Shown here: positions 1 to 64,000 of the stretch, piece by piece
Position numbering within the stretch: the stretch's first letter is position 1
Layout: every line of letters starts with the position of its first letter
NCBI GenBank assembly: GCA_021845985.1
Contig: JAJZES010000017.1
Span: 1 to 64,000 of the forward strand
Source of the DNA: Pseudomonadota bacterium
Lineage (GTDB): Bacteria > Pseudomonadota > Alphaproteobacteria > Acetobacterales > Acetobacteraceae
Direction of reading: 5' to 3'
DNA: 64,000 bases
Notes under the pieces: generated by a model
Told to the model about the DNA's origin: nothing
The model's database searches: none
Seen by the model: only the letters and a program-made list of their open reading frames with translations
Position numbers and translations under genes: made by a program

Positions 1-22
1 GGAGCTGCGCCGGCCGCGTGCC

Positions 23-811
23 TCAGATGCGGCCGGCGAGCCAGGCGGCGAGCACCGCGGCGCGGTCGCCGAGGCGCCGCGGGCCGGGCGCGGCATCGGG
101 CCGGCGCAGATCGCGCCGCGCCAGCACCGCCGGCAGCGCCGCGGCGATGACCGGACGCGGCAGCGCCCCGGCCATGCCGGCCAGCAGGCCGCGCCCCCAG
201 CCCGCCAGTTCCGCCAGCACCGGCGCCAGCCGCGGATCGTCCGGCCGCGCCGTCACCGCCTCCGCCGTCAGCCCGTGCGCGCCGAGCAGGTCGAGCGGCA
301 GCAGGCAGCGGCCCTCGGCTGCCAGCGCGCGCGCCCGGCGCACCTGCCCGGCGACACCGTAGGCGGTGCCGAGCGCCTCTAGCCGTGGCAGCAGCGCCGC
401 CCCGGCGCCCAGCGCCCGCCCGGCCGCCACCGCCAGCCGCCCCGAGGTGGCGCCGACATAGCCGCGCCACGCCGCGGTATCGGCGATTGCCGGCGCCGCC
501 TCGGCCTCCCGCCCGTCGATCATCGCGGCGAGGTCGTCGGCTGCCAGTTCGCCGGTGGCGATTGCCGCGGCGAGCGGTTCGGCAACCGCGTGGCGGCGCG
601 ACGCCCCCTCCACCACCTCGCGCCACCATTGCAGCCGGATCAGCGCCAGCAGCGGCTGGGAGGCCACTTCGCGCGCGCGCGCCAGTTCGTGATTGAAGGC
701 GTAGAGCAGCAGCAGCGTCTCGCGCCGCTCCGGCGGGGCCAGCAGGGCGGTGAAAAACCGGTCGGGATCGGCCCGCTGCACCGTCGCGCCGAGCGCACTC
801 AGCCCCGCCAT
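23..811 (-). CDS. Squalene/phytoene synthase-like protein (262 aa)
   Basis: The protein belongs to the trans-isoprenyl diphosphate synthase, head-to-head type. It has the helix Y-A-F-N-H-E-L-A-R near residue 37 and QWWREVVE near residue 61, the usual first-motif region. The second half is short and carries no convincing second Asp-rich motif, so it resembles the small NDUFAF6-like or 'phytoene synthase-like' branch more than a full squalene synthase. I chose the ATG at 811 because GGGAGC lies just upstream and the family similarity begins there; the frame stays open further up but into the divergent sodB. It is divergent from sodB with an 80-base gap. Role: possibly isoprenoid condensation or a respiratory-complex assembly function. 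Substrate is unknown. Confidence 0.75.
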   Translation of the reverse strand: MAGLSALGATVQRADPDRFFTALLAPPERRETLLLLYAFNHELARAREVASQPLLALIRLQWWREVVEGASRRHAVAEPLAAAIATGELAADDLAAMIDGREAEAAPAIADTAAWRGYVGATSGRLAVAAGRALGAGAALLPRLEALGTAYGVAGQVRRARALAAEGRCLLPLDLLGAHGLTAEAVTARPDDPRLAPVLAELAGWGRGLLAGMAGALPRPVIAAALPAVLARRDLRRPDAAPGPRRLGDRAAVLAAWLAGRI

Positions 812-891
812 CGCCGCTCCCCGTACGCTTGACGCTGCGCCGACCCGGTCATAGCTACCGCCGGCGCGTCCAACAGGAACGGAGACGACCG

Positions 892-1494
892 ATGGCCTTC
901 GAGCTTCCCCCGCTTCCCTATACCACGAGCGCCCTCGCCGAGCGCGGCATGTGCCAGGAAACGCTGGAACTGCATCACGGCAAGCACCATCAGGCCTATG
1001 TGACGGCACTCAACGGCTTCGTCGAGAAGGACGCCGCGCTGAAAGGCAAGTCACTCGATGAGATCGTCAAGCTGGCGCATGGCAAGGCGGAGCTGGCGCC
1101 GGTGTTCAACAATGCCGGCCAGCATTGGAACCACAGCCTGTTCTGGCCGATGATGTCGCCGACCGAGGGCGGCCGGATGCCCGGCAAGTTGGAGCAGAAG
1201 ATCGTCGGCGATTTCGGCGGCGTGACGCAGTTCAAGGACGCCTTCAAGGCGGCGGCGACCACGCAGTTCGGCTCCGGCTGGGCGTGGCTGGTGCTCGCCA
1301 GCGACGGCAAGCTGAAGGTGACGAAGACCCCCAACGGCTCCAACCCGCTGGCCACCGGCGAGGGCACCGTGCTGCTCGGCATCGATGTGTGGGAGCACAG
1401 CTATTATCTCGACTTCCGCAACCGCCGGCCGGACTATGTGCAGAACTGGCTCGACAAGATCGCCAACTACGAGTACGCGGCCTCGCAGATGTGA
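892..1494 (+). CDS. sodB: Superoxide dismutase, Fe type
   Basis: Cytoplasmic iron superoxide dismutase that converts superoxide to oxygen and hydrogen peroxide. It is 200 aa, the normal SodB length. Metal ligands by family alignment are His28 (ELHHGKHH), His81 (WNHSLFW), Asp165 and His169 in DVWEHSYY. Gln77 in the NNAGQHW stretch is the N-terminal glutamine position typical of Fe rather than Mn enzymes. The start has a good GGAG ribosome site eight bases upstream of ATG. There is no signal peptide. The gene is followed by a small membrane-protein gene 61 bases later. Confidence 0.97.
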   Translation: MAFELPPLPYTTSALAERGMCQETLELHHGKHHQAYVTALNGFVEKDAALKGKSLDEIVKLAHGKAELAPVFNNAGQHWNHSLFWPMMSPTEGGRMPGKLEQKIVGDFGGVTQFKDAFKAAATTQFGSGWAWLVLASDGKLKVTKTPNGSNPLATGEGTVLLGIDVWEHSYYLDFRNRRPDYVQNWLDKIANYEYAASQM

Positions 1495-1555
1495 TGACGC
1501 GCGCCACCCCCTCGCGCCGGTGCGGGAGGGGGTGGGCCGCCGGGATGCGACGCCG

Positions 1556-1762
1556 ATGAGCCGCCTGCAATGGATACTGGCCGGAATCGTCGCGGTGACG
1601 TGGCTGCCATCCTATGTGTGGTTCTTCAGGAAGGACATGCAGCAGTGGTTGGCGGCGCGCGCCGAGCGCCGCGCCGCCGCCCGCGAGGCCAGCGCCGCCA
1701 AGGCGAAAATGCTCGATGAGCTGGCGGCGAGATATCTGCCGCCGCAGACCGGCGGCGGCTGA
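1556..1762 (+). CDS. Small single-span membrane protein (68 aa), unknown function
   Basis: The N-terminus (about residues 5-24) is one hydrophobic helix rich in Ile, Val, Trp and Leu. It is followed by a basic, Ala/Arg-rich amphipathic helix (about 28-55) and a Pro/Gly-rich tail. I do not recognise the family. The ribosome site is weak (GGGATG). It lies between sodB and a convergent DUF1192 gene and could be cotranscribed with sodB. The frame has the same base use as its neighbours, which supports a real gene. Its function is unknown. Confidence 0.55.
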   Translation: MSRLQWILAGIVAVTWLPSYVWFFRKDMQQWLAARAERRAAAREASAAKAKMLDELAARYLPPQTGGG

Positions 1763-1771
1763 GCCGCGGGA

Positions 1772-1957
1772 TCAGCGGCGGAACAGCGCATCCGCCGCCC
1801 CGCGATGGTCGCGTTTGCGGGCGATCTCCGCCTCGGCGCGGTCGATTTCGCCCTGCAATTCGGCGACATAGGCGGCGAGTTCCGCGACGCCGAGGCCGTC
1901 CAACCTCAGCTCGGCCAGCCGGCGCGGCTTCGCGGGCGGCGGATCATCTTCGAACAT
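1772..1957 (-). CDS. DUF1192 family protein (61 aa)
   Basis: Short alphaproteobacterial protein matching DUF1192: an acidic MFEDD start, then a predicted helix running from about residue 15 to the end with the pattern LAAYVAELQGEIDRAEAEI, followed by a basic tail. Such proteins usually have no known function. The ribosome site is excellent (AGGAGG, nine bases from ATG at 1957). It converges on the small membrane-protein gene with 9 bases between the stops. Confidence 0.8.
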   Translation of the reverse strand: MFEDDPPPAKPRRLAELRLDGLGVAELAAYVAELQGEIDRAEAEIARKRDHRGAADALFRR

Positions 1958-2101
1958 CGGGCATTTCCTCCTCTCTGCTGCGCGCCGGGCAGTGCTTGAC
2001 CCGCGGCCAGGGCGCCGTCATATCGGAATGGCCCCGCACATCATAATGGCTCGACCCGCGCGGGCGCGCGCCGGTTGCGCGAGCCGTGAAGGTGGACCGC
2101 C

Positions 2102-2683
2102 ATGACCCTGCCCCTGATGCCCAAGGCCACCGCCGTCTGGTTGATCGAAAAGACCGCGCTGACCTTTACCCAGATCGCCGATTTCTGCGGCATGCACCCG
2201 CTGGAAGTGCAGGCCATTGCCGATGGCGAGGTGGCGCAGGGCATCGTCGGCTATGACCCGGTGGCCAACGCCCAGCTCACCAATGCCGAGATCGCACGCT
2301 GCGAAAAGGACAGCACCGCGCGGCTGCGGCTGCTCGAAGGCGCCATCCCGATGCCCAAGCGGTCGCGCGGGGCGCGCTACACGCCGGTTGCCAAGCGCAA
2401 CGACCGGCCGGACGGGATTGCCTTCCTGCTGCGCAACTACCCGCAGCTCACTGAGGCGCAGATCGCCAAGATGATGGGCACCACCAAGGAAACCATCCAG
2501 AAAGTGCGCGACCGCAGCCATTGGAACTCGGCCAATATCAAGGCGCGCGACCCGGTGATCCTCGGCCTGTGCAGCCAGACCGATCTCAACGCCATGGTGC
2601 AGCAGGCCAATGAGCGGCTGCTGCGCGAGGGGCAGGCGGTGCCGCCCGCCCCCCCGCCGGCCGATGCCGAAGAGGCCGCCTGA
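2102..2683 (+). CDS. trcR: TrcR-type cell-cycle transcriptional regulator (DUF1013)
   Basis: 193 aa, matching the DUF1013 family, which is annotated in alphaproteobacteria as cell-cycle transcriptional regulator TrcR. Two helix-turn-helix-like segments are visible: LTFTQIADFCGMHPLEVQAI near residues 20-39 and LTEAQIAKMMGTTKETIQKV near residues 120-139. A conserved segment between them holds the RYTPVAKRNDRPDGI stretch. The C-terminus is a Pro/Ala tail. It starts at an ATG with AAGGTGG upstream. Its stop codon directly abuts that of the convergent YdcH-type gene. Cytoplasmic DNA-binding role is by family. Confidence 0.85.
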   Translation: MTLPLMPKATAVWLIEKTALTFTQIADFCGMHPLEVQAIADGEVAQGIVGYDPVANAQLTNAEIARCEKDSTARLRLLEGAIPMPKRSRGARYTPVAKRNDRPDGIAFLLRNYPQLTEAQIAKMMGTTKETIQKVRDRSHWNSANIKARDPVILGLCSQTDLNAMVQQANERLLREGQAVPPAPPPADAEEAA

Positions 2684-2863
2684 TCAGGCGTGCATGTCGG
2701 CGGTGCGCAGTCGTTCCAGCTCCTCCTTCAGCCGCAGCTTCTCAAGCTTCAGCCGCACCACCACGTCGCCATCCGGCCGCGGCCGGTGGTCTTCATCGGC
2801 GAGCCGGGTTTCCAGGTCCGCGTGGCGGGACTTCAGGCTCTCGATGCGGGACTGCAGGCTCAT
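2684..2863 (-). CDS. YdcH/DUF465 family protein, copy 1 (59 aa)
   Basis: A short, highly charged helical hairpin protein of the DUF465 (YdcH) family. Signature parts are SRIESLKSRHADLETRL near the start and VVVRLKLEKLRLKEELERL near the end. A long open frame continues far upstream through the opposite strand of purK, but the true start is ATG at 2863: a perfect AGGAGG sits four bases upstream and family similarity begins there. It is divergent from a second DUF465 gene at 2993. Function is unknown; the family is small and cytoplasmic. Confidence 0.85.
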   Translation of the reverse strand: MSLQSRIESLKSRHADLETRLADEDHRPRPDGDVVVRLKLEKLRLKEELERLRTADMHA

Positions 2864-2992
2864 GATGCCTCCTGAACTGCTGGATGCGAGCGTGCCGGCC
2901 GGAAGCGTCCCGTCCGGCGCCATCAGCCTAGTCCCGTTCGGCCGCCGATTGCCACGCGAAATCGCCAAAACTTCTTGTGCTAGGATGGCGGG

Positions 2993-3196
2993 ATGCTGAG
3001 TGACCGTGACTCGCTCCTGCGCAAGCTGCATGAGCTGCGCAGCGAGCACCGCGACCTGGATACCGTGATCGCCCGCCTGTCGGAACAGGGGGCGCTCGAC
3101 CAGCTGCAGCTGGTGCGGCTGAAAAAGCGCAAGCTGCTGCTCAAGGACGAGATCGCCTGGCTGGAAAGCCGGCTGATCCCGGATTCGATCGCGTGA
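2993..3196 (+). CDS. YdcH/DUF465 family protein, copy 2 (67 aa)
   Basis: Second DUF465 paralogue, with [19 protein letters not shown] then [20 protein letters not shown], the classic helix-turn-helix hairpin with a Leu/Lys-rich second helix. It precedes purE by only 7 bases and probably shares its transcript. Its ATG follows AGGATGGCGGG. Molecular function is unknown; association with purE is common in alphaproteobacteria as I recall it. Confidence 0.85.
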
Positions 3197-3203
3197 GGCG
3201 CCG

Positions 3204-3680
3204 ATGATCGGCGTCATCATGGGCAGCACCTCGGACTGGGCGACCCTGCGCCACGCCGCCGACATGCTGGCGACGCTGGAGGTGGCGCACGAGGTCCGCG
3301 TGGTCTCCGCCCACCGCACCCCTGACCGGCTGGCCGAGTATGCCCGCACCGCCGCGGCGCGCGGCCTGCGCGCCATCATCGCCGGCGCCGGCGGAGCGGC
3401 GCACCTGCCCGGCATGTGCGCCGCCTGGACGACGCTGCCGGTGCTCGGCGTGCCGGTCGAAAGCGCTGCGCTGAAGGGCCTGGATTCGCTGCTGTCGATC
3501 GTCCAGATGCCGGCGGGCGTGCCGGTCGCCACCTTCGCCATCGGCCGCGCCGGCGCGGTCAACGCCGCCCTGCTCGCCGCCGCCATCCTGGCCGGCGGCG
3601 ACGCGGCACTGGCGGCGCGGCTGGCGGCATGGCGCGCGGCACAGACCGCCGCGGTGCCGGACGCCCCCAGCGAGCCATGA
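3204..3680 (+). CDS. purE: N5-carboxyaminoimidazole ribonucleotide mutase
   Basis: Class I PurE converts N5-CAIR to CAIR in de novo purine synthesis. It is 158 aa, the normal length. The nucleotide and active-site motifs GSTSD (residues 7-11), SAHRTP (35-40) and the [10 protein letters not shown] loop are present. It overlaps purK by the 4-base ATGA, so the two are translationally coupled, which suits enzymes acting in sequence. PurE forms octamers in the cytoplasm (family knowledge). Confidence 0.96.
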
Positions 3681-4810
3681 CCGCGGCGCTGCCAGCCAAC
3701 GCCACCATCGGCATCGTCGGCGGCGGCCAGCTCGGCCGTATGTCGGCGATGGCGGCGGCGCGGCTCGGCTATCGCTGCCAGATCCTGACCCCGGAGCCGA
3801 ACAGCCCGGCCGGGCAGGTGTCGGCCGGGGTGACCCTCGGCGAATACGAAGACCCGGCGGCGCTGCGCGATTTCGCGCTGCATTGCGACGTGATCACCTT
3901 CGAGTTCGAGAATGTCAGCGCCGAGGGGCTGGACCTGCTCGCCGCGCTGCGGCCGGTGCATCCGGCGCCGGCGGTGCTGCGGGTCAGCCAGGACCGCATC
4001 GCCGAAAAGGCGTTCCTCAACGGCTGCGGCGTCGGCACCGCGGCGTGGGCGCCGGTGGAGAGCTTCGCCGAGCTGGAGGCGGCGGTGGCGCGCATCGGGC
4101 TGCCGGCGATCCTCAAGACCACCCGCCTCGGCTATGACGGGCGCGGTCAGGCGCGGCTGCGCCGGCCGGACGATCTCGCCCCGGCCTTCGAGCGGCTGCT
4201 GCCGCGCCCGCTGATCCTCGAAGGCATGGTGGATTTTGCCAGCGAGATCAGCGTCGTGGCGGCACGCGCGGCGACCGGCGCCTATGCCGCCTTCGACACG
4301 GTGGAGAACCACCACCGCGACCATATCCTCGACCTGACGCTGGCGCCGGCGCGCATCCCGCAGGCGACGGCGGCGGCGGCGCAGGCGATGGCGCAGCGGG
4401 TCGCCGAGGCGCTCGATCTGGTCGGGCTGCTGGCGGTGGAGATGTTCGTCGCCGCCGACGGCACCGTGCTGGCCAACGAGATCGCGCCGCGGCCGCATAA
4501 TTCCGGCCACTGGACCATCGACGCCTGCCCGGCCAGCCAGTTCGAGCTGCATATCCGCGCCGTCGCCGGGCTGCCATTGCCGGCGGCGCGGCGGCATTCG
4601 GACGCGGTGATGAAGAACCTCGTCGGCCCGCGCGAGGCCGCGCTGTGGCCACAGATCGTCGCCACGCCCGGCCTGATCCCGCATCTGTACGGCAAGACCG
4701 AGGCGCGGGCGGGGCGCAAGATGGGCCACGTCACCCGGCTGTTTCCGCGCGGCGGCCTGCCGGGGGAGTTTGGCGTGACCGCGGCGCTGGGGTGTTTGGC
4801 GAACGATTGA
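3677..4810 (+). CDS. purK: N5-carboxyaminoimidazole ribonucleotide synthase
   Basis: ATP-grasp enzyme that carboxylates AIR to N5-CAIR using bicarbonate and ATP. 377 aa. The N-terminal preATP-grasp nucleotide-binding loop [12 protein letters not shown] is near residues 11-22; the central ATP-grasp has the [14 protein letters not shown] segment near residue 143; the metal-binding [15 protein letters not shown] is near residue 270. The start is fixed by the ATGA overlap with purE. It converges on the unrecognised gene at 4868. Confidence 0.96.
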
Positions 4811-4843
4811 GGGCGGGAAAATGGATTGCCCGGAGCAGGCAAG

Positions 4844-4862
4844 CCTGGGGCGCCGCCCCGGC
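4844..4862. terminator. GC-rich hairpin between convergent genes
   Basis: A compact hairpin with stem GGGGC / GCCCC around GCC, extended by imperfect CCT/CGG flanks. It lies in the 57-base gap between purK and the convergent gene at 4868. There is no T-run on either side, so it is at best a weak bidirectional terminator. It resembles the hairpin at 29617 in shape. Confidence 0.35.
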
Positions 4863-4867
4863 CGGCG

Positions 4868-5926
4868 CTACGTTTCGGCGAGGTTGTCCTGAATATGGCC
4901 GAGCACGACGACGAACCGCTTCATCTCGTCGAACAAATCCTCCGGCGCCTTGAGCACGTCGATGCCGTCGTTGATCAGGTCGTAGATGCCCGACGCCCAG
5001 GTGACGTAGCTCCACGGATCGGCTTTCGCCTTGCTCATCGCGGTTCTGATGGTGTCCTTGGCGCGGGCCTGCGCTTTGCGCATATCGGCAACCGATTTGC
5101 CCATCTCGGCGACTTTTTTGACCATCTCGTCGATGCCGCCTTCGATCTGCTTGAGCGCCTTTTTGTCGGTGATCTTCTTGGTGGCGGGATTGTTCAGCAT
5201 CGCGTCGAGGCGTTCGGCGAAGCCGCGGGTGGCCTTTTCCAGCGCGTCGATCTTGGCGCCGAACGGCGCCAGTGCCAGTTCCGCCTTATCGATGTCGGAT
5301 TGTGCGACCGGCTGGCCTTTTTTGGTCTTGCGGATTTTCTCCAGCGCCTCGCTGATTTTCTTCGCCTGCCCATCGACGCTGCGCCACGCATCGGACTGGC
5401 TGGTGTAAAACTTCATCACGTCGTTGCCGAGGTCGATCAGGCTCTTTACCGCCAGAACGGCGGTGGCACCGCCGGTGGCCAGCGCCTCGCCGGTCTCGAC
5501 CGTCGCCTTCGACCCGTTCCACAGAATAGAGCCGAGCGACCATGCGGTGCTGACCACATATGACCAGGTGCCCGACCCGGCCTGCTGCATCTTCTCATCC
5601 TTTTCGCAGAATGCTTTGACATCCGCCTGGATTTTCTTGTCGAACGCGCCGGAGGCTTTGGCCAGTGCCTTGTCGAGATCGGCGACGATGAGTTCGCGCT
5701 TCTTCGGATCTTTTTCGGTGGCGGCCTCTTTTGCCTTGCCCCGGATCAGGTCGTTGATGTTTTTCTGGCGCGCCTTGAAACTGTCACTGACCGCATCGCG
5801 GATCGCCTGCAGCTGATAGGCATCGAGCTTGCCCTTGACCTCGATCACCGATTCGATCTGGCTGATCTTGAGGTTCTTATTGGCGAGATTGTCGCTTTGG
5901 ATCAACGCGAAACTGATCTCCGGCAT
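4868..5926 (-). CDS. Unrecognised helical protein with a central hydrophobic region (352 aa)
   Basis: I do not recognise a family. The protein is Lys/Ala/Asp-rich and predicted almost wholly helical. Residues about 30-110 and 180-310 look like long amphipathic or coiled-coil helices (LEKIRKTKKG, IDALEKATRGFAERLDAML). In the middle are two hydrophobic segments, about residues 119-137 (TWSYVVSTAWSLGSILW) and 150-167 (GGATAVLAVKSLIDLG). No signal peptide. One Cys. The start is taken as ATG 5926 with GGAGA six bases upstream; a GTG four codons earlier is less likely. It follows the FlgO-like lipoprotein gene by 77 bases and has AT-richer codons than neighbours. A helical pore-forming or tethered surface protein is possible but unproven. 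Confidence 0.75.
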   Translation of the reverse strand: MPEISFALIQSDNLANKNLKISQIESVIEVKGKLDAYQLQAIRDAVSDSFKARQKNINDLIRGKAKEAATEKDPKKRELIVADLDKALAKASGAFDKKIQADVKAFCEKDEKMQQAGSGTWSYVVSTAWSLGSILWNGSKATVETGEALATGGATAVLAVKSLIDLGNDVMKFYTSQSDAWRSVDGQAKKISEALEKIRKTKKGQPVAQSDIDKAELALAPFGAKIDALEKATRGFAERLDAMLNNPATKKITDKKALKQIEGGIDEMVKKVAEMGKSVADMRKAQARAKDTIRTAMSKAKADPWSYVTWASGIYDLINDGIDVLKAPEDLFDEMKRFVVVLGHIQDNLAET

Positions 5927-5953
5927 GGTTGTCTCCACTGCTGCGTTGTGGCG

Positions 5954-5982
5954 ACGTTATGAGGCGGTGAGGCCCCGGTCAA
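5954..5982 (-). promoter_or_regulatory. Candidate sigma-70 promoter for the gene at 4868
   Basis: Reading leftward: TTGACC (5982-5977), 17-base spacer, TAACGT (5959-5954). The -35 is good, the -10 poor (three of six). It would give a leader of about 20 bases. The gene may instead be read from the upstream lipoprotein promoter. Confidence 0.35.
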
Positions 5983-6003
5983 ACCGGCCGGCGCGATGCG
6001 CCA

Positions 6004-6600
6004 TCATCCGCCGCTCGCCAGGCCCGGCGGCCCGCCGAGCAAAGCGTTGATGTCGTCGTTACGCCAGACGACGAATGCCACGGCGCCGAGAATATGCGAA
6101 TCGGGCACCGAAATCAGCCGCAAGGTGACATAGACCCGCTCTCCGCCGGCGGCATAGGTGCCGGTCAGAATGGCGGAATACAGCGGCGGCGGCACCAGCG
6201 ATTTGCTGTCCCGGCCGAGCATCATCTCGCCCTCATTCTTGCGCAGCAGCATGGCCGCGCGCAGGCGCGGCTCGGACACGTCCGAATGCTGTTCGGCCAG
6301 CCGGCTGCGCACGAAATCCGCCACGATATTGCCAAACGGCGTGCTGTGGTCGAGTTGCTGGGTGTCGGTGATCGTTGACACGACGACCGGCATGCCGGCG
6401 ACGAGGTCGGGCGCCGATTCCAGCAAATGGTCAACCGCCTGATAGGTCAGTTGCCCGAGGTCTTGCGGCGGCGGTGCTTCGGCATGAAACGGATCGTGAA
6501 ATCCGCCTGCGCACGCGGACAGTGCCAAGGTCAGGACGACAACAATGGCCTTGCCGCGTGCGCGCATCGCCGGAGCATCCATCTGAAAGCTGACCCGCAT
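6004..6600 (-). CDS. FlgO-like outer-membrane lipoprotein
   Basis: 198 aa if the first ATG is used; the internal Met12 would give a shorter, textbook lipoprotein signal (MRARGK then a hydrophobic run ending LALSAC). The Cys in the LSAC box is the lipidation site, so the product is probably an envelope lipoprotein. The mature part resembles the FlgO domain: an N-terminal helix (TYQAVDHLLE), a strand with PVVVSTITD, the STPFG helix start, then SEPRLRAAMLLRKNEGEMMLGRD, and a C-terminal strand region. Known FlgO proteins are linked to Vibrio flagella, but no flagellar gene adjoins here. It starts 2 bases after the stop of the upstream lipoprotein gene, so the two are coupled. Confidence 0.75.
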   Translation of the reverse strand: MRVSFQMDAPAMRARGKAIVVVLTLALSACAGGFHDPFHAEAPPPQDLGQLTYQAVDHLLESAPDLVAGMPVVVSTITDTQQLDHSTPFGNIVADFVRSRLAEQHSDVSEPRLRAAMLLRKNEGEMMLGRDSKSLVPPPLYSAILTGTYAAGGERVYVTLRLISVPDSHILGAVAFVVWRNDDINALLGGPPGLASGG

Positions 6601-6602
6601 GA

Positions 6603-7175
6603 CTACTGCGCAGCCTGCGTGCTGTAGTGCAGTTGCCGAACCGGTCGGGAGAATGTGCCGTAGAGGGATACGTCAGAGGCAAAAATATAGATCGGCTCCC
6701 GGACAACCATCGACAGCTCATTGCCGGACAGGATCGAGGCCGTCCACACCACTTCGGTACGCTGCCGGTACGGATCGTCGTCGCGGCGCGACCCCCACGA
6801 AACGATGTCCGCGGCCAGATCGATGGTGATTGCGCCATCGGGCGAGGTCGCCACGCGGCCATGGTGCTGCAGTATTTCGGCCGCCAAGGCGACACTGACC
6901 TCACCGAGAAACGGCGACTCCTCCATCGGATGGAGGTAAAACGGCGGCCCGGCGGCGCCCGCAGGCGGCGCGGCAAGCAGTCCGCGCTGCTGCATCGCCG
7001 CCGCGATCTTCTGCGCGACGCGGTCCCAGTCCTGAACATTGGTCGCCCGGTCCTGCGTGCTCCACGGTTCCGCGGTGATCGGTCCGGCGGTCTTGTTGGG
7101 AAACGGCGGCTCATCGGTGCAAGCAGAGAGGATGAGGAGTCCGCCAAGATACCAAACAGCAACCAAGTTGCGCAC
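6603..7175 (-). CDS. Predicted lipoprotein, unknown function (190 aa)
   Basis: The start is taken as GTG at 7175: it has AGGAA six bases upstream and yields a compact lipoprotein signal ending LLILSAC. An ATG at 7232 in the same frame would fall between the -35 and -10 of the promoter at 7219-7246, so it cannot be the start. The mature protein has a helix (WDRVAQKIAAAMQQRG), then alternating strands and a second helix (FLGEVSVALAAEILQHHG), an order that recalls LpoB/CsgG/FlgO-like folds; this is inference. It is the first gene of a three-gene leftward unit with the FlgO-like lipoprotein and the helical protein. Confidence 0.7.
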   Translation of the reverse strand: MRNLVAVWYLGGLLILSACTDEPPFPNKTAGPITAEPWSTQDRATNVQDWDRVAQKIAAAMQQRGLLAAPPAGAAGPPFYLHPMEESPFLGEVSVALAAEILQHHGRVATSPDGAITIDLAADIVSWGSRRDDDPYRQRTEVVWTASILSGNELSMVVREPIYIFASDVSLYGTFSRPVRQLHYSTQAAQ

Positions 7176-7218
7176 GCGACGTTCCTGTTGAAGTAAAACT
7201 CGTTTGGAAACTCCAACT

Positions 7219-7246
7219 ATCATAAATGACACGAATGGCGAGTCAA
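7219..7246 (-). promoter_or_regulatory. Strong sigma-70-type promoter of the lipoprotein unit
   Basis: Reading leftward: TTGACT (7246-7241), 16-base spacer, TATGAT (7224-7219). Each hexamer matches consensus at five of six positions, which is striking in so G+C-rich a genome. The surrounding 100 bases are clearly AT-richer than the neighbourhood. The predicted transcript start near 7212 gives a leader of about 37 bases to the GTG at 7175. Confidence 0.7.
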
Positions 7247-7332
7247 TCCGGATTATTGCAATACGACTCGTATCATTTCCGACTCTTCATCAACTTGGAC
7301 TGTCATGCCGCCGCATCGGGCCAGCCGCGGGT

Positions 7333-7947
7333 TCATTTGGTTGGCTGATCCGGCGGCGCGTGGTCGCCGCTGGCGGCGGCCGGCCCGGCCCGCAACATGC
7401 CGGCCAGCCGCGCCACGCAGCGCTCGAACGGCGCCAGATCGGTCCAGCGCGGCGCCTCCGCGACTTCCAGCGCGCCGCCGGAGGACGCCACCGCGCCGTC
7501 GATCATCAGGTTGTCCAGGCAGCCGAAACTTTCGAGTGCCGTACCCTCCGCGTCGCGCCACACGCCTGCCGCATCCTCCTGCGCGGCGGTGCCCAGGAAC
7601 GCGCGGGTCCGCTCGGCAAACGACACCGAAGTCGCCGACCAACCGAACACCGGCCGGCCCAGGGCGCGCATGAACCCCAACTCGAACACCGTGCCGACAT
7701 CGGCACTCGGGCCACGGAACGGCGTCAGGTTGGCGATCAGCGCCGCGGCGCCGCGGATATGCGCCTCGTTGCGCAGCGCAATACGCTGCCACTCCGGCAG
7801 GCCGGCCCACGCCGCCGGCTCGCCGGCCAGCGGATCGAGCGGGAACACCCCGACCAGCCCATGCGCCGCACAGATGCGCTTCAAGGCCGCGCCGCGCGCC
7901 ACGGGATCGGGCAGAAACACGTCGGGTCCGGCGAGATAAACGCGCAT
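7333..7947 (-). CDS. Nucleoside 2-deoxyribosyltransferase family protein
   Basis: 204 aa. It begins with the family's [11 protein letters not shown] strand-loop. A PLDPLAG segment follows, then [20 protein letters not shown] (about 65-85) and [22 protein letters not shown] (about 88-110), whose Asp and Glu correspond to the substrate-binding and catalytic positions of this family. Enzymes of the family cleave or exchange the base of 2'-deoxynucleosides, but many homologues, including this shape with an insertion near 120-150, are uncharacterised. ATG at 7947 has GGGCAGGG upstream. It is divergent from icd. Confidence 0.8.
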
Positions 7948-8070
7948 GACGCAACCCTGCCCTATCCGCCAGCCGTGACGGAAGCGGCCATTTGCCGGCC
8001 CAGCCGGCTTGATGCGGCGCAGCAGAGGTGGGAAAACCGCCTTGGCGCGATCTTTGTCAACGAGGACGGC

Positions 8071-9291
8071 ATGGCGAAAATCAAAGTGAAGACCCCCGTG
8101 GTGGAACTCGACGGGGACGAGATGACGCGCATCATCTGGGGCTTCATCAAGGACAAGCTGATCCTCCCGTATCTCGACATCGACCTGAAATACTACGACC
8201 TCGGCATCGAGCACCGCGACGCCACCGATGATCAGGTGACGGTGGACTCGGCCCACGCCATCAAGCAATACGGTGTCGGCGTCAAATGCGCGACGATCAC
8301 CCCCGATGAGGCGCGGGTTGAAGAATTCGGCCTGAAAAAGATGTGGCGCAGCCCCAACGGCACCATCCGCAACATCCTCGACGGCACCATCTTCCGCGAG
8401 CCGATCATCTGCCACAACGTGCCGCGTCTGGTGCCGCACTGGACCCAGCCGATCGTCATCGGCCGCCATGCCTATGGCGACATCTACCGCGCCGTGGAGA
8501 CCAAGATTCCCGGCCCCGGCCGCGTCACCCTGAGCTATCATCCGGCCGAGGGCGGCGCGCCGACGGTGCTGGAAGTGCATGACTTCAAGGGGCCGGGCGT
8601 GGCGCTCGGCATGCACAACACCCGCGCCTCGATCGAAGGTTTTGCCCGCGCCAGCTTCAATTACGGTCTGGCGCGCAAATATCCGGTCTATCTCTCGACC
8701 AAGAACACCATCCTGAAAGCCTATGACGGCATGTTCAAGGACGTGTTCGCCGAGATCTACGCCGCCGAGTTCAAGGCGACGTTCGAGGCCGAGAAACTCA
8801 CCTATGAGCACCGGCTGATCGACGACATGGTGGCCAGCGCGCTGAAATGGAATGGCGGCTATTTGTGGGCCTGCAAGAACTATGACGGCGACGTGGAAAG
8901 CGACATCGTGGCGCAGGGGTTCGGCAGCCTCGGGCTAATGACCAGCGTGCTGATGAGCCCGGACGGCAAGACGGTGGAGAGCGAGGCGGCGCACGGCACC
9001 GTCACCCGCCATTACCGCGAGCATCAGAAGGGCCGCGAGACCAGCACCAACCCGATCGCCTCGATCTTCGCCTGGACGCGCGGCCTCGCCTATCGCGGCC
9101 GGTTCGACGACACGCCCGAGTTGACGCGCTTCGCCGAGACGCTGGAACGCGTCTGCGTCGCGACGGTCGAGGCCGGCGACATGACCAAGGACCTCGCCTC
9201 GCTGATCGGGCCGCAGCAGAAATGGATGAACACGCAGGACTTCCTGTCCCGCATCGACCGCAACCTGCAGGCGGCGATGGCCAGCGTCTGA
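8071..9291 (+). CDS. icd: NADP-dependent isocitrate dehydrogenase
   Basis: TCA-cycle enzyme that oxidatively decarboxylates isocitrate to 2-oxoglutarate with NADP. 406 aa, the length of the eukaryote-like (type II) enzyme found in alphaproteobacteria. Typical parts: [16 protein letters not shown] at the N-terminus, the substrate-binding KSPNGT-like segment here read as RSPNGTIRN (about residues 92-100), the YDGMFKDVF helix, the [20 protein letters not shown] segment with metal-binding Asp, and [11 protein letters not shown] near 310. I chose ATG at 8071 because family similarity begins there, although the frame is open for longer. GAGGACGG precedes it. Confidence 0.97.
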
Positions 9292-9698
9292 GCCGCGCCG
9301 CCATCGCCGCGGCGCTGCTGCTGCTGGCACTGCCGGCGGCGGCACAGGACGCGCCGATGCCGGCGCTGCCGGAGGCGCCGCCGGCGCCGCCGCGGCTGGC
9401 CGCGCCGGCGGTGTTGCCGGGAACCTTGATGTTGCGCGGCGACGGCGTGGACCGCGACAGCGACTGCACCGGGCGCAATGTGCTGATCGAGGGCAGCGGC
9501 GGGCGGTTCGCGCTGCGCGGCGGCTGCCGCTCGGTCACCGTGCAGGGCAACGACGACATGGTGCGCGCCGAATTGCTGCCGCCGGCCCGCATCGCCATCG
9601 CCGGCGACCGCGTCACGCTGCGCTACGTGCTGGTCGGCGGCGGGCCGCCGCCGCTGGTCTCGATCACCGGGCGGGACGATCAGGTCGGCGCCGACTGA
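9222..9698 (+). CDS. DUF3060-like secreted protein
   Basis: The product carries a signal-like hydrophobic stretch ([18 protein letters not shown]) and a repetitive beta region with [19 protein letters not shown] and [17 protein letters not shown], which match DUF3060 proteins of the periplasm or surface. Two conserved Cys could pair. The start is unsettled: the only ATG (9222) overlaps the end of icd by 70 bases and adds 22 non-signal residues before the hydrophobic run, while a CTG at 9288 would place the signal right at the N-terminus. It runs in the direction of icd. Function unknown. Confidence 0.65.
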
Positions 9699-9764
9699 CG
9701 CCCGCCCCTCTCGCGCTGTGGCACGATCGGGCTTAGTTTTTCCGCAACACGCGGAGACCGACCG

Positions 9765-10631
9765 ATGGACGAGCTTGCAGCGCACGGATTGGCAGGACTG
9801 GCACCGGCGCCGCTGGCGCGGCGCGGCTTCATGATGAGCAGCCTGATATCTGGCTTCACCCTGGCGGCGGCGCGGGTCGAGGCGGCGGCGATCTACACCG
9901 ACAGCGCCGGCCTCGATGCCGGCGAGACGCGCATCCCGGTCGCCGACGGCTCCCTGCCCGGCTATTTCGCCCGCCCGCAGGGCGCCGGGCCGTTCCCGAC
10001 CGTGCTGGTGATCGAGGAAATCTTCGGCGTCCACGCCTATATCAAGGATGTCTGCCGGCGGTTGGCCAGGCTCGGCTATCTGGCGGTGGCGCCGGAACTG
10101 TATGCCCGCATCGCCGACCTGTCGCAGATGTCCGACGCGCAGCAGATTTTCCGCGACGTCATCAGCAAGGCGCCGGATGCACAGGTGCTTGCCGATCTTG
10201 ACGCGACCGCCGCCTGGGCCGCCGGGCAGGCCGGCGATCCGGCCCGCCTCGGCGTGATCGGGTTCTGCCGCGGCGGGCGCGATACCTGGCTGTATGCCGC
10301 GCACAACCCGGCGCTGCGTGCCGCGGTGGCGTGGTACGGCCCGGTGGCGACGCCGAGCAGCGCCATCCAGCCGCAGGCGCCGATGGACATTGCCGCGGCG
10401 CTGAAATGCCCGCTGCTCGGCCTCTACGGCGGCCAGGACCCGAGCATCAGGCCGGCCGACGTGGAGGCGGCCGCGGCGCGGGCGACGGCGGCGGGCAAGT
10501 CGGTCGAGATCGTCATCTATCCCGACGCGCCGCACGGCTTCCACGCCGATTACCGCCCGAGCTATCGTCCGGCCGACGCCGAAGACGGCTGGAAGCGCAT
10601 GCTGGCGTTTCTGCATCAGCACGGGGTCTGA
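9765..10631 (+). CDS. Dienelactone hydrolase family protein, exported
   Basis: 288 aa alpha/beta hydrolase. The N-terminus carries a twin-arginine-like segment (LARRGFMMSSLISG) followed by a hydrophobic run and an Ala-rich cleavage region, so Tat export is plausible. The catalytic nucleophile is the Cys of GFCRGG (about residue 168), with the family's VLVIEEIFGVH near residue 82, Asp in YGGQDPSI near 226 and His in DAPHGFHADY near 258. Such enzymes hydrolyse lactones including dienelactone; the true substrate is unknown. It is followed after 2 bases by the DUF29 pseudogene. Confidence 0.85.
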   Translation: MDELAAHGLAGLAPAPLARRGFMMSSLISGFTLAAARVEAAAIYTDSAGLDAGETRIPVADGSLPGYFARPQGAGPFPTVLVIEEIFGVHAYIKDVCRRLARLGYLAVAPELYARIADLSQMSDAQQIFRDVISKAPDAQVLADLDATAAWAAGQAGDPARLGVIGFCRGGRDTWLYAAHNPALRAAVAWYGPVATPSSAIQPQAPMDIAAALKCPLLGLYGGQDPSIRPADVEAAAARATAAGKSVEIVIYPDAPHGFHADYRPSYRPADAEDGWKRMLAFLHQHGV

Positions 10632-10633
10632 CC

Positions 10634-11094
10634 ATGCCCGATGACCTCTACGCGCGCGACATCCTGCGCTGGTCGGAGGTTCAGGCCGACCGGCTGCGCC
10701 GCCTCGCCGCCGGCGAGCGGGTCAATGATCTCGACTGGCCAAACATCATCGACGAGGTGGCGAGCGTCGGCCGGTCGGAACTGCACGCGTCCGCAGTCTG
10801 CTGCGGCAGACCCTGCTGCATCTGCTCAAATGCCATGCCTGGCCGGCGAGCCGTGCGCGGCGCCACTGGCAGTCGGAAATCGGCGTGTTGCTGGCGGACA
10901 TTGCCGACCGCTTCGCCCCTTCGATGCGCCAGCACATCAGTTTGGACCGGCTTTACGATCAGGCGGCCCGTCTGGCGGCGGCCGACCGGATCGACGCGAC
11001 CGAACCGCTGGCGTGGCCGCACGCCTGCCCGTTCACGCTCGACGGCGGGGTGACGCCGGCGGCGCTGCTGGCCCGGTTGTCGCCGCCGGCCTAG
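10634..11094 (+). pseudogene. DUF29 family gene with a frameshift
   Basis: The first part (10634 to about 10787) encodes a DUF29 start: DLYARDILRWSEVQADRLRRL, then LDWPNIIDEVASVGRSELHA. After that the frame runs into unrelated residues, while the frame one base earlier continues the family perfectly from 10789: VRSLLRQTLLHLLKCHAW, then RRHWQSEIGVLLADIADRF to the stop at 11094. A single missing base near 10788, in GCGTCCGCAG, explains everything. It is either a recent inactivation or a sequence error. DUF29 proteins are small, helical and of unknown function, and often lie near mobile or accessory genes. The stop is 6 bases from that of convergent dksA. Confidence 0.75.
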
Positions 11095-11100
11095 CCGCGC

Positions 11101-11526
11101 TCAATCGTCGCGGTGGACGCGCTCCATGCGCTCATGCCGCTCCTGCGCCTCGATCGACAGGGTGGCGATCGGGCGGGCTTCCAGCCGGCGCAGCCCGATC
11201 GGCTCGCCGGTCTCCTCGCAAAACCCGTACGTGCCGGTCTCGATCCGCGACAGCGCCTGATCGATCTTGGCGATCAGCTTGCGGGCGCGGTCGCGGGTGC
11301 GCAGTTCCAGCGCCCGGTCGGTCTCGACGCTGGCGCGGTCAGTGATGTCGGCCTCATGTATGCCGCCCTCGGAGAGGCTGGCGAGCGTGCCATCGGCCTC
11401 GCGCAGCAGGTCGGCGCGCCAGCGCAGCAGTTTCTGGCGAAAATACTCCACATGCAGGGGGTTCATGAACTCATCGCCCTCGGCGGGGCGGTAATCGGGC
11501 GGCAGCGTGACCATCATGCGGGGCAA
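11101..11526 (-). CDS. dksA: RNA polymerase-binding transcription factor DksA
   Basis: 141 aa. It has a long coiled-coil N-terminal part (about residues 20-100) with Asp-containing tip region (EADITDRASVETDRALELRTRDR) and a C-terminal globule. Only one of the four classic zinc-finger cysteines is kept (TYGFCEETGEPIG, then ARPIATLSIEAQERHER), which is the usual alphaproteobacterial single-cysteine DksA type. It binds the secondary channel of RNA polymerase and works with ppGpp (family knowledge). It neighbours fliX and flgI, an order familiar from alphaproteobacterial flagellar loci. Confidence 0.93.
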   Translation of the reverse strand: MPRMMVTLPPDYRPAEGDEFMNPLHVEYFRQKLLRWRADLLREADGTLASLSEGGIHEADITDRASVETDRALELRTRDRARKLIAKIDQALSRIETGTYGFCEETGEPIGLRRLEARPIATLSIEAQERHERMERVHRDD

Positions 11527-11652
11527 TCCTGCGTCTTGTCGGCCTTGCCCACGAGCGGATCCATCGGCGGAGGCGCCGCTCCTGCCGCCCTCCGGGGCCT
11601 TCTGTCGGGCGGCTTATACCGATCCCACCGACTGGCGCCAAGAGAAGCTTCG

Positions 11653-12069
11653 TCAACCATGACGCGACCGCGCCAGTTCTACCCGGGCCAGTTCTACCCG
11701 GGCCAGTTCCACCCGGGCGCGCAGCACCAGCGCCGCCAGCACCGCGCGCAGCGCCGGGTCGGCCGCCGCCGGCAGCTCGGCGGCCAGCGCCGCCAGTCCC
11801 TCCAGCCGCGGCGCGATGCCGGCCAGCAGATCGCGCTGCAGCGCCGCCAGCGCCGCCAGCAGGTCGCGCCCGCGCTGGCGCGCCCGGCGGTCCGCGGCGC
11901 CGGTGTCGCCCGCCTCCTGCAGCGCCAGCAAGCCGTCGAGCAGCACCGCCGGCGTCGCCACGGCGGCCGGCGGCGGCGCCGCCTCGGGCACCCGGAAGCC
12001 GCCCGCCGCCGGGCGGCGCGGCGTGCCGCCCGCCGCTGTCGCCCCGGTCATGCCGCCGATCGGATCCAT
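11653..12069 (-). CDS. fliX: Flagellar assembly regulator FliX
   Basis: 138 aa. The N-terminus is Gly/Pro/Ala-rich with FRVPEA, then the conserved core LLDGLLALQEAGDTGAADRRARQRGRDLLAAL and a helical second half, as in FliX, the trans-acting regulator that couples class II flagellar assembly to FlbD activity. ATG at 12069 is set by AAGGAGG five bases upstream. It is divergent from flgI, as in Caulobacter. The C-terminus is unusual: VELAR occurs three times, encoded by three 15-base repeats (11673-11717), just before the stop. Confidence 0.85.
   Translation of the reverse strand: MDPIGGMTGATAAGGTPRRPAAGGFRVPEAAPPPAAVATPAVLLDGLLALQEAGDTGAADRRARQRGRDLLAALAALQRDLLAGIAPRLEGLAALAAELPAAADPALRAVLAALVLRARVELARVELARVELARSRHG
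11673..11717. repeat. Three 15-bp tandem repeats inside fliX
   Basis: Unit CCAGTTCTACCCGGG at 11673-11687 and 11688-11702 is identical; the third copy (11703-11717) has one change, T to C. Fifteen bases keep the frame, so copy number changes only alter the number of VELAR pentapeptides at the end of FliX. Confidence 0.95.
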
Positions 12070-12095
12070 GCCCGCCTCCTTCTGCCCGGCCATCG

Positions 12096-12126
12096 CTGCC
12101 GCCCGGCAGGTTGTGCCGGGCGGCAG
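12096..12126. promoter_or_regulatory. 13-bp perfect inverted repeat upstream of the flgI sigma-54 promoter
   Basis: Arms CTGCCGCCCGGCA and TGCCGGGCGGCAG are exact complements around GGTTG. The element is centred about 65 bases upstream of the predicted flgI start of transcription and lies between divergent fliX and flgI. This is the place for a bacterial enhancer-binding protein; FlbD, whose activity FliX controls, is the natural candidate by family knowledge. Its position also allows action on fliX. Confidence 0.6.
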
Positions 12127-12150
12127 TGCAGCCATTCCGCCGCCCAATCC

Positions 12151-12166
12151 CTGGCACGCCGCTTGC
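12151..12166 (+). promoter_or_regulatory. Sigma-54 promoter of flgI
   Basis: CTGGCACG-CCGC-TTGC matches the sigma-54 consensus (-24 TGGCACG, -12 TTGC) exactly at the invariant GG and GC with the required spacing. Transcription would begin near 12178, leaving about 60 bases to the flgI start. Class II/III flagellar genes of Caulobacter use sigma-54 with FlbD, which fits the adjacent FliX gene. Confidence 0.85.
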
Positions 12167-12237
12167 GCTGACCAGCCGGCCGGGATCGCCGCAAAATGCG
12201 GTGTCCTGGTTGACGGATGGTGCAGGACCCCGCGCCC

Positions 12238-13332
12238 ATGACAATGTTCCGCTTGCTCGTCGTGCTGCTGCTGCTGGCCGCCCCGGCGGTGGCGCAGGTG
12301 CGCATCAAGGACATCGCCGACATCGAGGGGGTGCGCGACAACCAGCTCGTCGGCTACGGCCTCGTCGTCGGGCTGAACGGCACCGGCGACCAGCTCTATA
12401 ATGCGGTGTTCACCCGCGAATCGCTGGTCGCCATGCTGGAGCGTCTCGGCGTCAACACCCGCGACCAGATCCTCAACATGCAGACCAAGAACGTCGCCGC
12501 GGTGATGGTCACCGCCAATCTGCCCGCCTTCGTCCGCGGCGGCAGCCGCATCGATGTCGCCGTCTCGGCGTTGGGCGACGCCAGCGACCTGATGGGCGGC
12601 ACCCTGCTGGTGACGCCGCTGATCGCCGCCGACGGCGAGGTGTATGCCGTCGCCCAAGGGGCGCTGACCACCGCCGCCATCGCCGCCAAGGGCGCCGCCG
12701 CCTCGGTCACCCGCGGGGTGCCGACCTCCGGCAAGATCGCCAACGGCGCCATCGTCGAGCGCGAGGTCAAGGCGGCGCTGGCGGCGCGGTCGCTGGTGCA
12801 TCTGGCGCTGCGCAACCCCGATCTGACCACCGCCGAGCGCATCGCCAGTGCGGTCAACCGCGCCATCGGCGGCGCCCCGGCCCAGGCGCTCGACCCGCGC
12901 ACGGTGGCGCTCGATCTCAGCGGACAGGACGTGGTGGCGGCGCTGGCGCGCATCGAGGAACTGCGGGTGCAGCCGGACAGCCCGGCCATCGTCGTGGTCG
13001 AGGAATCGAGCGGCACCATCGTCATGGGCGATAATGTGCGGATCAGCACGGTGGCGGTGGCGCAGGGCAACCTGACGGTGCGGGTGACGGAGACCCCCGA
13101 GGTGAGTCAGCCCGGCGCCTTCTCCGGCGGCCAGACGGTGGTGGTGCCGCGGACGCAAGTGCAGGTGCAGGACGGGTCGGGCGAGAAAATGGCGGTGGTG
13201 CGCGGCACCGCGACGCTGCGCGATCTGGTCGCCAGTCTCAATGCGCTCGGCATCGGGCCGCGCGACATGATCAGCATCCTGCAATCGATCAAGGCGGCGG
13301 GCGCCTTGCAGGCCGATCTGGAGGTACGATGA
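12238..13332 (+). CDS. flgI: Flagellar P-ring protein FlgI
   Basis: Periplasmic P-ring subunit around the flagellar rod in the peptidoglycan. 364 aa. A Sec signal peptide (FRLLVVLLLLAAPAVAQ) is followed by the mature start VRIKDIADIEGVRDNQLVGYG, the LNGTGD loop and the conserved QTKNVAAVMVTANLPAFVRGG stretch. The C-terminus has the usual LNALGIGPRDMISILQSIKAAGAL. An ATG at 12244 is an alternative start; a GTG at 12217 is unlikely. It overlaps the next gene by ATGA. Expression is predicted from the sigma-54 promoter at 12151. Confidence 0.96.
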   Translation: MTMFRLLVVLLLLAAPAVAQVRIKDIADIEGVRDNQLVGYGLVVGLNGTGDQLYNAVFTRESLVAMLERLGVNTRDQILNMQTKNVAAVMVTANLPAFVRGGSRIDVAVSALGDASDLMGGTLLVTPLIAADGEVYAVAQGALTTAAIAAKGAAASVTRGVPTSGKIANGAIVEREVKAALAARSLVHLALRNPDLTTAERIASAVNRAIGGAPAQALDPRTVALDLSGQDVVAALARIEELRVQPDSPAIVVVEESSGTIVMGDNVRISTVAVAQGNLTVRVTETPEVSQPGAFSGGQTVVVPRTQVQVQDGSGEKMAVVRGTATLRDLVASLNALGIGPRDMISILQSIKAAGALQADLEVR

Positions 13333-13577
13333 TCCCCCTGCTGCTGGGCGCGGCGGCGCAGGCCGCGCAAGGCTTCGAGGCCAATGTGCTCGGGCAGTTG
13401 TTTGCCCCGATGATGGACACCGTCGCCGCCGGCGCGTTCGGCGGCGGCGCCGGCGAGACGGCGTGGCGGCCGATGCTGACCCAGGCGATCGGCCAGCAGG
13501 CGGCGGCCAAGGGCGGCATCGGGCTGGCCGCGCCGGTGCTGCGGCAGATGCTGGCGGCGCAGGAGGCCCAGGGATGA
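13329..13577 (+). CDS. flgJ: FlgJ-like rod-binding protein (82 aa)
   Basis: Small protein matching the N-terminal rod-binding domain of FlgJ: a helix with AQGFEANVLGQLFAPMMDTV and a C-terminal helix with GGIGLAAPVLRQMLAAQEAQG, the region that caps rod assembly. There is no peptidoglycan hydrolase domain, which is normal for alphaproteobacterial single-domain versions. It overlaps flgI upstream and the next gene downstream by 4 bases each, so the three are translationally coupled. Confidence 0.85.
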   Translation: MIPLLLGAAAQAAQGFEANVLGQLFAPMMDTVAAGAFGGGAGETAWRPMLTQAIGQQAAAKGGIGLAAPVLRQMLAAQEAQG

Positions 13578-13897
13578 GCCCGGCGCAGGCGCTGGCGGAT
13601 TTGCTGACGCGGGAGAATGCGGCGCTGGCGGCGCTGGATTTTGCCGCGGCGACGGCGCTGCTGACGGCAAAGGAGGCGGCGGTCGCCGAGGCGCTCGCCG
13701 CCGGCGCACTGCCGCCCGACCTGGCGCCGCTGATCGCGGAGAACCGCCGGCGGCTGGAGCACGCGCTGCAGGTGCAGCGCCGGGTGCTCGGCATGATGGC
13801 GCGCGCGGTGCCGCAGGCGCCGGCGCAACGCTATGGCGCCAGCGGGTCGCTCGCGGCGGCGCGCAGCGCGCCGGTGCTGGTCTCGGCGCGGGCCTGA
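13574..13897 (+). CDS. FlgN-like flagellar chaperone
   Basis: 107 aa, almost entirely helical: LADLLTRENAALAALDFAAATALLTAKEAAVAEAL followed by LIAENRRRLEHALQVQRRVLGMM. This two-helix layout and its position at the end of a flgI-flgJ unit fit an FlgN-type export chaperone for hook-associated proteins, but sequence similarity alone is weak. The start is the ATGA overlap with the rod-binding gene, with GGAGG a few bases upstream. The tail after residue 80 is Ala/Ser-rich and probably disordered. Confidence 0.65.
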   Translation: MSPAQALADLLTRENAALAALDFAAATALLTAKEAAVAEALAAGALPPDLAPLIAENRRRLEHALQVQRRVLGMMARAVPQAPAQRYGASGSLAAARSAPVLVSARA

Positions 13898-13909
13898 GTG
13901 GCGCGCCGG

Positions 13910-14548
13910 CTACTCGAACTCGGTCGGCAGCGCCGGGGTCCGGTGATGGGCGAACATGCGGGCGATCTGCTGGCGCAGCACCCGCCCGGTGGAGAGCTCG
14001 GCCGGCACGTCGGCTTCGGCGAAGAACGCCACCTCGGAGGTTTCCAGGCTCGCCGCCGCCGCGCCGGCGGTGATCGCGCAGATGAAAAACAGCTTGTAGG
14101 TGGCGAACGGCGACGGCCCGTGGCCCTGCCGGGTGCGGTCCCACACCGCGGCCAGCTTGTCCACCCGCACCTGAAACCCCGATTCCTCGACCACCTCCTT
14201 GGCGACGTTCTCCGCCGGCGTCAGGTTGACGTCGGCCCAGCCGCCGGGCAGCGTCCAGCGCCCGGCATCCTGCACCTCGCGCACCATCAGGATGGCGCCG
14301 CGCGCGTCGAACACGGCGCCGCGCACGTCGATCTTCGGCGTCGCATAGCCGTCCTGGGCGGCGAACAGATCGGCCACCGGCGCCACCGGGCCGCCCTGCG
14401 CCATCGCCCGCGCTGCCAGCGCCTGCAGCTGACGGTAGCGGTCGCGGTCGTACGGGTCGCGGCAATAGGCCAGCCCGGTCTGGGCGATGGCCTGCATCTC
14501 GCGGGCCCAGGCCAGCCAGTCTGGTTCGCGCCCGGCCGGTGCGCTCAT
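13910..14548 (-). CDS. NUDIX hydrolase with N-terminal NUDIX-associated domain
   Basis: 212 aa. Residues about 5-65 form the helical N-terminal domain found in X-linked nucleoside diphosphate hydrolases (DWLAWAREMQAIAQTGLAYC, RYRQLQALAARAMAQG). The NUDIX fold follows from about 72. The NUDIX box is GWADVNLTPAENVAKEVVEE (first Glu replaced by Leu, Arg by Lys), a variant seen in this subfamily. It probably hydrolyses a nucleoside diphosphate linked to another group; the substrate is unknown. It is followed upstream by a thioesterase gene in the same direction and converges on the FlgN-like gene. Confidence 0.85.
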   Translation of the reverse strand: MSAPAGREPDWLAWAREMQAIAQTGLAYCRDPYDRDRYRQLQALAARAMAQGGPVAPVADLFAAQDGYATPKIDVRGAVFDARGAILMVREVQDAGRWTLPGGWADVNLTPAENVAKEVVEESGFQVRVDKLAAVWDRTRQGHGPSPFATYKLFFICAITAGAAAASLETSEVAFFAEADVPAELSTGRVLRQQIARMFAHHRTPALPTEFE

Positions 14549-14558
14549 CGTCGTCCGG

Positions 14559-14942
14559 TCATGGCTGATTGATCGGCCGCGGCCGGCCGTCGCTGCCGAT
14601 CGCCACGAACACGAAGGTCGCCGAGGTCACCTTGCTCATCTCGCCCTGGCGCGAGCGGCTCCAGGCCTCGATGAGAATGCGCATCGAGGTGCGGCCGACG
14701 CCGATGACGCGGGTGTAGATGCTGACCACGTCGCCGACCTTGACCGGGCGATGAAAGGTCATCGAATCGACGGCGACCGTCGCGGTGCGCCCGCCGGCGT
14801 GGCGCCATGCCGTGCTGCCGCCGGCGAGGTCCATCTGCGCCATCAGCCAGCCGCCGAAAATATCGCCGTTCGGGTTGGTGTCAGAGGGCATGGCGATGGT
14901 GCGGATCGCCGGCTCGCCGTCCGGTGGCAGTTCGCCGGTCAT
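14559..14942 (-). CDS. Acyl-CoA thioesterase, YciA type (hotdog fold)
   Basis: 127 aa single hotdog domain. Signature parts: AMPSDTNPNGDIFGGWLMAQ (about 17-36; the catalytic Asp is in the NPNGDIFGGW loop), TATVAVDSMTFHRPVKVGDVV (about 53-73) and ATFVFVAIGSDGRPRPI near the end. Enzymes of this type hydrolyse acyl-CoA thioesters and form oligomers in the cytoplasm. The ATG overlaps the era stop by ATGA, making a coupled lepB-rnc-era-yciA string. Confidence 0.9.
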   Translation of the reverse strand: MTGELPPDGEPAIRTIAMPSDTNPNGDIFGGWLMAQMDLAGGSTAWRHAGGRTATVAVDSMTFHRPVKVGDVVSIYTRVIGVGRTSMRILIEAWSRSRQGEMSKVTSATFVFVAIGSDGRPRPINQP

Positions 14943-15832
14943 GGCGCGTCGTCCAGGCCAATCGCGCGCAGCCGCGCGCCTTCCTCGTCCCAGCCGGCGC
15001 GCTCCTTGACGTTGAGGAACAGATGCACCCGCCGCTCCAGCAGCCGTTGCAGCTCGCCGCGCGCCCGCGCGCCGATCTCGCGGATGCGCGCACCGCGCTC
15101 GCCGATCAAGATGGCCTTGTGGCCGGCCCGCGCCACGTAGATCGTCGCGTCCACCCGCACCGAGCCATCCGGGCGTTCCTGCCAGGTTTCCGTCTCGACG
15201 GTGGCGGCGTACGGCACTTCCTCATGGGTCTGCAGAAAAATCTGCTCGCGCACCAGTTCGGCCGCCAACAGCCGGTCTGGCAGGTCGGTCAGATCGTCGT
15301 CGGGATAAAGATGCGGCCCCTCCGGCAGCGCCGCGGCGAGATGCTCAAGCAGTTGGTCCAGCCCGTCGCCGGTATTGGCCGAGACCATGAAAATCTCGGC
15401 GAACGGCGCCAGCGCGCTGAGCGCCGCGGTCAGCGGCAGCAGGCTCGGCGGCGACACCAGATCGACCTTGTTGAGCGCCAGCCACAGCGTGCCGCCGCGG
15501 CTGCCGAGGCCGGCGGCAATCTCGCGCACCGCATCGGTCAACCCGGCTTTGGCATCGACCAGCAGCAGCACGAGGTCGGCATCCTGCGCGCCGGTCCAGG
15601 CGGCGGCGACCATCGCCCGGTCGAGCCGTCGGCGCGGGCGGAAAATGCCGGGCGTATCGACCAGCAGGATCTGGCTCTCGCCGCGCAGCAGAATGCCGAG
15701 CACGCGCATGCGCGTGGTCTGCGCCTTGGGCGAGACGATCGACAGTTTGGCGCCGGTCAGCCGGTTGAGTAAGGTCGATTTGCCGGCATTCGGCGCGCCG
15801 ACGATGGCGACGAAGCCACAGCGCGCGGTCAT
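14939..15832 (-). CDS. era: GTPase Era
   Basis: 297 aa. GTPase needed for 30S ribosome maturation; it binds the 3' end of 16S rRNA through its KH domain. G1 is GAPNAGKST (residues 12-20), switch II DTPG near residue 58, G4 NKVD near residue 121. The KH domain covers about 210-290 (VARAGHKAILIGERGARIREIG). The family-typical effector region QTTRMRVLGIL is present. It overlaps rnc by ATGA, the classic order lepB-rnc-era. Confidence 0.97.
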   Translation of the reverse strand: MTARCGFVAIVGAPNAGKSTLLNRLTGAKLSIVSPKAQTTRMRVLGILLRGESQILLVDTPGIFRPRRRLDRAMVAAAWTGAQDADLVLLLVDAKAGLTDAVREIAAGLGSRGGTLWLALNKVDLVSPPSLLPLTAALSALAPFAEIFMVSANTGDGLDQLLEHLAAALPEGPHLYPDDDLTDLPDRLLAAELVREQIFLQTHEEVPYAATVETETWQERPDGSVRVDATIYVARAGHKAILIGERGARIREIGARARGELQRLLERRVHLFLNVKERAGWDEEGARLRAIGLDDAP

Positions 15833-16575
15833 CCGCCGAGCTTGCCAAGCAGGTCGATGGCGGCGAGGCGTTCGGCGGCGCGTTTGCTGCCCGCCCGCCC
15901 CTCACCGCGCTGGCCGCCGGCGCTGACGGCGATGACGAACACCGGGTCATGCGGCTTGCCCTCGCGCGACACCTGCCCATAGCTCGGCAATGGCTGGCCG
16001 CGCGCCAGCACCCATTCCTGCAGCGCCGTCTTCGGGTCTTTCGGCGGCGCCGTCATCGCCGCCACGCTGTCGGCCCAGGCGCGGCGGACGAAGGCGCGCG
16101 CCGTCGCCAGTCCGGCGTCGAAATAGAGCGCGCCGATCAATGCCTCCATCGCATCCGCCAGCACCGTCGCCCGCTTGCGCACCCCGGCCCGCGACTCGCC
16201 GGGTGACACCTCCAGCAGCGCCGGCAGCCCCTGCTGCTCGGCGATCGTCGCCAGCACCGGGCCGGAGACGAGTTGCGCGAGGCGTGGGCCGAGCGCACCC
16301 TCCTGCTCGTCGGGGAAGCGTTCGGCGAGCCACTCGGCCATCAGCAGGCCGAGCACGCGGTCGCCGACGAACTCCAGCCGTTCGTTCGATCCGGCGCCGG
16401 TCGAGCGGGCCGTCCGGCCGCGGCCGAGCTTGCGGCCGGTAATGGCGGAGCGGTGGGTCAGCGCCTCGCGCAGCAGGGCCGGTCGGGCGAAATCATGCCC
16501 GACGATCGCCTGCACCGCAGCGCCGCTCAGTGAATCCCCGTAAACAGGCGCGACCAGCGGATTTCCAGCGGCCAC
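15829..16575 (-). CDS. rnc: Ribonuclease III
   Basis: Cleaves double-stranded RNA, including rRNA precursors. The signature NERLEFVGDRVLG with the catalytic acidic residues is near residue 67, and DAMEALIGALYFDAG near 145. The double-stranded RNA-binding domain covers about 180-248 (PKTALQEWVLARGQPLPSY onward). An extra Gly/Arg-rich insert (GRKLGRGRTARSTGAG) precedes the first signature. The start is uncertain: GTG at 16575 has GGGAGG seven bases upstream but overlaps lepB by 49 bases; ATG at 16581 is the alternative. Coupled to era. Confidence 0.93.
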   Translation of the reverse strand: MAAGNPLVAPVYGDSLSGAAVQAIVGHDFARPALLREALTHRSAITGRKLGRGRTARSTGAGSNERLEFVGDRVLGLLMAEWLAERFPDEQEGALGPRLAQLVSGPVLATIAEQQGLPALLEVSPGESRAGVRKRATVLADAMEALIGALYFDAGLATARAFVRRAWADSVAAMTAPPKDPKTALQEWVLARGQPLPSYGQVSREGKPHDPVFVIAVSAGGQRGEGRAGSKRAAERLAAIDLLGKLGG

Positions 16576-17282
16576 TGCCATACCTCCCACCACGGTTCGG
16601 TGGCATCGATCGAAAAGAAGATAAACTCTGCGCGACCGACCAGATTATCGACCGGGATGAAACCGACGGCATTCATCACCCGGCTGTCCTGGCTGTTGTC
16701 GCGATTGTCGCCCATGGCGAAGACGAACCCCGCCGGCACCTTATATTCCGGTGTGTTGTCAAGCGGTTGATCGTCCGACGCCTTCAGGATGTAGTGCTTG
16801 ACCCCGTTCGGCAGCGTTTCGACATAGCGTTTGAGCAGCATCGTCGGGCCTTCGCCGCCGGCCTCGTAGGTGCCGGCGGGCTGGCGGTTGACCGCGGTGC
16901 CGTTGATGGTGAGCTGCCCGTGGATCATCTGGATGGTATCACCGGGCAGGCCGATGATGCGCTTGATGTAGTCGATCGAGGGGTCGCGCGGCAGCTTGAA
17001 CACCGCGACATCGCCGCGTTTCGGCAGCGCGCCGAACAGCCGCCCCGACAGCGGCACCTGCAGGAAGCCGGGCAGCGAGTAGCGCGAGTATCCGAAACTG
17101 AACTTGGACACGAACAGATAATCGCCCACCAGCAAGGTCGGGATCATCGATCCGGAGGGAATGTTGAACGGCTCGAACGCCACGGTACGGATCACCAGCG
17201 CGATGAGGAGCGCGTAGATGATCGTCTTGGCGGTCTCGACGATGCCGCCGGACTTGCGCTTGGCCATGCTCGAATTGGACAT
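16527..17282 (-). CDS. lepB: Signal peptidase I
   Basis: 251 aa inner-membrane serine protease that removes signal peptides from exported proteins. The single N-terminal membrane helix (about 18-33) is followed by the catalytic Ser45 in PSGSMIPTL and Lys107 in YIKRIIGLPGD; the C-terminal box FAMGDNRDNSQDSR is at about 195. I chose ATG at 17282 since the residues before it are low-complexity and unlike the family. First gene of the lepB-rnc-era unit. Confidence 0.95.
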   Translation of the reverse strand: MSNSSMAKRKSGGIVETAKTIIYALLIALVIRTVAFEPFNIPSGSMIPTLLVGDYLFVSKFSFGYSRYSLPGFLQVPLSGRLFGALPKRGDVAVFKLPRDPSIDYIKRIIGLPGDTIQMIHGQLTINGTAVNRQPAGTYEAGGEGPTMLLKRYVETLPNGVKHYILKASDDQPLDNTPEYKVPAGFVFAMGDNRDNSQDSRVMNAVGFIPVDNLVGRAEFIFFSIDATEPWWEVWQWPLEIRWSRLFTGIH

Positions 17283-17407
17283 CAGGTCCGGCTGTGAGTG
17301 CGAGGGGTGCGCCGCACGCGGCACGGGGGGATCAAGCCCACCGCCCCCCCGCCTGTCAAGCAAGCCGCCCGCCGACGGCGCCATGCTGCCAGCGGCGACC
17401 GCCGCCG

Positions 17408-18295
17408 CTACCAGTGATGCGAAGTGAAAAAACTGAACCGCAGCAGCATGATCGCCGCATACTGAAAGCGGCTGCCATTGTCGCGCACCCGCTCATAGGC
17501 CGGCAACTGCCCGGTAAAGGAAACCGAATAGCCCGCGGTGGTGTAGATCAGGCCGGGGTCGATCAGCACCAGATCGGCGCCGGTGCCCGGCACTTTGCCG
17601 CCGCCGGCTCGGTTCGGCGCCAGAGAGGAATAATTGACCTCCAGCGAGGCATAGAGTTCGGCCGGCACATAGCCTTCCAACGAGCCTGGCCAGAGCAGGT
17701 AATGCGCCCCGGCATCGGCATAGAAGGCATTGCCGAAGCGGTAGCCGGCCTGGGCGGTGTTGGCCTGATAGCCGACTTCCGCGCCGCCGTTCCAGAACAG
17801 CGTCTGATAGGACGCGGTCAGCGCATCGCGCGACCCCCAGGTGCCAGTACCCGGCTGCGCGCCGCGCGACAGGTTCTGGTTGGCTGCGTCCATGCCGGTC
17901 GGCATGCTGACGCCGACATAGGGCGCGATGCGCAGCGTCGAACCGACGCCGTCCTGCTGATAGACGGTGTAGCGCGCCTCGACCAGCGTATCACCAAGCC
18001 CGGCGGCGGTGACGCGGTGGGTCTGGCCGTTGATCATCACCGGGGCGGAATTGAGCACCAGCGTATTGCTCTGCACGATCAGCGCGAGGTCGGGCGAGGC
18101 GCCGTAGAAGAGCACGTTCTTTTCGAGAAACCCGCGCACCCCGTCGCTGCCGGTGGTGTATTCCGGCTGGGTGCGCACCACCACGTTGCCAGAGGAGATC
18201 GGCGACGCGCCGGGGAAGGTGAGCTGGGCGCGCGCCGGCGCTGCCGCACCGACCAACAGGAACAGCGCGGCGACAACGCCGACAAGCCAGCGCAA
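17408..18295 (-). CDS. Outer-membrane beta-barrel protein, MetA-pathway phenol-degradation-like
   Basis: 295 aa with a clear Sec signal (WLVGVVAALFLLVGAAAPARAQ). The rest is beta-rich with repeated aromatic-flanked strands (ALTASYQTLFWNGGAEVGYQ, AGYRFGNAFYADAGAHYLLW, AELYASLEVNYSSL) and a last strand FQYAAIMLLRFSFF. This fits the Phenol_MetA_deg family of outer-membrane barrels, which includes putative transporters of no known substrate. It starts 3 bases after the HMA-like gene at 18299, so the two form a two-gene unit. Confidence 0.7.
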   Translation of the reverse strand: MRWLVGVVAALFLLVGAAAPARAQLTFPGASPISSGNVVVRTQPEYTTGSDGVRGFLEKNVLFYGASPDLALIVQSNTLVLNSAPVMINGQTHRVTAAGLGDTLVEARYTVYQQDGVGSTLRIAPYVGVSMPTGMDAANQNLSRGAQPGTGTWGSRDALTASYQTLFWNGGAEVGYQANTAQAGYRFGNAFYADAGAHYLLWPGSLEGYVPAELYASLEVNYSSLAPNRAGGGKVPGTGADLVLIDPGLIYTTAGYSVSFTGQLPAYERVRDNGSRFQYAAIMLLRFSFFTSHHW

Positions 18296-18298
18296 GGC

Positions 18299-18607
18299 TC
18301 AGTTTCCGCCGGCCGGATCGCGACTGATTGGCCCCGGCGTGTAGCTGGCGCTGCGCACCGCTGCGCGCAGTTGCTCGTCGGTGACGACGGCGCCGGGAGC
18401 CAGCCGCAGCGCGGCGATGCCGTGCATCAGGTCGAAGCGGACCTGCTGCACACCGGGGATGCCGAGCAGATGCTTGTTCAACCCGAACGTCGCCGAGGGG
18501 GCGACGACGCCAAGCACCACCATCCGCACCTCGTTGGTACCGGTTGGCGGGGCGGCGGCGAGCAGCGTCACGGCGAGGAACGCGGCGATTGAAAGACGAC
18601 CGATCAT
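18299..18607 (-). CDS. Secreted HMA-like small protein lacking the metal-binding CxxC
   Basis: 102 aa. A signal peptide (MIGRLSIAAFLAVTLLAAAP) is followed by one ferredoxin-like fold of the heavy-metal-associated type: a first strand EVRMVVLGVV, a helix, then GVQQVRFDLMHGIAALRLAPGAVVTDEQLRAAVRSASYTPG, closely HMA-like in layout. The loop that should hold CxxC reads VAPSATFGLNKH, so metal binding by the classic pair is unlikely. It is translationally close to the barrel gene. ATG at 18607 is chosen because the signal peptide begins there. Confidence 0.65.
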   Translation of the reverse strand: MIGRLSIAAFLAVTLLAAAPPTGTNEVRMVVLGVVAPSATFGLNKHLLGIPGVQQVRFDLMHGIAALRLAPGAVVTDEQLRAAVRSASYTPGPISRDPAGGN

Positions 18608-18694
18608 GCGACTTGGCTGCACTGCATCATAACCCGACGGTAATATATTGTGCGCCGTGGTCAAGCGCGCCATTGGCGCGGCTGCCGCGCCGGC

Positions 18695-19675
18695 TCAGCC
18701 GGCATAGCATCCGGCCTGCCGGCCACGCTCGCGCAGCAGCGCCAGCACCAGCGCACAGGTCGGCGCCGCCACCCCGGCCAGTCCGGCGAGTTCGACCACC
18801 GCGCCGAGCAGCGCGTCGATTTCCATCGGCCGGCCGCGCTCCAGGTCCTGCAACATGGAGGTCTTGTGCGCGCCGACCTCCGCCGCACCGGCGATGCGCT
18901 TGTCGATGCCGATGGCGAAGCGCGCGCCGAGCGCCTCCGCCACCGCCTGCGCTTCCTGCATCATGGCGCGCGCTACCGCGCGCAGATCGTGCTGCCCGGT
19001 CAGCCGGTCGAGCGTCGCCCCGGTCAGTGCCGAGAGCGGGTTGAAGGCGAGGTTGCCCCACAGCTTCACCCAGATCTCGTCGCGGATGCGCGGGCGCACC
19101 GGCGCCTTGAACCCCGCCGCCTGCAGCGCCGCGGCCAGAAGCGCGATGCGCGGGCTGCGGCTGCCATCCGGCTCGCCGAGGCTGAAACGGTCGCCATAGG
19201 TGTGCACCACCACGCCGGGGGCGACCACCTCGGCCGCCGGATAGACGACGCAGCCGATCGCCCGTGCCGGCGGCAAGGTCTCCCACACCACCCCGCCGGG
19301 ATCGACGCTGGCCACGCGGCGGTCGCGCAAGGGGCCGTCGAAGGCGTGGAAATACCAGTACGGCACGCCGTTGACCGCCGTCACCAGCATGCTCTGCGGC
19401 CCCAGCATGGCGGCGATGGCGGGGGCGGCGGCGGTCAGTCCGTGCGCCTTCAGCGTAACGATGACGGCATCCTGCACGCCTGCCTCGGTCGCATCGGCGA
19501 TGGCGCGGGGGTGCGCGGTGACCGTCTCCCCGCCACTGTCCAGACGCAGCCCGGCCTGCTGCATCGCCGCCAGATGCGGGCCGCGCGCGACCACGGTGAC
19601 CTCGGCGCCGGCCTGCTGCAGGCGCACCGCCAGCAGCCCGCCGATCGCCCCGGCGCCGAAAATCCCGATCTTCAT
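18695..19675 (-). CDS. Ketopantoate reductase (PanE/ApbA) family protein
   Basis: 326 aa. The dinucleotide-binding motif GIFGAGAIGGLLA is at residues 4-16. Conserved later elements: NGVPYWYF near 103, the active-site region DEIWVKLWGNLAFNPLSAL with the family Lys and Asn near 205-225, and a C-terminal helical domain with HKTSMLQDLERGRPMEIDAL. Classic PanE reduces 2-dehydropantoate to pantoate with NADPH, but paralogues of this length act on other 2-oxo acids, so the substrate is open. It overlaps the CoA-ligase gene by ATGA, which suggests a shared pathway. Confidence 0.85.
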   Translation of the reverse strand: MKIGIFGAGAIGGLLAVRLQQAGAEVTVVARGPHLAAMQQAGLRLDSGGETVTAHPRAIADATEAGVQDAVIVTLKAHGLTAAAPAIAAMLGPQSMLVTAVNGVPYWYFHAFDGPLRDRRVASVDPGGVVWETLPPARAIGCVVYPAAEVVAPGVVVHTYGDRFSLGEPDGSRSPRIALLAAALQAAGFKAPVRPRIRDEIWVKLWGNLAFNPLSALTGATLDRLTGQHDLRAVARAMMQEAQAVAEALGARFAIGIDKRIAGAAEVGAHKTSMLQDLERGRPMEIDALLGAVVELAGLAGVAAPTCALVLALLRERGRQAGCYAG

Positions 19676-21219
19676 GAGCCGAGCCCGAGCCGCTCGGCCA
19701 GCCCGATGCGTTGCAGCTTGCCGGTCGCGCCTTTTGGAATCTCGTCGAGGAACACCACCCGCCGCGGCACCTTGAACGCGGTCAGCCGGGTCGCTGCGAA
19801 GTCGCGCAGGCCGGCCTCGTCGGCGGTCATGCCGGGGCGCAGCACCACCGCCGCCGCCACCTCCTCGCCGAGCCTGGGATGCGGCATGGCGAAGGTCACC
19901 ACCTGCTGCACCGCCGGATGGTCCATAAGTACCTCATCGACCTCCAGCGGGCTGACCTTCTCGCCGCCGCGGTTGATGATCTCCTTGAGCCGGCCGGACA
20001 GCCGCAGATAGCCGGCCGCATCGAGCCAGCCTTCGTCGCCGGTGCGGAACCAGCCATCGGTGAAGGCGCGGGCATTGGCCTCCGGGTTGGCCTCATAGCC
20101 GGCGGTGACGTTGCGGCCACGGATCACCACCTCGCCGCGCGCGCCGGCCGCGAGCAGGGTGCCGTCGGCGGCCATGATCGCCAGTTCCGGCCCGGCGGCG
20201 CGGCCGACCGAGCCGGCATGGCGCTCGGCCGGCGGCAGCGGGTTGCTGGCCATCTGGTGCGACGCCTCGGTCATGCCGTAGCTCTCGATCACCGGCACGC
20301 CGAACGCGGCCTCCAGCGCCGCCATCACCTGCGGCGGCAGGCTGGCGGAGGACGAGCGCAGCAGCCGCAGCCGGCCGGCGGCAATCACCGCCTTGTTGCG
20401 CTCGGCATATTGCAGCAGCGCCTGATGCATGGTCGGCACAGCGGTAAACCAGCTCGGCCGCGCCTCGGCGAACCAGGCGAAGAAGCGGAAGGCGTTGAAG
20501 CCCGGCGTGCAGCACACCGACGCCCCGGCAGCGAGCGAGGCCAGCACCGCCGCCATCAGCCCGTGGATGTGAAACAGCGGCATGATGTTGAGGCAGCAAT
20601 CATCCGGCGCCAGCCGCAGCGCGGCGCCGATGTGGACCGCCGAGGCGGTGACGTTGACATGGCGCAGCGGCACGATCTTAGGCCGCGAGGTTGTCCCCGA
20701 GGTGTGCAGCACCAGCGCCACGTCGTCGGCCTGCGCCGCCCCCGGATGCTGCGGCGTGCCGGCCATCGGCGCGTCCGGGTGGAGCGAAAAACTGCCGGCT
20801 GCCTCCCCCGCAACCAGCGTGATCACCGGGATGCCGCGCGCGGCGGCGACCGCGCGGGCCGGGCTGTCCATGCCCTGCTGGATGACCAGCGCCCGGGCGT
20901 TCAGATCGGCGAGGTAGAAATCGAACTCGTCGGCCTTGTAGGCCGGGTTGAGCGGCGCCGTGGTCGCCGCGCCGGCGATGGCGATGAACGCCGCCGCCAT
21001 CTCCGGCCCGTTCGGCAGCACGATCGCCACCCGGTCGCCGCGGCCGATGCCAAACCCGTTCAGCGCCGCCAGCGTCGCCGCCGAAAGCTGGCGCAGCCCG
21101 CCATGGCTGAGCCACGGCCGGCCGGGGGCGCCGATCGCCGGACGCTGTGGATCGGCGCCGGCGAGCAGGTCGGGAAGAGTGTCGGCCGGATACGACAGGG
21201 CCATGCGCGGAGCTCCCAT
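19672..21219 (-). CDS. Acyl-CoA synthetase of the oxalate-CoA ligase (AAE3/Pcs60) type
   Basis: 515 aa ANL-superfamily adenylate-forming enzyme. P-loop HTSGTTSRPK near residue 170, PLFHIHGLMA near 215, TAVPTMHQALL near 262, SSSASLPPQVMAALE near 288, YGMTEASHQMASNPLPP near 315, adenylate Asp in WFRTGDEGW near 395, GRLKEIINRGGEKVSP near 412 and Lys in PKGATGKLQR near 500. These match plant AAE3 and yeast Pcs60 oxalyl-CoA synthetases segment by segment, so oxalate activation is a reasonable prediction. ATG at 21219 has GGAGG seven bases upstream; ATG 21204 is an alternative. Confidence 0.85.
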   Translation of the reverse strand: MGAPRMALSYPADTLPDLLAGADPQRPAIGAPGRPWLSHGGLRQLSAATLAALNGFGIGRGDRVAIVLPNGPEMAAAFIAIAGAATTAPLNPAYKADEFDFYLADLNARALVIQQGMDSPARAVAAARGIPVITLVAGEAAGSFSLHPDAPMAGTPQHPGAAQADDVALVLHTSGTTSRPKIVPLRHVNVTASAVHIGAALRLAPDDCCLNIMPLFHIHGLMAAVLASLAAGASVCCTPGFNAFRFFAWFAEARPSWFTAVPTMHQALLQYAERNKAVIAAGRLRLLRSSSASLPPQVMAALEAAFGVPVIESYGMTEASHQMASNPLPPAERHAGSVGRAAGPELAIMAADGTLLAAGARGEVVIRGRNVTAGYEANPEANARAFTDGWFRTGDEGWLDAAGYLRLSGRLKEIINRGGEKVSPLEVDEVLMDHPAVQQVVTFAMPHPRLGEEVAAAVVLRPGMTADEAGLRDFAATRLTAFKVPRRVVFLDEIPKGATGKLQRIGLAERLGLGS

Positions 21220-21386
21220 GCGGAGACCTCCGCAATACTCCCGCCTGCGGCAGGGGTGAAGCGGCGCCGGCGCAACCGTTGCGGGCGGCGATCTGTGTCA
21301 CATATGCGCGAGTCGCCACCGCGCGCGCAGCGCTGGCGCAGCGCATGCGTTCAGCAGAGCGACATGATCGGGGAGGCGAACCGCAG

Positions 21387-22439
21387 ATGCCACCGCACTC
21401 ACAGCTCTGGCTGGGTGGCCCTGGCGCGCCGCCCTGTCTGCTGCGCGGCACCCTGATCCGTACTCCGCTGGGCGATACCCCGGTCGAGACGCTGGCGCCG
21501 GGCGATGTGGTGGTGACAGCGAGCGGCGGGCACCGGCGGGTGGTCTGGGTCGGCGGGCGCCGGCTCGATCTGCGCCGCCATCCCAACCCGGCCGAGGCGC
21601 AGCCGGTGCGCATCCGCCGCGGCGCGCTCGGCAACGGCGTGCCGGGGCGCGATCTGGTGGTCTCGCCCGACCATGCGCTGCTGCTGAACGGGGTGCTGAT
21701 CCCGGCGCATGCCCTGGTCAACGGCGCCACGGTGCGACGCGACGGCGGCTGGTCGCGGCTCGACTATCATCATGTCGCGCTCGATGCGCACGACGCGCTG
21801 CTGGCCGAGGGGGCCGCGGCGGAGAGCCTGCCGGAGCGCGGCAGCCGCGCCGCGTTCGACGGCGAGCGGCTGATGCTGCTGCATCCGCGCTTTGCCGACG
21901 TGGCGGTGGCGGCGGGCGATTGCGCACCGCGGGTGGTGCGCGGGGCGGCGGCGGCGGAGGTGCGGCGGATGCTGCTGATCCGCGCGCGCGTGCTCGGCCA
22001 TCCGCTGACGCGGGCGCCGGACCTGCATCTGCTGGTCGATGGTGCGCGCTGCAACCCGATCGGCGTCGCCGGCCAGCGCTATCGCTTTGCGGTGCCGGAG
22101 GGCACGGCGGACATCCGCATCGTCAGCCGCGCCGGCGTGCCGGCGGAGAGCGACCCGATGAGCGAAGATCGACGCCGCCTCGGGGTGATGCTGTCGCGCA
22201 TCGTCCAGCGCGTCGGCGGGCAGACGCTTGAACTGCCGATCGAGGCTGCGGCGCTGTGCGAGGGGTTCCACCCGCCCGAAGCTGGCGCCGGCGGGCCGTG
22301 GCGCTGGACCGACGGGCATGCACGGCTGCCGCCGCCGCCGCCCGGCGGGGCGCTGCGGCTCGACCTCTATGTGGCCGGCGTGCAACCGGCCTGGGCGCGC
22401 GCCGCCCTGCCCGACGCCCCGATGCACCGCAGCGCCTGA
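21387..22439 (+). CDS. Hint (Hedgehog/intein) domain-containing protein
   Basis: 350 aa. Near the N-terminus the sequence PCLLRGTLIRTPLGDTPVETL followed by PGDVVVTASGGHRRVVWVG is a Hint_2 block A-like start with the Cys18 nucleophile position. The core continues with VSPDHALLLNGVLIPAHALVNG (the splicing-fold block with His) and DYHHVALDAHDALLAEGAAAESL. The remaining half (about 190-350) is not recognised. No signal peptide. Such stand-alone Hint_2 proteins are common in Acetobacteraceae; their role is unknown, possibly self-cleavage. GGGGAGG lies ten bases upstream of the ATG. Confidence 0.8.
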   Translation: MPPHSQLWLGGPGAPPCLLRGTLIRTPLGDTPVETLAPGDVVVTASGGHRRVVWVGGRRLDLRRHPNPAEAQPVRIRRGALGNGVPGRDLVVSPDHALLLNGVLIPAHALVNGATVRRDGGWSRLDYHHVALDAHDALLAEGAAAESLPERGSRAAFDGERLMLLHPRFADVAVAAGDCAPRVVRGAAAAEVRRMLLIRARVLGHPLTRAPDLHLLVDGARCNPIGVAGQRYRFAVPEGTADIRIVSRAGVPAESDPMSEDRRRLGVMLSRIVQRVGGQTLELPIEAAALCEGFHPPEAGAGGPWRWTDGHARLPPPPPGGALRLDLYVAGVQPAWARAALPDAPMHRSA

Positions 22440-22479
22440 GGGCTGGTCCGCTCGGTGGCGCGCTTGCTAGGGTCGGCGC

Positions 22480-23112
22480 ATGCCGGATTTCATCCTGGAG
22501 CTTGCCGCCGGCGGTCGCGTCGCCGGGGTCGATGAGGCGGGTCGCGGGCCGCTGGCCGGCCCGGTGGTGGCCGCCGCGGTGGTCATGCTGGGCCGGCCGG
22601 AGCCGGCGCTGGTGCGGCTGATCGACGATTCGAAGAAGCTGGACGCGGCAGCCCGCGCCGCGGCGTTCGCCGCACTCGGCGCGGCCCGCCGCGCCGGCAC
22701 GCTGGAAATCGGCGTCGGCGCCGCGTCCGTGGCCGAGATCGGCCGGCTCAACATCCTGCAGGCGGCGCTGCTGGCGATGGCACGCGCGGTGGCGCGGCTG
22801 CCGGCGCCGCCCGACCTCGCGCTGATCGACGGCAACCAGCCGCCGGCGCTCGGCTGCGCCACGCGCTGCGTGGTCGGCGGCGACGCCCGGTGTCTGTCGA
22901 TCGCCGCCGCCTCGATCGTCGCCAAGGTGCTGCGCGACCGGACGATGGCGCGGCTGGCGCGGCGGTTTCCGGCCTATGGCTGGGACCGCAACGCCGGCTA
23001 CGCCACCGCGTCGCACCGGGCGGCGCTGCGCGATTTCGGCCCGGCACCGCACCATCGCGCCGGGTTCGGCACGGTGCGGCAACTGGCGCTCGATCTGCTT
23101 GGACCGACGTGA
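22480..23112 (+). CDS. rnhB: Ribonuclease HII
   Basis: 210 aa. Removes RNA from RNA-DNA hybrids and ribonucleotides misincorporated in DNA. The active-site motif [19 protein letters not shown] begins at residue 16 with Asp18 and Glu19; the later catalytic Asp is in [10 protein letters not shown] near 115, and [16 protein letters not shown]-like [13 protein letters not shown] lies near 150. Normal length and standard C-terminus. ATG follows a run of GGTCGGCGC without a strong ribosome site. Confidence 0.96.
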
Positions 23113-23134
23113 AACCGGAGCGCGGCGGCACAAT

Positions 23135-23560
23135 TCAGAGAGGCGCCGCTGCCTTCGTTCGCTCCTTCCGGCCCTGCTGCGACGACAGTGACTTCGCACG
23201 CCTGACGAACTGCTTCTCGATCCGTGCGGCGTCTGCGCCGGCTGGCGGCTCGCCGACAGACCGATAAATGACGCCATCGAAGTCAACACCGTCGATCGGG
23301 CAGTCGTGAACTTCGACGAAACCGGCGCCATCTACTCTGACCGCCTGGGAAATCAAACGAAACAAGGCGTCAGACGGGCTGCCAAGGTGGATATCGGCAG
23401 CCGTCAGGCCCTGACCCATATCGAGATGCTGAATTGCGTCCAGCAGGATGCCATAGGCCGTCCTGCGGCCAAGGGTATCAATCAATGATGTAACAATGTA
23501 AAAGCGCCAATCATCCAGGGCGTGATCGTATATCCACATAGCGCCCTGCGCCTGCATCAT
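23135..23560 (-). CDS. Hypothetical protein next to a broken HEPN gene (about 141 aa)
   Basis: No family recognised. The protein begins near MQAQGAMWIYDHALDDWRFYIV and has a regular mix of helices and strands with LGSPSDALFRLISQAV in the middle and a short basic C-terminal tail (QFVRRAKSLSSQQGRKERTKA). The frame upstream is open only back to a stop 14 codons earlier. Start by ATG at 23560 or 23557, both with weak ribosome sites. It follows the HEPN pseudogene by 40 bases in the same direction, so the two were probably cotranscribed as a pair. Confidence 0.6.
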   Translation of the reverse strand: MMQAQGAMWIYDHALDDWRFYIVTSLIDTLGRRTAYGILLDAIQHLDMGQGLTAADIHLGSPSDALFRLISQAVRVDGAGFVEVHDCPIDGVDFDGVIYRSVGEPPAGADAARIEKQFVRRAKSLSSQQGRKERTKAAAPL

Positions 23561-23600
23561 CAATTCATCCGTGGCAGCCAGAAGTGCGCATCAAGCTTGC

Positions 23601-24057
23601 TTAGCTCGGCCGAAAGATGCTCTCTAACCACTTCATGACCCCGTCTGTCTCGTGGCACACAGCTACGAAAAGGTCGTTGATCTGCCGATTTTGCGGCTTC
23701 TTGCCTGGAAGGCGAGCCTCGCTTTTCCAGTCGCGCACGGTAAGCCAGTTTACATAGACAGCCTTCCGTTTATGAAGCGCCGAAATGTCCTTCTCAAGCC
23801 CTGCCCGGCTCAAGCCCTGCCCGGCTCGAGCCCTGCCCGGGCGGCGATCAGCGCCAGATCGTGCCACTTCGCGCCAACGCAGTCCGGCGGGAGTGCCGCC
23901 AAACCGTTGCGGCGGATATAGATCGCCTTGAGAGCGAACTCCACCGCCTGTCCGGCATTGTGATAGGCCTGCCGGGCGTGGCCGTTCGCCTTCAGCGTTT
24001 TGCCGCACGCAACTCGTCGCAGGCAGATCGCCACCAGTCCTCGTCAGTCGCGGACAT
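23601..24057 (-). pseudogene. HEPN-domain gene disrupted by a 16-bp tandem triplication and a base loss
   Basis: Pieces in three frames join into one HEPN protein: start MSATDEDWWRSACDELRAAK (ATG 24057, AGGA upstream), then KANGHARQAYHNAGQAVEFA and IYIRRNG, AKWHDLALIAARAGLE, then LHKRKAVYVNWLTVRDWKSE and a C-terminal DGVMKWLESIF to TAA at 23601. Two faults break it: one base is missing in a run of A near 24000 (AAAA where AAAAA is needed), and three copies of a 16-base unit stand where one would keep the frame (32 extra bases). Reading with a single copy restores a smooth HEPN helix bundle. HEPN proteins often act in nucleic-acid-directed defence or toxin-antitoxin pairs; which one this is cannot be told. 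Confidence 0.75.
23793..23840. repeat. Three 16-bp tandem repeats inside the HEPN gene
   Basis: On the plus strand the unit is CTCAAGCCCTGCCCGG. Copies 23793-23808 and 23809-23824 are identical; copy 23825-23840 differs by one base (CTCGAG). Because 16 is not a multiple of three, each gain or loss of a unit changes the frame. Confidence 0.95.
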
Positions 24058-24173
24058 GGCGCCGTCCTGGTACGATGGCTGGCAGCCAAGCCTTCATTTC
24101 GGCCCCCGCGACCTGCGGACAGCCGCCGGCGGTCCATAACCCATTTGATGCTGCTCGGCCAAAAATCTGGCGC

Positions 24174-24203
24174 AAAAAAGGGCGGGCACGCGCGTGCCCG
24201 CCC
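24174..24203 (-). terminator. Strong rho-independent terminator of the OmpA-like gene
   Basis: A near-uninterrupted palindrome (GGGCGGGCACGC / GCGTGCCCGCCC) followed, reading leftward, by six T. It sits 24 bases past the stop at 24228. The same arrangement would also isolate the HEPN locus from readthrough. Confidence 0.9.
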
Positions 24204-24227
24204 TCTTCTGGGTGACCTATCGCAGCC

Positions 24228-25235
24228 CTACTTCAGGATGATCTCGACGCGCCGGTTCTGCGGCTCGCGCACGCCGGCCGCCGTCGGCACCAGCAGATGC
24301 GTGTCGCCGAAGCCCTGGGCAACGATCTCGTTCTGCGGCACGCCGTCCTTGACCAGTTCGGCGGCCACGTTCTGCGCCCGCATCGCCGACAGCTTCTGGT
24401 TGTAGGCGGTGGTGCCCGAGGTGTCGGTGTAGCCGTTCACCTCGATCCGCGTGACCGCCACGCGGCTGACGTTCTGGGCCGCTTCGCCGATGATCTGGCG
24501 GGCACGGTCGGTCAGGTCAGCCTTGTCCCAGTCGAAGAACACCAGATAGGTGCGGCTCGGCGCCGGGGCCGGGGCGGCAACCGGCGTCGGGGCAGCGGCC
24601 GGCGGCGGCGGCGGCGGCGGCGCCACGTTCAGCGCATAGCGCAGGCCGACCAAGATCGAGTTGTTGTACTGGTTGGCGATGCGGGTGCCGCCATAGGTCA
24701 TCTGGTCGGCCGTCGCCATGAAGCGGTATTCCAGCGTCGCCGACAGGCCCGGCACCATCGCCACCGGGAAGGCGGCGCCGATGATGGCCTGACCGGCGAT
24801 GTCGGGCTTGCTGGCGTTGAAGCCAACGCCCGTAGCGGTCCGACCCTTGGTATCATCGAGCATCTGGCCACCGACGCCGACGCCGAAATACGGGTAAACC
24901 ACCTTGCTGCCGATGTCGAGATCATACAACGCGTTGACGAAGCCGCCGTAGGTCTGGTTCTGGGCATGCTGCGGACCGTGGTTCTGGTCCGTGTTGTAGT
25001 AATCGCCCTGCAGCTCGACACGCAGGCCGTTGCCGAAGCCGTAGCCTACGCTACCCACCCCGACCAGACCGCCATCGTTGCCGAGGGTGCCGCCGCCGTT
25101 GTTCTTGATCTTCTGATTCTGGAGGAAGTTGTAGCCGGCACCGGCGCCGACATACATACCATCCACCGGCTGGGCCAGCGCCGCCGCCGGCAATGCCAGC
25201 ACGCTCGCGGCAACGAGCAGGTTCCGGAGGTTCAT
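24228..25235 (-). CDS. OmpA-family outer-membrane protein
   Basis: 335 aa. Signal peptide to about residue 21 (VAASVLALPAAALAQ), then an eight-strand-like barrel with GMYVGAGAGYNFLQNQK, YGFGNGLRVELQGDYYN, PYFGVGVGGQML and LSATLEYRFMATA. A Pro-rich linker (about 210-225) leads to the OmpA-like peptidoglycan-binding domain: TYLVFFDWDKADLTDRA, NGYTDTSGTTAYNQKLS, MRAQNVAAEL and the conserved end NRRVEI. It anchors the outer membrane to peptidoglycan. GAGGAGAGAG precedes the ATG. Confidence 0.93.
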   Translation of the reverse strand: MNLRNLLVAASVLALPAAALAQPVDGMYVGAGAGYNFLQNQKIKNNGGGTLGNDGGLVGVGSVGYGFGNGLRVELQGDYYNTDQNHGPQHAQNQTYGGFVNALYDLDIGSKVVYPYFGVGVGGQMLDDTKGRTATGVGFNASKPDIAGQAIIGAAFPVAMVPGLSATLEYRFMATADQMTYGGTRIANQYNNSILVGLRYALNVAPPPPPPPAAAPTPVAAPAPAPSRTYLVFFDWDKADLTDRARQIIGEAAQNVSRVAVTRIEVNGYTDTSGTTAYNQKLSAMRAQNVAAELVKDGVPQNEIVAQGFGDTHLLVPTAAGVREPQNRRVEIILK

Positions 25236-25718
25236 GCGCTCTCTCTCCTCGATATTATCGTGCGTGGCGCGCTGTGCACGCCGCCCGGCCGCGCGTCTGA
25301 CGTGTTGCGCCGCACCGTTGGCTGAAACCTAGGCATCAACCCGAGGCTTCACCAGCACCTATTACCGCAGATCGGTGCCGCGCGGCAGCCGCTGTGATAT
25401 TTTTGCAACTGGTCTGTGGCAGGACTGCGGCAGGGCGGAGGAGTGCGGACGCCGACGCCACCCGCCGCCGCCACACGGCGCCCACCGCCGCCGGCCGCCC
25501 ACCGCGGGCGGCAGGTGCAAAACTCTTGCACGTCCTGTCTTGCAGAAATCGTACGGCACCGGCGCCGCAGCGGCCACCCGGCAGGAGCGACGCCGGCGCC
25601 GCGGCCGGGATCGGGCCGCATCGGCCCGGCCCAGGCCGCCGCCAGAGGCGCAAACGGGCGGCGAAATCCGCCCGACCACTCCCGAAAATGTGAACCCGAC
25701 CCGCGCCGGCGCGGGTGG
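25236..25718. other. 483-base region upstream of the OmpA-like gene
   Basis: No convincing gene on either strand; the open frames here have no family-like features. The segment directly before the ATG holds GAGGAG. A local drop in G+C near 25395-25410 and the repeated pattern TTGCA (25404, 25526, 25540) are visible. The most regular element is GTGCAA-AACTC-TTGCAC at 25515-25531, a perfect 6-bp inverted repeat. Long enough to hold control sites for the abundant outer-membrane protein, but no promoter hexamers of good quality were found. Confidence 0.5.
25699..25716. terminator. 18-bp perfect palindrome after DUF1491 gene
   Basis: ACCCGCGCCGGCGCGGGT begins 3 bases past the stop of the gene at 25719 (reading leftward). 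A hairpin here could end transcription, but the following bases (CGGGTTCACATTTTCG) contain only a short T-run, so termination would be inefficient. Confidence 0.5.
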
Positions 25719-26054
25719 CTATAGCAGCTTCGCCTCGAACGGCGGCAGCAGATCCGGCGCCTCGAACTCGATCACCCAGAGGTCGGGATCGGTGCGGGTC
25801 TGGCGGGCGACATAGGCGTCGGCGGTGTCGGCATCGACCGGCGCCGGCCCGGTGGCGCGCAGCCAAGCGACCGGCCCGTCGCCGGTGCGCACCTGGCTCA
25901 GCACCACCAGACCCTCGCGTCCGCGCAGCACCACCAGGATGCCGCCGGCATCGGCGTCGCCGCGGCGCAGCACCGCACCGTAGCGGCCGGCGGCATTGCC
26001 GAGCCGCAGCGCCACCTGCACCCACAAACCCGCCTTGACCCGTGGCTCTGCCAT
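25719..26054 (-). CDS. DUF1491 family protein (111 aa)
   Basis: Small conserved alphaproteobacterial protein. It begins MAEPRVKAGLWVQVALRLGN and continues with the family's AVLRRGDADAGGILVVLRGREG, VLSQVRTGDGPVAWLRATG, and ends with DPDLWVIEFEAPD. The pattern of short strands suits a small nucleotide- or RNA-unrelated fold of unknown role. ATG at 26054 has AAGGGG just upstream; the frame is open for 24 more codons into the divergent promoter region, which I reject. Divergent from the gene at 26115. Confidence 0.8.
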   Translation of the reverse strand: MAEPRVKAGLWVQVALRLGNAAGRYGAVLRRGDADAGGILVVLRGREGLVVLSQVRTGDGPVAWLRATGPAPVDADTADAYVARQTRTDPDLWVIEFEAPDLLPPFEAKLL

Positions 26055-26114
26055 TCGCCCCTTGAAGCAGGGGCGCCCCGCTGCCACAACCCGGCGGCGC
26101 GGCGGAGGGGTGCA

Positions 26115-26327
26115 ATGGCCAAGCAAATGACCGAGGGGCAGCGCGCCTATGAGAGCAAGCGCGCCGCCAAGGCCGGGCTCAGCCTGGAGAAATGGCTGTC
26201 GATGAAGGACCGTGAACGCGACGAGGCCGAGCGCAGCCGCCTCGCCGCGGCGCGCAAGGCCGCCGAACCGCCGAAGAAGCCGGGATTTTTCGCCCGCCTG
26301 ATCGAGCGCGCCAGCAAGCCGCTTTAA
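26115..26327 (+). CDS. Small conserved basic protein (70 aa)
   Basis: Highly charged helical protein: GQRAYESKRAAKAGLSLEKWLSM then a Arg/Lys/Glu-rich helix and an ending PPKKPGFFARLIERASKPL. It looks like a small alphaproteobacterial protein of unknown role. GGAGGGG five bases upstream of ATG strongly supports translation. It is divergent from the DUF1491 gene and followed after 35 bases by the DUF429-like gene. Confidence 0.7.
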   Translation: MAKQMTEGQRAYESKRAAKAGLSLEKWLSMKDRERDEAERSRLAAARKAAEPPKKPGFFARLIERASKPL

Positions 26328-26362
26328 GGTACTCGGCGCGGCGCCGGGCTATAACCCCGGTG

Positions 26363-27328
26363 ATGACAGCGCCGCCGCCCGACCACCCCGCTTTCACCCC
26401 GTTGCTGGCAGCGCATGCCGACTGGAGCAGCGACCCGCGCAAGCGCTGGATGACGCTGGCGCGGCGCCGCGGCGCTGGCTGGCAGGTCGCCGCCCCGGTG
26501 CCGGTGGGGGCGCTGGAGACACTGTTCGCCCGGCTGCTGGCGCTGGCCGAGTCGGTGGTGCTGGGGGCCGACCTGCCGCTCGGGCTGCCGCGCGCCTATG
26601 CCGCGCGGCACGCGACGGAGCCGGATTTTCCCGCCTTCCTGCGCGGGCTGGCCGGGCGGGCGGGGTTTTTCAGCCCCTGCGCCACCCTCGACGAAGTGTC
26701 GGCCGGGCGTCCGTTCTATCCGGCGCGGCCGGTGCGCGGCATGACCCGGGCGGCGCATGCGGCGGCGCTCGACCTGGGCGGCGCGCGCGGGCTGTGCCGC
26801 GCCTGCGACCACGCCACCGCCGAGCGGCCGGCGGGCGCGCCGCTGTTCTGGACGCTCGGCGCCAACCAGTGCGGCAAGGCGGCGATCTCGGCGTGGCGTG
26901 ATCTGCTGCTGCCGGCGCTGGCGCGGCCGCGGCCGCCGCTGCTGTGGCCGTTCGAGGGCGATCTGCGGGCGCTGATCACGCCCGGCCGCGTCGTGGTGGC
27001 CGAAACCTACCCGGCGGAGGCGCTGCGCCAGCTTGGCCTGACGCTGCCGGGCAGCAAACGCCGGCACGCCGACCGGATGGCGATGGCGGCGCCGCTGGCG
27101 GCGGCGCTGCAGCGGCTGGAAGCGGTGCCCGACGCCGTCCTGAGCCTCGCGCTGAGCGACGGGTTCGGCGCCGATGCGGCGGGCGAAGACCGCTTCGACA
27201 GCCTGCTCGGCGTGCTCGCGGTGCTCAACGTGCTGGCCGGCAACCGGCCGGACGGGGTGCCCGATGATCCCTGGCTGCGCCGCTGGGAAGGCTGGGTGCT
27301 GGGGCAGTTGGCGCCGCCCGCCGGATGA
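26363..27328 (+). CDS. DUF429-like protein (321 aa), predicted nuclease-like fold
   Basis: The family shape is recognised from GADLPLGLPRAYA (about 70), ERPAGAPLFWTLGANQCGKAAISAWRDLLLP (about 155), LLWPFEGDLRALI (about 193), VVVAETYPAEALRQLGL (about 211) and GSKRRHADR near 230. The Asp/Glu residues in these strands match predicted RNase H-like active positions of DUF429, but no activity is known. A GTG directly precedes the ATG at 26363; either could initiate. It is not recognisably coupled to manC downstream. Confidence 0.65.
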   Translation: MTAPPPDHPAFTPLLAAHADWSSDPRKRWMTLARRRGAGWQVAAPVPVGALETLFARLLALAESVVLGADLPLGLPRAYAARHATEPDFPAFLRGLAGRAGFFSPCATLDEVSAGRPFYPARPVRGMTRAAHAAALDLGGARGLCRACDHATAERPAGAPLFWTLGANQCGKAAISAWRDLLLPALARPRPPLLWPFEGDLRALITPGRVVVAETYPAEALRQLGLTLPGSKRRHADRMAMAAPLAAALQRLEAVPDAVLSLALSDGFGADAAGEDRFDSLLGVLAVLNVLAGNRPDGVPDDPWLRRWEGWVLGQLAPPAG

Positions 27329-27407
27329 CCGGCGCGGCGGCGCCGGCCAGGCGATTGCCGCGGTGGCCGACTGGACAGGGTGGGGTAATGATTCATAAAA
27401 ACCTCAC

Positions 27408-28859
27408 ATGACAAACCTGACATCCGCGCCGGTCGTGCCGGTGATCCTCTCCGGCGGCTCCGGCACCCGGCTGTGGCCGGTGTCGCGCGAGAGTTTTCCG
27501 AAACAATTCTGGCCGCTGCTGTCGGAACGCTCGATGATCGAGGAGACGGCCCGGCGCGCCACCGGCGCGGCGTTCGCCCCGCCGATCGTGGTGTGCAACC
27601 AGGAACACCGCTTCCTCGCCGCCGAGCAGATGCGCCAGGCCGGGATCGTCGGGGCGCGCATCCTGCTTGAGCCGGCGGCGCGCAACAGCGCCCCGGCGAT
27701 CGCCGCCGCCGCGTTGCTCGCCGCCGAGGATGATCCGCAGGCGGTGCTGTGGATGATGGCGGCCGATGCGGCGATCAGCGATGTGGCGACGCTGCACCGG
27801 CTGCTGGCGGCGGCGGTGGCGGCGGCGCAGGCCGGGCGGATCGTCACCTTCGGCATGCGGCCGACCGCGGCGGAGACCGGATACGGCTATATCGAGGTCG
27901 GCGCGCCGCTGCCGGGATTGCCGGGGGTGCATGACCTCGCCCGCTTCGTCGAGAAGCCCGACGCCGCCACCGCCGCTATGCTTGTCGCCGACGGGCGGCA
28001 TTTGTGGAACTCGGGGATGTTCGTGTTCACCGCGGCCACCATGCTGATGGAACTGGAACGCTTCGTGCCCGACGTGCTGGACGGGGTGCGCGCGGCGATG
28101 GCCGGGCGGACGCGTGATCTCGATTTCATCCGGCTGGCGCCCGAGCCGTTCCGCGCGCTGCGCAGCATCAGCATCGACTATGCGGTGGCCGAGCGCACCG
28201 ACCACGCCGCGGTGGTGCCGGCCGATCTCGGCTGGTCAGATGTCGGCAGTTGGGGTGCGCTGTGGGAACTCGGCGCCAAGGACGACGACGGCAATGTCGC
28301 CCTCGGCGACGTGCTGCTGGAGGGGGCGCGGCATTGTTATGTGCGCAGCGACGGCATCCTGACCGCGGTGGTCGGGCTGGACGACGCGGTGGTCGTGGTG
28401 ACCGAGGATGCGGTGCTGGCGATGCACCGCGACCGCTCGCAGGACGTCAAGCGCATCGTCGATCGGCTGCGCGCCGACCGGCGGCACGAGGCGGCGGCGC
28501 ATAACCGGACCTATCGCCCGTGGGGGTTCTTCGAGACGCTGTTCGCGGCGGAGCGGTTCCGGGTGCGCCGCGTGGTGGTGCTGCCCGGCCAGCAGATGGC
28601 GCTGCAGAAGCATTTTCACCGCACCGAGCACTGGACGGTGCTGGCCGGCACGGCGCTGGCGACGCGCGACGGGGAAGACCTGCTGGTGCGCGAAAATGAG
28701 AGCGTCGATCTGCCGATCGGCTGCCTGCACCGCGTCGCCAATCCCGGCCGCATCCCGCTGACGCTGATCGAGGTGCAGGCCGGCAGCTATCTCGGCGCCG
28801 ACGACGTGGTGCGGGTGGACGATCTGTACGGCGGGACCGCGGCGGCCGGCGGGCGATGA
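27408..28859 (+). CDS. manC: Mannose-1-phosphate guanylyltransferase / mannose-6-phosphate isomerase
   Basis: 483 aa bifunctional enzyme that makes GDP-mannose, the precursor for exopolysaccharide, O-antigen or glycan. The N-terminal nucleotidyltransferase has ILSGGSGTRLWPVSRESFPKQF (residue 13 onward) and FVEKPDAATA near 181, with NSGMFVFTA near 204. The C-terminal cupin type II isomerase has RPWGFFETLF near 368 and LPGQQMALQKHFHRTEHW near 393 with the metal His residues. Translation start has no strong ribosome site; the gap to the DUF429-like gene is AT-richer (TAATGATTCATAAAAA), possibly promoter. Confidence 0.95.
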   Translation: MTNLTSAPVVPVILSGGSGTRLWPVSRESFPKQFWPLLSERSMIEETARRATGAAFAPPIVVCNQEHRFLAAEQMRQAGIVGARILLEPAARNSAPAIAAAALLAAEDDPQAVLWMMAADAAISDVATLHRLLAAAVAAAQAGRIVTFGMRPTAAETGYGYIEVGAPLPGLPGVHDLARFVEKPDAATAAMLVADGRHLWNSGMFVFTAATMLMELERFVPDVLDGVRAAMAGRTRDLDFIRLAPEPFRALRSISIDYAVAERTDHAAVVPADLGWSDVGSWGALWELGAKDDDGNVALGDVLLEGARHCYVRSDGILTAVVGLDDAVVVVTEDAVLAMHRDRSQDVKRIVDRLRADRRHEAAAHNRTYRPWGFFETLFAAERFRVRRVVVLPGQQMALQKHFHRTEHWTVLAGTALATRDGEDLLVRENESVDLPIGCLHRVANPGRIPLTLIEVQAGSYLGADDVVRVDDLYGGTAAAGGR

Positions 28860-28866
28860 CGCCGCG

Positions 28867-29457
28867 CTAGTATTTCCGGCAGCACAGGGTCAGCGGCCAG
28901 ACGAGATGGGAGACCCGGTCGATCTGATCCTCGGCGCGCAGATGGTCGCCGTGGAACAGCAACACCACCGCCAGCGCCGCCGCCAGCGGCAGGGCGACGC
29001 GCAGCCGGGCCGGACGCGGCCCGGCCAGCCGCGCCAGGACGAGCGCCCCGGCCACCCCGAGCAGGGCGCCGGCCAGCACGTCCGAGCGCGTATGCACATG
29101 CAGCGCCAGCCGGGTGCCACCGAACAGCACGGCGAACAGTGCCGCCAGCAGCAGGGCGGCAAACGGCCGCCGGGCGCCGCGCGCCGGCTCGGGCAGCAGC
29201 AGCGCCAGCAGCCCGCCATAGACCACCGCCGCCGAGGCGGTATGCCCGCTCGGGCTGCGCAGCCCGTGGAACGGCAGCAGGCCCCAGCAGGCGGCGACCA
29301 GCAGCTTGGCCATCAGCACCGCGGCGAGCGTCGCCGGCACCACCAGCGCCCAGGCCAGCGCGCCGCGCCGCCAGCCGGTCAGCAGCAAGGCCAGCGCCAC
29401 CGCCAGGGCCAACGGCAGCACGACGGCGAGATCGGCGAAGTCGGTGACGAACAGCAT
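28867..29457 (-). CDS. PAP2-family phosphatase, membrane protein
   Basis: 196 aa from the chosen ATG 29457 (a GTG at 29514 would add 19 residues). Several hydrophobic helices are present. Phosphatase motif 2 is SPSGHTASA (about residue 68) and motif 3 GTRLALHVHTRSDVLAGALLG (about 114), with the catalytic His in each. The first motif (KxxxxxxRP) is not clear. It may dephosphorylate lipid phosphates such as undecaprenyl pyrophosphate, or an oligosaccharide precursor. It converges on manC with only 7 bases between stops. Confidence 0.85.
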   Translation of the reverse strand: MLFVTDFADLAVVLPLALAVALALLLTGWRRGALAWALVVPATLAAVLMAKLLVAACWGLLPFHGLRSPSGHTASAAVVYGGLLALLLPEPARGARRPFAALLLAALFAVLFGGTRLALHVHTRSDVLAGALLGVAGALVLARLAGPRPARLRVALPLAAALAVVLLFHGDHLRAEDQIDRVSHLVWPLTLCCRKY

Positions 29458-29616
29458 GGCACCGCAACATAGCAGAGCGCAGAAGGTTCGCACATCGCTG
29501 CGTTGAGCGGGCACAAACCGCGCCGGCGGTCACGATCGCGTCAGCCCGGCGGCGGCGATTGCCTACAGATCATTCGCCGCCGGGCGGGACGCCGCCAGGC
29601 CTTTTCGTCATAGGGT

Positions 29617-29633
29617 CTGGGGCGGAGCCCCAG
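29617..29633. terminator. Hairpin downstream of the polyol operon
   Basis: CTGGGGC-GGA-GCCCCAG, a perfect 7-bp stem with a 3-base loop, lies in the gap between the end of smoS (29666) and the PAP2 gene, both read leftward. There is no T-run. Short hairpins of this kind occur repeatedly in Acetobacteraceae as I recall, so it may be one copy of a dispersed element. Confidence 0.4.
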
Positions 29634-29665
29634 GCTCGCCCGACTGGCAACGGAAATTCAGGCGC

Positions 29666-30430
<765 letters not shown>

Positions 30431-30440
30431 CGCAGCCTCC

Positions 30441-31211
30441 TTACCAGCAGCAATATCCGCCATCGGCGAGCACGATGCTGCCGGTCATCAGGCTGGCCGC
30501 ATCGGAGGCGAGGAACAGCACCACCGAGGCGATCTCCTCCGGCTGGCCGACCCGGCCCATCGGCGTCATGTCCAGCCAGACCTTCGCCATCTCGGCGTCC
30601 TGCATGCCGAACTTGGTCAGCGGCGTCTCGATATAGGTCGGCGCCACCGCGTTGACCCGCACGCCGCGGTCGGCCCATTCGGCGGCGAGCGAGCGCGTCA
30701 TGTGATGCACCGCCGCCTTGGAGGCGTTGTAGAACGACTGCTCCTGCGGCTTGTTGACGATGTAGCCGGACATCGAGCCGATATTGACGATGGCGCCACG
30801 CTTCCTGCCCAGCATCCGCTTGCCGAAGGAACGGCAGCACCAGAACACGCCATCGACATTGACCGACATGTGAAAGCGCCAGTGCTCATCGCTGGTGTCC
30901 TCGGCGCGCACGTCGCTCTTGGCGACGCCGGCGTTGTTGACCAGGATATCGACGCCGCCGGCGTCCTCCAGCTTCGCCGCCAGCGCCTCGACCGCGGCGG
31001 AATCGGTGACATCGAGCGTCGCGCCGCTGGCCGCGAGGTTGAGCGCGGTGAGTTGCGCCACCGCGTCGTGCACCCGCTGCGGCACCATGTCGGCGATGAC
31101 GATCTTCGCCCCCGCCTCGCCCAGCGCCTGGGCGCAGGCGAAGCCGATGCCCTGGCCGCCGCCGGTGACCAGCGCGGTGCGGCCTTTAAGGTTGAGTTTT
31201 TCCAGATACAT
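30441..31211 (-). CDS. Short-chain dehydrogenase, likely polyol oxidoreductase
   Basis: 256 aa. TGGGQGIG (17-24) binds the cofactor; NNAGVAKSDV near 93; catalytic Ser in IGSMSGYI, Tyr/Lys in SFYNASKAAVHH near 163; the end SIVLADGGYCCW. This branch includes D-arabinitol, xylitol and related polyol dehydrogenases, so a second sugar alcohol is a likely substrate. It lies between the permease gene and smoS with small gaps (18 and 10 bases), hence the same transcript. Active-site residues are all present. Confidence 0.85.
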   Translation of the reverse strand: MYLEKLNLKGRTALVTGGGQGIGFACAQALGEAGAKIVIADMVPQRVHDAVAQLTALNLAASGATLDVTDSAAVEALAAKLEDAGGVDILVNNAGVAKSDVRAEDTSDEHWRFHMSVNVDGVFWCCRSFGKRMLGRKRGAIVNIGSMSGYIVNKPQEQSFYNASKAAVHHMTRSLAAEWADRGVRVNAVAPTYIETPLTKFGMQDAEMAKVWLDMTPMGRVGQPEEIASVVLFLASDAASLMTGSIVLADGGYCCW

Positions 31212-31229
31212 GGCTCGGTCTCCTCGGGA

Positions 31230-32051
31230 TTACTTCACGGCGCCGAAGGTCAGGCCGCGAACAAGCTGGCGCTGGCTGATCCAGCCGAACACCAGGATCG
31301 GCGCAATCGCCATCGTCGATGCCGCCGACAGCTTGGCCCAGAACAGGCCCTCCGGCGCGGAGAAACTGGCGATGAACGCGGTCAGCGGCGCCGCGTCATG
31401 GGCGGTGAGATTGAGGCTCCAAAACGCCTCGTTCCACGACAGGATGATGTTGAGCAGCGCCGTCGAGGCGATGCCCGGCAGCACCAGCGGCAGCAGCACA
31501 TGGACGATGGTCTGCCAGACATTGGCGCCGTCGATGCGGCTCGCCTCGATGATCGCCTTGGGCATTTCCTTGAAGAAGGTGAACAGCATCCAGACGACGA
31601 TGGGCAGGTTCATCATGGTGTACATGATCACCAGCGCGGTGCGCGTATCGAGCAGCCCGACATCGCGGCAGAACAGGTAGATCGGCACCAGCACGCCAAC
31701 CGGCGGCAGCATTTTGGTGGACAGCATCCACAGCAGCGTGCCGCGGGTGCGCGCCGTCGGGTAGAACGCCATGCCGAAGGCCGCCGGCACCGCCAGCAGA
31801 ATCGCCAGCGCGGTGGCGCCGAACGAGACGATGACGCTGTTGAGCGCGAAGCTCAGATAATCGGCGCGCCCCAGGATGTCGCGGTAATTCTCCAGCGTCG
31901 GGGTGAAGATCAGTTGCGGCGGGGTGGCGATGGCGCCGACCTCGGTCTTGAAGCTGGCCAGGATCATCCAGAAAATCGGGAAGAACATCAGCAGCGCCGC
32001 GAGCCATGCGAAGCTGCCGGCGACCGGCTGGGTCTTGCTGCGCATGCTCAT
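31230..32051 (-). CDS. ABC transporter permease, polyol/sugar type (SmoG/MtlG-like)
   Basis: 273 aa inner-membrane permease of the MalG family. About six hydrophobic helices are visible. The cytoplasmic EAA loop that contacts the ATPase reads EASRIDGANVWQTIVHVLLPLVLPGI (begins near residue 168), the usual G-containing pattern. It overlaps the upstream permease by ATGA. Together they form the channel of the importer whose binding protein is at 33035. Confidence 0.92.
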   Translation of the reverse strand: MSMRSKTQPVAGSFAWLAALLMFFPIFWMILASFKTEVGAIATPPQLIFTPTLENYRDILGRADYLSFALNSVIVSFGATALAILLAVPAAFGMAFYPTARTRGTLLWMLSTKMLPPVGVLVPIYLFCRDVGLLDTRTALVIMYTMMNLPIVVWMLFTFFKEMPKAIIEASRIDGANVWQTIVHVLLPLVLPGIASTALLNIILSWNEAFWSLNLTAHDAAPLTAFIASFSAPEGLFWAKLSAASTMAIAPILVFGWISQRQLVRGLTFGAVK

Positions 32052-32968
32052 GTGTCGAGCCTCTTGCCGATGGCGCGGACCAGGAACGTGGCGAGGATGT
32101 TGGCCAGGATGATGGCGATGACGCCGGCCGCCGACGCCCCGCCGACATTGAACGCCAGCAGCGCGCGTTCGTAGATCAGGAAGGTCAGGTTGGTCGTGGC
32201 GATGCCCGGCCCGCCGGAGGTGGTGACGTAGATTTCGGCAAAGATGCCGAGCAGGAAAATGGTCTCGATCAGCACCACGACCGAGGCGGCGCGGCCCATA
32301 TGCGGCAGTTCGATGAAGAAAAACACCTTGATCGGCCCGGCGCCGTCGATGTTCGCCGCCTCGCGCGTCTCCTCATCGAGCGATTGCAGCGCCGTCAGCA
32401 AAATCAGGAAGGCGAACGGCAGCCATTGCCAGGCGACGATGATGACGACCGAGGAGAGCGGCCAGTCGGTGAAGAAGTCGATGACGCCGAGGCCGAGGCC
32501 GCGGGTGACCCAGGCGATGAACCCGTTCACCGGGTGCATCAGCAGATTCTTCCAGATCAGCGCGGACACCGTCGGCATGACGAAAAACGGCGAGACGATG
32601 AGGATGCGGGCGATCGAGCGGCCGGGGAAATTGGTCTCGAACAACGAGGCCAGGATCATGCCGAGGCCGACAGTGATGATCAGAACCTCGACGACCAGCG
32701 CCACCGAGACGAACAGCGAATAGAACAGCGCCGGATCGCGGAACAGGTATTTATAGTTGTTCCAGCCGGCGAAGCCGCCAACCGCCGGATTGAGCAGGTT
32801 GTAGCGCAGCACGCTGAAATACAGCGTCGCGGCGAGTGGAACCAGGGAAAACACCAGCAGCAGCCCGACCGAGGGCGCCACCAGCGGCAGCGTGTTGACG
32901 CCACCCCCCGTCGTGCGCCGGCGATGGGCGCGCGGCGTCGGCAGACCTGTTGCGGCCGTCGTGCTCAT
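32048..32968 (-). CDS. ABC transporter permease, polyol/sugar type (SmoF/MtlF-like)
   Basis: 306 aa, MalF family: a charged N-terminus, first membrane helix near 32-54 (LVAPSVGLLLVFSLVPLAATLYF), then further helices and the EAA loop EETREAANIDGAGPIKVFFF near 210. ATG at 32968 has GGAGGAA eight bases upstream. It is separated from the binding-protein gene by a 66-base gap with a strong stem-loop and overlaps the second permease. Confidence 0.92.
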   Translation of the reverse strand: MSTTAATGLPTPRAHRRRTTGGGVNTLPLVAPSVGLLLVFSLVPLAATLYFSVLRYNLLNPAVGGFAGWNNYKYLFRDPALFYSLFVSVALVVEVLIITVGLGMILASLFETNFPGRSIARILIVSPFFVMPTVSALIWKNLLMHPVNGFIAWVTRGLGLGVIDFFTDWPLSSVVIIVAWQWLPFAFLILLTALQSLDEETREAANIDGAGPIKVFFFIELPHMGRAASVVVLIETIFLLGIFAEIYVTTSGGPGIATTNLTFLIYERALLAFNVGGASAAGVIAIILANILATFLVRAIGKRLDT

Positions 32969-32992
32969 TGCCGTTTCCTCCCGCATCGCGGC

Positions 32993-33022
32993 GGCCCGGA
33001 ACGCACCTCGGCGTTCCGGGCC
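32993..33022 (-). promoter_or_regulatory. 12-bp perfect stem-loop between binding-protein and permease genes
   Basis: GGCCCGGAACGC and GCGTTCCGGGCC pair exactly around ACCTCG, 13 bases past the binding-protein stop. There is no T-run. Such hairpins in ABC-importer operons commonly stabilise the upstream message and partly stop transcription, giving more binding protein than permease. That role is inference. Confidence 0.7.
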
Positions 33023-33034
33023 GGGCGTGCTGCC

Positions 33035-34342
33035 CTATTTCAGGTAGCCGGCCTGCTGCATCGTGCTGGTGACCGAGGCCTGCGCCTGCTTCAGCGCCTG
33101 ATCCGGGGTCATCTGCCCGGCCAGCGCCGCCGAGACGAGTTGCCCGACCTGGGTGCCCATCGCCTGGAACTCGGGGATGGCGACATACTGGATGCCGACA
33201 TACGGCACCGGATCCTTGGTCGGATGGGTGATATCGGCCGACAGGATCGATGCCTTCACCGTCTCGGCGAACGGCGCCGCCTTGATGTAGGCCGGGTTGG
33301 CGTAGGTCGATTCGCGCGTGCCGGGCGGCACCACCGTCCAGCCGTCGGTTTCGCCGACCATGGTGACGTAGTCCTTCGACGTCGCCCAGGCCAGGAAGTC
33401 CTTCGCCACCTTGGCATTCTTCGAGCTGGCCGGGACGCCGAGCGCCCATGACCAGAACCAGCCATTGCCGTGATCGGTGACTTCCATCGGCGCCGAGGTG
33501 AAGCCGGTCTTGTCGGCAACCTGGCTCGAGTTCTTGTCGTACACCATGCCGGCGGCGACCGTCGCGTCGATCCACATGGCGCAGTGGCCGGTGGTGAACA
33601 AGGCCAAATTCTCGTTGAAGCCGTTGCCGGTGGCGCCGGGCGGGCCGTCGCGGTGCATCAGATCGACATAGAAGGTCAACGCCTTCTTCCACGGCTCGGA
33701 GGTGAGCTGCGGCTGCCACTTCATGTCGAACCACTGGCCGCCGAAGGCATTCACCATGGTATCGAGGAACGCCATGTTCTCGCCCCAGCCGGCCTTGCCG
33801 CGCAGGCAGATGCCGTACTGCTCGTGCGCCTTGTCGGTCAGCTTGTCGGCGAACTGGGCGATCTGGTCATAGCTCGGATGTGCCGGCATGGTCAGGCCGG
33901 CTTTTTCGAACAGGTCCTTGCGGTAGAAGGTGAACGAGCTTTCGGCATAGAATGGCACCGCATACATCTTGCCGTTGGCCGAGAGGGCGTCGCGCACGCC
34001 CTTGAAGATGTCGTTGTAGTCGTACGAGGCGGGGAAATCGTCGAGCGGCAGCAGCCAGTTCTGCTTGCCCCAGATCGGTGTCTCGTAGCTGCCGATGGTC
34101 AGGATGTCGAACTGACCGCCTCTGGTGGCGATGTCGGTGGTGACGCGCTGGCGCAGCACGTTTTCTTCCAACACCACCCAGTTGATCTTGTTGCCTGTCT
34201 TCTTCTCCCACTGCGGCGAGAGTTTTTGCATCCGGATCATGTCCGAATTGTTGACCGTGGCGATGGTGATGGTCGCCGCCGACGCCGCGCCCGCCGACAG
34301 GGCGAGCAGCGCGACACCCGACACAAGATGCGTCAGACGCAT
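33035..34342 (-). CDS. Polyol/sugar ABC transporter substrate-binding protein (SmoE/MtlE-like)
   Basis: 435 aa periplasmic binding protein with a signal peptide (SGVALLALSAGAASA). It begins mature ATITIATVNNSDMIRMQKL and has the cluster-B pattern: FDILTIGSYETPIWGKQNWLLPLDD, YAVPFYAESSFTFYRKDLFEKAGLTMP, GICLRGKAGWGEN, MWIDATVAAGMV and GNGWFWSWALGVPASSKN. This closely matches sorbitol/mannitol-binding proteins. Ligand specificity is predicted from the dehydrogenases in the same operon. GGAGAGG precedes the ATG. Confidence 0.93.
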   Translation of the reverse strand: MRLTHLVSGVALLALSAGAASAATITIATVNNSDMIRMQKLSPQWEKKTGNKINWVVLEENVLRQRVTTDIATRGGQFDILTIGSYETPIWGKQNWLLPLDDFPASYDYNDIFKGVRDALSANGKMYAVPFYAESSFTFYRKDLFEKAGLTMPAHPSYDQIAQFADKLTDKAHEQYGICLRGKAGWGENMAFLDTMVNAFGGQWFDMKWQPQLTSEPWKKALTFYVDLMHRDGPPGATGNGFNENLALFTTGHCAMWIDATVAAGMVYDKNSSQVADKTGFTSAPMEVTDHGNGWFWSWALGVPASSKNAKVAKDFLAWATSKDYVTMVGETDGWTVVPPGTRESTYANPAYIKAAPFAETVKASILSADITHPTKDPVPYVGIQYVAIPEFQAMGTQVGQLVSAALAGQMTPDQALKQAQASVTSTMQQAGYLK

Positions 34343-34365
34343 GGTCCCGTTTCCTCTCCAAAGGT

Positions 34366-34381
34366 CCGGGCTTGTGCCCGG
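34366..34381 (-). terminator. Small hairpin between the regulator and binding-protein genes
   Basis: CCGGGC-TTGT-GCCCGG lies 15 bases past the end of the SorC-type gene. There is only a short T-run after it, so it may attenuate rather than stop transcription into the importer genes. Confidence 0.4.
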
Positions 34382-34396
34382 CTCCCGAGCAGATGA

Positions 34397-35398
34397 TCAA
34401 AACTCGGTGCCCTTTGTCAAGCCAGGATCGGTGTCATCGAGGATCGCCGCCGCGGTCGGCTCGTCGGTGATCAGGGCGTTGATCAGCCGGCCGGCCAGGG
34501 CGCCGCGCAGCGCCGGCACTTTCGCCGCGCCAACGCCGATGCCCAGCCGCACGCCGCCGCCGCCGGGGGCGACGGCGAGACCGGTGACCCGCTCGCTGAT
34601 CTCGGCGGCGACGATGCGGCCGGCCGCGTCGAAGGCGTAGCCGGCGATCTCGCCGACCGCGCCGGCCTCGACCAACTCGGTCAGTTCGCCATCGGTGATG
34701 CAGCCCGAGGCGTGGATCGGCGCCTGCCAGCCGACATGGCCGACGCCGACCATCATCCAGCGGCTTTCGCCGTAGAGGTCGCGCAGCGTCTGGTAGGCGC
34801 GCTGCGAGCGCAGCAGGTCGCGTTCGGCGACGGTGGCAACCACCACCGGCAGCGGCATCGGATAGCATTGCGCCCCGGTGCGCTCGGCAAGCTGCATCAC
34901 CGGCTCGGCGGCGATGGCGCGGCCGTCGCGGGCGATGATGCCGCAGAGTGAAAACACCTTGTGCTGCGGCGCGACCAGCGGCGGCAGCTCGGCGGCGACG
35001 GCGCGCAGGGTGCGGCCGGTGGAGACAGCGAGGACCAGCGGCGCCTTTTGGGCGAACCAGCGGTCGAGCATGCGCGCGCCGGCCACCGCGACGCTGGCCT
35101 GGCCGCCACCCGCGGTGGCCGGCGGCACCACCTCGCAACTGCGCAGGCCATAGCGCCGCACCAGCGTCTCGCTCAGCGTCATGCAGGCGGCGATCGGATG
35201 ATCGACGCGGAACTTGATGAGTTTTTCGGCCAGCGCCAGCGAGACCAGCCGCTGCGCCGCCTGCCGCGAGATGTTCAGCGCCGCGGCGATCTCATCCTGC
35301 GTGCGCCCGCCGATATAGTACATCCAGGCGGCACGAGCGGCCTGCTCCAGTCGCTCCGCCTGCGGCACCCGGCGGCCGGGGTCAGCCTCCTCCTGCAT
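34397..35398 (-). CDS. SorC/DeoR-family sugar-binding transcriptional regulator (SmoC-like)
   Basis: 333 aa. Residues about 15-60 contain the HTH: AARAAWMYYIGGRTQDEIAAALNISRQAAQRLVSLA. The rest is the SorC effector domain with VAVAGARMLDRWFA, LAVSTGRTLRAVAAEL near 125, GIIARDGRAIAAEPVMQLAER and VGVGHVGWQAPIHASG. These proteins bind phosphorylated or free sugars and control the adjacent uptake operon. It is the first gene of the leftward operon, separated from the binding-protein gene by 54 bases. ATG at 35398. Confidence 0.9.
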   Translation of the reverse strand: MQEEADPGRRVPQAERLEQAARAAWMYYIGGRTQDEIAAALNISRQAAQRLVSLALAEKLIKFRVDHPIAACMTLSETLVRRYGLRSCEVVPPATAGGGQASVAVAGARMLDRWFAQKAPLVLAVSTGRTLRAVAAELPPLVAPQHKVFSLCGIIARDGRAIAAEPVMQLAERTGAQCYPMPLPVVVATVAERDLLRSQRAYQTLRDLYGESRWMMVGVGHVGWQAPIHASGCITDGELTELVEAGAVGEIAGYAFDAAGRIVAAEISERVTGLAVAPGGGGVRLGIGVGAAKVPALRGALAGRLINALITDEPTAAAILDDTDPGLTKGTEF

Positions 35399-35477
35399 GT
35401 ATGAACACCCTGGACGTTCCGTTTATCTGCCCACTGTAGGAGCATTTGTCCTCGGCCGACAATCTGGCGCGGAGAGC

Positions 35478-35509
35478 AAAAAAAAGGCCCGCAGCAAAGC
35501 TGCGGGCCT
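35478..35509 (-). terminator. Strong rho-independent terminator of the surface-protein gene
   Basis: Stem AGGCCCGCAGC / GCTGCGGGCCT with an AAA loop, followed leftward by eight T. It lies 26 bases past the stop at 35535, so it ends that gene and protects the smo regulator region. Confidence 0.92.
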
Positions 35510-35534
35510 GTTTGCCGTGTGGTGGAAGGACGGA

Positions 35535-36953
35535 TCAGGCGTGGTACACCGTGGTCGGCTTGGCGCCCTGGAATACGACGGTCGTGCCGTCGGAGAGGGT
35601 GAAGGAATTGCCGGCCGCCAGCGCAGTGGTGGCGCCCTGCGCGTCGGCTGCGGTGTAGCCGAAGGTCTGGTTCTGAATGGTAGTGAAGGTCAGGTCCAGA
35701 AGGTCGGTGGACTGCCAGTTGGAGATGGTAATAGTGTGCGCAGGCCCGGCGGTGGCGCCGAATTCCTTGGCCGAGAACAGAACCACCGAGTCGTGGCCGG
35801 CGTTGGAGGCGACAAGGGTGGTGTTTCCAGTGAAGCCCTGGAAGTTGACGCCGATGATGTGCGAGCCGCCGCCGGAACCTGCCAAGTTCATCTTGTTGTT
35901 GTCGCCGAACAGCACGTACTGGCCACCCGCGGCGGTGTTGGTCACCGTCAGGTTTTCGTTGGTGTTGCCCCAGATCGTCGGGGCCACCGTGCCGCCCATG
36001 ACCGTATCCGCACCGCCGCCGCCGACCATCAGCAGCTTGTCGGTGCCGCTGAGGCTGACCACCTCGCCGCCCGTGCCGCCATAGGCCGTCTCGTTCTGTG
36101 CGGCAAACACCGTGCTCATGCCCGGACCGCCGACGAACAGGCTGTTGCCGGTGCTGCCGTTGTAGAGCACGCCGCCCTGGGCGAAGACCGTGTCGGAGCC
36201 GCTGCCGGCGGTGAAGGTGGACTGGCCGGCGGCGTTCAGGAAGCCGACATTGCCGCTGCCGCCGAGCACGCTGTTGCCGAGATTGCTGCCGAACAGCACC
36301 GCGTTGCCCGCGGTCGCGCTCAGCGTATTGACGCCGACGCCGGCAACGATGGTCGAGCTACCGCCAGTGATGTCGAAATTCGCCGCGTTGTTGAAGTAGC
36401 CGATGACCGACGCCGCGCCGTCAACCGAGACCGAGTCGCTTGTCCCCGTCGCGACCACCGTGTCGTAGCCGGAGTCGAAGCTCATCGTCTGCGCCGCAGC
36501 CAGCGCCAGCACCACCTCGTTGCCCGTCGCCATGGCGATCCGGGCATTCGCGCCGGTCGCCGAAACGGTGCCAGTGCCGGTGCCGGTGCCCATGATCGTG
36601 CCAGCATTGCCCGAATAGTTCAGGTCGCCGATGACCACCTGGCTCGCATCACCGCCGACGAGCTGACCAGTGCCCATGTAGATGACGAACTGGTAACCGG
36701 CCGGTACGCTGATCACGCCCGAATCGCTGCTCGGAATAATCAGTGTGTTGGTCGGCTGGGCGGTTGTGGTTACTGGTGCCGCCGGCAACGTCACTGGCGC
36801 CGCCGTCGTTCCCGCGGTCGAAACCGAAGGCACCGTCACCGCGTTGCTGGCCGACAGCACCGACTGGAATTGCAGCAACAACTTACCGGTCAAGGCCCCC
36901 GAGGTGCTGACCGAAGCGCTGCCAACTTGAACGACCGTCGCATTACCCGACAT
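35535..36953 (-). CDS. Repeat-rich secreted/surface protein, RTX-like beta-strand repeats (472 aa)
   Basis: No Cys, no signal peptide, very Gly/Thr/Ser/Ala/Val-rich. After a Thr/Val/Pro-rich part (about 1-85) come tandem short strands such as TVVATGTSDSVSVDGAASVI, FDITGGSSTIVAGVG, SVLGGSGNVGFLNAAG, LFVGGPGMSTVFA and DKLLMVGGGGADTVMGG. These GG-x(D/S) turns resemble RTX-type beta rolls, though the strict GGxGxDxUx nonapeptide appears only in degenerate form. The C-terminus (TITISNWQSTDLLDLTF to SFTLSDGTTVVFQGA) resembles type I secretion tails. Type I secretion is inferred. The gene is single-cistron with its own promoter at 36990. Confidence 0.75.
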   Translation of the reverse strand: MSGNATVVQVGSASVSTSGALTGKLLLQFQSVLSASNAVTVPSVSTAGTTAAPVTLPAAPVTTTAQPTNTLIIPSSDSGVISVPAGYQFVIYMGTGQLVGGDASQVVIGDLNYSGNAGTIMGTGTGTGTVSATGANARIAMATGNEVVLALAAAQTMSFDSGYDTVVATGTSDSVSVDGAASVIGYFNNAANFDITGGSSTIVAGVGVNTLSATAGNAVLFGSNLGNSVLGGSGNVGFLNAAGQSTFTAGSGSDTVFAQGGVLYNGSTGNSLFVGGPGMSTVFAAQNETAYGGTGGEVVSLSGTDKLLMVGGGGADTVMGGTVAPTIWGNTNENLTVTNTAAGGQYVLFGDNNKMNLAGSGGGSHIIGVNFQGFTGNTTLVASNAGHDSVVLFSAKEFGATAGPAHTITISNWQSTDLLDLTFTTIQNQTFGYTAADAQGATTALAAGNSFTLSDGTTVVFQGAKPTTVYHA

Positions 36954-36989
36954 CTCGCGACCCTTACCCAGTGAAGTTTTGTAGCCGCC

Positions 36990-37018
36990 GTTTTAGCCGG
37001 AAAAGCGATCCGAGTCAA
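36990..37018 (-). promoter_or_regulatory. Sigma-70-type promoter of the surface-protein gene
   Basis: Reading leftward: TTGACT (37018-37013), 17-base spacer, TAAAAC (36995-36990). A transcript start near 36983 leaves a leader of about 30 bases with AAGGG before ATG 36953. The upstream 100 bases (to 37120) are AT-rich, as for a highly expressed gene. Confidence 0.65.
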
Positions 37019-37232
37019 AGCCAATTTCGAATTCGGCGCGCGAAAGCGTCAAAATCCACGCCGCCATGCGCACTGCACAAACCATTATAATTCTTAATGT
37101 TATGGTAGAATTTTAATGTCTTGTGTCGACCCAACCCGCCGGCGGCGCGCAAACAAGCGTGCGTGTACCCCTGGCGGTTGACGCGTTGCAGCACGAACCC
37201 GCCGGGCCGCTGCCGCCAGGGTCCGATGCCTG

Positions 37233-37547
37233 CTACTTGTCCGCCCGCAGCAGCAGCAGCGCCCGGCGCAGCCGCACCAGACCGCCGCGGATCAGGCCGC
37301 TGTCGCACATATGCTGCCCCTCCTGCGCCAGCACCTCGGCTTCCGGCTGCGGCGCCGGACGGCGCTCGCGTTCGGTGGCCACCTGGCCGGCGAGGTCGTC
37401 GCAATATTCCGCCGTGTCGCTGGTCACCCGCAACGGCCCGCCGGACTGCACCGCCGGCTGCGCCGGCGGCGGCGATTGCGACACCGCGGCGGCCGAGCCG
37501 AGACCGGCCAGCAAGGCGACGGCGAGAACAGTACGAACGACGGCCAT
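37233..37547 (-). CDS. Small secreted protein linked to a two-component operon (104 aa)
   Basis: ATG at 37547 starts a Sec signal (AVVRTVLAVALLAGLGSAAA). The mature part is short: a Pro/Gln-rich stretch, then EYCDDLAGQVATERERR and a helix ending EVLAQEGQHMCDSGLIRGG with two Cys that may pair, then an Arg/Leu-rich tail RLRRALLLLRADK. No family recognised. It begins 8 bases after the stop of the histidine kinase gene, so it is probably cotranscribed. A periplasmic sensor-modulator like CpxP is possible by position only. Confidence 0.6.
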   Translation of the reverse strand: MAVVRTVLAVALLAGLGSAAAVSQSPPPAQPAVQSGGPLRVTSDTAEYCDDLAGQVATERERRPAPQPEAEVLAQEGQHMCDSGLIRGGLVRLRRALLLLRADK

Positions 37548-37554
37548 GGCCCGA

Positions 37555-39000
37555 CTATGCCGCATGCAGGTCGGCTGTGGCCTGATCGTACGATGACGTC
37601 GCGTTCATTTGGGTCACGCCAGCGTGCCGGTGTGGCCGCGTTGCCAGGGTCAGCGCGGCGCGCAGGCCGGGCTGGTTGTCCGACAGCGTCAGCGCGCCGC
37701 CGTGCAACTGCGCCACCGCCTGCACCAGCGCCAGACCCAGGCCGCTGCCCGGCGTGCTGCGCGCCCGCTCGCCGCGGAAGAAGCGTTCCGCGGCGCGCGC
37801 CCGGTCGGCCTCGGGGATGCCCGGCCCGTGATCGGCGACGGCGATCACCGCGCCGCCATCCGGCCGCGCCGCCGCCTCGATCGCGATGGTGCTGCGCGCG
37901 GGCGAGAACTTGAGGGCATTGTCGAGCAGATTGGCCACCGCCTGCTGGATCATGTCGCGGTCGCCGAAGGCCGGCAGATGCGGCGGGATGGCGGCGGTCA
38001 GACACTGGCCGCGCTCCTCCGCCGCGGCGCTGTACAGCTCGACCAGATCGAGCAGCAGCGGCGCCAGATCGAGCGGCGCGAAGGCCGAGCGGCGCGCCCC
38101 GGCCTCGATCTCGGCAATGCGCAGCAGCGCCTGGAAAATGCCGATCACCCCGTCGAGGTCGGCCTGTGCCCGGTCGATCGCGGCGCGCAGATCGGTCTCG
38201 CCGCTGGCATGCGCGGCGGCGTCCTCCAGCCGGGCGCGGGCGCGCGCGATCGGCGTGCGCAGGTCGTGGGCGATGGCGTTGGACACCTGGCGCACGCCGT
38301 CCATCAGCCGGGCGATCCGGTCGAGCATGTCATTGATGGTCTCGGCCAGTCGGTCGAACTCGTCGCCGCGCCCGACCACCCGCACCCGCTTGGTCAGGTC
38401 GCCGGCGCTGATCGCCGCGGCGGTGGCCGAGACATCGGCCAGGGTGATGCGAAACAGGCCGCGCACCGCCAGCGCCCCGACGGTGCCGAGCAGCAGCGCC
38501 ACCCCCGCCGCCCACAGCAGCGCATCGGTCAGCAGCCGCGCCATCTGCGCCCGCACCTCGACATCGCGCCCGACCAACAGATGCACGCTGCCGGGCAGGA
38601 TGAAATGATGCAGCCGCGCCATGCCGCGCCGCCCGGCACGCTCGATCGGCACCTCGTACCAGGCGGCGTCCTGATGCAGCGCCGGCGGCCAGCGCTCCAG
38701 GTTGCCGACCAGCCGGTGATAGGCCGGATCGACCAGCAGGTAGATCGCGTCGTCATCGACATTGCCGGCGAGGCGCTGGCCGATCGTCTCCTCCAGCGCC
38801 AGCAGCCCGCCCTCGGCGTAGCGTTCCGACAGGCCCTGAGTATCGGCGTAAATCGCCGCGTCGGTCTGCCGGTCGAGCAGGCCGGCGGTGGACCACCAGA
38901 GAAACGTCGCCAGCGCCAGGGTGCCGAGCGCGAACACCCCGGCATAGATGATGCCGAAGCGCACCCCGGCGGAGCGGAACGGCAGATGCGGCCGGCGCAT
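37555..39000 (-). CDS. Sensor histidine kinase (HAMP, HisKA)
   Basis: 481 aa. TM1 about 14-36, periplasmic loop about 37-155, TM2 about 159-180, HAMP 181-233 (DVSATAAAISAGDLTKRVRV), phosphoacceptor H-box VSNAIAHDLRTPIARARARLE with His245, N-box LLDNALKFSP, then ADHGPGIPEADRARAAERFF and GSGLGLALVQAV for ATP binding. It phosphorylates the adjacent OmpR-type regulator. The ligand sensed is unknown. It follows the regulator gene by 16 bases. Confidence 0.95.
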   Translation of the reverse strand: MRRPHLPFRSAGVRFGIIYAGVFALGTLALATFLWWSTAGLLDRQTDAAIYADTQGLSERYAEGGLLALEETIGQRLAGNVDDDAIYLLVDPAYHRLVGNLERWPPALHQDAAWYEVPIERAGRRGMARLHHFILPGSVHLLVGRDVEVRAQMARLLTDALLWAAGVALLLGTVGALAVRGLFRITLADVSATAAAISAGDLTKRVRVVGRGDEFDRLAETINDMLDRIARLMDGVRQVSNAIAHDLRTPIARARARLEDAAAHASGETDLRAAIDRAQADLDGVIGIFQALLRIAEIEAGARRSAFAPLDLAPLLLDLVELYSAAAEERGQCLTAAIPPHLPAFGDRDMIQQAVANLLDNALKFSPARSTIAIEAAARPDGGAVIAVADHGPGIPEADRARAAERFFRGERARSTPGSGLGLALVQAVAQLHGGALTLSDNQPGLRAALTLATRPHRHAGVTQMNATSSYDQATADLHAA

Positions 39001-39016
39001 GGTGCCGCCCGCCGGC

Positions 39017-39700
39017 TCAGGGCTGCTCGGGGCGCAGCATGTAGCCGGCGTTGCGCACCGTATGGATCAGCGGCGAGGCGAACGGCTTGTCCACCTTCTG
39101 GCGGAGCCGCGACACATGCACGTCGATCACGTTGGTCTGCGGGTCGAAATGATAGTCCCAGACGCCTTCCAGCAGCATCGTGCGGGTCACCACCTGGCCG
39201 GCGTGGCGCATCAGGAACTCCAGCAGGCGGAACTCGCGCGGCTGCAGGTCGATGCGCTGGCCGGCGCGTTTGACGCCGCGCGACAGCAGGTCCATCTCCA
39301 GGTCGCCGACCAGCAGCTTGGTGGTCGGTCCCTCGCCCTTGCCGCGCCGGGCCATCGCCTCGACGCGGGCGAGCAGTTCGGCGAAGGCGAACGGCTTGGT
39401 CAGATAATCGTCGCCGCCGGCCTTCAGCCCGCGCACCCGGTCATCGACCTGGGCCATCGCCGAGAGGAACAGCACCGGCGTATTGTTGTTCTGCCCGCGC
39501 AGCGTCTCCAGCAGCCGCAGCCCGTCGATGCCGCCGGGCAGCATGCGGTCGAGCACGATGGCGTCGAAGTTTTCGCTGGCCGCCATGAACAGCCCGTCGC
39601 GGCCATTATCGGCATGTTCGACGACATGTCCGGCCTCGCGCAGTCCCTTGACCACGAAGCCGGCCACGTCCTTGTCGTCTTCCACCACGAGGATGCGCAT
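39017..39700 (-). CDS. OmpR/PhoB-family response regulator
   Basis: 227 aa. Receiver with acidic pocket VVEDDKD (5-11), phosphoacceptor Asp51 in AIVLDRMLPGG and Lys102 in YLTKPFAFAE. Winged-helix DNA-binding domain about 135-222 with LQPREFRLLEFLMRHAGQVVTR, VIDVHVSRLRQKVDK and THTVRNAGYML-like IHTVRNAGYMLRP. It starts 7 bases after the protease gene ends and precedes the kinase, all leftward. Confidence 0.95.
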   Translation of the reverse strand: MRILVVEDDKDVAGFVVKGLREAGHVVEHADNGRDGLFMAASENFDAIVLDRMLPGGIDGLRLLETLRGQNNNTPVLFLSAMAQVDDRVRGLKAGGDDYLTKPFAFAELLARVEAMARRGKGEGPTTKLLVGDLEMDLLSRGVKRAGQRIDLQPREFRLLEFLMRHAGQVVTRTMLLEGVWDYHFDPQTNVIDVHVSRLRQKVDKPFASPLIHTVRNAGYMLRPEQP

Positions 39701-39707
39701 CTGGTCC

Positions 39708-40772
39708 TTACCCCTGTCCGCTCGGGCGGTGCCCGACGGTCACGCTCAACTGCACGTCGCGCCCCTGCCGGCGCACATCCAGGCGCACCACGCTGCCCGG
39801 CGGCGCCTGCGCGATCTGGCGGATCAGGCCGCGGGCACTGTCCACCGGCTGGCCGTTCACCGTGGTCACGATATCGCCGGCACGCAAGCCGGCGCGCAGC
39901 GCCGGTCCGCCGCGCTCGACCGCCCCGATCAGCGCGCCCGGCACGCCGGGGTGCTGGTCGTCGCCGGTATCCTCGACCGAGACGCCGAGCCAGCCGCGGT
40001 CGATGCGGCCATGGGCGCGCAACTCGGCGACGATGCGGCTGGCGATCTCGGCCGGAATGGCGAAGCCGATGCCCACGGAGGCGCCGGTCGGCGAGGCGAT
40101 GGCGGTATCGACGCCGATCACCTGGCCCTGCTCGTTGAACACCGGGCCGCCGGAATTGCCCGGATTGATTGGCGCGTCGAGCTGGATGAAATCGTCGAAC
40201 GGTCCGGCGCCGATGTCGCGCCCGCGCGCCGAAACGATGCCGGCGGAGATCGAGCCGCCGAGGCCGAACGGGTTGCCGGCGGCGATCACCCAGTCGCCGA
40301 CCTCGACGCTGCGGCTGTCGCCCCAGACCACGGCGGGGAGCGGGCCGGGGGCATCGACCTTGATCAGCGCGATGTCGGTCAGGTCGTCGGTGCCGACGAC
40401 ATGGGCCGGCAGTTCACTGCCGTCGCGCAGCGCCACGGTGATCTGGTCGGCGCTGCCGACGACGTGGTTGTTGGTGACGATGTAGCCCGAGGGGTCGATG
40501 ATGAACCCCGAACCGGCGCCCTGCATGCGCTCCTTGTGCGCCTGGAAGCGGTCGCGGAACTGCTGGCGCAGTTCGGGCGGCAGGAAGGCGAACGGATCTT
40601 CGGCGGCGACGGTTTCGGTGACGCGGATATTGACCACCGCGGGCAGCACCCGGCGGATCATCGGCGCGAAGCTTTCCGGCCCGGCGGCAAAGGCCGGCGC
40701 GCGGAGGGTCGCGGCGAGCAGCAGCGCCGCGAGCAGCGGCGCCGCGCGGCGCCGGGTGAACGTGATGAGCAT
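39708..40772 (-). CDS. HtrA/DegP-type periplasmic serine protease with one PDZ domain
   Basis: 354 aa. Signal or anchor segment 10-30 (AAPLLAALLLAATLRAPAFA). Catalytic His103 (TNNHVVG), Asp133 (DLTDIALIKV) and Ser207 (INPGNSGGP). A single PDZ domain spans about 245-345 (RGWLGVSVEDTGDD, GALIGAVERGGPALRAGLRAGDIVTTVNGQPVD). This is a DegQ/DegS-length protein rather than two-PDZ DegP. It probably degrades misfolded envelope proteins. AGGAGA precedes ATG 40772. First gene of the stress-type operon with the two-component genes. Confidence 0.92.
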   Translation of the reverse strand: MLITFTRRRAAPLLAALLLAATLRAPAFAAGPESFAPMIRRVLPAVVNIRVTETVAAEDPFAFLPPELRQQFRDRFQAHKERMQGAGSGFIIDPSGYIVTNNHVVGSADQITVALRDGSELPAHVVGTDDLTDIALIKVDAPGPLPAVVWGDSRSVEVGDWVIAAGNPFGLGGSISAGIVSARGRDIGAGPFDDFIQLDAPINPGNSGGPVFNEQGQVIGVDTAIASPTGASVGIGFAIPAEIASRIVAELRAHGRIDRGWLGVSVEDTGDDQHPGVPGALIGAVERGGPALRAGLRAGDIVTTVNGQPVDSARGLIRQIAQAPPGSVVRLDVRRQGRDVQLSVTVGHRPSGQG

Positions 40773-40870
40773 CGCGGCGTCTCCTGGTCGCTGGCGGCAG
40801 TGTAGAAATGGCCGATGTCCAGGCACGGAACAAGATTGCGTCAAGGCGCCCCCTGAGGGGCGGGCGGGGA

Positions 40871-42127
40871 TCAGTCGCTGGCGAACAGGTCCGGGTCATC
40901 GCCGGCGGCGAGCGCCTGACGGGCGGTCTCGTCGATCAGGCCGTCGCGCATGCCGCGCATGATCACGTAGGGCTGCATCGCAGGATCGCGGAAGCGGTAA
41001 GAACGTGCTTCTCCGGTCCGCTGCAGGATGCCCCCGCGCCGCTCGGCGAAATCACGCAAGGCATCCTGGAAATGCGCGATGCCGACCGGGCGCCGCAAAA
41101 TATTGGTGTACGGTTCGCGCACGGCGCTGGGCATGAAATAGCCCGCATCGTCAACTTTGGCCAGGGCGCAGGCGGTCAGCACATGCCGGAACAAGGCCCG
41201 CGCCTGATTGCTTCGGGTCGCCACATCATAGGAATCCTTGAGCGTTTGCTGGGCGGATTGCAGAACCTGGGTGATCGCCACGTCAACGTCGCTGTCGGCG
41301 ATGGCGAGATCGCGCCGGTCCAGGGCGGTAAACGCTGCGAACTTCCCCAAGGCATGAACATATGACGGCAACCCTTTGGAAAGATTTATGATTTTCCACT
41401 TTGCCGGCAATGTCATCGACATGTCAAGCTGCGCCAGGCGGCGGTCAAGAATATCCCTGCGCTCATCGACCGCCATGCGCGGCATCATGATTTGCTCGGT
41501 GCAACGCTCGATGGAGTGATGTTTGTCAAACAGATCTTTGATGCTGTCGGCAACACCGACGATCATCAGGGTAACATTGCTGCCGACGTCGGAAAGGGCC
41601 TTGATGATGTTGGCGACAGTTATTGCGGTATCCTTGTCGTCAATTTCGTTGAACTCGTCGATGACGACGATCGGGATTTCGCTCTCACGAAAATGCTGCA
41701 TTTCTGCTATGAAGTGATCTATTGTCACGTCACCGGGATAGAACTCAGCTACATCATAGGCTTTTCTGCTTTCGCCATAGTCGTCTTCAAAATGGATTTG
41801 CGAGAAAATTCGCCGGGCCACCGCGGCAAAGCTGTCGCCGGGGAATGCCTGCACCCGGATATGCCGGATGGCGCGCGGACTTTTCGGAATGAAGAAGGGC
41901 GCGATCTGCGCCATCGACGACTTGCCGACGCCACGCTCCCCGAACAGGATGAGGTGGCGTCCCCGCTCGCCGATCGCATCGACGATTTTTGATGCCTGAT
42001 GCTGCCGGCCGGCAAACAATTCGCCAATGGCTATCGGCGTGGACGGGGTGAACGAGGTGTTCGCCTCGAACCGCTTGGCCTTCGCATCCTCCGCCGTGAG
42101 GCTCCCACATCCATGCCAGTTTCCCAA
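40871..42127 (-). CDS. Orphan AAA-type ATPase (about 418 aa)
   Basis: P-loop ATPase with Walker A GERGVGKSS (about 63-71) and Walker B IPIVVIDEFNEIDDKD (about 150-165), followed by a sensor-like segment NVTLMIVGVADSIKDLFD and a C-terminal helical region. It resembles single-chain bacterial ATP-binding proteins with AAA_16 or ORC/STAND-like domains; no partner domain is fused. The start is unusual: only TTG at 42127 is available in frame before the family-like part, and it lies inside an inverted repeat. It follows hrpB by 38 bases but may have its own promoter (TTGACC-17-TACCAA, 42169-42141). Its base use is AT-richer than hrpB. Confidence 0.7.
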   Translation of the reverse strand: MGNWHGCGSLTAEDAKAKRFEANTSFTPSTPIAIGELFAGRQHQASKIVDAIGERGRHLILFGERGVGKSSMAQIAPFFIPKSPRAIRHIRVQAFPGDSFAAVARRIFSQIHFEDDYGESRKAYDVAEFYPGDVTIDHFIAEMQHFRESEIPIVVIDEFNEIDDKDTAITVANIIKALSDVGSNVTLMIVGVADSIKDLFDKHHSIERCTEQIMMPRMAVDERRDILDRRLAQLDMSMTLPAKWKIINLSKGLPSYVHALGKFAAFTALDRRDLAIADSDVDVAITQVLQSAQQTLKDSYDVATRSNQARALFRHVLTACALAKVDDAGYFMPSAVREPYTNILRRPVGIAHFQDALRDFAERRGGILQRTGEARSYRFRDPAMQPYVIMRGMRDGLIDETARQALAAGDDPDLFASD

Positions 42128-42150
42128 CTCGCGGCCTGAGTTGGTAAACT
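42118..42150. promoter_or_regulatory. Inverted repeat over the start of the orphan ATPase gene
   Basis: AGTTTCCCAACTC (42118-42130) and GAGTTGGTAAACT (42138-42150) pair with one mismatch across GCGGCCT. One arm contains the TTG start codon and the other overlaps the candidate -10 (42146-42141). That layout is typical of an autoregulatory operator, but no regulator is known. Confidence 0.6.
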
Positions 42151-42165
42151 AGTGGGATAAATTGG

Positions 42166-44511
42166 TCAAGTTGCCGCCGCCGCACCCGGAGTCTCCGGCC
42201 AGTGGTGCCGTGGATAGCGCCCGCGCATGTCCTTGCGCGCGTCGGCCCAGGCGCCGCGCCAGAACGCGGCGAGGTCGGCGGTGATGGCGATCGGCCGGCC
42301 GGCCGGCGACAGCAGCGCCAGCCGCAGCGCGACGCGTCCGCCGGCCAGGCGTGGCGTTTCCGAAGTACCATAGAATGACTGGGCGCGGGCGGCGGCGAGC
42401 GGCACCGGCTGGGTGTAGTCGATCGCCGCCCGGCCGCCGGGCAGTTGCAGATGCGTCGGCAGCTCGCGGTCGAGCCGGGACGCCTGCGACCAGTCGAGCT
42501 GCCCGCGCAGGATGGCGGCGAGGTCGCATTTCTCGGCCTCGGCGGTGCGCGTCATGCCGTGCAGATGCGCCGCCAGCCAGCCCCGTTCGGCGTCCAGCGC
42601 CGCGTCGGACAGATCCGGCCAGCCCGCTTCCAGCCCGCGCATCAGCGCGACGCGCGCCTGCAGCTGGCGGGCGCCGTCGCTCCACGGCAGCCTGACCGCC
42701 GCGGCCAGCGCGGCGGCGATGTCGGCCGGGGCGGCGGTCGCGGTGCGGTCGGACAGCACCAGCGCACCGAGCCGGCGGCGGCGGCGCACCAGCACCGCAC
42801 CGCTCACAGGGTCGATATCGGTTTCTACCGACTCGCGGATGCCCGCCGGGTCGAGCGTCGCCGGGTCGAGCGGTGCGGCGAGGCGGATGCGCCCGGAACC
42901 GTCGAGCGCGGCGATGGCGAGCAATTTTTCCTGCGCCAACGGGTCGGTCAGCGGCAGCTTGCCGCTGCCGCCACCGGCGAGGCGGAAACTGCCCGGTTCG
43001 CCGCGGCGCTGGGCGATGCGGTCGGGAAAGCCGGCGGCGATCAGCCGCCCGGCATCGCCGGCGGGCGCCGCGGCGGTGCCGAGACGGCGGCGGTACTGGG
43101 CGGCGGCGCGGCGGATGCGGGCATCGGCATCCAAGCGCAGCATGATGTCGGCCGGGGCGTCGCGCAGCGGGTCACGCTCCTCGACGATGGCGGCGAGCGC
43201 GGCGGCGAGCGCCGCCTCGGCCGGGTCGGCGGCGGCCAGCATCATCGCCGCCAGCCGCGGATGCGCCCCGAGCCGCGCCATGCGCCGGCCGAGCGGGGCG
43301 ATGCGGCCGTTTGCGTCCAGCGCGCCGAGGGCGCCGAGCAGGGCCCGAGCGGCGGCAACCGCGCCCTCCGGCGGCGGATCGGGAAACGGCAGGTCGGCCG
43401 GCGCGGCGCCCCAGGCGGCGCAGTCGAGCACCAGCGCGGACAGTTCGGCGCCGAGGATTTCCGGCGGGTCGAACGGCGCCAGGCCGCGCTGCAGCGCCGC
43501 CGTCCACAGCCGGATGGCCACCCCCGGCGCCTCGCGCCCGGCCCGCCCGGCCCGCTGGTCGGCGGCGGCGCGGCTGATGCGGCGCGTCACCAGCCGGGTC
43601 AGGCCGGTCGCCGGGTCGAGCGCCGGGGCGCGGCGCCAGCCGCCATCGACGACGATGCGCACCCCCGGCACGGTGAGCGAGGTTTCGGCGATGCTGGTGG
43701 CCAGCACGACGCGGCGTCCCTCGGCCGGGCGCAAAGCGCGGTCCTGCTCGGCCGGCGGCAGGTCGCCGTGCAGCGGCAGCACCAGCGCGCCGCAGCCCTC
43801 CAGCGCCGCCGCGGCGCGGCGGATCTCCGCCATGCCGGGCAGAAAGGCGAGAATGTCGCCGGCATGCTCGGCCAGCGCCGCACGCACCGCACGGGCCACC
43901 GCCTCGGCCAGATCGCGCGGCTGCAGGATGTCGCGCGCCGCGTGGTGGACGGCCACCGGATGCTGGCGCCCGGCGCTCTCGATCACCGCCGCGTCGAGCA
44001 GCACCGCCAGCCGGGCGGTGTCCGGCGTCGCCGACATGGCCAGCAGCCGCAGTTCCGGGCGCAGCCCGCGCTGGAGGTCGAGGCAGAGTGCGAGGGCGAG
44101 ATCGGCCTCCACGGCGCGCTCATGCACCTCGTCGAAGATCACCGCGGCGACGCCGTCCAGGCCGGGGTCGGATTGCAGCCGGCGGACCAGCAGACCCTCG
44201 GTCACCACTTCGATGCGGGTGGCAGCCGAGGTCGCGGCGTCGAGCCGGGTGCGGTAGCCGACGAACCCGCCGACCTCCTCGCCAAGCAGGGCGGCCATGC
44301 GCGTGGCGGCGGCGCGGGCGGCGAGGCGGCGCGGCTCCAGCATCAGCAGCGTGCCGTCGCCACGCCACGCCGCCGCGCGTAACGCCAGCGGCACCAGCGT
44401 CGTCTTGCCGGCACCGGGCGGGGCGATCAGCAACGCGTTCGGCCGCACCGCGAGGCTTGCACCGAGGGCGGGCAACACGTCATGGATAGGCAGATCGGAG
44501 GACACGAGCAT
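42166..44511 (-). CDS. hrpB: ATP-dependent helicase HrpB
   Basis: 781 aa DEAH-box RNA helicase. Motif I APPGAGKTT (30-38), motif II DEVHER near 127, motif III SATPD near 159, motif V-VI region ATSIAETSLTVPGVRIVVDGG and ADQRAGRAGREAPG near 315-330, then the HrpB C-terminal domain ending with the conserved HrpB_C DLAAFWRGAWADARKDMRGRYPRHHWPE. The target is unknown in most bacteria. The ATG at 44511 overlaps the start codon of the divergent DsbD-like gene by two bases. Confidence 0.93.
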   Translation of the reverse strand: MLVSSDLPIHDVLPALGASLAVRPNALLIAPPGAGKTTLVPLALRAAAWRGDGTLLMLEPRRLAARAAATRMAALLGEEVGGFVGYRTRLDAATSAATRIEVVTEGLLVRRLQSDPGLDGVAAVIFDEVHERAVEADLALALCLDLQRGLRPELRLLAMSATPDTARLAVLLDAAVIESAGRQHPVAVHHAARDILQPRDLAEAVARAVRAALAEHAGDILAFLPGMAEIRRAAAALEGCGALVLPLHGDLPPAEQDRALRPAEGRRVVLATSIAETSLTVPGVRIVVDGGWRRAPALDPATGLTRLVTRRISRAAADQRAGRAGREAPGVAIRLWTAALQRGLAPFDPPEILGAELSALVLDCAAWGAAPADLPFPDPPPEGAVAAARALLGALGALDANGRIAPLGRRMARLGAHPRLAAMMLAAADPAEAALAAALAAIVEERDPLRDAPADIMLRLDADARIRRAAAQYRRRLGTAAAPAGDAGRLIAAGFPDRIAQRRGEPGSFRLAGGGSGKLPLTDPLAQEKLLAIAALDGSGRIRLAAPLDPATLDPAGIRESVETDIDPVSGAVLVRRRRRLGALVLSDRTATAAPADIAAALAAAVRLPWSDGARQLQARVALMRGLEAGWPDLSDAALDAERGWLAAHLHGMTRTAEAEKCDLAAILRGQLDWSQASRLDRELPTHLQLPGGRAAIDYTQPVPLAAARAQSFYGTSETPRLAGGRVALRLALLSPAGRPIAITADLAAFWRGAWADARKDMRGRYPRHHWPETPGAAAAT

Positions 44512-46540
44512 GCGCGGCGCCTACCACCTCCTGCTGGCGGCGGCGATGGTTCTGGCACCGGCGGCGGCGCGCGCGGCGGAGAGCGGGGCCGTGGCCAGCA
44601 GCCGTGCCACCGCAAGCCTGGTGTCGGAGACCGATGCGGTCGCCCCCGGCCAGCCGTTCCGCCTCGCCCTGCGGCTGCGTCTGGCGCCGGGGTGGCATAC
44701 CTACTGGAAAAATCCCGGCGACGCCGGCGTCGCCCCCGAGCTGGCCTTCACGCTGCCGCCCGGCGTCGGTGCCGGGCCGGTGGTCTGGCCGGCACCGGCG
44801 CAGGAGCGCGAGGGGCCGCTGATGACCTTCGCCTATACCGGCGAGGTGCTGCTGCCGGTGACGGTGACGGGTGCCAGCGGGGCGACCTCGGTGCAGCTCA
44901 CCGCGTCCTGGCCGGTGTGCTCGAATATCTGTGTGCCGGAAAGCGGCACGTTCCGGCTCGATCTGCCGGCCGGCCGGCCGGCGCCGTCGGCGCAGGCGGC
45001 GCTGTTCGCGGCGGCGGATGCGCGCACCCCGCGGCCCTCGCCGTTCGCCGCGCGGATCGCGCCCGACGGCACGCTCAGCCTCGCCGGGCTGACCGGGGTG
45101 ACGCGGGCGTGGTTCGCGCCGGACGCGCCGGGGCTGATCGACGCCGCAGCGCCGCAACGCCTGACCCAGGACGCCGACGGGCTGCGGCTGGCACTGTCGC
45201 GCCAGCCGGACTTCAGGCCAGGCAGCGCGATCAGCGGCGTGCTGACGCTGCACGATGCCGGCGGCATGACCAACTGGCTCGCGATATCCGCCGCGCCCGC
45301 GGCGGCGGCGGACGGGCCGGAGCCGACGGCGGCCGGGCTGTGGCGGCTGCTCGGTCTCGCCGTGCTCGGCGGCACGCTGCTCAATCTGATGCCGTGCGTG
45401 TTCCCGGTGCTGGCGGTCAAGGCGGTCGGGCTGGCCGGGATGGCGCGCGGGCGGCGCGGCGAAGCGGCGGCGCATGCCGGATTCTACACCGCCGGGGTGC
45501 TGGCGGCGTTTGCCGTGCTCGGCGGGGCGCTGCTGGCGGCGCGCGGGGCGGGGGCGGCGGCGGGCTGGGGGTTTCAGTTCCAGTTGCCGGGCTTCGTCGC
45601 CGCGCTGGCGTTCGTGCTGTTCGCGGTCGGGCTGAATCTGTCGGGCGTCTATAGCGTCGGCGCCGCACTGGCCGGCACCGGGCAGTCGCTGGCCGGACGG
45701 TCGGGGCATGCCGGCAGTTTTTTCACCGGCTTGCTGGCGGTGCTGGTGGCCACACCGTGTACCGCACCGTTCATGGGCGTGGCCATCGCCGGCGCCCTGG
45801 CGGCGCCGCCGGCGGCGGCGATGGCGGTGTTCCTGGCGATGGGCCTCGGGTTGGCGGCGCCCTATGCGGCGCTGACGCTGATCCCCGGCGTCGGGCGGCT
45901 GCTGCCGCGGCCGGGGCGGTGGATGGAGGTGCTGCGGCAGTTGCTCGCCTTCCCGATGTATGGCGCGACGGTGTGGCTGGTCTGGGTGATGAGCCAGGAG
46001 GCCGGATCGGCCGGCGTGCTGGCGGTGCTGATCGGTCTGCTGCTGATCGGCTTCGCCGCCTGGGCGCTGGGCCAGGGCGGGCGGCTCGGCCACGCGGTGG
46101 CGGCGGCGGCGGCGCTGGCGGCGCTGGCGGTGCTGCCGGGCATCGGCGCCGCGCTGCCGCCGGCAACGCAGGCGGCGCAGGCGGCACAGCAGGACGGTGT
46201 CGCCGCCTATACGCCGGCGCGGCTGGCCGCCCTGCGCGCCGCCGGGCGGGCGGTGTTGGTCGATGCCACGGCGGCATGGTGCGTCACCTGCCTGGTCAAT
46301 GAGCGGGTGGCGCTGTCGGCACCGCAGGTCCGCGCCGCCTTCGCCGCCGCCGACGTGACCGTGCTGCGCGCCGACTGGACGCGGCAGGACCCCGCGGTCA
46401 CCGCGCTGCTGCGCGCCCACGGGCGCGACGGGGTGCCGCTCTATGTCGTCTATCCGGCGCATGGCGGCGCCGCCCGCGTACTGCCGCAAATCCTCACCGA
46501 GACGACGGTGCTGCAGGCAATCGGCGGGCCGGCGGGGTAG
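44510..46540 (+). CDS. DsbD/ScsB-like thiol:disulfide interchange membrane protein
   Basis: 676 aa. Signal peptide (YHLLLAAAMVLAPAAARAA), then a ScsB-type N-terminal domain with the Cys pair of WPVCSNICVPESG near 142, a central transmembrane domain with LNLMPCVFPVLAVK near 300 and LVATPCTAPFMGVA near 415 carrying the membrane Cys pair, and a C-terminal thioredoxin-like domain with DATAAWCVTCLVNERVAL near 585. It moves electrons from the cytoplasm to periplasmic disulfide proteins (family knowledge). GGAGG eight bases before ATG. Divergent from hrpB with overlapping start codons. Confidence 0.9.
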   Translation: MRGAYHLLLAAAMVLAPAAARAAESGAVASSRATASLVSETDAVAPGQPFRLALRLRLAPGWHTYWKNPGDAGVAPELAFTLPPGVGAGPVVWPAPAQEREGPLMTFAYTGEVLLPVTVTGASGATSVQLTASWPVCSNICVPESGTFRLDLPAGRPAPSAQAALFAAADARTPRPSPFAARIAPDGTLSLAGLTGVTRAWFAPDAPGLIDAAAPQRLTQDADGLRLALSRQPDFRPGSAISGVLTLHDAGGMTNWLAISAAPAAAADGPEPTAAGLWRLLGLAVLGGTLLNLMPCVFPVLAVKAVGLAGMARGRRGEAAAHAGFYTAGVLAAFAVLGGALLAARGAGAAAGWGFQFQLPGFVAALAFVLFAVGLNLSGVYSVGAALAGTGQSLAGRSGHAGSFFTGLLAVLVATPCTAPFMGVAIAGALAAPPAAAMAVFLAMGLGLAAPYAALTLIPGVGRLLPRPGRWMEVLRQLLAFPMYGATVWLVWVMSQEAGSAGVLAVLIGLLLIGFAAWALGQGGRLGHAVAAAAALAALAVLPGIGAALPPATQAAQAAQQDGVAAYTPARLAALRAAGRAVLVDATAAWCVTCLVNERVALSAPQVRAAFAAADVTVLRADWTRQDPAVTALLRAHGRDGVPLYVVYPAHGGAARVLPQILTETTVLQAIGGPAG

Positions 46541-46642
46541 ATCATCGACTCATCGACAGCGCCGCGGGTTCTCCGCTAGGCTGCGCGGCGGAACGTTGCC
46601 ATGATACGGCACGGACCCAAGCTGTCCGGACAGGAAGTGCCG

Positions 46643-49150
46643 ATGAGCCAGGCCCGCGTGCCCCCTACGGTCGCCGCCAGCGGAGCGGTGGCACGGATCG
46701 CCCTCCCCTCGGAAGACGAGGACATCGCCACGCTGCGCCGCGCGGTGGTGGCCAAGCTGACCTACGCCGTCGGCAAGGACCCGCTGGTCGCCAGCAATCG
46801 CGACTGGTTCGTCGCCGTCGCGCTGACGGTGCGCGACCGCATCGTCGATCGCTGGTTCCCCTCGACGCGCGCCACCTACACCAAGCAGCGCAAGCGGGTC
46901 TATTACCTGTCGCTGGAGTTCCTCATCGGCCGGCTGCTGCTCGACAGCATGAACAATCTCGGGCTGACCGAGTCGATGCGCGCGGCGCTTGGCGAGCTTG
47001 GCGTCGATCTCGACAAGCTGCGCCAGATCGAGCCGGATGCGGCGCTCGGCAATGGCGGCCTCGGGCGGCTGGCGGCGTGTTTCATGGAGAGCATGGCGAC
47101 GCTGTCGATCGCCGCCTATGGCTACGGCATCCGCTATAATCACGGGCTGTTCCAGCAGGTGATCAAGGACGGCTGGCAGCACGAATTCCCGGAAAACTGG
47201 CTCAATTTCGGCAATCCGTGGGAGTTTGAACGCCCGGAGGTGAGCTTCTCGATCGGCTTCGGCGGCACCGTGGAGGCGATCACCGGCGCCGACGGCGCGA
47301 CCCGGCATGTCTGGCATCCGGCGGAATCGGTCGATGCGCTGGCCTATGATACGCCGGTGGTCGGCTGGCGCGGCAAGCACGTCAACACGCTGCGGCTGTG
47401 GTCGGCGCGCGCCCCCGATCCGCTGCGCCTCGATGCGTTCAACCGTGGCGACCATATCGGCGCGCTGGCATCGCGGGCGCGCGCCAACGCCATCTCGCAA
47501 ATCCTCTATCCGAGCGACGAGACCGCGGCGGGGCAGGAATTGCGCCTGCGCCAGGAGTTTTTCTTCACCTCGGCCTCGCTGCAGGACCTGCTGCGCCGGC
47601 ATGTGCGCCAGCACAAGGACGTGCGCACCCTGCCCGACAAGGCGGCGATCCAGCTCAACGACACGCACCCCTCGATCGCGGTCGCCGAGCTGATGCGGCT
47701 GCTGATGGATGTGCATGATCTGCCGTGGACCGAGGCGTGGAAGATCACCAACGCCACGCTGTCCTACACCAACCACACGCTGCTGCCGGAGGCGCTGGAA
47801 AGCTGGCCGGTGCCGCTGCTGGAACGGGTGCTGCCGCGGCATATGCAGATCATCTATCTGCTCAACTGGCTGCATCTGGACAGCCTGCGCGCCGCCGGGC
47901 ACAGCGACGACGCGCTGCTCTCCGCCGTCTCGCTGATCGACGAGGGCAGCGGGCGGCGGGTGCGCATGGGCGTGCTGGCGTTCCTCGGCTCGCACAAGGT
48001 CAACGGCGTCTCGGCGCTGCACACCGAGTTGATGCGCGAGACGGTGTTCCACGACCTGAACACGATGTTCCCCGACCGCATCACCAACAAGACCAACGGC
48101 ATCACCTTCCGCCGCTGGCTGTTCGAGGCCAATCCCGGTCTGACCTCGGTGCTGACCGATACGCTCGGCGCCGAAGTGCTCGACGACACCCGGGTGCTGC
48201 AGAAATTCGCCGAGCACGCCGACGACGCGGCGCTGCATGACCGTCTCGCCGCAGTGCGCCGCGCCAACAAGGTGGCGCTCGGCAACCTGATCGCCGAGCG
48301 GGTGCAGATCGCCGTCGATCCCGACGCGCTGTTCGACGTGCAGATCAAGCGCATTCACGAATACAAGCGCCAGTTGCTCAACATCCTGGAGACGGTGGCG
48401 CTGTACAGCGCGATGCGGGCGCAGCCGATGCGCGAGTGGGTGCCGCGGGTGAAGATTTTCGCCGGCAAGGCGGCGGCCAGCTATCACCGCGCCAAGCTGA
48501 TCATCAAGCTGATCCACGATGTCGGCCGCGTCGTCAACGCCGACCCGACGCTGCGCGGGGCGCTGAAAATCGTCTTCCTGCCGAACTACAATGTCTCGCT
48601 GGCAGAAATGATCATCCCGGCGGCCGACCTGTCGGAGCAGATTTCGACGGCGGGGATGGAGGCGTCGGGCACCGGCAACATGAAGCTGGCGCTGAACGGC
48701 GCGCTGACCATCGGCACGCTCGACGGCGCCAATGTCGAGATACTGGAGCATGTCGGCGCCGACAACATCGAGATTTTCGGCATGACCGCGGCGCAGGTCG
48801 AGGAGCGGCGGCGCACCAAGGGAATCGGCATGGCGGACGTGATCGCCGCCTCGCCGATGCTGCGCGAGGTACTGGACGAGATCGGCTCGGGCGTGTTCTC
48901 GCCCGATGAGCCGGACCGCTATCGCGAGCTGGTCGATGCGCTGACCAATTACGACCATTTTCTCGTCTCGGCGGATTTCGACGCCTATGCGGTGGCGCAG
49001 CGCCAGGTGGCGGCGCGCTTCCGCGACCGGACCGCATGGTGGCGCAGCTCGGTGCTCAACACGGCGGGCGTCGGGTTCTTCAGCTCGGATCGGGCGATCC
49101 GCGAATATGCCGGCGAAATCTGGGGCGTGCCGGTGGCCGCGGATGTGTGA
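46643..49150 (+). CDS. glgP: Glycogen/starch phosphorylase
   Basis: 835 aa. Phosphorolysis of alpha-1,4-glucan chains releases glucose 1-phosphate. The conserved phosphorylase core begins YYLSLEFLIGRLLLDSM (near 92), NGGLGRLAACF, GIRYNHGLFQQ, the nucleotide-like loop and the pyridoxal phosphate Lys in EASGTGNMKLALNG (about residue 678). Start ATG 46643 with AGGAAG upstream; the frame opens earlier but unlike the family. First gene of a five-gene glycogen operon. Confidence 0.97.
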   Translation: MSQARVPPTVAASGAVARIALPSEDEDIATLRRAVVAKLTYAVGKDPLVASNRDWFVAVALTVRDRIVDRWFPSTRATYTKQRKRVYYLSLEFLIGRLLLDSMNNLGLTESMRAALGELGVDLDKLRQIEPDAALGNGGLGRLAACFMESMATLSIAAYGYGIRYNHGLFQQVIKDGWQHEFPENWLNFGNPWEFERPEVSFSIGFGGTVEAITGADGATRHVWHPAESVDALAYDTPVVGWRGKHVNTLRLWSARAPDPLRLDAFNRGDHIGALASRARANAISQILYPSDETAAGQELRLRQEFFFTSASLQDLLRRHVRQHKDVRTLPDKAAIQLNDTHPSIAVAELMRLLMDVHDLPWTEAWKITNATLSYTNHTLLPEALESWPVPLLERVLPRHMQIIYLLNWLHLDSLRAAGHSDDALLSAVSLIDEGSGRRVRMGVLAFLGSHKVNGVSALHTELMRETVFHDLNTMFPDRITNKTNGITFRRWLFEANPGLTSVLTDTLGAEVLDDTRVLQKFAEHADDAALHDRLAAVRRANKVALGNLIAERVQIAVDPDALFDVQIKRIHEYKRQLLNILETVALYSAMRAQPMREWVPRVKIFAGKAAASYHRAKLIIKLIHDVGRVVNADPTLRGALKIVFLPNYNVSLAEMIIPAADLSEQISTAGMEASGTGNMKLALNGALTIGTLDGANVEILEHVGADNIEIFGMTAAQVEERRRTKGIGMADVIAASPMLREVLDEIGSGVFSPDEPDRYRELVDALTNYDHFLVSADFDAYAVAQRQVAARFRDRTAWWRSSVLNTAGVGFFSSDRAIREYAGEIWGVPVAADV

Positions 49151-49192
49151 CCCGGGCGGGCGGCGGCTGCGGCCCATGCCCGGCCGCCGGCG

Positions 49193-51412
49193 TTGAGCGC
49201 CACCGCCCCCTCCCCCTGGCAGGCCAGCGCGGAGGATGTCGCGGCGCTCGAGGATGCGCGCCATCCCGACCCGTTCGGCGTGCTCGGCCTGCACCGCGCC
49301 CCGCCCGGCGCGCCGCCGGGCATGGTGCTGCGCGCCTTCGTCCCCGGTGCCGACACCGTCACCGCCATCGACGACGCCGGCGCGCCGATCGCGCGGCTCG
49401 ACCGGCACGGCAGTTCTTCGGTGTTCGAGGCGCTGCTGGTCAACCGCAAAGCACGCTTTGCCTACCGCCTGCATGCCACCCGCGCGGTCGCCCGCTGGAC
49501 CTTCCGCGACCCGTTCGCGTTCGGCCCGGTGCTCGGGCCGCTCGACGAACACCTGCTGGTCGAAGGCACGCACAAGCGACTGTACGAAAAGCTCGGCGCC
49601 CATCCGATGCTGCATGAAGGCGCGGAAGGGGTGCATTTCGCCGTCTGGGCGCCGCATGCGCAGCGCGTTTCCGTGGTCGGCGACTTCAATACCTGGGACG
49701 GCCGCCGCCATCCGATGCGCAAGCGCCTGGACAGCGGCCTGTGGGAAATCTTCATCCCCGACATCGCCGCGGGTGCCGTCTATAAGTTCGAGATCATCGG
49801 CGCCGACGGCACGCTGCTGCCGCTGAAGGCCGATCCGTTCGGCACCGAGGCGGAGTTGCGCCCCTCCACCGCCTCCGTCGTCGCCGCGCCGGACACGATG
49901 CGCTGGCACGATGCCGCGTTCATCGCGGCGCGCGCGCGGCGCGATGCACGGCGCGCGCCGATGTCGATCTATGAGGTGCATCTCGGCTCCTGGCGGCGGC
50001 ACGATGACGGCAGCTTTCTCAACTGGGACGAGATCGCGGCGCGACTGATCCCCTATGCGGTCGATCTCGGTTTCACCCATCTGCAGTTTCTGCCGGTCGG
50101 CGAGCATCCGCTCGATGCCTCCTGGGGCTATCAGCCGATCGGCCTGTTCGCGCCGACGCGCCGCTTCGGCGACCCGGCCGGCTTCGCCCGGCTGGTCGAT
50201 CGCGCGCATGCCGCCGGACTCGCGGTGATCATCGATTGGGTGCCGGCGCATTTCCCTGTCGATGTGCATGGCCTCGCCCGCTTCGACGGCACCGCGCTGT
50301 ATGAGCACGCCGATCCGCGGCGCGGCTTCCATCCCGACTGGAACACCGCGATCTATGATTACGGCCGGCGCGAAGTGGCCAATGTGCTGGCGGCCAGCGC
50401 GCTCTACTGGCTCGACCGGTTCCACATCGACGGTCTGCGCGTCGATGCCGTCGCCTCGATGCTGTACCTGGATTACTCGCGCAAGCCCGGCGAGTGGCTG
50501 CCGAATGCCGAGGGCGGCAACGAGAATCACGATGCGGTGGGCTTTCTCCGCCGCGTCAACACACTGGCCTATGCGGCGCATCCCGGCATCGTGATGACGG
50601 CAGAGGAGAGCACCGCGTGGCCCGGCGTCTCGGCACCGGTGGAGGCCGGCGGCCTCGGCTTCGGCATGAAGTGGAACATGGGCTGGATGCACGACACGCT
50701 GGACTACATCGCCCATGATCCGGTGCACCGGCGCTGGCATCACGACCGCATGACGTTCGGCCTGCTCTATGCCTTCAGCGAAAACTTCGTGCTGCCGCTG
50801 AGCCATGACGAGGTGGTGCACGGCAAGGGCAGCATCCTCGGCCGCATGCCCGGCGACGAATGGCAGAAATTCGCCAATCTGCGCGCCTATTACGGTTTCA
50901 TGTGGGGTCATCCGGGCAAGAAGCTGCTGTTCATGGGCCAGGAGTTCGGCCAGCGCCGGGAGTGGGACGCCGCCGGCGAGCTGGACTGGTACCTGCTCGA
51001 TCATGTGCCGCATCGCGGCGTGCGCGACTGCGTGCGCGATCTCAACCGGCTGCACCGCGAGGAGCCGGCGCTGCATGCCCGCGACTGTGAGGCCGAGGGG
51101 TTCCGCTGGATCGTCGGCGACGATGCGGCGCAGTCGGTGTATGCCTGGGTGCGCTTCGGCGCGCCGGGTGATCCGCCGGTGGTGGTGATCTGCAACTTCA
51201 CACCCGTCCCGCGCTATGGCTACCGTATCGGGCTGCCGCAGGCCGGCGCATGGCTGGAAGTGCTGAACACCGACGCGATCGACTATGGCGGCTCCGGGAT
51301 GGGCAACCAGGGTCGGGTGATGGCCGAGGCGACGGCGTCGCACGGGCTGCCGGCTGCGGCGGAGCTGATGCTGCCGCCGCTTTCGACGCTGTTCCTGCGG
51401 CCGGAGGCATGA
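49193..51412 (+). CDS. glgB: 1,4-alpha-glucan branching enzyme
   Basis: 739 aa GH13 branching enzyme that makes alpha-1,6 branches in glycogen. N-terminal module ([13 protein letters not shown]), CBM48 ([22 protein letters not shown]), then catalytic region: [28 protein letters not shown] (Asp nucleophile), [13 protein letters not shown] (Glu acid) and [14 protein letters not shown] (third Asp). TTG is used as the start codon at 49193; no ATG or GTG upstream stays open. It lies 42 bases after glgP. Confidence 0.96.
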
Positions 51413-51446
51413 CAGCGAGGGGGAACGAAACAGGGAGGACGAGGGA

Positions 51447-52718
51447 ATGATGAACGCCTATATCGCGCCTGGTGGACCGCTGGCGCGACATGCCATGGCC
51501 TATGTCCTCGCCGGCGGCCGCGGCAGCCGGTTGCTCGAACTCACCGATGCACGGGCCAAGCCGGCGGTGTATTTCGGCGGCAAGACGCGGATCATTGATT
51601 TTGCGCTGTCCAACGCGATGAACTCGGGCATCCGCCGGATCGCGGTGGCGACGCAATACAAGGCGCACAGCCTGATCCGCCATTTACAGCGCGGCTGGAA
51701 CTTCTTCCGTCCCGAGCGCAACGAGAGCTTCGACATTCTGCCGGCCAGCCAGCGCGTCTCGGAAACCATGTGGTACATGGGCACCGCCGACGCGGTGACG
51801 CAGAACATCGACATCATCGACAGCTATGGCCCGCGCTTCATCGTCATCCTGGCCGGCGATCACGTCTATAAGATGGACTACGAGCCGATGCTCCAGCAGC
51901 ACGTCGATGCCAATGCCGACGTGACGGTGGGCTGCCTGGAAGTGCCGCGCATGGAGGCGGCGGGCTTCGGGGTGATGCACGTCGATGATAAGGACCGCAT
52001 CCTGTCGTTCCTGGAAAAGCCCAAGGACCCGCCGGCAATGCCGGGCCGGCCGGACTCGGCGCTGGCCAGCATGGGCATCTACGTGTTCGAGACCAATTTC
52101 CTGTTTGACCGGCTGCGCGAGGATGCCGCCGACCCGCACAGCAGCCACGATTTCGGCAAGGACATCATCCCCAAACTGGTCGCCGGCGGCAAAGCCATTG
52201 CCCACCACTTTGCCCGCTCCTGCGTGCGCTCGTCGGCGGAATCGACCGCCTACTGGCGCGATGTCGGCACCGTCGATGCCTATTATCAGGCCAATATCGA
52301 CCTCACCGACATCGTCCCCGACCTCGACCTCTACGACCGCGACTGGCCGATCTGGACCTATGCGGAGATGACCGCGCCGGCCAAGTTCGTCCATGACACG
52401 GAAGGGCGGCGCGGCATGGCGGTGTCGTCGCTGGTCTCCGGCGGCTGCATCGTCTCCGGCGCGTCGCTGAAGCGGACCTTGCTGTTCACCGGCGTGCATG
52501 TGCATTCCTTCGCCGCCATCGACCATGCGGTGATCCTGCCGGACGTGAAGATCGGCCGCGGGGCGCGGCTGTCGAAGGTGATCGTCGATCGCGGCGTCAA
52601 CATCCCGCCGGGCATGGTGGTCGGCGAAGACCCGGAGCTGGACGCGCTGCGCTTCCGCCGCACCGAGTCCGGGGTCTGCCTGATCACCCGGGCGATGATG
52701 GATCGGCTGGAAAGCTGA
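51447..52718 (+). CDS. glgC: Glucose-1-phosphate adenylyltransferase
   Basis: 423 aa. Makes ADP-glucose from ATP and glucose 1-phosphate, the committed step of glycogen synthesis. [44 protein letters not shown] starts at residue 17; catalytic and substrate loops follow with DHVYKMDYE near 138, AGFGVMHVD near 171 and [13 protein letters not shown] near 189. A C-terminal left-handed beta helix part has the repeated [33 protein letters not shown] precedes ATG. Confidence 0.97.
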
Positions 52719-52810
52719 GCCGCCATGCGCCAATTGCCGCAGCGACAGGACGCGGCGCGGGCGGCATGCCATGATCCGCGCAGCCACGCCACCGGGCCGG
52801 TCCTGACCGC

Positions 52811-54238
52811 ATGAACATCCTCTCCGTCGCCTCCGAAGCCTTTCCGCTGGTCAAGACCGGCGGCCTCGCCGATGTCGTCGGCGCCCTGCCCGGGGCGCTG
52901 GCGGCGGAGGGGGTGCGGGTGCGCACCCTGCTGCCCGGCTATCCTGCGGTGCTTGGCGCGCTCGGCGCGGCGGACGAAGTGTGGTCGTTCGCTGATCTTG
53001 CCGGCGCGCCGGCGCGGCTGCTGGCCGGCACGGCCGGCGGTCTCGACATCCTGGCGCTCGACGCGCCCCATCTGTTCGCCCGGCCGGGCACCCCCTATGC
53101 GGCGCCCGACGGCGCCGACTGGCCCGACAATGCACAGCGTTTTGCCGCCCTGGCGCGCGTCGGCGCCGACATCGCCGGCGGCATGCTGGCGGACTGGCGG
53201 CCGGCGGTGGCGCATGCGCATGACTGGCAGGCGGCGCTGCTGGCGGCCTATCTGCACTATGCAGGGACGCCGGTGCCGAGCGTGCTGACCGTCCACAACC
53301 TCGCCTTCCAGGGGCAGTTTCCCGCCACCTTGCTGGCCGAACTGGGGCTGCCGCCGCACGCCTATGCGCTCGATGGCGTCGAGTATTACGGCAGCATCGG
53401 CTTCCTCAAGGCCGGGCTGCTGTTCGCCGACCGGATCACCACCGTCTCGCCGAGCTACGCCGCGGAAATCCGCTCGCCCGAGTTCGGTATGGGGCTGCAG
53501 GGGCTGTTGCGCGGGCGCGCCGCCGATGTCCGCGGCATCCTCAACGGCATCGACACCGCGATCTGGAACCCGGCGCGCGACGCGCTGCTGGCGGCACCGT
53601 TCGCGGCGCCGTCCGGGCGGGCGGCGAACCGGGCGGCGCTGCAGGCCCGGCTCGGCCTCGCGCCCGACCTGGCGGCGCCGCTGTTCGCGGTGGTCAGCCG
53701 GCTGACCTGGCAGAAGGGCATGGACCTGCTGCCCGCCGCCCTGCCGGCGCTGCTGGACGAGGGCGGGCAGCTTGCCGTGCTCGGCACCGGCGATGCGCCG
53801 ATCGTCGCCGCGCTGCAGGCAGCGGTCGCCGCCCATCCCGGCCGCATCGGCTGCATCATCGGCTATGACGAGGGGCTGGCGCATCTGATGCAGGGCGGGG
53901 CGGATGCGCTGCTGGTGCCCTCGCGCTTCGAGCCGTGCGGGCTGACGCAGCTTTGCGCGCTGCGCTACGGCGCGGTGCCGGTGGTGGCGCGGGTCGGCGG
54001 GCTGGCCGATACGGTGATCGACGCCTCGCCGATGGCGCTCGCCGCCGGCGTCGCGACCGGGGTGCAGTTCGCGCCGGTCTCGGTGGAGATGCTGGAGGCG
54101 GCGATCCGCCGCGCCGCCGCGCTGCACCGCGCGCCCGACGCCTGGGCGCGGATGCAGACGAACGGCATGGCCACCGACGTCTCCTGGCGTGACCCGGCCC
54201 GGCATTACGCCGCGCTCTATCGCGAGCTGGCGGGCTGA
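52811..54238 (+). CDS. glgA: Glycogen synthase (ADP-glucose)
   Basis: 475 aa GT5 enzyme that elongates alpha-1,4-glucan from ADP-glucose. Start [22 protein letters not shown] with the KTGGL ADP-glucose-binding motif near residue 15, [50 protein letters not shown] and [20 protein letters not shown] with the Glu of the GT-B C-terminal site. It is 92 bases after glgC and 5 before the debranching gene. Confidence 0.97.
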
Positions 54239-54243
54239 TCGCC

Positions 54244-57200
54244 GTGCTGGTGACGGCAGGGTCGTCCGAGCCGCTGGGCGCGACACCGGATGCGGCGGGG
54301 GTCAACTTCGCGGTATTCTCGGCCCATGCGACGGGCATCGACATCTGCCTGTTCGACGCCGATGGCGAGACCGAACGCGCGCGCATCCGCCTGCCGGAGC
54401 GCAGCGGCGACGTGTGGCATGGCCATGTCGCCGGCATCGGCATCGGCACCCGCTACGGGCTGCGTGCCGACGGGCCGTTCGAGCCGCACCAGGGGCATCG
54501 CTTCGACGCGGAGAAGCTGCTGCTCGACCCGTACGCGGCAGAGATCGACCGGCCGTTGCGCCTGCGCCCCGGCATGTTTTCGGGCGACAGCGCCGCCGAC
54601 ATGGCCAAGGCGATCGTCTGCGCGCCCGACGCTGAGCGGGGCGCGGCGGTGCCGCTGGTGGCGTGGGACCGCACGGTCATCTACGAATTGCAGGTGCGCG
54701 GCTTCAGCCTGCGCAACCCGGCCATCCCCGAGAAGCTGCGCGGCACCTTTGCCGCCCTGGCCGAGCCGGCGTCGATCGCGCATCTGACCGCGCTCGGCGT
54801 CACCACGGTCGAGATCATGCCGCCGGCCGCCTGGATCGAGGAGCGGCATCTCGCCTGGCTCGGGCTGGACAATGCCTGGGGCTACAACACCATCGGCTGG
54901 ATGGCGCCCGATCCGCGGCTGGCGCCGGGCGGCTGGGCGGAGGTGCGCGGCGCGGTGGCGGCGCTGGCGGCGGCCGGGATCGAAACCATCATCGACGTGG
55001 TGCTGAACCACAGCGGCGAGGGCGACGCCGAGGGGCCGACGCTGTCGCTGCGCGGGCTGGACAACGTCACCTATTACCGCCTGCACGGCGATCCGGCGCA
55101 GTATGTCGATGACACCGGTTGCGGCAACACGCTGGCGCTGGACCGGCCGGCGGTGCTGCGGCTGGCGATGGACACGCTGCGCGCCTGGGCGCGGCGCGGC
55201 GGGGTGCATGGGTTCCGCTTCGATCTCGCGGTGACGCTCGGCCGGCGGACCGACGGGTTCGACCCGGCGGCGCCGCTGCTGTCGGCGATCAGCCAGGACC
55301 CGGAGCTGCGGCGGCTGAAGCTGATCGCCGAGCCATGGGATCCGGGGCCGGGCGGCTATCAGCTCGGCGCCTTCCCGCATGGCTGGGGCGAGTGGAACGA
55401 CCGCTTCCGCGACGACGTGCGGCGGTTCTGGCGCGGCGACGGACACATGGCCGGGGCGCTCGGCACGCGGCTGGCCGGCTCGGACGATGTGTTCCGCGCC
55501 AAGCGCCGGCCGTCGCGCAGCATCAACTATGTCGCCGCGCATGACGGATTCACCCTGGCCGACCTCGTCGCCTATGCCGGCAAGCACAATGCCGCCAATG
55601 GCGAGGACAACCACGACGGCACCGACGCCAATTATTCCTGGAACAACGGCGCCGAGGGGCCGAGCGACAATCCGGCGATCGAGGCGGCGCGGCAGCGCGA
55701 CCAGCGCGCCCTGCTGGCGACGCTGATGCTGGCGCGCGGCACGCCGATGCTGGCGATGGGGTGCGAACTCGGCCACACGCAGGGCGGCAACAACAACGCC
55801 TATGCGCAGGACAACGCCACCTCCTGGCTCGACTGGGCGGCCGCGCTGCCGGGGCTGGCGGCCTATGTCGGGCGGCTGGCGGCGCTGCGCCGCGACCATC
55901 CGGTGCTGCGCGACGACCGGTTCCTGAGCGGCGCCGGCGACGTGGCATGGCATCGCACCGACGGTCAGCCGATGACGGCCGCCGACTGGCCGCAGGCGGC
56001 GGCGCTGGTGGTGGTGCTCACCATGCCGGGCGATCGGGTGGCGATGGTGTTTCATTGCGGCGCCCTGCCCGAGGCGGTGTCGCTGCCGCCGCTGACGCCG
56101 GGCATGGCGTGGCAGCTTGCGCTCGACAGCAGCAGCGATGCCCCGCCCTGCCTGCTGGACGGCGCGGCGCTGAGCTGTCCGGCGCGCGGGGTGCTGGTGC
56201 TGGTCGAGGTGCCGGCACCGCTGCGGGCGCCGGGCGACGCGGCGGCGCTGTCGCGCCTCGCCGCGGCGGCGGGAATCGCCGCCGACTGGTGGGACATCGA
56301 CGGCACCCGCCACCCGGTTCGGCCGGACACGCAGCGTGCACTGCTCGCCGCCATGCGCCTGCCGGCCGGCAGCGATGCCGAGGCGGCCGACTCGCTGGTT
56401 GCCTTTGCCGAGGCGCAGCAGCGTCGGGCGCTGCCCTGGGCGATGACGACGCATGACGCCGCGACGCTGCCGGTGGTGCTGGCCGAGGGGGCGGCGCGGT
56501 CCCGGCTGCGCCTGGTGCTGGAAAACGAGGACGGGGCGCAGGAGACGCATGATGTCGCGCCCGGCGACGGAACCGAGGAGCTGCGCACCTGTGCCGACGG
56601 GCAGACGGCGCGGGTCTGGCGGGTCAACCTGCCGACGCTGCCGCTGGGCCGCTACCAGATCTGGCGCGAGGATGCGCCGGCGCTGCGCTGCGCGCTGACG
56701 GTGGCGCCGCAAACCTGCTACCTGCCGCCGGCGCTGACCGCGGGCGGGCGGCGTTTCGGCATTGCCGCGCATCTCTATGCGGTGCGACGCCAGGGCGATC
56801 AGGGGATCGGCGATTTTGCCACCCTCGGGCTGCTGGCGCGCGGCGCGGCGCAGCGCGGCGCGGCGGTGGTCGGTCTCAACCCGCTGCACGCGCTGTTTGC
56901 CGAGCGGCGCGAGCGCGCCAGCCCCTATCATCCGTCCGATCGGCGGTTCATCGACCCGATCTATATCGATGTCTCGGCCGAGGAACTTGGCGGCGCCGCG
57001 CTGGCGGCCCAGAGCGGGGAGATCGCGGCGCTGACGGCGGCGCCGCTGGTGGCCTATTCGCGTGTCTGGGAGGTCAAGCGCGCGGTGCTGGAGGCAGCCT
57101 ACGCCCGCGGCATCGACAGCGCGGCGATGGCCGGCTTCCTGGCCTATGGCGGCAGCGCGCTGACCCGCTTCGCCACCTTCCAGGCGATCAGCGAGCAGCG

Positions 57201-58248
57201 CGCCGGGGAGGACTGGCGGCAATGGCCGGAGCCGTTGCGCAACCCGGCGCGGGCGACGGCGCCGGCGGAGCGGGTGCGGTTCCATATCTGGCTGCAGTAT
57301 CTCGCCGACCGGCAACTGGCCGCGGCGGCGGCGGAGTCTGAGCTGGAGATCGGCTGTTACCGTGACCTTGCCATCGGCTGCGCGCCGGACGGGGCCGAGG
57401 CGTGGGCCGGCATCGATCATCTGGCGCAAGGCGTCTCGGTCGGGGCGCCGCCCGACCCGTTCTCGACCGGCGGCCAGATCTGGCATTTGCCGCCACCCGA
57501 TCCGTGGCGCATGCGCGCGGACGGGTTCCGCAGCTTTGCCGGCATGCTCGGCGCCAACATGCGCCATGCCGGGGCGCTGCGCATCGACCATGCGATGGGG
57601 CTGGCGCGGCTGTTCTGGGTGCCCGATGGGGCGAGCGGGGCGGACGGCGCCTATGTCGCCGCGCCGCTGGATGATCTGATCGGCCAGTTGGCGCTGGAGA
57701 GCCAGCGGGCGCGCTGCCTGATCGTCGGCGAAGACCTCGGCACCGTGCCGGAGGGCTTCCGCCCGCGCATGGAGGCGGCCCAGGTGCTGAGCTACCGGGT
57801 GCTGTGGTTCGAGCGCGAGGGCGCCGGCTTCCTGCCGCCGGCGCGCTACCCGGCGCGCGCCGTCGCCTGCGTCTCGACGCACGATCTGCCGACGCTGGCC
57901 GGCTGGCGTTCCGGTGCCGACCTCACCGAGCGGGCGGCGCTGGGCCAGATCGACGCGGCGGCGGCGACGGCGGAGCGGGCGGCCGAACGCAGCCAACTGG
58001 CGGCGGCGGTCGGCACCGAGCCGAGCTGCGCCGCGGTGCACGGCTTCCTGGCCGCCGCCCCGTCGGCGCTGGTGCTGGCGCAGATCGACGATCTGGCCGG
58101 CGAGACGGTGGCGCTCAATCTGCCCGGCACCGACCGCGAGCGGCCGAACTGGCGCCGCCGCCTGTCCGCCCCGGTGCCGGCGGTGCTGGCCAGCGCAGAG
58201 GCCGAGGCGACGATGGCGGCGATGCGGCCAGGGCGATTGCGCCCGTAG
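54244..58248 (+). CDS. glgX-malQ: Fused GlgX debranching enzyme and MalQ 4-alpha-glucanotransferase
   Basis: 1334 aa. Residues about 1-655 are GlgX (GH13): LVTAGSSEPLGATPDAAGVNF at the start, FRFDLA with the nucleophile near 327, IAEPWDPGPG with the acid near 363, and AAHDGFTLADLV near 434. Residues about 660-1334 are MalQ (GH77): ADWWDIDGTRHPV near 675, GLNPLHALFAERR, LRIDHAMGLARLFWVP with the Asp nucleophile near 1115, IVGEDLGTVPEGF near 1163 and STHDLPTLAGWR near 1214. Debranching and chain transfer in one chain would channel maltooligosaccharides. Initiates with GTG, 5 bases after glgA; similar fusions are known in Acetobacteraceae as I recall. Confidence 0.93.
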   Translation: MLVTAGSSEPLGATPDAAGVNFAVFSAHATGIDICLFDADGETERARIRLPERSGDVWHGHVAGIGIGTRYGLRADGPFEPHQGHRFDAEKLLLDPYAAEIDRPLRLRPGMFSGDSAADMAKAIVCAPDAERGAAVPLVAWDRTVIYELQVRGFSLRNPAIPEKLRGTFAALAEPASIAHLTALGVTTVEIMPPAAWIEERHLAWLGLDNAWGYNTIGWMAPDPRLAPGGWAEVRGAVAALAAAGIETIIDVVLNHSGEGDAEGPTLSLRGLDNVTYYRLHGDPAQYVDDTGCGNTLALDRPAVLRLAMDTLRAWARRGGVHGFRFDLAVTLGRRTDGFDPAAPLLSAISQDPELRRLKLIAEPWDPGPGGYQLGAFPHGWGEWNDRFRDDVRRFWRGDGHMAGALGTRLAGSDDVFRAKRRPSRSINYVAAHDGFTLADLVAYAGKHNAANGEDNHDGTDANYSWNNGAEGPSDNPAIEAARQRDQRALLATLMLARGTPMLAMGCELGHTQGGNNNAYAQDNATSWLDWAAALPGLAAYVGRLAALRRDHPVLRDDRFLSGAGDVAWHRTDGQPMTAADWPQAAALVVVLTMPGDRVAMVFHCGALPEAVSLPPLTPGMAWQLALDSSSDAPPCLLDGAALSCPARGVLVLVEVPAPLRAPGDAAALSRLAAAAGIAADWWDIDGTRHPVRPDTQRALLAAMRLPAGSDAEAADSLVAFAEAQQRRALPWAMTTHDAATLPVVLAEGAARSRLRLVLENEDGAQETHDVAPGDGTEELRTCADGQTARVWRVNLPTLPLGRYQIWREDAPALRCALTVAPQTCYLPPALTAGGRRFGIAAHLYAVRRQGDQGIGDFATLGLLARGAAQRGAAVVGLNPLHALFAERRERASPYHPSDRRFIDPIYIDVSAEELGGAALAAQSGEIAALTAAPLVAYSRVWEVKRAVLEAAYARGIDSAAMAGFLAYGGSALTRFATFQAISEQRAGEDWRQWPEPLRNPARATAPAERVRFHIWLQYLADRQLAAAAAESELEIGCYRDLAIGCAPDGAEAWAGIDHLAQGVSVGAPPDPFSTGGQIWHLPPPDPWRMRADGFRSFAGMLGANMRHAGALRIDHAMGLARLFWVPDGASGADGAYVAAPLDDLIGQLALESQRARCLIVGEDLGTVPEGFRPRMEAAQVLSYRVLWFEREGAGFLPPARYPARAVACVSTHDLPTLAGWRSGADLTERAALGQIDAAAATAERAAERSQLAAAVGTEPSCAAVHGFLAAAPSALVLAQIDDLAGETVALNLPGTDRERPNWRRRLSAPVPAVLASAEAEATMAAMRPGRLRP

Positions 58249-58258
58249 CGCCGCCGGC

Positions 58259-60040
58259 TCACACCGCGGCCGCGTCGGTCACCACGAAGCCGGCGCTGCT
58301 GCGGCCCTGCCATTCCTCGGCGCGCAGATGCCCGGCCAGATGCAGCGGCACGCCGGCGCGCGACAGCAGCGCCTCGGCCAGCGGGCCCTCCTTGGCGCGG
58401 AACGCCACCGCCTTGAGCCGCATGCCGCCGCCCTCGCCGTCGATGAAGGCGCGGATCGTCGCCCCCTCTTTGCCGACGCGGTCGGCGCGCACGACGCGGG
58501 CGCGCGGCAGCACCAGCACCGGCTCCTCATTGCCCGGCCCGAACGGCGCCAGCCGGGCGAGCTGGCCGGCCACCTCGGTGGTGCAGCCGGCCACCGCCAG
58601 CGTGCCCTCCACCACCAGGTCGGCCGCCGAGGGCAGCAGCCGCGCCGCCGCCAGCCGTTCGTCGAGAAACGCATGGAACGCCGGAACACCCTCGCCGTGC
58701 AGCGCGAAGCCGGCGGCCATGGCATGACCGCCGCCGCCGGTCAGCAGCCCGGCCTGCCGCGCCGCGATCACCGCGGCGCCGAGATCAATCCCCGGCACCG
58801 AGCGGCCCGACCCCTTGGCCATGCCGTCCTGCAAGGCGGCGACGCAGGCCGGGCGGTTGAACCGCTCCTTGATCCGCCCGGCGACGATGCCGACCACGCC
58901 GGGATGCCAGTCGGCGCCGCTGACCAGCAGCACCGCATGGCCCGCCGCCGCCTGCGCCGCCGCCGCCGCCATCGCCGCGTCGAGCATCGACGTCTCGACC
59001 AACTGACGCTGCCGGTTCACCGCGTCGAGCGTGGCGGCCAGCCCGGTCGCCTCGACCGGATCGTCGCACAACAGCAGGCGCAGGCCGAGATCGGCCTCGC
59101 TGATGCGGCCGGCGGCGTTGATGCGCGGGCCGAGGGCGAAGCCGAGCGTCATCGCATTCGGCCGGTCCTTGACCTGCGCCACCTCCAGCAGCGCCGCCAG
59201 CCCCGGCCGGCCGCGCCGCGCCAGCAGCCGCAGGCCCTGGGTGACCAGGGCGCGGTTGAGGCCGGTCAGCGGCATCACGTCACACACCGTGGCCAGCGCC
59301 ACCAGATCGAGCAGCGCCAGCAAATCCGGCTCCGCCCCGCCGGCGAAGTGTCCGGCCCGGCGCAGCGCCCGCACCGTCGCCACCGCGGTCAGGAAGGCGA
59401 CGCCGGCGGCGCAGAGACCGGTCAGGCCGGAGCGGCAATCGAGCCGGTTCGGGTTGACCGTCGCCAGCACGCCGGCCGGCGTGCCATCGCTCTTGTGGTG
59501 GTCGAGCACCAGGATGTCGGTGCCGGGCAGGCCGGCGAACACCGCGCCCGCCGCGGTGCCGCAATCGACGCAGACGATCAGCGTGGCGCCGCGCCGCAGC
59601 AGCGACTGCAGCGCCGGCAGGTTCGGCCCGTAGCCCTCCGCCAGCCGATCCGGCACATAGGGCAGCACCGGACAGCCGAGCCGGCGCAGCAACGACACCA
59701 TCAGCGCGCCGCTGCACGCGCCATCGACATCGTAATCGCCGAACACGGCGACGGTCTCGCCGCGCCGCACCGCATCGGCCAGCCGCGCCGCCGCCGCGTC
59801 CATGTCGGCGAGCACGCTCGGGTCGGGCAGCAGCGCGCGCAGCGTCGGGTCGAGAAAGTCCGCCGCCGCCTCCGGCCCGATGCCGCGCGCCGCCAGCAGC
59901 CGGCCGAGAATCTCCGGCAGGCCGAGAGACTGGGCGATGCCGAGGCCGATCCGCTCCTCCGCCTCGCGCCACACCCAGCGCCGGCCGGTCAGGCTGCGGG
60001 CGACGCCGAGGACCGGAGCGTTGAGCAGGCTGCCATCCAT
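58259..60040 (-). CDS. recJ: Single-stranded-DNA-specific exonuclease RecJ
   Basis: 593 aa. 5'-3' exonuclease in recombination and mismatch repair. DHH motifs are present: FGDYDVDGACSGALMVSLLR near 103 and VLDHHKSDGTPAG near 180; DVMPLTGLNRALVTQGL, GFALGPRINAAGRI and the DHHA1-type GGGGHAMAAGFAL near 460 with a C-terminal OB-like domain. ATG at 60040 has TGAGGCG upstream and the family-like part starts there. It begins 5 bases after glpX, in the order hom-glpX-recJ familiar in alphaproteobacteria. Confidence 0.95.
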   Translation of the reverse strand: MDGSLLNAPVLGVARSLTGRRWVWREAEERIGLGIAQSLGLPEILGRLLAARGIGPEAAADFLDPTLRALLPDPSVLADMDAAAARLADAVRRGETVAVFGDYDVDGACSGALMVSLLRRLGCPVLPYVPDRLAEGYGPNLPALQSLLRRGATLIVCVDCGTAAGAVFAGLPGTDILVLDHHKSDGTPAGVLATVNPNRLDCRSGLTGLCAAGVAFLTAVATVRALRRAGHFAGGAEPDLLALLDLVALATVCDVMPLTGLNRALVTQGLRLLARRGRPGLAALLEVAQVKDRPNAMTLGFALGPRINAAGRISEADLGLRLLLCDDPVEATGLAATLDAVNRQRQLVETSMLDAAMAAAAAQAAAGHAVLLVSGADWHPGVVGIVAGRIKERFNRPACVAALQDGMAKGSGRSVPGIDLGAAVIAARQAGLLTGGGGHAMAAGFALHGEGVPAFHAFLDERLAAARLLPSAADLVVEGTLAVAGCTTEVAGQLARLAPFGPGNEEPVLVLPRARVVRADRVGKEGATIRAFIDGEGGGMRLKAVAFRAKEGPLAEALLSRAGVPLHLAGHLRAEEWQGRSSAGFVVTDAAAV

Positions 60041-60044
60041 CGCC

Positions 60045-61040
60045 TCAGTGCGCCGCCCAGGTCTTGGTCGCGTAATTGTGATGCGCCTCGACATAGCGGA
60101 CGGTGCCGGACTTGCTGCGCATCACCACCGAATGGGTCACCGCGCCGGCGCCGAAGCGGCGCACGCCGCGCAGCATCGGCCCGCCGGTGACGCCGGTGGC
60201 GGCGAACATCACCTCGCCGCGCGCCATGTCGCTGACCGAAAAGACGCGGTTCGGGTCGGTGACGCCCATGGCGCGGGCGCGCTCGCGCTGCGCCTCGTCC
60301 TCGAACAGCAGCCGTCCCTGCATCTGGCCGCCGACGCAGCGCAGCGCCGCCGCCGACAGCACGCCCTCTGGCGCGCCGCCGGAGCCGAGATAGATATCGA
60401 CGCCGCTATCGCCGTTGGTGGTGGCGATGACGCCGGCGACATCGCCGTCGCTGATCAGCATGATGCGGGCGCCGGCCTCGCGCGCCTGGGCGATCATCTG
60501 CTCATGGCGCGGCCGATCGAGGATGCAGCACACCAGATCGGACACGTCGCAGTGCTTGGCGCGGGCGAGGTTGCGCAGGTTCTTGCTGACCGGATCGTCG
60601 ATATCGACGACGCCGGCGGGAAGCCCCGGCCCGACCGCGATCTTCTGCATGTAGATGTCCGGGGCATGCAGGAAATTGCCGCGCTCGGCGAGCGCGATGA
60701 CGGTGATGGCGTTGGGGCCGCCCTTGGCGGTCAGCGTGGTGCCTTCCAGTGGATCGACAGCGATGTCCATTTCCGGCCCGCCGCGGCCGACTTTTTCACC
60801 GATATAGAGCATCGGCGCTTCGTCCATCTCGCCTTCGCCGATGACCACGGTGCCATCGATGGCGACGGCGTCGAAGGCCTTGCGCATGGCTTCGACGGCG
60901 GCACCGTCGGCCTCGTTCTTGCGGCCGAGACCCATCCAGCGGCTGGCGGCAAGCGCCGCCGCCTCGGTGACGCGCACCAGTTCGAGTGCCAGGTTGCGGT
61001 CGGTCTGCTGCTCATGGCTCGGCGTCGTCGCGCTGCTCAT
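60045..61040 (-). CDS. glpX: Fructose-1,6-bisphosphatase class II
   Basis: 331 aa gluconeogenic enzyme (GlpX). NLALELVRVTEAAALAASRW at the start, GEGEMDEAPML near 71, DIAVDPLEGTTLTAKGG near 94 with the metal Asp and Glu residues, ISDGDVAGVI near 205, and the end GTVRYVEAHHNYATK. ATG at 61040 has AAGGAG nine bases upstream; the open frame before it is unlike the family. Sits between hom and recJ. Confidence 0.95.
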   Translation of the reverse strand: MSSATTPSHEQQTDRNLALELVRVTEAAALAASRWMGLGRKNEADGAAVEAMRKAFDAVAIDGTVVIGEGEMDEAPMLYIGEKVGRGGPEMDIAVDPLEGTTLTAKGGPNAITVIALAERGNFLHAPDIYMQKIAVGPGLPAGVVDIDDPVSKNLRNLARAKHCDVSDLVCCILDRPRHEQMIAQAREAGARIMLISDGDVAGVIATTNGDSGVDIYLGSGGAPEGVLSAAALRCVGGQMQGRLLFEDEAQRERARAMGVTDPNRVFSVSDMARGEVMFAATGVTGGPMLRGVRRFGAGAVTHSVVMRSKSGTVRYVEAHHNYATKTWAAH

Positions 61041-61118
61041 CTCGCTTGCTCCTTGGTCGCCAGCCCCGCCCTCCGCCCCCGCGCGCGGACGGCGCGCAGG
61101 GGTCGCGTGGACCACATC

Positions 61119-62407
61119 CTATGCCGGTTCGATGCGGATCACCGCCGGGTCTTCCAGCACCGCGTCCAGCGCGGTGATCCGCGCCAGCGCCTCGCGCATC
61201 GCACTTTCGCGCGTCTCGTGCGTCACCAGCACCACCGGCACCGCCTCGCCGGGGCTGCGGCCACGCTGCAGCAGGCTTTCCAGCGAGATGCCGGCATCGC
61301 GCAGCACGGCGGCGACATCGGCGATGACGCCCGGCCGATCGACCACCATCAGCCGCAGGTAATAGGCGCCGAGATGCGCCGTCATCGGCACCGAGGGCGC
61401 GTCCGACAGCGCCCCCGAATGCGCCCCCCAGACCGGGGTGAATCGCCCGCGGGCAATGTCGATGAGGTCGGCGACCACGGCCGAGGCGGTCGGCCCGGCG
61501 CCAGCGCCGCGCCCCTCCAGCATCACCCGGCCGACGAAATCACCCTCCGCCACCACCGCGTTGAACACGCCCTCGACGCGCGCGATCGGCGCCGCCTGCG
61601 GCACCATGCAGGGATGCACCCGCGCCTCGATGCCACCCTCGGTGCGGCGGGCGATGCCGAGCAGCTTGATCCGGTAGCCGAGTTCGCCGGCAAAGGCGAT
61701 GTCGAGCGCTGAGACGCGGCGGATGCCCTCGACATGCACGGCATCGAAAGCCACCGGCCGGCCGAACGCCAGCGCCGCCAGAATGGCCAGTTTGTGGGCG
61801 GCGTCGATGCCATCGACATCGAAGCTCGGGTCGGCCTCGGCGTAGCCGAGTTTCTGCGCCTCGGCGAGAACCTCGGAGAACTCGCGGCCACGCTCGCGCA
61901 TGACGGTGAGGATGTAGTTGCAGGTGCCGTTGAGGATGCCGGCGACGCGAGAGATGCGGTTGCCGGCCAGCCCCTCGCGCAGCGCCTTGATCACCGGGAT
62001 TCCGCCGGCCACCGCCGCCTCGAACGCCAGCGGCACGCCCTGACGTTCGGCCAGCGCCGCCAGTTCGGCGCCATGCACCGCGAGCAGCGCCTTGTTGGCG
62101 GTCGCCACCGCCTTGCCGGCGGCAAGCGCCGCCAGCACCACGGCGCGCGCGGTGCCCTCGGCGCCGCCGATCGCCTCCACCACCACATCGGCGGCAGGGT
62201 CGGCGGCGAGCGCCACCGCATCGTCGAACCAGCGCAGGCCGGAGAGCGAGATGCCGCGGTCGCGGCTGCGGTCGCGCGCGGCAACCGCGGTGACGGCGAT
62301 CGGCCGGCCGGCGCGCGCGGCGATGATGTCGGCGTTCTGCCGCAGCAGGGTCAGCACGCCGGCGCCGACGGTACCGAGGCCGGCCAGGGCGACCGAAAGA
62401 GGCCGGG

Positions 62408-62411
<4 letters not shown>
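61119..62411 (-). CDS. hom: Homoserine dehydrogenase
   Basis: 430 aa. Reduces aspartate semialdehyde to homoserine in threonine/methionine synthesis. NAD(P) loop VALAGLGTVGAGVL (7-20), ATANKALLAVHG near 103, the substrate region GTCNYILTVMRERG near 160 and EADPSFDVDGIDAAHKLAILAAL near 195 with the family's catalytic Lys. A C-terminal ACT domain from about 345 (YYLRLMVVDRPGVIADVAAVLRDAGISLESLLQ) implies feedback by threonine. It overlaps alaC by ATGA. Confidence 0.97.
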
Positions 62412-63628
<1,217 letters not shown>

Positions 63629-63638
63629 GGGTTCTGTC

Positions 63639-64000
63639 TCAATTGGTCAGGCGGGCGGAGGCGCCGCCGCCTTGTGGCTCGGCGGCGAGGCGGACGGAGG
63701 AGGCCGGCACGCCAATGGTGGCGAGGTCGGCGGCGACGGCGCGCGCCCGGTCGAAGCCGAGCGGCAGGGCGCTGGTCTGCTGCGACGGATCGGCCCCGGG
63801 CGGCGCATCGCCATAGCCGGTGATGGCGACGACGCGGGCGCCACGGGTCTTGGCCAGTGCGGTCAGCACGATATGGCCGGCGGCCGGCAGGATGGCCGAG
63901 CCGGGCGGAAACGGGATGGCGACCGGTACGCCGGGCAGCAGCGGTGCCGGCGGCGGGGCGGGCGGCGGCACCGGCGGCAGCACCGGCGCGGTGACCGACG
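63639..64000 (-). CDS. OmpA-domain protein, C-terminal part (cut by window edge)
   Basis: The frame stays open to the right edge, so the start lies beyond 64000. The visible 120 residues show a Pro-rich linker (PPVPPPAPPPAPLLPGVPV) and an OmpA-like domain: IPFPPGSAILPAAGHIVLTALA, ARVVAITGYGDAPPG, LGFDRARAVAADLATIGVPASSVRLAAEPQGG. The domain lacks some usual Arg/Asp peptidoglycan contacts, so binding is uncertain. 10 bases from the alaC start, same direction. Confidence 0.7.
   Translation of the reverse strand, partial: SVTAPVLPPVPPPAPPPAPLLPGVPVAIPFPPGSAILPAAGHIVLTALAKTRGARVVAITGYGDAPPGADPSQQTSALPLGFDRARAVAADLATIGVPASSVRLAAEPQGGGASARLTN

Follow-up and report, generated by a model that had tools for sequence, protein, structure and literature searches.

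A 16-bp tandem repeat inside a HEPN-domain gene of an Acetobacteraceae bacterium raises the question of whether the gene is switched on and off by changes in repeat copy number or has simply been disabled by mutation. The original prediction was that triplication of the unit, together with a homopolymer slip, had put the gene out of frame, that slippage between copy numbers would toggle it, and that an adjacent gene at 23135 might be its partner. We analyzed the whole stretch of 64,000 nucleotides in which the gene lies (positions 1 to 64,000 of contig JAJZES010000017.1), hereafter the window, and compared the locus with its relatives in other genomes, plasmids and phages.

Frame breaks in the HEPN gene and its overlapping partner

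The remains of the HEPN-domain gene, of about 141 codons when intact, were located on the minus strand at 23604..24057 by three-frame tblastn, six-frame reading and a match to Pfam PF05168. Only 21 codons are open from the ATG before a TGA is reached. The intact HEPN protein of an uncultured Roseiarcus genome (a MAG; locus L008) served as the reference for reading the frames, and in tblastn against the unmodified window it was recovered as three ordered pieces in three frames, with residues 1-20 matching 24057-23998 (E 1e-4), residues 20-78 matching 24001-23825 (E 7e-19), and the C-terminal half giving a match that ends at 23610 (E 3e-22). Since the L008 protein matches untouched DNA in three frames, this reading is independent of the repair used in the original prediction, and it bore out the HEPN-domain identity of the gene.

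The first frame break, at 23985..24005 on the minus strand, was placed from the sequence and from the change of frame between L008 residues 20 and 21, and is a small indel beside a run of A's. A break near 24000 had been predicted and was found, but its ascription to a homopolymer slip is a guess, as the run comprises only four A's and the position of the indel is not exactly fixable.

The second frame break coincides with the tandem array at 23793..23840, which was characterized by TRF, a genome search, alignment with L008 and simulations. Here the unit CTCAAGCCCTGCCCGG (plus strand) stands three times head to tail, as had been predicted; two copies are identical and the third carries one substitution, and TRF reported a period of 16, 3.0 copies, 96% matches and a score of 89. 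Comparison at lag 16 gave 31 matching positions out of 32. When the whole window was simulated 20 times with a first-order Markov model, the best value over lags 10-40 was 25/32, which ruled out a chance origin of the repeat. No other site within one mismatch of the unit was detected in the 3.78-Mb genome, and intact relatives hold the equivalent of a single unit. The units differ so little that the expansion is, in part at least, recent; it may be unstable even now, a point against reading the locus as decayed. The window holds a second tandem array at 11668-11718 (15-bp unit, 3.4 copies, 94% matches), whose unit length is a multiple of three and therefore keeps any reading frame.

Reading the array as one unit restored a smooth protein, in agreement with the original prediction: the read-through HEPN protein aligned with its L008 counterpart over 141 columns without a gap and with 49% identity, and with that of Novosphingobium indicum (L009) with 30% identity and one short gap. 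Against PF05168 it scored 27.9 bits, above the cut-off of 22 (39.2 bits for L008, with some relatives falling just below the cut-off), and the profile covers only the first half of the window protein.

The gene at 23135 turned out to be the partner that had been suspected, since the same overlapping arrangement of the two genes recurs nine times elsewhere, in genomes, on plasmids and in a phage. When intact, it would occupy 23135..23640 on the minus strand and overlap the end of the HEPN gene, as judged from its open reading frame, its 48% identity to the L008 partner, the conserved pair and a structural model. The frame is now open from 23563 only (to 23135), and the first predicted helix is missing. 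A third frame break lies at about 23580..23600 (minus strand), in the start of the partner just past the HEPN stop codon: the L008 and L009 partners match the window from residue 19 only, at 23584, and the first ~18 codons, where the gene overlaps the end of the HEPN gene, are out of frame with the rest, a counterpart of the lost start being readable in another frame. The HEPN gene is indeed out of frame twice, once near 24000 and once at the array, while this third break in the partner had been overlooked.

The surviving partner frame and its identity to L008 would be in keeping with a HEPN gene that is dead and a shortened partner that continues to be expressed and retained, perhaps in the role of orphan antitoxin or regulator. 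However, the shortened protein would lack the model's first helix, predicted at residues 10-25, which the intact relatives keep, and scans for promoters and terminators at the locus gave nothing above shuffled sequences, including no promoter-like site for the shortened gene, although this is weak evidence. We regard such a role as hardly credible.

Sequencing or assembly error, with a gene pair that is intact in the organism, would also produce broken frames, and a draft genome of 45 contigs with a G+C-rich, partly self-complementary repeat at the locus gives some ground for suspecting it. Nevertheless, three errors would be needed within ~450 bp, whereas about 95% of the rest of the window lies under long coding-like frames, and none of the three break sites has a long homopolymer. 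An ordinary sequencing read is, moreover, longer than the 48-bp array. We therefore consider error to be unlikely, and infer that the frame changes are genuine.

Intact relatives and the case against phase variation

Intact overlapping HEPN-partner pairs were found in nine places, on chromosomes, two plasmids and one Klebsiella phage, with a partner of similar size. They lie in the uncultured Roseiarcus genome (L008:5001-5854), in Novosphingobium indicum (L009:5001-5848), in alphaproteobacterial genomes G106 (L031:7994-8778), G071 (L032:7349-8130) and G031 (L033:308-1116), the last of which belongs to the window's own family, in genome G482 of the same phylum (L047:1501-2300), on plasmids of Acinetobacter johnsonii (L044:2998-3797) and Lichenicola cladoniae (L046:2977-3815), and in Klebsiella phage Kp4864-1 (L054:2980-3785), for which the pair was recognized from reading frames only. 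Alignments and profile searches tied eight of the nine partners to one family, and the phage copy was assigned by inspection.

Relatives of the HEPN protein are rare: in the class sample they were present in 3 of 385 genomes, one of which is the source of the window, and in the phylum sample in 9 of 398, where some are distant and stand without the partner. No plasmid relatives of the window HEPN protein were found; the more typical L031 homologue has three, and its relatives were not detected in viral contigs. In addition, a Deinococcus plasmid (L045:2998-4766) carries a HEPN gene of this family followed by an overlapping DUF3800 gene and not by the usual partner. Within the genome under study, no intact paralogue of the HEPN gene was found, and the sole other PF05168 match is an open frame on contig 28 (L057; G000:C28:163486-163764).

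For phase variation, a tract is required that restores the gene simply by changing in length. The proposal that the HEPN gene is switched by 16-mer copy number, alone or in combination with the length of the A-run, draws on a unit of non-triplet length, on its position within the frame and its three almost identical copies, and on the one-unit version, in which the downstream frame runs on into the upstream frame. In having a non-triplet tandem repeat inside a reading frame, the locus resembles the repeat-controlled phase-variable genes of the Campylobacter/Neisseria type, but it differs from them in its few long units, in its other disabling mutations and in having relatives without the repeat. 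There are two frame breaks besides the repeat, one of them in the partner, and because only one of the three breaks lies at the repeat, a change in copy number alone restores neither gene. Likewise, four units would be expected to add 16 residues at a place where the alignment with L008 is gap-free. The tracts themselves (four A's, and three 16-mers of which one has already diverged) fall below the cut-offs of PhasomeIt for phase-variable tracts, which are at least 10 for A/T and at least five for longer units (PMC6321876). A 16-bp tandem was found in the HEPN or partner genes of none of the eight relatives checked, and a literature search yielded no paper linking HEPN, phase variation and tandem repeats. 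Given three independent breaks, tracts this short and relatives lacking the repeat, we rejected phase variation as very unlikely; recent inactivation, which the original prediction had offered as its alternative, is the better fit.

Fold, motifs and likeness to known systems

The structural model of the L008 HEPN protein (pLDDT 86.3) is helical, and its seven top PDB matches are all HEPN or HEPN-like, with TM scores of 0.57-0.62 at best and probabilities of 0.99-1.00, but with E values of 0.02 or weaker; the closest entries are 1ufb, 1wol, 1o3u and 2hsb (AF0298). Searches with PDB sequence profiles gave no credible relative of either the HEPN protein or the partner. The Rx4-6H motif of HEPN ribonucleases is not conserved in the family, in which only scattered chance matches to it occur. 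What the family does conserve is Ex3K, a histidine of the HDL type in the loop that follows helix 2, and an arginine further on. The same pattern is present in AF0298-like HEPN-T proteins and in AbiV, for which an alternative active site has been suggested (Anantharaman et al. 2013, PMC3710099), and one HEPN relative matches Pfam HEPN_AbiV, albeit below the cut-off. The family is like HEPN-T (PF05168) in its profile match, helical model, Ex3K, histidine and arginine and in the absence of Rx4-6H (PMC3710099); the window protein differs in being broken, in matching over the first half only, and in having a neighbour from a partner family without an entry in Pfam.

For the partner, the model (pLDDT 88.7) gave no clear counterpart in the PDB. 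The best matches are to the HEPN-MNT complex entries 7ae2 and 7ae9 (E 0.009-0.02, TM ~0.3-0.4), in chains that we take to be the MNT chain, judged by chain length only. The partner matched nothing in Pfam, MNT profiles included, nothing in PADLOC and nothing convincing in a viral fold library, and the GSx(n)DxD nucleotidyltransferase motif is present in none of eight partners. With HEPN-MNT systems (HepT-MntA, type VII toxin-antitoxin), the pair shares two small adjacent genes, the HEPN gene first, and this weak match of the partner model; it differs in a partner without GSx(n)DxD or an MNT profile, in a HEPN protein without Rx4-6H, and in the low TM of the match. Canonical HEPN-MNT membership was ruled out by the lack of both motif and profile in the partner.

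Two further collections gave matches. HEPN relatives match the PADLOC phage defence candidate PDC-M28A with E values from 2e-10 (L031) to 1e-3, although the window HEPN protein reaches only 0.015. Intact HEPN and partner relatives also match two phage families that have no recorded function, PHROG 5737 and 5760, with E values down to 1e-31 and 9e-6, from which the window copy differs in being chromosomal and broken.

The intact pair would plausibly act as a module of toxin-antitoxin or defence type, the partner holding back or directing the HEPN protein. A more specific version, put forward tentatively and rather doubtful at present, is that it could be an undescribed toxin-antitoxin or phage-defence module, whose partner is an MNT-like regulator that has diverged far and has no nucleotidyltransferase motif, and whose HEPN protein relies on the alternative histidine.

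Probable origin and decay of the cassette

The locus has a G+C content of 60%, with a minimum of 54%, versus 70% for the window, and the GC3 of the partner is 0.68 versus mostly 0.8-0.9 in neighbouring genes. Both genes are absent from all four congeneric genomes searched. The flanking region was compared through rnhB, which was found in three congeners with different far-side neighbours in each; an empty-site comparison was defeated by this differing gene order beyond rnhB, and given such varied neighbours, 23112-24228 may be a hot spot of rearrangement or insertion. Elsewhere, the pair is carried by plasmids and phage. Rarity, base composition and absence from congeners together suggest a horizontally moving accessory cassette.

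Compared with their intact homologues, the two genes carry several independent disabling mutations, three frame breaks in all, as is characteristic of pseudogenes. The remaining HEPN and partner frames nevertheless read well against relatives and are free of stops except at the frame breaks; because these frames are otherwise intact, any decay of the pair is young. We consider it quite probable that a horizontally acquired HEPN-partner cassette is decaying here by ordinary mutation, and that the expansion of the 16-bp unit, which arose by slippage, is one of its three lesions and not a reversible switch. In such a course of events, a two-gene cassette, comprising the HEPN gene and the overlapping partner downstream of it, would have been acquired by horizontal transfer. 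Its HEPN gene would then have suffered a small indel near 24000 and slippage at 23793-23840, where the 16-bp stretch expanded into three tandem units, and its partner another small indel at about 23580-23600. Between them, these three independent lesions would have inactivated the HEPN gene and truncated the partner, and loss of the cassette would have been tolerated or favoured.

The locus illustrates that a tempting signature of phase variation can be one of several unrelated mutations of decay, and that intact homologues decide between the two. More useful than the pseudogene itself is the conserved overlapping HEPN-partner pair on chromosomes, plasmids and phage, which, with a partner family without a Pfam entry, merits a functional test.
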